21,727 nucleotides of DNA. Origin: Flavobacteriaceae bacterium. GTDB lineage: Bacteria; Bacteroidota; Bacteroidia; Flavobacteriales; Flavobacteriaceae. Positions 1-21,727 of this stretch are shown here, one piece after another. Position 1 is the first letter of the stretch. Every line of letters starts with the position of its first letter. The translations under genes and the position numbers were made by a program. The notes beneath the pieces were generated by a model. That model did no database searches, was not told the DNA's origin, and worked only from the letters and a program-made list of their open reading frames with translations. The stretch covers positions 1-21,727 of the forward strand of contig JADHLU010000003.1 of assembly GCA_016780435.1 (NCBI GenBank). The letters run 5' to 3'.

Positions 1-503
1 TTAGCGCGCTCAAGTCAGAATTGGCTACCATGCTAAGGCATAATATTCGGTTGCAAACGGTAGGGGGTATCTCGACTTTACCCGCTATTATTTTGGATGA
101 GTTAGACCGTGTGGTAGAGCAAACCGCCTCTAACACAGGTATGGTGCTTACCCTAGCGTTAAGCTATGGAGGCCGCGAAGAAATCGTCGCCATGACGCGA
201 AATTTGGCAGAAAAAGTTAAAAATGGCTTAATTCATCCAGACCATATCGATGCGTCTGTTGTAAATGAGCATCTTTACATCGCTGATTTACCCGATGTTG
301 ATTTGCTGATACGAACCAGTGGTGAACGGCGCATCAGTAATTTTTTATTGTGGCAAAGTGCTTATGCAGAGCTCTATTTTACCGAGCGATTTTGGCCAGA
401 CTTTAAAGAAGAGCACCTTGTAGAGGCATTAATGGATTACCAAAATAGAGAACGTCGATTTGGAAAGACCAGCGAACAGCTTGAGAAGACTCCTAAAGTA
501 TAA
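1..503 (+). CDS. uppS: Isoprenyl transferase (undecaprenyl diphosphate synthase), 3' part
   Basis: This is the C-terminal part of a cis-prenyltransferase that builds the C55 lipid carrier for peptidoglycan and other wall polymers from FPP and IPP. The frame is open from the left edge, so the gene begins outside the window. Visible family motifs are NIRLQTVGGISTLP, LTLALSYGGREEIV and the C-terminal substrate-binding segment DLLIRTSGERRISNFLLWQ, which holds the conserved Arg, Ser-Gly-Glu and Arg residues that bind the IPP diphosphate, followed by the usual ELYFTERFWPDF block. The stop codon is at 501-503. The end overlaps the annotated start of bamA, an envelope-gene pairing common in Bacteroidota. 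Identification is firm; the only defect is truncation by the window edge. Confidence 0.95.
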   Translation, partial: SALKSELATMLRHNIRLQTVGGISTLPAIILDELDRVVEQTASNTGMVLTLALSYGGREEIVAMTRNLAEKVKNGLIHPDHIDASVVNEHLYIADLPDVDLLIRTSGERRISNFLLWQSAYAELYFTERFWPDFKEEHLVEALMDYQNRERRFGKTSEQLEKTPKV

Positions 504-3111
504 ATGGCTCATTAGCCTTAGCTTATTATTAGCGTGGTCAGGAGCCGCGCTTCAGGCGCAAGCTTCAAACGAAGTGGCTCAGCGTCCGCCCACCTATATC
601 ATCGGAGAGGTTAGGGTTACCGGGCTCGAGAGTTACAACGAGCAAACCGTAAAGAGTTTTGCAGGGTTCAGAGAAGGTCAGTTTTTAACTGTACCCAGCG
701 AAGAAATTAGTGCAAGTATCAAAAAGCTTTGGAATCTGGAGCTTTTTAGTGATGTAACGCTGTATTACACCGACATCCGTAACGATTCTATTTTCTTAGA
801 ACTTTCGGTCGTAGAGCGTCCGACCCTTAACAACGTTACCTTCTACGGAGTTAAAAACAATAAAATACAAGGCTTAATCGATGACACCGAGCTTAAAAAA
901 GGCAAGAAAATCACGGAGAGTCTTATTGAAAACACCAAGAACTACCTAGAAAAGACCTATCGCGAAAAGGGGTACCTCAACACCAAGGTAAACATTGCCA
1001 CCAAGATAGATACCACAGTCACCAACTCCAGAGACATGGTGATCAATGTCAATAAAGGCAGCAAAGTAAAGGTGGCTGAAATCAACTTCGTTGGGTCAGA
1101 GGCCCTTAAGATTAAAACGCTTGAAAAGGCCCTTAAGAAAACTAAGCGAAAGAAGGCCTACCGCTTTTGGAAGAAATCCAAATTTATTGCTTCAGACTTT
1201 GAGGAAGACTTAGAGGCCCTTGTCGATGCCTATGCCGAGAGGGGTTACAGAGATGCGCGCGTTTTGGGAGATTCGGTCTACACGATAAACGATGAAAGCA
1301 TAGGTATCGAAATCGCGCTCGAAGAAGGTGACAAGTACTACTTCGGAGATATTGATTTTGTCGGAAACGCAGTTTACGATGACAACGTATTGGCCGCGGT
1401 CTTGGGCATTGAAAAAGGGGACACCTACAACGGCGTATTACTCAAAAAACGCATTGCCGATAATACCAAACCCGACGGAGAAGACATTACCAACCTTTAC
1501 CAGAACAACGGTTACCTGTTTTCGAGCATTAACCCCGTAGAGGTTTCGGCCCAAAACGACACTATCAATTTTGAGATTCGAATCATTGAGGGTAAAGAGA
1601 CCTTTTTGAATCACGTTGAGGTGACGGGTAATGACAAGACAAACGACCACGTTATCTACAGAGAATTACGCACAAAACCAGGGCAGCAATACAGTAAAGA
1701 CAATATCGTTCGAACCATTCGCGAGTTGGGTCAGTTGGGCTTTTTTGATCCGGAGCAGATTTCTCCCGATGTGGTAAACCCCGACCCAAATGCGGGTACC
1801 GTAGACCTGAATTATTCTCTAGTTGAGGCAGGCTCTAGCCAAATCGAATTGCAGGGAGGCGTAGGAGGTGGAGGTTTCATAGGAACCTTAGGGCTTTCGT
1901 TCAACAACTTCTCTATGCGCAACATTTTCAACAAAGAGTCTTATAAACCGGTTCCGATGGGAGACGGTCAGACCTTTGCGCTTCGACTTCAGGCCAGCCG
2001 AACATTTAGAGTATACAGTTTAAATTTTGCTGAGCCTTGGTTGGGCGGGCAAAAGCCGGTGCGTTTCAACGTATCCTTGCAGCAGACCCAGCAGTTTGCC
2101 TCTCAGTTTAGAAATGGCCGCTTTGACGTAGACAAGTCTAGAGGGTTTGGTATTATTGGATTAAATACAGGCCTTTCAAAACGGGTTCAGTGGCCAGATG
2201 ATTTCTTTGTGGTTTCGCACGCGCTGAGCTTTCAGAACTACAATTTTCAGAACTACAACCTTGGACTTTTTAACTTCGGAAACGGAAGCTCGAATTCGTT
2301 TTCGTACAGCTTTGGCCTGCAGCGCAGCTCTCAGGGGCCTAGCCGTATCTTTCCGGTTACAGGATCCAATTTTGAGCTCACGGTGCGGGTGACTCCTCCG
2401 TTTTCAGCCTTTTCGAATAAAGATTACGGAGCACTCAGAGACGAAATCGCCGATGTGACCCTACAGCTGTTAGAAGAGGGCATAGAGGGGCCAAATTACA
2501 GTGAGCTTAGTAGCGATCTAGAGGCCTTAGAAGAGGAGCGCTTTAAGCTGCTCGAATTTTATAAAGTAAAGTTTAAAGGTGACTGGTATACCCGATTAGT
2601 CGATAAACTTGTATTGCGCACCAATGCCGAGTTTGGATTTTTGGGGGCATATAACAATGAGATCGGAAACGTTCCGTTCGAACGCTTCTACGTCGGAGGA
2701 GACGGCCTAGGTAACTTTACCCTAGACGGTCGCGAAAACATACAGCTTAGAGGTTACGAGAACAGCTCGATTACCCCCTATACGGTGAATCCAATAAGCG
2801 GACGTCAAGAACAAGACGGAGGAGCGATCTACAACAAATTCTCTCTCGAGTTGCGCTATCCGGTCACGCTAAAACCCTCTGCATCTGTCTACACATTGGC
2901 CTTCTTGGAGGCGGGTAATGCCTTTACCGATTTCAAAACATTCAATCCGTTTCAGCTTAAGCGCTCAGCGGGGCTTGGCGTGCGCATCTTTATGCCCGCA
3001 TTCGGACTTCTCGGAATTGACTTTGGTTACGGATTTGACACCGACGCCATTCCGGGATCAACTGGCCCGAGCGGATGGCAGACGCATTTCATAATAGGCC
3101 AGCAGTTCTAA
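460..3111 (+). CDS. bamA: Outer membrane protein assembly factor BamA
   Basis: BamA is the Omp85-family core of the BAM machine that folds and inserts beta-barrel proteins into the outer membrane. An N-terminal signal peptide (hydrophobic ISLSLLLAWSGAA, cleavage after about LQAQA) is followed by five POTRA-like repeats at roughly residues 48-118, 123-200, 204-288, 293-378 and 381-456. Each has the typical opening, for example GEVRVTGL, DIDFVGN and NHVEVTGN. A barrel fills about 460-883, contains the lid-loop motif LRGYENS, and ends in the aromatic residue (IIGQQF) recognised in outer-membrane proteins. A charged helical insertion in a barrel loop (around DLEALEEERFKLLEF) is expected for Bacteroidota. 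The start is uncertain: TTG at 460 overlaps uppS by 44 bases, but an in-frame TTG at 481 gives a compact signal peptide MRRLLKYKWLISL. The stop shares a base with the next start (TAATG). Confidence 0.95.
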   Translation: MERPANSLRRLLKYKWLISLSLLLAWSGAALQAQASNEVAQRPPTYIIGEVRVTGLESYNEQTVKSFAGFREGQFLTVPSEEISASIKKLWNLELFSDVTLYYTDIRNDSIFLELSVVERPTLNNVTFYGVKNNKIQGLIDDTELKKGKKITESLIENTKNYLEKTYREKGYLNTKVNIATKIDTTVTNSRDMVINVNKGSKVKVAEINFVGSEALKIKTLEKALKKTKRKKAYRFWKKSKFIASDFEEDLEALVDAYAERGYRDARVLGDSVYTINDESIGIEIALEEGDKYYFGDIDFVGNAVYDDNVLAAVLGIEKGDTYNGVLLKKRIADNTKPDGEDITNLYQNNGYLFSSINPVEVSAQNDTINFEIRIIEGKETFLNHVEVTGNDKTNDHVIYRELRTKPGQQYSKDNIVRTIRELGQLGFFDPEQISPDVVNPDPNAGTVDLNYSLVEAGSSQIELQGGVGGGGFIGTLGLSFNNFSMRNIFNKESYKPVPMGDGQTFALRLQASRTFRVYSLNFAEPWLGGQKPVRFNVSLQQTQQFASQFRNGRFDVDKSRGFGIIGLNTGLSKRVQWPDDFFVVSHALSFQNYNFQNYNLGLFNFGNGSSNSFSYSFGLQRSSQGPSRIFPVTGSNFELTVRVTPPFSAFSNKDYGALRDEIADVTLQLLEEGIEGPNYSELSSDLEALEEERFKLLEFYKVKFKGDWYTRLVDKLVLRTNAEFGFLGAYNNEIGNVPFERFYVGGDGLGNFTLDGRENIQLRGYENSSITPYTVNPISGRQEQDGGAIYNKFSLELRYPVTLKPSASVYTLAFLEAGNAFTDFKTFNPFQLKRSAGLGVRIFMPAFGLLGIDFGYGFDTDAIPGSTGPSGWQTHFIIGQQF

Positions 3112-3878
3112 TGCGATTCGTTATTGCCATCTTCTTTTTATTCAGTGCATCTCTGACACTTCAGGCGCAGCGAGCGACCAGAGTGGGTTACATAGATACC
3201 GAATACATTCTCTCAAAAATTGCCACCTACAATGAAATGAGGGCCCGTATTCAGCTTCAAGCCACACAATGGTCTACCGAGATAGACTCTATGCAGCAGC
3301 AACTCGATCGCCACAAGCGCGAGTTGATGAGTAAGCGCGTGTTGCTTCCGCTTTCGGTCATTGAAGATCGCGAAAGAGATATCCTCGCTCTTGAGCAGCA
3401 ACTGTTGCAGTACCAACAAGACAGGTTTGGGCCTAAAGGCGACTTTATCACCCAAGAAATGAATGTAGTGAAACCGCTGCAAGACCTTATTTTTGAGGCC
3501 GTTCAGGAAATTGCTGAACTGCGCAAATTTGATCTCATTGTTGACAAGTCTTCAGAAGTTGTATTTCTGTATGCCGATAGCCAGTTTGACCTCAGTGATC
3601 AGGTGCTGCTGAAGCTTGAAAGAGACAGCGAAGTGAAACTAACCGGAGAAAAAGGCGAAACGGCATTGAGAGCGACAAGTCAAGCCAACAGCAGTAGCAG
3701 GCCCGCTACCACTGAAGCAGATGAAGAACGAAAAAAGGCCCTAGATCGCATAGAAAGTGAACGAGAGCAGCGCAGAAAGGCCTATATTAGCAAGCGCGAA
3801 GAAGTTTTGAAAGCTCGGGCTGCCCGAGAGAAAGAAATGGAAGCACAGAAAACGAAAACCAACGACTCAATTAAATGA
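3111..3878 (+). CDS. OmpH/Skp-family periplasmic chaperone, long form
   Basis: Skp-like chaperones hold unfolded outer-membrane proteins in the periplasm on their way to BAM. The ATG at 3111 was chosen over an upstream in-frame ATG at 3075 because it overlaps the bamA stop by one base and gives a clean signal peptide (MRFVIAIFFLFSASLTLQAQ). The mature part opens with VGYIDTEYILSKI, the usual start of the OmpH fold, then a long Gln/Glu-rich coiled coil (about residues 35-90) and the closing strand region FDLIVDKSSEVVFLYAD. After the normal end of the family (about residue 170) there is an extra Lys/Arg/Glu-rich tail of about 80 residues that looks like a second coiled coil. It is followed with a four-base overlap by a second, normal-length family member. 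Family call firm; the role of the tail is unknown. Confidence 0.9.
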   Translation: MRFVIAIFFLFSASLTLQAQRATRVGYIDTEYILSKIATYNEMRARIQLQATQWSTEIDSMQQQLDRHKRELMSKRVLLPLSVIEDRERDILALEQQLLQYQQDRFGPKGDFITQEMNVVKPLQDLIFEAVQEIAELRKFDLIVDKSSEVVFLYADSQFDLSDQVLLKLERDSEVKLTGEKGETALRATSQANSSSRPATTEADEERKKALDRIESEREQRRKAYISKREEVLKARAAREKEMEAQKTKTNDSIK

Positions 3879-3889
3879 TTCTAAACACC

Positions 3890-4390
3890 ATGAAACACTA
3901 TTTACTCGCACTCGTAGCGCTGATTTCAGTATCAACAGCCTCTTTTGCACAGTCTAAAGTAGCGCACATCAACGTGCAGCAACTTCTTATGGACATGCCC
4001 GAAATGAAGGCTGCCCAAGAAGAACTTAAGAAGCTTGAAGCCACCTATCGTGCCGATATCGAATCTTCTGTAGCTGAGCTTCAGAAAAAATTGGTTACCT
4101 ACCAGAACGAAGCGGCTTCTAAAACGGCAGAAGAAAACAAGGCTAGAGCGGATGAATTACAAGGAGCAGAGCGCAACATAGCAAATGCCGAGCAGGCAGC
4201 TATGGGCGAGTTGCAGCGCAAGCAGCAAGACCTGTTTGCCCCTATTTCTGACAAGGCTAAATTGGCCATAGAAAAGGTTGCAAAGGCGCAAGGCTTTGAT
4301 TACGTTATGGATGCCAGTCCAGGATCAGGCTTAATTGTCTTTACAGGCAAAGACCTTATGGCTGACGTCAAAAAGGAATTAGGCTTCTAA
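3890..4390 (+). CDS. OmpH/Skp-family periplasmic chaperone, short form
   Basis: This is the second tandem Skp-like chaperone, with the standard length of about 166 residues. MKHYLLALVALISVSTASFAQ is a signal peptide cut after the Ala-Gln region. The mature protein begins KVAHINVQQLLMDMPEM, runs through a charged Ala/Glu/Lys coiled coil (about residues 35-110) and ends with the family strand segment FDYVMDASPGSGLIVFTG. An ATG at 3875 overlaps the previous stop as ATGA and could serve for translational coupling, but it would add five residues (MILNT) before the signal peptide, so the ATG at 3890 is preferred. It is the last gene before a strong terminator, closing the uppS-bamA-ompH-ompH unit. 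Which of the two paralogues is the main chaperone cannot be told from sequence. Confidence 0.9.
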   Translation: MKHYLLALVALISVSTASFAQSKVAHINVQQLLMDMPEMKAAQEELKKLEATYRADIESSVAELQKKLVTYQNEAASKTAEENKARADELQGAERNIANAEQAAMGELQRKQQDLFAPISDKAKLAIEKVAKAQGFDYVMDASPGSGLIVFTGKDLMADVKKELGF

Positions 4391-4406
4391 CTAGCCATTA
4401 TTGCTT

Positions 4407-4414
4407 TACTTTTA
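4407..4414 (+). promoter_or_regulatory. Candidate -7 box for murI
   Basis: TACTTTTA matches the Bacteroidota -7 consensus TAnnTTTG at all but the last fixed base. It sits just upstream of, and touching, the terminator hairpin, so a transcript from it would begin inside the hairpin. No matching -33 TTTG was found. Weak evidence; the alternative is read-through from the ompH genes. Confidence 0.25.
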
Positions 4415-4439
4415 ACCGCCCTAGAGGCGGTTTTTTTTT
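4414..4439 (+). terminator. Rho-independent terminator of the bamA-ompH operon
   Basis: A perfect 7-bp stem AACCGCC / GGCGGTT with the loop CTAGA is followed by nine T residues (4431-4439). It lies 23 bases after the second ompH stop. The T-tract ends only 8 bases before the murI start codon. Confidence 0.9.
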
Positions 4440-4447
4440 GATCGAAT

Positions 4448-5236
4448 ATGGGAGTTGAATCGACCAAACATATAGGCGTTTTTGACTCAGGAGTTGGCGG
4501 CCTGAGCGTGCTCATGGCGTTGCAGTCTAGGCGACCTGAAATGCGGTACACCTACTTTGCCGATTCGCTTCACGCCCCCTACGGTTCGCTAGACTCGAAG
4601 ACCTTGTTAGCTTATAGTGAGCGTATCGTTTCTTTTTTACAATCTCAGGGAGCTGAACTCATTGTAGTAGCCTGTAACACGCTCACCACCGAGCTCATAG
4701 GTGAGCTGCGCAGTCGCTTTGAACTTCCGTTTGTCGGCATCGAGCCCGCGGTCAAGCCCGCTGCAGCACAATCTTTGAACAAACGCATTGGTGTGTTAGC
4801 CACCGAACGCACCCTCAAGAGTGCCGGCTACCGCTCGACTTGCCAACTGTATGCGGCTAATGTTACCTTGGTTGAGCGCGTGGGTACAGGTTTAGTAGAG
4901 GCTATTGAGCACTTGCCGTGGACCAGTGAAGAACTTAGAGAACAGATAAAGTATTTTACCGATGAGTTCAGATTACACGATATAGACACGCTGGTTTTGG
5001 GCTGCACACACTACCCGCTTGTGGAGCCTCTCTTTTGCGAGTTATTGGGAGAATCGGTGAAGGTGCTCAGTGCAGCTGAGGCGGTGGCTAAAAGGGTTGA
5101 GCAGCTCACTCCAAATACAGAAGGCAGTCAACCAGAGCTGCGCTTGTACACTAGCGGATCTGCTGAGCACTTGGCCCAACTGGTTGAACGCCTATCGTTC
5201 ACGCAGCTAAAGTCGGTAAGTCATCTCGAACTGTAA
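4448..5236 (+). CDS. murI: Glutamate racemase
   Basis: MurI converts L-glutamate to D-glutamate for peptidoglycan precursors, without a cofactor, using two cysteines. Both are present: Cys76 in VVACNT and Cys186 in LGCTHYP. The N-terminal substrate loop FDSGVGG carries the expected Asp13 and Ser14, and APYGS (residues 43-47) and GIEPAVKPAA (97-106) are further family blocks. The length (262 residues) is normal. The ATG at 4448 is the first in frame and precedes the family start IGVFDSGVGG. It stands alone after a terminator and converges on dfrA with only five bases between the two stop codons, with no terminator in that gap, so transcripts from the two strands may overlap. The function is secure. 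Confidence 0.95.
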   Translation: MGVESTKHIGVFDSGVGGLSVLMALQSRRPEMRYTYFADSLHAPYGSLDSKTLLAYSERIVSFLQSQGAELIVVACNTLTTELIGELRSRFELPFVGIEPAVKPAAAQSLNKRIGVLATERTLKSAGYRSTCQLYAANVTLVERVGTGLVEAIEHLPWTSEELREQIKYFTDEFRLHDIDTLVLGCTHYPLVEPLFCELLGESVKVLSAAEAVAKRVEQLTPNTEGSQPELRLYTSGSAEHLAQLVERLSFTQLKSVSHLEL

Positions 5237-5241
5237 GCCTT

Positions 5242-5733
5242 TTAACTGCGCCTGTAGGTGACTATGCTAAAGTCGTACCGATTTTTTTCATCCTTTAGGT
5301 GTAGCTCGCTGCTTTGGATTTTCCATTGTTGATCAGAGAATTCCGGAAAGAGGGTATCGGCCTCAAAAGGGTGATCGACATGGGTTAAGACCATTTCGGT
5401 GGCTAGGGGTAACGCTTGGGCGTAGATTTGTGCTCCGCCCGCGATAAAAACCTTTTGATCGCCAGTGAGAGCGATGGCCTGCTCAAGGCTGTATGCGATA
5501 TGCTCTACCTCGAATTTAGGCTTATAGTTTGGGTTATTGGTAACCACTATGTGATCGCGATTCTTGAGTTTTGCGGGCAGACTCTCTAGGGTCTTTCTGC
5601 CCATAATTAGCGGATGTCCTGAGGTTAGGGACTTGAAATGCGCAAAGTCTTTTGGCAGATGCCAAGGGAGGGTGTTGTTCAAGCCCATAGCGTTGTTTTT
5701 GCCGAGGGCGGCCACGATCACGATCTCTTTCAT
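5242..5733 (-). CDS. folA: Dihydrofolate reductase
   Basis: The enzyme reduces dihydrofolate to tetrahydrofolate with NADPH. At 163 residues it is a standard single-domain bacterial DHFR. Visible landmarks are the N-terminal strand IVIVAALGKNNAMG, the substrate region LPWHLPKDFAHFK with the proton-relay acid Asp29, the NADPH-binding block PLIMGRKTLESL, and the C-terminal nucleotide loop VFIAGGAQIYAQAL with the conserved Gly-Gly. It lies nine bases downstream of thyA on the same strand. Thymidylate synthase makes the dihydrofolate this enzyme recycles, so the two almost certainly form one transcript. It is the last gene of a minus-strand block and converges with murI. Confidence 0.96.
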   Translation of the reverse strand: MKEIVIVAALGKNNAMGLNNTLPWHLPKDFAHFKSLTSGHPLIMGRKTLESLPAKLKNRDHIVVTNNPNYKPKFEVEHIAYSLEQAIALTGDQKVFIAGGAQIYAQALPLATEMVLTHVDHPFEADTLFPEFSDQQWKIQSSELHLKDEKNRYDFSIVTYRRS

Positions 5734-5742
5734 CAGTTCAAC

Positions 5743-6567
5743 TTAGACGGCCACAGGGGCTTTTATGGGTTCGTGCGGATCGTACCCCTGCAATTCAAAA
5801 TCTTCATAGTTAAAGGCGTCTATGTCTTTAATGCTGGGGTTAATGTTCATTGTAGGTAATGGTCGGTGTTCTCGGCTGAGCTGTAGTTTGACCTGATCGA
5901 TGTGGTTGTTGTAGATGTGAACATCGCCAAGGGTATGCACGAAGTCACCCACCGCTAAATCGCACACCTGGGCCACCATCATGGTGAGTAGGGCGTAAGA
6001 GGCAATGTTGAAGGGTACCCCTAAAAAGACATCGGCGCTGCGCTGATAGAGCTGGCATGAAAGCTTGCCGTCGGCCACATAGAATTGAAAAAAGGCATGG
6101 CAGGGCGGCAGAGCTGCCTTGTTGTTGGCCACATTTTCTTCAAAAGAACGTCCGGTATCGGGCAGCACACTGGGGTTCCAGGCGCTTACTAGCATCCGGC
6201 GACTATCAGGATTGGTTTTAAGGGTCTCGATTACCGATTTAATTTGGTCGATCCCTTCACTGTTCCAGTTGCGCCATTGGTGCCCGTAGATGGGTCCTAA
6301 ATCGCCGTTCGAATCAGCCCATTCGTTCCAAATACTCACTTTGTTGTCGGTGAGGTATTTAATATTGGTGTCTCCCTTCAAAAACCAGAGCAATTCGTAA
6401 ATGATCGATTTAAGATGTACTTTTTTCGTAGTCACTAGCGGAAATCCTTCGCTTAGATCGAATCGCATCTGATGGCCAAAAACACTCAGTGTTCCTGTTC
6501 CGGTGCGGTCACTTTTAGCGTGGCCATGATCTAAAACATGTTGTAAAAGCTGATGGTATGCGTGCAT
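5743..6567 (-). CDS. thyA: Thymidylate synthase (ThyA type)
   Basis: ThyA methylates dUMP to dTMP, using methylene-tetrahydrofolate as both carbon donor and reductant. The ATG at 6567 gives [15 protein letters not shown], matching the family N-terminus; an upstream in-frame start at 6600 would add eleven unconserved residues. Arg21 in RTGTGT binds phosphate, the catalytic Cys156 lies in [11 protein letters not shown], and [20 protein letters not shown] (dUMP site) and the C-terminal KAPVAV are all present. The protein has 274 residues, ten more than the E. coli enzyme, because of an insertion just before the catalytic Cys (around [15 protein letters not shown]), as is usual in Bacteroidota. 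dfrA follows after nine bases. The gap of 93 bases to the upstream transporter gene leaves room for its own promoter. Confidence 0.97.
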
Positions 6568-6588
6568 GTTGACGAGAAGATTTAAGGG

Positions 6589-6596
6589 TAAAGATA
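6589..6596 (-). promoter_or_regulatory. Candidate -7 box for thyA
   Basis: Read on the minus strand the sequence is TATCTTTA, five of the six fixed bases of TAnnTTTG, about 20 bases before the thyA ATG. No convincing -33 element was seen. Low confidence; thyA could instead be read from the upstream genes. Confidence 0.25.
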
Positions 6597-6660
6597 TCAA
6601 CTACAAGCGTGGTCTAAGACCGCTGAGGTAGAAGATTATCTTCAGGTTATTAACGGCTAT

Positions 6661-7953
6661 TTAGCCCAAAATCATTCCGGCAATGGTGGCCGAGAGCAGC
6701 GAGGCTAGTGATCCGGCGATGAGCGCTTTAAATCCGAGCTCAGAAAGGGTCTTCTTTTGAGAGGGAGCCAGTGTGCCGATGCCGCCAATCTGAATGCCAA
6801 TAGAGGCAAAATTAGCAAACCCGCACAACATATAAGTGGCCATTAAGACTGATTTGTCGTAGGCTAAATGAACGGCGTTGTTCATGTCTTTTAGGCTGGC
6901 CAATTGGGTGTAGGCTACAAATTCTGAGGCTACCAATTTGATGCCCAGTAGTTGCCCCATCAGACTCAAGTCTTCTTTGGCCACTCCAATAATGTACATC
7001 AAGGGGGCGAATAAGGTACCCAAGATAGCCTCTAAAGAGACCTTTTCGTAACCCCAGTATGGGGCGAGAAAGGCATTCAAACCGCCAATGTTGCCCAGTT
7101 GGCTTAACACCCCGTTGATCAGGGCGATAAATGCGATGAAAACAAGTAGCATGGCGCCCACGTTTAGGGCGAGCTTTAGTCCTTCTGTTGTGCCGTTGGC
7201 TAAGGCATCTAAGGCATTCGATCCAGATGAATTTTCGGATAGTTCAATGGCCTCATCGACCTCCTTGGTCTGCGGAAGAATTAATTTCGCTATAATTATA
7301 GCTCCTGGGGCAGCCATAACTGAGGCGGCAATCAAATGACGCGCAAAAGACAGGCGCAGCTCGGGGTCAGATCCGCCCAGAAAGCCAACGTACGAGGCAA
7401 GCACTCCTCCGGCCACCGTGGCCATACCGCCCGTCATCACCAATAGAATTTCGGAGCGATTCATCTTTGGCAAATAGGCCTTGATCAAGAGGGGGGCTTC
7501 GGTTTGGCCCAAAAAGATATTTCCCGCTACCGAAAGGCTTTCGGCTCCGGATATTCCGAGCGCTTTGGTCAAAAGCCAGGCCAAGGTCTTCACTACGCGC
7601 TGAATGATACCGAAGTAATAGAGGATAGAGGTCAGCGCCGAAAAGAATACAATGGTGGGTAAGATTTGAAGGGCAAATACGTAGCCAATGGTCGGGTTGG
7701 AGGCATCAATGAGGTTTCCGAATAAGAAAAGACTACCACTTTCAGTGAATTCGAGTATAGCAGTAAAGAAGCTACCCATCACATTAAAAAGCTGTTTTAC
7801 CCATTCTACGCGAAGCACACCAAAGGCCAACACGAATTGCAGGGCTAAACCTATAAAGATGGTCTTCCATCGAATGGCTTTGCGCTTGGAACTCAACAAG
7901 TAAGCGATGCCCAAGAGCACGGCGATTCCGATAATACCTCTGATTATTGCCAT
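6661..7953 (-). CDS. Concentrative nucleoside transporter (CNT/NupC family)
   Basis: This inner-membrane carrier imports nucleosides together with Na+ or H+. The 430-residue chain is almost entirely hydrophobic helices. The two hallmark segments of the family are intact: GQTEAPLLIKAY (about residues 149-160), whose Gly-Gln-Thr-Glu corresponds to the nucleobase-binding loop of the Vibrio cholerae CNT, and TGGMATVAGGVL (174-185). Later come SEFVAYTQL and CGFANFASIGIQIGG, matching the ribose-binding half. Whether Na+ or H+ drives transport is not decided here. It is 93 bases upstream of thyA and 17 bases downstream of a DUF151 gene, on the same strand. Together with thyA, dfrA and the deoxynucleoside kinase nearby, it places nucleotide supply genes close together. 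Confidence 0.93.
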   Translation of the reverse strand: MAIIRGIIGIAVLLGIAYLLSSKRKAIRWKTIFIGLALQFVLAFGVLRVEWVKQLFNVMGSFFTAILEFTESGSLFLFGNLIDASNPTIGYVFALQILPTIVFFSALTSILYYFGIIQRVVKTLAWLLTKALGISGAESLSVAGNIFLGQTEAPLLIKAYLPKMNRSEILLVMTGGMATVAGGVLASYVGFLGGSDPELRLSFARHLIAASVMAAPGAIIIAKLILPQTKEVDEAIELSENSSGSNALDALANGTTEGLKLALNVGAMLLVFIAFIALINGVLSQLGNIGGLNAFLAPYWGYEKVSLEAILGTLFAPLMYIIGVAKEDLSLMGQLLGIKLVASEFVAYTQLASLKDMNNAVHLAYDKSVLMATYMLCGFANFASIGIQIGGIGTLAPSQKKTLSELGFKALIAGSLASLLSATIAGMILG

Positions 7954-7970
7954 CTTAAAAAGCGCCTAAG

Positions 7971-8579
7971 TTAGGAAAGATTTCTTCGTTCGAGTTCGTC
8001 TCTCAAGGCCGCGGCCTTTTCGTAGTCTTCGTCTGAAACGGCCTTCTTGAGTGCCGCATTTAACTGTTTCTCGGAGTATGAACGATAGTTTGAGGGCGAT
8101 GGGCTAGCCGCATTGCTCACCGACTCTGGATCTGATGGTGGTGTTTTTTTTACATTCATGTCTAAAGAAGAAAAGGTGATACCGGCCTGGTCTAATATGG
8201 CTGAATAAGTGTGAATAGGAGCCCCAAATCGAGCAGCTAATGCTACTGCGTCACTGGTGCGTGCATCGATAATTTCTTCTTTTCCGTCTTTAGAGCAGAT
8301 GAGACTGGCGTAGAATACACCCTCTTTTAATTTGTGAATGAGCACATAGTCTAGATGAACGTCGAAACGGTTTAAGGTGTTTTTAAAAAGATCGTGGGTG
8401 AGAGGGCGGGGCGGTTTTAAGTCTTCTTCTAAGGCCACGGCTATGGCCTGTGCCTCGAAGGCTCCTATCACAATGGGAAGTTTTCGTTCGCCTGACTCTT
8501 CTTCAAGTATCAGCGCATAGGCCCCATTTTGAGCCTGGCTGTATGAAATGCCCTTTATGATAAGCGTTACCGTACTCAT
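7971..8579 (-). CDS. Bifunctional nuclease (DUF151) family protein with C-terminal UVR motif
   Basis: Residues 5-135 match the bifunctional nuclease (BFN/DUF151) fold: IIKGISYSQAQNGAYALIL, then KLPIVIGAFEAQAIAVAL, the HDLF segment and DARTSDAVALAARFGAPI. After a Ser/Pro-rich linker, residues 170-202 form a UvrB/UvrC-type helical motif (KQLNAALKKAVSDEDYEKAA and LRDELERR), usually a protein-protein contact. Plant and archaeal relatives have reported RNase/DNase activity or regulatory roles, but the role in Bacteroidota is not established. The ATG at 8579 is preferred to a TTG three codons upstream. It lies 20 bases after etfA and 17 bases before the transporter gene, so it is probably co-transcribed with both. 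Domain call firm, function open. Confidence 0.88.
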   Translation of the reverse strand: MSTVTLIIKGISYSQAQNGAYALILEEESGERKLPIVIGAFEAQAIAVALEEDLKPPRPLTHDLFKNTLNRFDVHLDYVLIHKLKEGVFYASLICSKDGKEEIIDARTSDAVALAARFGAPIHTYSAILDQAGITFSSLDMNVKKTPPSDPESVSNAASPSPSNYRSYSEKQLNAALKKAVSDEDYEKAAALRDELERRNLS

Positions 8580-8599
8580 AAAGGGCAAAATAAGCGATT

Positions 8600-9556
8600 T
8601 TAGGCGGTTTGGGCCTTAAAGTGTTTTAATTTTTCGATTAATGCAGGAACCACCTCAAAGGCATCGCCTACTATTCCGTAATCAGCCGCCTTAAAGAATG
8701 GAGCCTCAGGGTCGTTATTAATGACCACTTTGACTTTTGATGCGTTGATCCCGGCTAGATGTTGAATGGCTCCAGAAATTCCAATGGCGATGTACAGATT
8801 GGTAGCCACGGGTTTTCCGGTTTGTCCCACGTGCTCGCCATGGGGTCTCCATCCGAGGTCAGAAACCGGTTTCGAACAGGCCGTTGCGGCACCAAGTACC
8901 TCAGCTAGCTCTTCAATCATCCCCCAATTTTCAGGGCCTTTTAGGCCTCTTCCGGCCGAGACGACTACGTCGGCATCGGCTATGGTGGCTTTTCCACTGG
9001 CCTTTTCGACCCCTTCTGACTGAACCTTTGGCGCATCAAAATCGAAACTTCTTTGGCTGATCGTCAGCTGCTGTTGGTTCTCGCGCACCTCAAAGGCATT
9101 TTTAGCCAGCCCTATCACGGTTTTAGCGGCTCTCGCTGCGGTATAAGCGTATCCTTTATTGGTGAATACGCTGCGTTTGTAGAGGAGTTCTCCGTTGTGC
9201 TCCTCAGGAGTTCCGGTCACATTCGGAATGTAGGCGGCCCCCAAACGCGAGGCAATAAGCGATCCGTAATAACGGGCGTCTGCGCTTGATCCAATGATCA
9301 CCTTCTGGGCTGAAACCTCCTCGGCAATGGCCGCCACCAATTGGCCCACTTCTTCAGCGCTAATGGTTTGAGTCGGGCGATCGACTACAATAAGTTCATC
9401 TAGACCATACGCATTAAACCCTTCTGCGTCTTTGGCGTTTACGCATAGGCCAATGGTTTTTTCAGATCCAGACAGGGCCTTCGCATAAGAGGCTAGCTCG
9501 GGCGCTGATTTTTTAAGTGACTGATTTTCGGTTTCTAAGTAAACAAGTATGGCCAT
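8600..9556 (-). CDS. etfA: Electron transfer flavoprotein, alpha subunit
   Basis: EtfA carries the FAD of the ETF heterodimer, which takes electrons from acyl-CoA and related dehydrogenases and passes them to ETF:quinone oxidoreductase at the membrane. The N-terminal alpha/beta domain (about residues 1-185) is followed by the FAD domain (about 193-310). The latter contains SAGRGLKGPENWG, SDLGWRPHGEHVGQTGKPV and YIAIGISGAIQH, and closes with the NNDPEAPFFKAADYGIVGD segment that wraps the flavin. The length of 318 residues is typical. It follows etfB with two bases between the genes. No acyl-CoA dehydrogenase or quinone oxidoreductase gene lies in the window, so its partner pathway cannot be read from context. 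Confidence 0.97.
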   Translation of the reverse strand: MAILVYLETENQSLKKSAPELASYAKALSGSEKTIGLCVNAKDAEGFNAYGLDELIVVDRPTQTISAEEVGQLVAAIAEEVSAQKVIIGSSADARYYGSLIASRLGAAYIPNVTGTPEEHNGELLYKRSVFTNKGYAYTAARAAKTVIGLAKNAFEVRENQQQLTISQRSFDFDAPKVQSEGVEKASGKATIADADVVVSAGRGLKGPENWGMIEELAEVLGAATACSKPVSDLGWRPHGEHVGQTGKPVATNLYIAIGISGAIQHLAGINASKVKVVINNDPEAPFFKAADYGIVGDAFEVVPALIEKLKHFKAQTA

Positions 9557-9558
9557 AA

Positions 9559-10305
9559 TTATAACACTTTAGCTTCTTTATGTAAGAGATCAATTAGGGT
9601 GTCGAGGTCATTCGGATCAACCAGGGTGACCTCGCCTTTGGCCTTGGGTCGCTCGAAACGCACGTCTACAGTGCGCGCTTCGGTGGCCACAGCCGGAAGT
9701 ACTTCTATGGGTTTTTGTCTGGCCATCATGATTCCGCGCATGTTGGGAATTTTCAGGTCAGATTCTTCGACTAGCCCTTTCTGAGCACCAATTACTAGCG
9801 GAAGCGTGGCAGTCAATTTTTCATTACCCCCGTCGATTTCGCGAACGGCTTTAGCCTGATTTCCTTCAATTTCAAGTTGCACACAGGTGTTGATAAATGC
9901 GTATCCACAGGCTTGTGCAATCAACCCGTGAACCATAGCCCCGTTGTAATCGATAGACTCCCTTCCGCATATGACTAGGTCGTAGCCTTCTTTCGTGATC
10001 AGCGCCGCTAGCTGGGTGGCCACGAAGAATCCGTCTACAGCAGCAGCATCAATGCGATAACCCTTGGTGGCCCCAATAGCTAGAGCCTTGCGCATGATGG
10101 GTTCAACCGCTGATTCTCCAACAGTAGCGATGTGCACCTCTGCTTGTTGTTTTTCTTGAAACCAAATGGCCCGAGTAAGCCCGAACTCGTCGTTGGGGTT
10201 CATGACAAACTGAACGCCCTGGGTGTCAAAGCGGGTGTCGCTATCGGTAAAATTAATCTTTGATGTGGTGTCAGGAACCGCACTAATGCAAACCAAAATC
10301 TTCAT
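9559..10305 (-). CDS. etfB: Electron transfer flavoprotein, beta subunit
   Basis: EtfB is the AMP-binding partner of EtfA. The 248-residue chain opens MKILVCISAVPDTTSKINF and shows the family segments FVMNPNDEFGLTRAI, VICGRESIDYNGAMV, the REIDGGNEKLTATLPLVIG block that contacts partner and AMP, and PNMRGIMMARQKPIEV. It is the first gene of the minus-strand run and ends two bases from etfA. Its upstream region carries a TATATTTG -7 box and a perfect 26-bp palindrome, so this is the gene most likely to be governed by a regulator binding there. Confidence 0.97.
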   Translation of the reverse strand: MKILVCISAVPDTTSKINFTDSDTRFDTQGVQFVMNPNDEFGLTRAIWFQEKQQAEVHIATVGESAVEPIMRKALAIGATKGYRIDAAAVDGFFVATQLAALITKEGYDLVICGRESIDYNGAMVHGLIAQACGYAFINTCVQLEIEGNQAKAVREIDGGNEKLTATLPLVIGAQKGLVEESDLKIPNMRGIMMARQKPIEVLPAVATEARTVDVRFERPKAKGEVTLVDPNDLDTLIDLLHKEAKVL

Positions 10306-10332
10306 AGGTAATCAGGGTTAATCGTCTGTAAA

Positions 10333-10340
10333 CAAATATA
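10333..10340 (-). promoter_or_regulatory. -7 promoter box of etfB
   Basis: Read on the minus strand the sequence is TATATTTG, a full match to the Bacteroidota -7 consensus TAnnTTTG, 27 bases before the etfB ATG. Where the -33 TTTG would be expected (around 10360) there is a palindrome and no TTTG, which suggests that activity depends on a bound regulator. Confidence 0.6.
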
Positions 10341-10352
10341 CTAAAACCGATT

Positions 10353-10378
10353 AATTTATTATGCATGCATAATAAATT
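10353..10378. promoter_or_regulatory. Perfect 26-bp palindrome, candidate operator
   Basis: The half-site AATTTATTATGCA is followed directly by its exact reverse complement, with no spacer; the core is ATGCATGCAT. It lies between the divergent etfB and pdhB genes. Relative to the etfB -7 box it covers the expected -33 zone; relative to pdhB it lies well upstream. A dimeric regulator (for example of TetR, MarR or Lrp type) is the natural reading, but its identity is not determined. Confidence 0.6.
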
Positions 10379-10419
10379 TATTCAAAGACTCAGGGGTATA
10401 GACAACGGTTAAAATGTCT

Positions 10420-10427
10420 TATTTTTG
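10420..10427 (+). promoter_or_regulatory. -7 promoter box of pdhB
   Basis: TATTTTTG is a full match to the Bacteroidota -7 consensus TAnnTTTG. Transcription would start about 20 bases before the pdhB ATG. No clear -33 TTTG was seen at the usual spacing. Confidence 0.55.
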
Positions 10428-10450
10428 CCCACACACTGTATAAAAAGACT

Positions 10451-11431
10451 ATGAAAACACTTCAGTTTAGAGAGGCAATTGCTGAGGCCATGTCTGAAGA
10501 GATGCGCCGAGACGAGACTATATATCTCATGGGAGAAGAGGTAGCCGAATACAATGGTGCTTATAAAGCGTCTAAGGGTATGCTAGACGAATTTGGCCCT
10601 AAACGCGTCATTGACACCCCTATATCTGAGTTGGGCTTTTCGGGTATTGGTGTGGGTTCAGCTATGAACGGCAACCGCCCCATTATTGAATTCATGACCT
10701 TCAACTTTTCGTTGGTAGGTATTGACCAGATCATCAATAACGCCGCTAAAATGCGTCAGATGTCTGCGGGTCAGTTTAATATTCCTATCGTTTTTAGAGG
10801 TCCAACTGCTTCTGCTGGGCAGTTAGCGGCTACGCACTCACAGGCCTTTGACAGTTGGTTTGCTAACTGTCCGGGTTTAAAGGTGGTGGTTCCGTCGAAT
10901 CCGGCAGACGCTAAGGGATTGCTGAAATCAGCTATACGTGACGACGATCCGGTGATTTTCATGGAGTCTGAGCAGATGTACGGAGACAAGGGCGAGGTAC
11001 CCGAGGGAGAGTACACCATTCCTCTTGGGGTTGCCGATATTAAACGCGAAGGGACCGATGTGACCATCGTCTCTTTCGGAAAAATTATCAAAGAGGCCTA
11101 TAAGGCAGCCGATCGCTTGGCTCAAGAAGGAATATCTGTTGAAATTATTGATTTGAGAACCGTGCGACCAATGGATGTCGATACGATTATAAAATCGGTG
11201 AAAAAAACAAACCGCTTAGTGGTTTTAGAAGAAGCATGGCCGTTTGGAAACGTGGCCACCGAGATCACATACCAGGTTCAAGATAAGGCCTTTGATTACC
11301 TTGATGCCCCTGTAGTGAAGCTCAACACGGCCGATACTCCAGCGCCCTATTCACCGGTGCTGCTGCAAGAGTGGTTGCCAAACGAGGACGATGTTGTTAA
11401 AGCCGTTAAAAAGGTATTGTACCGCGATTAA
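10451..11431 (+). CDS. pdhB: Pyruvate dehydrogenase E1 component, beta subunit
   Basis: With its alpha partner this protein decarboxylates pyruvate (or a related 2-oxo acid) on thiamine diphosphate and passes the acetyl group to the E2 lipoyl domain. The 326-residue chain is typical. MGEEVAEYNGAYKASKG and DTPISELGFSGIGVG contain Glu60, which contacts the cofactor aminopyrimidine ring. EFMTFNFSLVGIDQIINNAA is the subunit interface, and VVVPSNPADAKGLL and EEAWPFGNVATEI are further E1-beta blocks. No E1-alpha or E2 gene is adjacent; a separate pdhB is usual in flavobacteria. A branched-chain E1-beta is possible but less likely. It has its own -7 box upstream and a hairpin that starts at its stop codon. 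Confidence 0.93.
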   Translation: MKTLQFREAIAEAMSEEMRRDETIYLMGEEVAEYNGAYKASKGMLDEFGPKRVIDTPISELGFSGIGVGSAMNGNRPIIEFMTFNFSLVGIDQIINNAAKMRQMSAGQFNIPIVFRGPTASAGQLAATHSQAFDSWFANCPGLKVVVPSNPADAKGLLKSAIRDDDPVIFMESEQMYGDKGEVPEGEYTIPLGVADIKREGTDVTIVSFGKIIKEAYKAADRLAQEGISVEIIDLRTVRPMDVDTIIKSVKKTNRLVVLEEAWPFGNVATEITYQVQDKAFDYLDAPVVKLNTADTPAPYSPVLLQEWLPNEDDVVKAVKKVLYRD

Positions 11432-11455
11432 GTGTGCGCAAAAAGGCACACTTTT
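11430..11455 (+). terminator. Probable terminator of pdhB
   Basis: An 8-bp stem AAGTGTGC / GCACACTT encloses the loop GCAAAAAG and ends in TTTT (11452-11455). The 5' arm begins within the pdhB stop codon. The T-tract is short, so termination may be partial. Confidence 0.6.
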
Positions 11456-11506
11456 GAGCGTTGAGGCAGCGCGCTAATTTCAACAGCCTAAAAGTTTAAC
11501 TTTTAC

Positions 11507-11514
11507 TACTTTTG
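11507..11514 (+). promoter_or_regulatory. -7 promoter box of hppA
   Basis: TACTTTTG is a full match to TAnnTTTG, 41 bases before the hppA ATG. This suggests that hppA is transcribed independently of pdhB. No obvious -33 TTTG was found. Confidence 0.55.
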
Positions 11515-11555
11515 CGGGCGTTGTTATAAAACTAACCGAAACTAAACTATTCTAT

Positions 11556-13946
11556 ATGGAGGCATTAGTTCCTTTCTTATGGGCCTTTGGGATTCTTGGG
11601 CTCATTTACGTTTTTATCAAAAATGCATGGGTTACCAAGCAAGAAGTGGGTAACGAAAAAATGGCTAGAATCGCCAAAAACATTGCTGATGGGGCGATGT
11701 CTTTTTTAAAGGCCGAATACAAGATTCTAAGCATTTTCGTGGCAGCCGTTGCTATATTACTGTTCTTCAAAGGTCAAAACGAGGCCGGATCGAACGGTCT
11801 TGTGGCGGTCTCATTCATTGTAGGTGCCGTTTGTTCGGCCCTAGCCGGATTCATCGGTATGCGCGTCGCCACAAAGGCCAATGTGCGCACAACCAATGCC
11901 GCACGTACCTCTTTACCTAAGGCTCTAGAAGTCGCATTCGCTGGAGGATCGGTTATGGGTCTAGGTGTAGTTGGTTTAGGCGTTTTAGGTTTAGGTTCAT
12001 TATTTGCTATATACAGTGCTCAGGGATGGGGAATTGATGAAGTGCTCAACGTACTTTCAGGATTTTCTCTTGGAGCCTCTTCTATCGCTTTGTTTGCTCG
12101 CGTGGGTGGCGGTATTTATACTAAAGCCGCCGATGTCGGAGCTGACCTGGTAGGTAAGGTTGAAGCCGGTATTCCAGAAGACCATCCGCTTAACCCTGCT
12201 ACCATTGCAGATAACGTTGGAGACAACGTTGGAGATGTGGCCGGAATGGGCGCTGACCTTTTTGAATCGTATGTAGGTTCTATTATTGGAACAATGGTTC
12301 TAGGAGCAGCTTTTGCTACACTTCCTGAGTTTGCAAACTCGTTTAATGGATTGGGTGCAGTTTACCTTCCGTTAGCTCTAGCAGCAGCCGGGATCATTAT
12401 GTCTATCATCGGAACCTTCTTTGTGCGTGTTAAAGAGGGAGGAAACCCACAAACAGCCCTTAATTTGGGTGAGTTTGGATCGGCAGCACTTATGCTCGTG
12501 ACTTCTTATTTCTTGATTAATGAGATGCTTCCTGAATCGTGGGTAGAGCAAGGAAAGACCTTTACTTCTTTAGGCGTTTTCTTGGCTACCATTGCTGGAT
12601 TGGTTGCAGGCCTTCTAGTGGGTAAGGTTACCGAATATTACACAGGAACAGGCACTAAGCCTGTGAACTCAATCGTGCGTCAGTCTGAAACCGGATCGGC
12701 CACGAATATTATTGCCGGACTGGGTGTAGGTATGATGTCTACGGCTATTCCGATCATCTTGATTGCTGCGGCGATCCTCGTTTCGCATCACTTTGCCGGA
12801 CTTTACGGTATTGCTATTGCCGCTGTGGGTATGCTAGCCAACACCGGTATTCAATTGGCAGTAGATGCGTACGGACCGATTTCGGATAATGCGGGAGGTA
12901 TTGCCGAAATGGCAGAGCTTCCGGCCGAAGTTAGAGAGCGCACAGATACCCTTGATGCCGTAGGAAACACTACCGCGGCCATCGGAAAAGGATTTGCTAT
13001 TGCCTCTGCAGCCCTTACTGCGCTTGCACTTTTTGCAGCCTTCATGAAAACCGCCAAGGTGAAATCAATTGATGTTTCTGAGCCAACAATTATGGCCGGA
13101 TTATTGATTGGAGCCATGCTTCCATTTGTATTCTCGGCTATGTCGATGAATGCAGTAGGTCGTGCCGCTATGGCCATGATTGAAGAGGTGCGTCGCCAAT
13201 TCAAAGATATTCCTGCTCTTAAGGCCGCCCTTGAGGTGATGCGCAAGTACGATTCAGACTTGTCAAAGGCCACCCCTGAAGATCGAGCGATCTTTGATGC
13301 CGCCGATGGGGTTGCTGAATACGATAAGTGTGTAGCTATTTCGACTCAGGCATCGATCAAAGAAATGGTGATGCCCGGACTATTGGCGATCATCGTTCCT
13401 GTTTTTATAGGCTTTGTTGGAGGTGCTGAGATGCTCGGAGGCTTGTTAGCCGGGGTTACCGCCTCAGGTGTACTCATGGCTATTTTTCAATCGAACGCCG
13501 GTGGTGCTTGGGATAATGCCAAGAAAACAATCGAAAAAGAAGGACGCAAGGGGTCAGATGCTCACAAGGCAGCTGTTGTTGGAGACACCGTGGGAGATCC
13601 GTTTAAGGACACCTCAGGCCCTTCGTTAAACATTTTATTGAAGTTAATGTCTGTAGTTGCACTGGTGATTGCTCCAAGTTTGGTAGAGGCTGATTCCCTA
13701 GCCGCTTATACCACTGATGAGGTGAGCAAAGAAATCACCGTTGACGTGCGTGCTACAACGGGCAGTGACGATTCAATGACCTACGCCGTAATTCGCACCG
13801 TTACCAATGTGAACGGTGTTCAAGAAGTTGAAGAGGTTACCTATGAAGGCCGTTCAGCAGAAGAGGTTATGGATCAGGTGAAAGCGAATCACCCAGAGGT
13901 TGAACTCAACATTGAAAAAAGCGAAAGCGCCGCTGTTCAGTCGTAA
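11556..13946 (+). CDS. hppA: K+-dependent membrane pyrophosphatase, probably Na+-pumping
   Basis: This ion pump couples pyrophosphate hydrolysis to export of Na+ or H+. About sixteen membrane helices are visible. Pyrophosphate/Mg-binding motifs are [13 protein letters not shown] (193-205), [13 protein letters not shown] (218-230) and [17 protein letters not shown] (674-690). Ala474 in [10 protein letters not shown], with Gly three residues later, is the signature of K+-dependent enzymes; K+-independent ones have Lys and Thr. In helix 6, [10 protein letters not shown] places Glu237 three residues after Asp234, as in Na+-pumping enzymes, while plant-type H+ pumps carry the Glu four residues later. 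No Glu is seen in helix 5. A Na+ or mixed Na+/H+ pump is therefore inferred. After the last helix (about residue 710) an acidic tail of about 85 residues is added, beyond the usual family end. Confidence 0.93.
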
Positions 13947-13960
13947 TTACTGATTAAATC

Positions 13961-14000
13961 AAATTAAAAAGCCCGGGCATTCGCCCGGGCTTTTTAATTT
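13961..14000. terminator. Bidirectional terminator between hppA and the deoxynucleoside kinase
   Basis: A perfect 18-bp stem (13961-13978 with 13983-14000) has a GC-rich core GCCCGGGC and the four-base loop ATTC. A-rich and T-rich outer arms give a T-tract after the core on both strands. It lies between two converging genes and can serve both. Confidence 0.93.
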
Positions 14001-14018
14001 GCGGTTTCTGCAAAAATC

Positions 14019-14636
14019 TTATTTGAACAGTCCGTGTATCTCGGCGTTGATGCGGTTTACGATAAACCCTAGGTCTTCGACATTATCGACAAAGTTCAGC
14101 TCATCGACATCGAAAATTAAAAGGGTGCCCTTGGTATACCCCTTTATGAACTCTTCGTAACGGTCGTTCAGGCGACTCAAGTAGTCTATAGAGATGCCGC
14201 TTTCGTATTGTCTTCCGCGCTTGTGAATCTGCTTGACTAAGTTTTCAATAGAACTTCTGAGATAAATCAAGACGTCGGGTGGATCTACTAAAGACTCCAT
14301 GAGCTCAAACAAGCTGAGGTAGTTTTCAAAGTCGCGATTGGTCATCAGCCCCATATTGTGCAGGTTTGGCGCAAAAATGTAAGCATCCTCATATATGGTA
14401 CGGTCTTGAATGACCGTTTTGTCTCCTTCTCGGATGTTCAGCACTTGCCTGAACCGGGTGTTGAGAAAGTATACCTGTAGATTGAAGCTCCAGCGCTCCA
14501 TGTGATTGTAAAAATCGTTGAGGTAGGGGTTGGTGATTACCTCTTCAAAATGAGCCTCCCATCTGTAATGCTTGGCTAGTAAGTCAGTTAGGGTGGTTTT
14601 TCCCGAACCTATATTTCCCGCAACCGCGATATGCAT
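14019..14636 (-). CDS. Deoxynucleoside kinase (dGK/dAK-like)
   Basis: The enzyme phosphorylates deoxynucleosides for salvage. The 205-residue chain begins with the P-loop GNIGSGKTT (residues 7-15). Glu32 in HFEEV fits the catalytic base position. The DRTIYEDAYIFA segment (78-89) matches the family DRS motif, and KQIHKRGRQYE supplies the Arg-rich lid. These place it in the dNK family (deoxyadenosine, deoxyguanosine or deoxycytidine kinase); substrate choice cannot be read with certainty, though bacterial members of this type often prefer purines. It faces hppA across a bidirectional terminator and is divergent from the aromatic operon. It fits functionally with the nucleoside transporter and thyA elsewhere in the window. 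Confidence 0.9.
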   Translation of the reverse strand: MHIAVAGNIGSGKTTLTDLLAKHYRWEAHFEEVITNPYLNDFYNHMERWSFNLQVYFLNTRFRQVLNIREGDKTVIQDRTIYEDAYIFAPNLHNMGLMTNRDFENYLSLFELMESLVDPPDVLIYLRSSIENLVKQIHKRGRQYESGISIDYLSRLNDRYEEFIKGYTKGTLLIFDVDELNFVDNVEDLGFIVNRINAEIHGLFK

Positions 14637-14734
14637 ACGCTACTTTTTTTGACCCCTCAATATAGCTATTCTCAAATGTTTGATCTCCACTTGGGGCCGC
14701 AAAAAAAATCTATTTTTTAAAGAAATTAAGCGCG

Positions 14735-14771
14735 CACATTTGCTTTTTATAAATGCTTTTCTGTATTTAGC
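14735..14771 (+). promoter_or_regulatory. Candidate promoter of the aromatic operon
   Basis: CACATTTG (14735-14742) matches five of six fixed bases of TAnnTTTG and would start transcription about 30 bases before the leader ORF. An alternative reading uses its TTTG as a -33 box with the poorer TATTTAGC (14764-14771) as -7, 21 bases downstream, giving an almost leaderless leader ORF. Neither is strong. Confidence 0.3.
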
Positions 14772-14778
14772 GCGATAT

Positions 14779-14838
14779 ATGAAAAACACACTTCCAAAGT
14801 CATTCGCCTATTTTACCTTTTACCGCAGTTTGCGATAA
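14779..14838 (+). CDS. Phe/Tyr-rich leader peptide of the aromatic operon
   Basis: ATG to TAA encodes MKNTLPKSFAYFTFYRSLR, 19 residues. Phe, Tyr, Phe, Phe and Tyr fall within seven consecutive codons (14803-14823), with both Phe codons and both Tyr codons used. The ORF lies just upstream of a terminator and of pheA, the first of several Phe/Tyr biosynthesis genes. This is the composition expected of a ribosome-stalling leader peptide that senses charged tRNA-Phe and tRNA-Tyr. It is too short for ordinary gene finding. Translation is inferred from composition and position. Confidence 0.75.
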   Translation: MKNTLPKSFAYFTFYRSLR

Positions 14839-14903
14839 GGGGGCTTTTGTCATTTGGTGTGTCAAAAAATACTAAAGTCCCGATTCTTCGGGGCTTTTTT
14901 TTT
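14796..14903 (+). promoter_or_regulatory. Transcription attenuator controlling the aromatic operon
   Basis: Four segments can pair in alternative ways. Segment 1 is AAAGTC (14796-14801) inside the leader ORF just before the Phe/Tyr codons. Segment 2 is GGGGGCTTTT (14839-14848), starting right after the leader stop. Segment 3 is AAAGTCCCGA (14874-14883). Segment 4 is TCGGGGCTTT (14888-14897). Pairing 3:4 makes the terminator. Pairing 2:3 (14840-14847 with 14874-14881, eight pairs including one G-U) makes an antiterminator. Pairing 1:2 gives six pairs. A ribosome stalled at the Phe/Tyr codons would leave segment 2 free to capture segment 3; a ribosome reaching the stop would cover segment 2 and allow termination. 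The pairings are seen directly, the mechanism is inferred. Confidence 0.75.
14874..14903 (+). terminator. Attenuator terminator upstream of pheA
   Basis: A 10-bp stem AAAGTCCCGA / TCGGGGCTTT (one G-U pair) with loop TTCT is followed by a run of nine T residues (14895-14903). It ends 9 bases before the pheA start codon and has no plus-strand gene upstream except the leader ORF, so it must act on the operon's own transcript. Confidence 0.88.
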
Positions 14904-14912
14904 GATTAAACT

Positions 14913-15749
14913 ATGAAGGTAGGAATTCAGGGTATAGCCGGATCTAATCACCACAAGGTGGCCGTTCAATTTTATGGCTCGCAGCTTGATTGCGTCTGCT
15001 GCGATTCGTTTGCTGAACTGGCGGAGGGACTAAAGAACAGGCGCTTCGAAGAGGCCGTCATGGCTATTGAAAATTCAATTGCAGGAGCCATACTCCCTAA
15101 TTACGCGCTGATTTACACCAACGGATTTAAGATCACCTCTGAGTTTTACTTGAGCATTTCGCACAACCTAATGGCCCTTCCGGGTCAGTCGCTTGAGGCT
15201 ATTACACGAGTTGAGTCGCATCCAATGGCGCTCTTGCAGTGTGCCTCTTTTTTTGAGCAGCACAAATCCATCACCCTAGTAGAGGCCGATGATACCGCCT
15301 CTGTAGCTCAGCGCATTTCGGAAGCGAAGCGCATGGGTGTTGCGGCGATTGCTCCGCCTGAGGCTGCGAACTTGTATGACTTAGAGATTTTGGCCAACGA
15401 TATTCAAACCCTTAGCTCGAATGCGACTCGTTTTGTGCGCATCAAGAGGGCGGTTGAAGACGGATCTGTTGATCCAAAGGCCAACAAAGCCTCCATTAGA
15501 TTTGTGACCGGGCACAAGAGGGGAAGCCTGGCCACCATACTAAATGTGATGAGTGATTGTAACCTCAACCTCACGAAGATACAGTCGCTTCCGATTATAG
15601 AAACCCCGTGGAAGTACGCCTTTTTTGTAGACGTAACCTTCGAACAGACGAGTCAATTTCAAAAGGCTATGGCGGCTCTTGAAATAATGGCCGACAGCTT
15701 TACGCTGTTGGGAGTGTACACCAATCAACTTAAAACGAGCGAATCATGA
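14913..15749 (+). CDS. pheA: Prephenate dehydratase
   Basis: PheA converts prephenate to phenylpyruvate, the committed step to phenylalanine. Residues 1-180 are the catalytic domain: GIQGIAGSNHH at the start, AIENSIAGAI (51-60), SHNLMAL, ESHPMALLQC and the catalytic Thr-Arg-Phe (172-174) in SSNATRF. Residues 193-270 form an ACT domain that would bind Phe for feedback control. Its GSLA stands for the usual GALV/GSL motif, but the second regulatory motif reads IQSLP where many homologues have ESRP, so the feedback site may differ. There is no chorismate mutase domain; that activity is carried by the DAHP synthase fusion downstream. The gene starts 9 bases after the attenuator T-tract, and its stop overlaps the next start as ATGA. 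Confidence 0.95.
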   Translation: MKVGIQGIAGSNHHKVAVQFYGSQLDCVCCDSFAELAEGLKNRRFEEAVMAIENSIAGAILPNYALIYTNGFKITSEFYLSISHNLMALPGQSLEAITRVESHPMALLQCASFFEQHKSITLVEADDTASVAQRISEAKRMGVAAIAPPEAANLYDLEILANDIQTLSSNATRFVRIKRAVEDGSVDPKANKASIRFVTGHKRGSLATILNVMSDCNLNLTKIQSLPIIETPWKYAFFVDVTFEQTSQFQKAMAALEIMADSFTLLGVYTNQLKTSES

Positions 15750-16894
15750 GAGAAGCCAAGAGACTGAAGCGGGTCAGCGAGTACTACTTTTCGAAGAAGC
15801 TGAAAGAAATTAAGGCGCTCACGGCTGCCGGATCGCCCATCATTAACATGGGAATCGGAAGTCCAGACTTGGAGGCTCCGTCTTCAGCCATAGGCGGGCT
15901 ACTAGAGGCGCTCTCTGAAAAGGGCGTACACCAGTATCAGAGCTATGTTGGACGAGATGAGTTGAGGGCGGCCTTTGCGCAGTTTTACCAAACACACTAT
16001 CAGGTAAAATTAGATCCAACTCATGAAATTCTTCCACTGATGGGATCTAAAGAGGGTATTTTTCACATCAGTATGGCTTTTCTCAATGCCAAAGACGTGG
16101 TGCTCATTCCGAATCCAGGCTACCCGACCTATGAGGCTGTCGCCCGATTGGTTGGCGCGCGCGCTGTTTTTTACCCCTTAGATGACAAGGGGCTGCCTGA
16201 TTTTTCAACCATCGATCCCAAATTATTAGAGCGGGCGGTGCTCATGTGGGTGAATTATCCGCATATGCCCACAGGCATCACCATAGGCCCCGACGGGTTT
16301 AAGCACATCATCGATTTGGCCAAGAAACACGACCTACTGGTGGTAAACGACAATCCGTATAGCTTTATTGGAAACGATAAGCCCACTTCAATTTTGGCAC
16401 ACACCCAAGGCTATAAGAACGTGTTAGAACTCAACTCGCTCAGCAAGGTCTTCAATATGGCCGGTTGGCGCGTGGGAGCCTTAGCAGGATCTAAGACGCT
16501 CATTCAGTCGGTTTTAAAGGTTAAATCGAATATGGATTCTGGAATGTTTTTTGGCATTCAACGCGCTGCGGCTAAGGCCTTAGCTGAACCCAAGTCGTGG
16601 TTTGTTCAACTCAATGAAGTCTACATGCAGCGCAGAAAATTGGTCGAGCTGTTGGCCAAGTCATTGAAACTCGAGGTGGAGCCCGGTCAGACTGGAATGT
16701 TTGTGTGGTGTAAACTGCCCAAGGGCGTGCAGAGCGAGGCTTTTGCCGACAAGCTTCTCAGCGAATATGCGCTGTTCTGTGCACCCGGATTCATCTTCGG
16801 ATCTGAAGGCAAGAATCACGTGCGTTTTTCGCTCTGCGTCACGGCAGATCAGATCGAGAAGGCTATCATGCGTGTAAAAACCAAGAAATTATGA
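15746..16894 (+). CDS. Class I/II PLP aminotransferase, likely aromatic
   Basis: This fold-type I aminotransferase of 382 residues shows NMGIGSPDLEAP near the N-terminus, substrate/cofactor segments PNPGYPTYE and WVNYPHMPTGI (with Asn170), Asp202 and Tyr205 in NDNPYSF, the Schiff-base Lys234 in NSLSKVFNMAGWRVG, and the carboxylate-binding Arg in NHVRFSLC. By sequence style it resembles aspartate and LL-diaminopimelate aminotransferases. Placed between pheA and tyrA with four-base overlaps on both sides, it most plausibly transaminates phenylpyruvate and hydroxyphenylpyruvate (or prephenate) in the last step to Phe and Tyr. That substrate assignment is inferred from context. Confidence 0.9.
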   Translation: MREAKRLKRVSEYYFSKKLKEIKALTAAGSPIINMGIGSPDLEAPSSAIGGLLEALSEKGVHQYQSYVGRDELRAAFAQFYQTHYQVKLDPTHEILPLMGSKEGIFHISMAFLNAKDVVLIPNPGYPTYEAVARLVGARAVFYPLDDKGLPDFSTIDPKLLERAVLMWVNYPHMPTGITIGPDGFKHIIDLAKKHDLLVVNDNPYSFIGNDKPTSILAHTQGYKNVLELNSLSKVFNMAGWRVGALAGSKTLIQSVLKVKSNMDSGMFFGIQRAAAKALAEPKSWFVQLNEVYMQRRKLVELLAKSLKLEVEPGQTGMFVWCKLPKGVQSEAFADKLLSEYALFCAPGFIFGSEGKNHVRFSLCVTADQIEKAIMRVKTKKL

Positions 16895-17748
16895 AACTGG
16901 CTGTAGTAGGTGTGGGGTTGATCGGTGGGTCTTGGGCGAAGGCTCTTAGAGAACACGCACTGGTCACCGAGGTTCTGGGAGTAGACCGCAGCGAACAGCA
17001 TTTAGAGCAGGCTATGAAGCTTGGGATAATTGATCGGGCCGTTGATTACAATCAACTCGCGGAAGCTGACCTCGTATTTGTAAGTATTCCGGTAGATCAG
17101 TTGGTGCTCGAATTGCCCAAGATTTTGGATGCCGTTGGGCCGACCACTCTGGTCATGGATGCGGGCTCTACTAAGCTGGCAATTTGTGCTTCAGTGGCTG
17201 AGCACCCAAAAAGAGCTCATTTCTTAGCGGCACACCCCATAGCCGGAACCGAGTTTTCAGGCCCAAATGCGGCAATAGCCGACCTGTATAAGGACAAGTT
17301 GGCTATAGTTTGTGAGATCGAGAAAACGGCCATAGACCTACAAGAGCGTGCAATGAATGCCTTTGCTGCCCTGGGTATGCGTGTGCGATACATGGGTGCC
17401 AAGGAGCACGATGTACATGTGGCCTATGTCTCTCACCTTTCGCACATCAGTGCATTTATGCTCGGAAAGACCGTAATGGGCAAAGAGAAAGACGATCGCA
17501 CTATTTTTGACTTAGCCGGCAGTGGATTTGCCTCTACCGTACGCCTTGCAAAGAGTTCCCCGCAGATGTGGGCTCCGATTTTCGTTCAGAACAAAGAACC
17601 CTTATTAGAGACGCTCGAGGCGTTTATCGAACACCTTATTGCCTTTAAAGACCTGATCGAAAACGAAGACACACAGGGCCTTACCGAAGAAATGAAACGC
17701 ATAAATAGCATAGAAAAAATATTAAACCCTTTACCTTTAAAGCCTTAA
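16891..17748 (+). CDS. tyrA: Prephenate dehydrogenase
   Basis: TyrA oxidatively decarboxylates prephenate to 4-hydroxyphenylpyruvate with NAD(P)+, leading to tyrosine. The N-terminal Rossmann motif GVGLIGGSWAKAL (residues 7-19) is followed by VSIPVDQ, VMDAGSTK and the active-site segment AHPIAGTEFSGP with catalytic His115. The helical C-terminal dimer domain contains AYVSHLSHISAF (179-190) and DLAGSGFASTVRLA, both conserved. The 285-residue length fits a monofunctional enzyme, without the chorismate mutase or ACT domains seen in some lineages. The start overlaps the aminotransferase stop as ATGA, and the next gene begins nine bases after its stop. Confidence 0.95.
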   Translation: MKLAVVGVGLIGGSWAKALREHALVTEVLGVDRSEQHLEQAMKLGIIDRAVDYNQLAEADLVFVSIPVDQLVLELPKILDAVGPTTLVMDAGSTKLAICASVAEHPKRAHFLAAHPIAGTEFSGPNAAIADLYKDKLAIVCEIEKTAIDLQERAMNAFAALGMRVRYMGAKEHDVHVAYVSHLSHISAFMLGKTVMGKEKDDRTIFDLAGSGFASTVRLAKSSPQMWAPIFVQNKEPLLETLEAFIEHLIAFKDLIENEDTQGLTEEMKRINSIEKILNPLPLKP

Positions 17749-17757
17749 ATCACAATC

Positions 17758-18840
17758 ATGGAAAATTCGAAAAAGTTTCGTAGCTGGTTAGATGAGATGC
17801 AGTTGACGCATCCGCTCGTTATCGCAGGGCCCTGCAGTGCTGAGACCGAGTCTCAGGTCATGCAGATTGCCCACGACCTAAAAGATACAGATGTCAATTA
17901 CTACCGCGCAGGTATATGGAAGCCTAGAACGAGGCCTGGAAATTTCGAGGGAGTTGGAGCCATAGGGCTTAAGTGGCTTCAGCGCGTCAAAGAAGAAACG
18001 GGTTTAAAGACCGCCACCGAAGTCGCCAACCGCGCACATGTCGAACTGGCACTTGAATACGATGTAGATCTGTTGTGGATAGGTGCCCGATCGACGGTAA
18101 GCCCGTTCATCGTTCAAGAAATAGCAGATGCTTTAGAGGGTACCGACAAAGTGGTTCTGGTTAAGAATCCGGTCAACCCCGACCTTTCGCTCTGGATAGG
18201 GGCCGTAGAGCGCCTGCACAACGCCAACATCGAAAAGCTAGGAGTCATTCATCGCGGATTCTCTTCGTATAAGAAGACCAAATACCGCAACCTGCCTGAA
18301 TGGCAAATCGCCATTGACTTGCAGTCAAAGTACCCAGATCTGCCTATTATCAACGATCCTAGCCACATTTCTGGAAGAAGAGATTTGATATTTGATGTCT
18401 CACAGACCGCACTCGATTTGAATTTCGATGGGCTCATGATAGAGACGCATTGCGACCCAGACAATGCGTGGAGCGATGCCGCACAGCAGGTGACGCCTAC
18501 GCGTCTTCAGGAGATCTTCAAAGACCTCAAGGTGCGTAAGCGCGGAGACGATCAAGCCGATTTTCACGCTTCCTTAGACCATTTACGTGCTCAAATCGAC
18601 GTACTCGATTCGTCTATCTTGGATACGCTAGGAGAGCGCATGACCGTAGCCAAGTCTATTGGTCAACTCAAGAAAGACCGCAACGTGGCCGTTTTACAGT
18701 CTAATCGTTGGAACGAGATACTCGGAAGAATGATACTTGAAGGAGAGCAGCGCAACCTTAGCGAAGAGTTCATTTTAAAGCTCTTCAAGAGTATTCACCA
18801 AGAGTCTATTCGCCATCAAGAAAAGATCATGAACCCATAA
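17758..18840 (+). CDS. Bifunctional DAHP synthase (type I-beta) / chorismate mutase
   Basis: One chain carries the first step of the shikimate pathway and the branch step to prephenate. Residues 1 to about 262 are a type I-beta DAHP synthase: IAGPCSAET (22-30), GIWKPRTRPGNFEG (52-65), TATEV, WIGARST, LVKNP, IHRGFSS, NDPSHISGRR and MIETHCDP give the phosphoenolpyruvate, sugar-phosphate and metal sites. Residues about 270-355 are an AroQ-type helical chorismate mutase with LRAQIDVLDSSILDTLGERM, AKSIGQLKK and the RWNEILGRM helix. The same fusion order is known in Bacteroidota (Prevotella and Porphyromonas enzymes), where prephenate binding at the mutase domain inhibits the synthase; similar control is likely here. 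It supplies the mutase that PheA and TyrA lack. Confidence 0.95.
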   Translation: MENSKKFRSWLDEMQLTHPLVIAGPCSAETESQVMQIAHDLKDTDVNYYRAGIWKPRTRPGNFEGVGAIGLKWLQRVKEETGLKTATEVANRAHVELALEYDVDLLWIGARSTVSPFIVQEIADALEGTDKVVLVKNPVNPDLSLWIGAVERLHNANIEKLGVIHRGFSSYKKTKYRNLPEWQIAIDLQSKYPDLPIINDPSHISGRRDLIFDVSQTALDLNFDGLMIETHCDPDNAWSDAAQQVTPTRLQEIFKDLKVRKRGDDQADFHASLDHLRAQIDVLDSSILDTLGERMTVAKSIGQLKKDRNVAVLQSNRWNEILGRMILEGEQRNLSEEFILKLFKSIHQESIRHQEKIMNP

Positions 18841-18845
18841 GGGGT

Positions 18846-19793
18846 ATGCGAGGACTTGTTTATAAATCGACCGGAAGTTGGTACCAAGTCAAGGCCGAAG
18901 ACGGCCGCGTTTATTCGTGTCGAATTAAGGGCAAGTTTCGCATTCAGGGCATTAAATCTACTAACCCAGTCGCCGTAGGCGACTGGGTTAATTTTGATAT
19001 AGAAGCCCAGTCAGAACAGCAGCAGGGAATCATTACGGCTATTGAGCCTCGGGCCAACTACCTAGTCAGGCGATCGGTCAATCTCTCAAAGCAACTACAT
19101 ATCATAGCGGCCAACATCGATCAAATTTTTTTGGTGGTCACCTTGAAAAATCCGCCTACCTATGCCGCGTTTATCGACCGATTTCTGGTCAGTGCTGGGG
19201 CCTATCACATTGAAGTGGTTTTAGTATTCAATAAATGGGATAGCTATGACGAAGGTGAAAGAGCTCGAGCGATGGCGCTAAAGCAGCTATACGAATCAAT
19301 CGGCTATAAGGCACTAGTGAGCAGCGCATTAACTGGCTTGGGTTGCGATGAACTACGAGAACTAATGAAAGAGAAGACCAGCATGTTTTCAGGTAATTCG
19401 GGTGTCGGTAAGTCAACCCTCATCAATGCCATTGCACCCTCCTTAGACCTTAAAACTGCTCGTACCTCTGATCAGCACCAGCAGGGCCAGCACACCACTA
19501 CCTTTGCCCAGATGTTTGATCTGAGTTTTGGGGCGCGAATTATAGATACCCCCGGTATTCGCGGATTCGGTATAGCCACCCTAGAACGGCATGAGATAGC
19601 CGATTACTTCAAGGAGTTTTTTGCACTAAAATCACAGTGTAAATTTCACAACTGTCTTCACGATAACGAGCCCCAGTGCGCGGTCAAAGCAGCGGTTGAA
19701 TCTGGATCAATTGCTCAAAGTCGCTACGATAGCTACAGGGGGTTATTAGACGATCCAGATGGGCCGTACAGAACAGATATATACGAATCATGA
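18846..19793 (+). CDS. rsgA: Ribosome small-subunit biogenesis GTPase RsgA
   Basis: RsgA is a circularly permuted GTPase that checks late maturation of the 30S subunit. An OB-fold with NPVAVGDWV (40-48) comes first. The GTPase motifs then appear in permuted order: NKWD (G4, 129-132), SSALTG (G5, about 159-164), GNSGVGKST (G1, 183-191), TTT (G2, 217-219) and DTPG (G3, 234-237). The C-terminal zinc site is complete: Cys265, Cys270, His272, Cys278. The ATG begins five bases after the DAHP synthase stop, so it is read within the aromatic operon, and its stop overlaps dtd as ATGA. A perfect hairpin lies inside the OB-fold coding region at 18962-18990. Confidence 0.96.
   Translation: MRGLVYKSTGSWYQVKAEDGRVYSCRIKGKFRIQGIKSTNPVAVGDWVNFDIEAQSEQQQGIITAIEPRANYLVRRSVNLSKQLHIIAANIDQIFLVVTLKNPPTYAAFIDRFLVSAGAYHIEVVLVFNKWDSYDEGERARAMALKQLYESIGYKALVSSALTGLGCDELRELMKEKTSMFSGNSGVGKSTLINAIAPSLDLKTARTSDQHQQGQHTTTFAQMFDLSFGARIIDTPGIRGFGIATLERHEIADYFKEFFALKSQCKFHNCLHDNEPQCAVKAAVESGSIAQSRYDSYRGLLDDPDGPYRTDIYES
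18962..18990. repeat. Perfect 13-bp inverted repeat inside rsgA
   Basis: TAACCCAGTCGCC, a three-base loop GTA, and the exact reverse complement. It overlies the conserved codons for NPVAVGDWVN near the rsgA 5' end. There is no T-tract, so it is not a typical terminator. Whether it acts in the RNA is unknown. Confidence 0.7.
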
Positions 19794-20242
19794 GGGCGGT
19801 AATTCAACGGGTTAGTGAGGCATCTGTGTCAGTGGAAGGCCAATGTGTTGGGAGCATTGAACACGGGCTTCTCGTGTTATTGGGGGTAACTCATGAAGAT
19901 TCCGAGCAAGATGCCGATTGGCTCGCCTCGAAGATTGCTCAGTTGCGGATTTTTAGTGACGCAGACGGTAAAATGAATTTAGCGATCGACCAAATAGAGG
20001 GCAGTGTGCTGTTGATTTCTCAATTCACGTTATTCGCCGCCACCAAAAAGGGAAACCGTCCGTCCTTTGTAGATGCTGCAGCCCCCGAACAGGCCAATCA
20101 GTTATACCTCTATTTTGGGCATAGACTAGAACAGCTCTTAAGTAAACCCATTCAGCGCGGGGTATTTGCAGCTGATATGAAGGTCTCCTTGCTGAACGAC
20201 GGCCCGGTAACCTTAATTATTGACACTAAAAACAAAGAATAA
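19790..20242 (+). CDS. dtd: D-aminoacyl-tRNA deacylase
   Basis: Dtd removes D-amino acids (classically D-Tyr, also D-Phe and others) and mischarged glycine from tRNA. The 150-residue protein has the standard N-terminus MRAVIQRVSEASV, the SQFTLFA motif (77-83), KGNRPSF (87-93), and the cross-subunit Gly-cisPro motif in LLNDGPVTL (134-142). The start overlaps rsgA as ATGA, and the stop shares a base with the mazG-like start (TAATG). Its place in an operon devoted to Phe and Tyr synthesis is notable because D-Tyr-tRNA is the classical substrate; a functional link is inference. Confidence 0.96.
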   Translation: MRAVIQRVSEASVSVEGQCVGSIEHGLLVLLGVTHEDSEQDADWLASKIAQLRIFSDADGKMNLAIDQIEGSVLLISQFTLFAATKKGNRPSFVDAAAPEQANQLYLYFGHRLEQLLSKPIQRGVFAADMKVSLLNDGPVTLIIDTKNKE

Positions 20243-20574
20243 TGAACGACATAAAAACGGCTCAAAAACGGGTAGATCAGTGGATTAATGAACACGGGGT
20301 GCGTTATTTTAACGAGCTCACCAATATGGCCCAGTTAACCGAAGAAGTTGGCGAGGTTGCCCGCATTATTGCTCGGCGCTACGGCGAGCAAAGTGAAAAG
20401 GCTTCAGATAAGGATAAAGACCTTGGAGAAGAGCTAGCTGATGTGTTGTTTGTCGTTTTGTGCTTGGCGAATCAGACCGGGGTAGACCTTCAGCAGGCCT
20501 TCGATCGAAAACTCGTTTTGAAAACGCAGCGCGATCGCGAAAGGCATCAAAACAATCCAAAATTAAAGCCATGA
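20242..20574 (+). CDS. MazG-like nucleotide pyrophosphohydrolase
   Basis: This short all-helical enzyme of the MazG/dUTPase-like superfamily hydrolyses nucleoside triphosphates to monophosphates and pyrophosphate, usually as house-cleaning of non-canonical nucleotides. The metal-binding signature is complete: Glu34, Glu35 and Glu38 in LTEEVGEVARI, and Glu64 and Asp67 in GEELADVLF. At 110 residues it is a single-domain form, unlike the double-domain MazG of E. coli. It is squeezed between dtd (TAATG) and aroA (ATGA), so it is read as part of the aromatic operon. The preferred nucleotide cannot be told. Confidence 0.9.
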   Translation: MNDIKTAQKRVDQWINEHGVRYFNELTNMAQLTEEVGEVARIIARRYGEQSEKASDKDKDLGEELADVLFVVLCLANQTGVDLQQAFDRKLVLKTQRDRERHQNNPKLKP

Positions 20575-21727
20575 GTGCCGTACGCATACACCTAAAAAGT
20601 GACCTAAAGTCGTCTGCGATAAGACTGACCGGATCTAAGAGCGAGACCAACAGGGTGCTGCTGTTAAAGGCGCTTTATCCGAATTTAATGCTGATCAACG
20701 ATTCGAATGCGCACGATGTAGAGATGATGAAGCGCGGTATTGAGCAAATCTCGGGAGAGGTAGACATTCATCACGCCGGAACGGCTATGCGTTTTCTCAC
20801 GGCCTATTTTGCTTCGCTAGGTAGGGCTGAGATAACCCTAACCGGAAGCGATCGTATGAAGCAGCGGCCTATTGGAGTTTTAGTCGATGCACTAGTTGAA
20901 TTGGGGGCTGATGTTCGTTATTTGGAAAATCAGGGATTTCCGCCCTTACAGATAAGCGGAAAACAGCTCAGAGGAGGGCATTTGAAGATTCGCGCCGATA
21001 TCAGCAGTCAGTACCTCTCGGCACTGTGTTTGGTGGCCCCAAAATTCAGCGAAGGCCTGGCGCTTACTTTTGACGGAACGCTAACCTCGGTTCCCTATCT
21101 CAAAATGACGTTGAAGCTACTGAATGCTATCGGCGTTGAGACCTATTTAGATGAAAACGGACTGCGCATTGCTCCGTTGTCGGCAATAAGAGATCAATCG
21201 TTATCAGTAGAATCAGATTGGAGTGCCGCTAGTTATTACTACAGTATAGTCGCGCTCTCTCCTGTAGGCACTCAGGTACAGTTGAGTGTGCTCAAGAACG
21301 ATTCGCTACAGGGAGACCGGGTGCTTGCCGATATCTATACCGAATTCGGGGTTGAAACCACCTTCGAGAACGGTGAATCTATTGTGCTGCGCAAGCGCAG
21401 CGATCCAGAATCTAGGCCCTACGCTTTTGACTTAAAAGATGCTCCAGACATTGCCCAAACCATTGCGGTTACGGCGGCCGGTTTAGGAGTTGAGTGCACC
21501 ATGATCGGGCTGCATACATTGCCTATCAAAGAAACTGATCGCTTAGCCGCCATGAAGGCCGAACTCGAAAAATGCGGTCTTGCAGTGGCCATTAGTTCGA
21601 ACTCGCTCAAGGTGCAGGCGCGATCAACTGAGTTAAAGAGCGCTGCTATAGACACCTATAACGATCACCGGATGGCCATGGCCTTTGCGCCTTTGGCGAC
21701 TAGGGTTCCCCTAGAAATTCGCGATCC
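20571..21727 (+). CDS. aroA: EPSP synthase (3-phosphoshikimate 1-carboxyvinyltransferase), 5' part
   Basis: The frame opens at the ATG overlapping the mazG-like stop and stays open to the right edge (385 codons plus two bases), so only the last part of the gene is missing. The translation begins MSAVRIHLKSDLKSS and shows the EPSP synthase signatures: GSKSETNRVLLLKAL (phosphoshikimate/PEP lysine; Ser is commoner than Thr before Asn), HAGTAMRFLTAYF, GSDRMKQRPIG, ISSQYLSAL, DWSAASYYYSI, IKETDRLAAM and DTYNDHRMAMAFAPL. The enzyme joins shikimate-3-phosphate and phosphoenolpyruvate on the way to chorismate, between the DAHP synthase and chorismate mutase steps encoded by the fusion gene upstream. 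The functional call is firm. Confidence 0.96.
   Translation, partial: MSAVRIHLKSDLKSSAIRLTGSKSETNRVLLLKALYPNLMLINDSNAHDVEMMKRGIEQISGEVDIHHAGTAMRFLTAYFASLGRAEITLTGSDRMKQRPIGVLVDALVELGADVRYLENQGFPPLQISGKQLRGGHLKIRADISSQYLSALCLVAPKFSEGLALTFDGTLTSVPYLKMTLKLLNAIGVETYLDENGLRIAPLSAIRDQSLSVESDWSAASYYYSIVALSPVGTQVQLSVLKNDSLQGDRVLADIYTEFGVETTFENGESIVLRKRSDPESRPYAFDLKDAPDIAQTIAVTAAGLGVECTMIGLHTLPIKETDRLAAMKAELEKCGLAVAISSNSLKVQARSTELKSAAIDTYNDHRMAMAFAPLATRVPLEIRD

Follow-up and report, generated by a model that had tools for sequence, protein, structure and literature searches.

A candidate ribosome-mediated attenuator with an aromatic leader peptide upstream of pheA in Flavobacteriaceae

The window, by which we mean the whole analysed stretch of 21,727 nucleotides from a Flavobacteriaceae bacterium (contig JADHLU010000003.1), carries a short ORF and a terminator in front of a four-gene operon. 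By their Pfam assignments, the genes of this operon make Phe and Tyr, the two amino acids that the control codons of the short ORF specify. The next gene after the operon is rsgA, and the gene upstream of the leader encodes a deoxynucleoside kinase on the opposite strand. The features are as follows.

14739..14770, + strand: Bacteroidota-type promoter-like element, TTTG at 14739-14742 and -7-like GTATTTAG at 14763-14770, from the sequence pattern
14779..14838, + strand: leader peptide ORF MKNTLPKSFAYFTFYRSLR, 19 codons, ATG at 14779 and stop TAA at 14836-14838, read from the sequence
14788..14801, + strand: segment 1, 5' arm of the protector, ACAC...CCAAAGTC, from the predicted fold without ribosome
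14803..14823, + strand: control codons Phe-Ala-Tyr-Phe-Thr-Phe-Tyr, from the sequence, aromatic pattern identical in L001-L005
14839..14848, + strand: segment 2, 5' arm of the antiterminator, GGGGGCTTTT, adjoining the leader stop, from its predicted pairing with segment 3 and from own-versus-swapped pairing in relatives
14852..14862, + strand: 3' arm of the outer 1:2 helix, ATTTGGTGTGT, from the predicted fold
14874..14883, + strand: segment 3, AAAGTCCCGA, both terminator 5' arm and antiterminator 3' arm, from the sequence and the relatives' pairing
14888..14903, + strand: segment 4, terminator 3' arm TCGGGGCTTT (14888-14897) plus T run, from the sequence and the relatives' pairing
14913..15749, + strand: pheA, prephenate dehydratase (PF00800, 3.2e-51) with a sub-threshold ACT-domain match
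15746..16894, + strand: class I/II aminotransferase (PF00155)
16891..17748, + strand: tyrA, prephenate dehydrogenase (PF02153, PF20463)
17758..18840, + strand: DAHP synthase fused to chorismate mutase, the pathway entry enzyme (PF00793, PF01817)

Direct reading confirmed the 19-codon ORF of the original prediction, with Phe or Tyr at leader codons 9, 11, 12, 14 and 15, five of seven. The terminator spans 14874-14903, with the loop TTCT and nine T at 14895-14903, and nine bases separate its end from the pheA start. Sequence and pairing thus point to an intrinsic terminator between leader and pheA. The leader RNA is about 125 nt long, half of it ORF. The TTTG box at 14739-14742 is taken by us to be part of a Bacteroidota promoter pair. 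The -7-like box ends 8 nt 5' of the leader ATG, with letters and distance identical in L001-L005; because this distance is so short, the leader transcript in the window and L001-L005 may be nearly leaderless. Since the upstream deoxynucleoside kinase gene lies on the other strand, a separate promoter is expected for the leader, and the promoter-like element suggests a transcription start just 5' of 14779. The near sample consisted of pheA loci in named genomes, limited to the best 80 of 552; the five closest are 94 to 73% identical, and with the window the sample makes 81 near loci. A TAnnTTnG-like element (a passage of PMC9723704 gives the consensus as TAnnTTTG) lies 17-19 nt 5' of the ATG in 59 of the 81 and at other distances in 15, and the pattern search found none in 7.

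All 80 nearest pheA relatives (best 80 of 552) have both a terminator and an aromatic leader ORF, which begins with GTG in L049. The leader-plus-terminator detector, whose thresholds were chosen after the relatives had been viewed, was positive in 81/81 near loci. Among 733 stretches 5' of other mechanical ORFs of at least 120 aa, taken from both strands of these loci, it was positive in 1, and among 3700 block shuffles in 5. The aromatic leader by itself is not significant, because an ATG ORF with at least as many aromatic codons in 12 occurs in 52 of 400 dinucleotide shuffles of the 300 bases 5' of pheA, a T-rich stretch. Hence, at the level of sequence, it is the comparison with relatives and not the Phe/Tyr cluster that carries the case for an attenuator. 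The same shuffles would suit an ordinary terminator accompanied by a chance ORF, with no regulation at all. So would locus L119, which has the same sequence type of terminator 5' of pheA but no aromatic leader ORF; it lies farther away than the nearest relatives, among which no locus had kept the terminator while losing the codons or the pairing arm, the pattern that the original prediction had named as contrary to it. However, a chance ORF is hard to reconcile with 80/80 relatives against 1/733 other ORFs, with an antiterminator matched to its own terminator arm (below) or with the opposite strand of the upstream kinase gene, and we give this explanation almost no credence.

The short leader form of the window is common to L001-L005. 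In most other near relatives the leader has about 23 residues (typically MTxTYFWNGFYFYFFFKRGTGLF), and its last codons contain segment 2, which is thus not 3' of the stop. Phe and Tyr are both present in all 81 near leaders and in 58 of 59 leaders from the order and class samples described below; Trp is present in 68/81 and 23/59, respectively.

The coding character of the leader was examined in alignment A1, which holds 68 of the 78 distinct near leaders (81 in all) and excludes the window, L001-L007, L039 and L061 as differently built. Over codons 5-16, changes at positions 3, 2 and 1 numbered 77, 35 and 30. Sixty of 116 changed codons were synonymous, as against 13 of 108 possible single changes, 21 of the 56 non-synonymous changes replaced one aromatic residue by another, and all gaps (three rows) were 3 nt long. 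Because third-position, synonymous and aromatic-swap changes dominate, the leader of the A1 relatives, a set outside the window clade, is seen to evolve as a coding sequence with conserved aromatic codons, and this selection points to translation of the short ORF, which has many codons for the regulated amino acids. A conserved peptide might also act by itself. TnaC senses Trp by nascent-chain arrest, and an aromatic peptide stalling in the ribosome tunnel would sense the free aromatic amino acid and not tRNA charging. The leader peptide is indeed very similar within the main group, with Trp in most leaders, yet the aromatic residues replace each other, and leaders of the wider samples differ widely in length and in their remaining residues but retain the aromatic run. 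The 1:2 helix may account for part of the Trp-Asn-Gly conservation, and arrest at high amino acid would be expected to switch a biosynthetic operon on when it is unneeded. We therefore consider nascent-chain arrest improbable.

Covariation analysis of A1 (68 rows) supported the terminator strongly. For 3:4, seven pairs changed on both sides, giving 28 double-change cells versus 7.2 in shuffles (0/500). For 2:3, 96.2% of the cells pair, and three pairs gave 5 double-change cells versus 0.5 in shuffles (0/500); these cells count sequences, not events. In both helices, sliding the partner left at most 63% of the cells paired, down from 96%, and cost at least half of the covariation score, the 2:3 score being 0.143 against a maximum of 0.072 in slid versions. 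The double-change count of 2:3 cannot single out the true register, because slid versions, though far less paired, reach 13 (+1) and 11 (+3) cells against 5. The original prediction had proposed testing both pairings for covariation in relatives and had placed GGGGGCTTTT directly 3' of the stop, pairing with the terminator 5' arm; the sequence at 14839-14848, the folds and the paired 2:3 cells agree with it, and both covariation counts exceeded the shuffles. The 1:2 protector helix was 89.2% paired in A1, with 5 double-change cells versus 2.5 (39/500), a weak signal, and for the Tyr-Phe/GAAGTA hairpin of the main group covariation was not above shuffles. The sequence comparison therefore backs 3:4 strongly, 2:3 clearly and 1:2 weakly.

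Exchange of the pairing arms between sequences gave a second view of the antiterminator. In 59 order and class sequences, the duplex of own arms was more stable than that of swapped arms (-14.33 versus -9.10 kcal/mol, permutation sd 0.35, 0/2000), whereas the control region gained nothing (-4.95 versus -5.26). The 76 distinct near sequences showed a small gain (-12.42 versus -12.04, 0/2000 permutations). Own arms had no advantage in the eight distinct sequences among the window, L001-L007 and L039 (-11.23 versus -11.59, equalled by 1959 of 2000 permutations), perhaps because these sequences are too alike. For 1:2, six window-clade sequences gave -12.8 versus -11.5, in the expected direction, the set being too small to count.

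A protector 1:2 hairpin is predicted in the window and six relatives, and the outer helix in the window joins about 14788-14791 with 14859-14862. The third copy of the arm, AAAGTC, is present inside the leader at 14796-14801 as originally described, but its exact letters recur only in L001 and L002, and the window fold extends beyond AAAGTC/GGCTTT. L003-L005 have AAAATTC or AAAACTC, and in their predicted folds the early-leader helix still encloses segment 2. The complete 1:2:3:4 layout first proposed was thus right as a layout, with comparison backing 3:4 and 2:3 more firmly than 1:2. At the Trp codon, TGG is replaced in 4 rows by a TAT or TTT that has a pairing partner, but 20 of 68 rows are unpaired there; conservation of this codon may be due to the 1:2 helix instead of Trp sensing.

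Folds of the window RNA were calculated with an assumed ribosome footprint of 14 nt, counted from the first base of the A-site codon. RNA ending with segment 3 takes the antiterminator fold while the ribosome occupies codons 8-16 (-13.2 to -17.3 kcal/mol; -13.2 at codons 12-16). The antiterminator is weaker at codon 17 (-9.1) and absent from codon 18 onward. In the ribosome-free RNA, segment 2 is locked in a fold of -20.1 kcal/mol. The stalled-ribosome folds thus reproduce the switch in the model. The complete leader RNA adopts the terminator as its minimum-energy fold at each ribosome position tried; antitermination must therefore be kinetic, the antiterminator winning in time. Folds, covariation and duplexes together argue for an antiterminator that would exclude the terminator.

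Given the parts, their conservation, the coding selection in relatives and the matching change in 2:3 and 3:4, all of them observed in the sequences, we conclude that the element is very probably a ribosome-mediated transcription attenuator with an aromatic leader peptide. We propose that transcription would begin just 5' of 14779 and that a ribosome would start the leader peptide. When charged tRNA-Phe or tRNA-Tyr is scarce, the ribosome would stall at codons 9-15, covering segment 1 and leaving segment 2 free to pair with the emerging segment 3. The terminator would then be blocked, and RNA polymerase would read into pheA, the aminotransferase gene, tyrA and the DAHP synthase-chorismate mutase gene. 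When both charged tRNAs are plentiful, the ribosome would reach the stop codon and cover segment 2, so that 3:4 forms and transcription terminates 5' of pheA. Without translation, segment 1 and the arm 3' of segment 2 would lock segment 2 away and the terminator would remain. We infer the transcription start, the stalling, the read-through and which amino acid matters most from these features.

The gene order aminotransferase, tyrA, DAHP synthase behind pheA is kept in 77 of the 80 nearest relatives (best 80 of 552), and the other three show fewer genes, perhaps owing to a contig or locus end. DAHP synthase-chorismate mutase was present in 60 of 61 order and class operons examined, the single exception being a sequence that ends early, and is the most constant operon partner. 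tyrA was found in 41 of the 61 by tblastn with the window TyrA as query, which may miss distant forms. Since its most constant partner is the entry enzyme, the leader probably governs pathway entry too, and from its sequence context we read it as probably matching pathway entry and PheA to the aromatic supply. The claim that one leader governs the Phe and Tyr branches holds in that the operon contains both, but the reach is wider. The idea that Tyr codons track the presence of tyrA, suggested by locus L184, where the leaders have Phe codons without Tyr and the search for tyrA gave nothing, was rejected, because the Tyr share of Phe plus Tyr codons is equal with tyrA (0.42, 39 loci) and without it (0.42, 19 loci) in the 58 of 61 loci having enough sequence.

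The distribution was followed in two wider samples. The class sample covered 197 genomes from the class of Pelagihabitans (L008), of which 57 gave a prephenate dehydratase; for the other 140 the search output held no such match, through true absence or a missed match. The module was detected in 39 of these 57 loci, or 42 counting L109, L116 and L126, where it is plain by eye and outside the detector limits, and was not found in 15. The order sample held 56 loci, of which 55 were examined (one truncated match was left out) and eight were shared with the class sample. The module was detected in 27 of the 55 and not detected in 28, namely 13 genomes of about 0.6 Mb, 12 with a PheA at most about 32% identical to that of the window, and L149, L172 and L182. 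A covariance model was built from 68 near sequences, window clade excluded. Its top match in the window was the element itself (14777-14901, E 3.5e-5), and it matched 36 of 56 class loci at E of 0.1 or lower, all having the leader by detector or by eye; in this set the detector loci L111, L117, L120 and L137, and also L126, were unmatched. These matches suit a common origin, but shared T-rich codons could contribute to them.

The leader attenuator was not detected in any of the 13 order-sample genomes of about 0.6 Mb that have a prephenate dehydratase (L146, L148, L151, L153-L157, L160, L161, L163, L164, L167), as if lost with genome reduction.

Two consecutive leader-terminator modules precede pheA in L121 and L136 and, partly by eye, in L120 and L126. 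Three modules were found in L184 (about 1120-1535), and L185 has them in the same place. Own-arm duplex energies in L121, L136 and L184 range from -9.0 to -13.6 kcal/mol, a range without a separate control. The three leaders of L184 have Phe and no Tyr, and tyrA was not found downstream. From their sequences we regard tandem modules, up to three, as candidates. Apparent double modules in L084 and L093 were set aside, because their upstream modules look accidental, with a poor aromatic run and a terminator that is either weak or far off.

Leader attenuators of trp, his and pheA, such as pheL of E. coli, are of a textbook kind, and attenuators have reportedly been mentioned in Bacteroidetes/Chlorobi by Vitreschak and others in 2004. 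A 2010 study (PMC2965389), in the passages considered, gave leader-peptide systems as known only from Proteobacteria and Actinobacteria and added Firmicutes, and a passage of a 2013 survey (PMC3766115) proposed a possible origin of amino-acid attenuators in gamma-proteobacteria, with few transfers. The original prediction likewise took its classical examples from Proteobacteria, but attenuation in Bacteroidota is not unheard of. Passages of PMC9723704 (2021) describe leader-peptide clues 5' of amino-acid operons in one flavobacterium and a conserved structured element 5' of pheA in Flavobacterium psychrophilum and other Flavobacteriaceae genera, with no Rfam hit. Part of PMC7366714 reports leader-peptide-like small ORFs in Bacteroides, and a table in PMC2864571 lists the Bacteroid-trp RNA motif (RF01692) as a predicted cis-regulatory RNA of Bacteroidetes. 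Likened by its description in those passages, the F. psychrophilum pheA element is probably the same as ours; they give it without codons or pairings. Among the matches listed in a literature search of freely available papers, only PMC9723704 names pheA with leader attenuation in this phylum, and none gives an account of the element's codons, pairings or spread. The element is therefore not new in kind; what the present analysis adds are its codons and pairings, how widely it is spread, the coevolution of its arms, the mixing of Phe, Tyr and in part Trp codons, and the candidate tandem forms. A probable attenuator with matched parts is spread here through a Bacteroidota class.

Going further, we consider it evenly balanced whether a single aromatic-sensing attenuator, old in the class, reads Phe and Tyr (often Trp) jointly and thereby adjusts DAHP synthase and PheA, lacking Shine-Dalgarno initiation and hence needing a first ribosome that keeps up with RNA polymerase, with some lineages stacking two or three such modules before one operon as a multi-step attenuator. 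To our knowledge, transcription-translation coupling has hardly been studied in Bacteroidota. As an attenuator of this type needs a ribosome close behind RNA polymerase, it would provide a direct test of coupling there.

Searches with known RNA families bear on a further explanation, namely that the terminator is controlled by a riboswitch or T-box, an RNA binding a metabolite or tRNA, and that the ORF is incidental. The F. psychrophilum pheA element is listed among structured 5' cis-regulatory RNAs in part of PMC9723704, in keeping with such a view. Against it, neither the window nor the pheA leaders of 13 relatives matched any Rfam family at its cut-off, T-box and riboswitch families of Rfam 15 included for the window at gathering score, half of the short leader is ORF, and this ORF is under coding selection; a binding RNA is accordingly very unlikely. 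The Phe_leader model (RF01859) gave a weak match at 14795-14903 (27.9 bits, E 0.0099, 361 bases searched), below its gathering cut-off of 55 bits. E. coli pheL, which this family represents, likewise has leader peptide, antiterminator and terminator 5' of a Phe biosynthetic gene, and a protector, which in the window is a predicted fold. Compared with it, the present element has mixed Phe/Tyr codons, a longer operon with tyrA and DAHP synthase, and a host phylum with mRNAs lacking Shine-Dalgarno sequences (passages of PMC6847099 and PMC9976891). Bacteroid-trp, likewise a predicted Bacteroidetes cis-regulatory RNA, by its name points to trp and had no match in the window. In the 10 kb loci round pheA of the relatives, SAM-II riboswitch matches were observed in L006 (3376-3434), L007 (1324-1381) and L061 (2363-2422).
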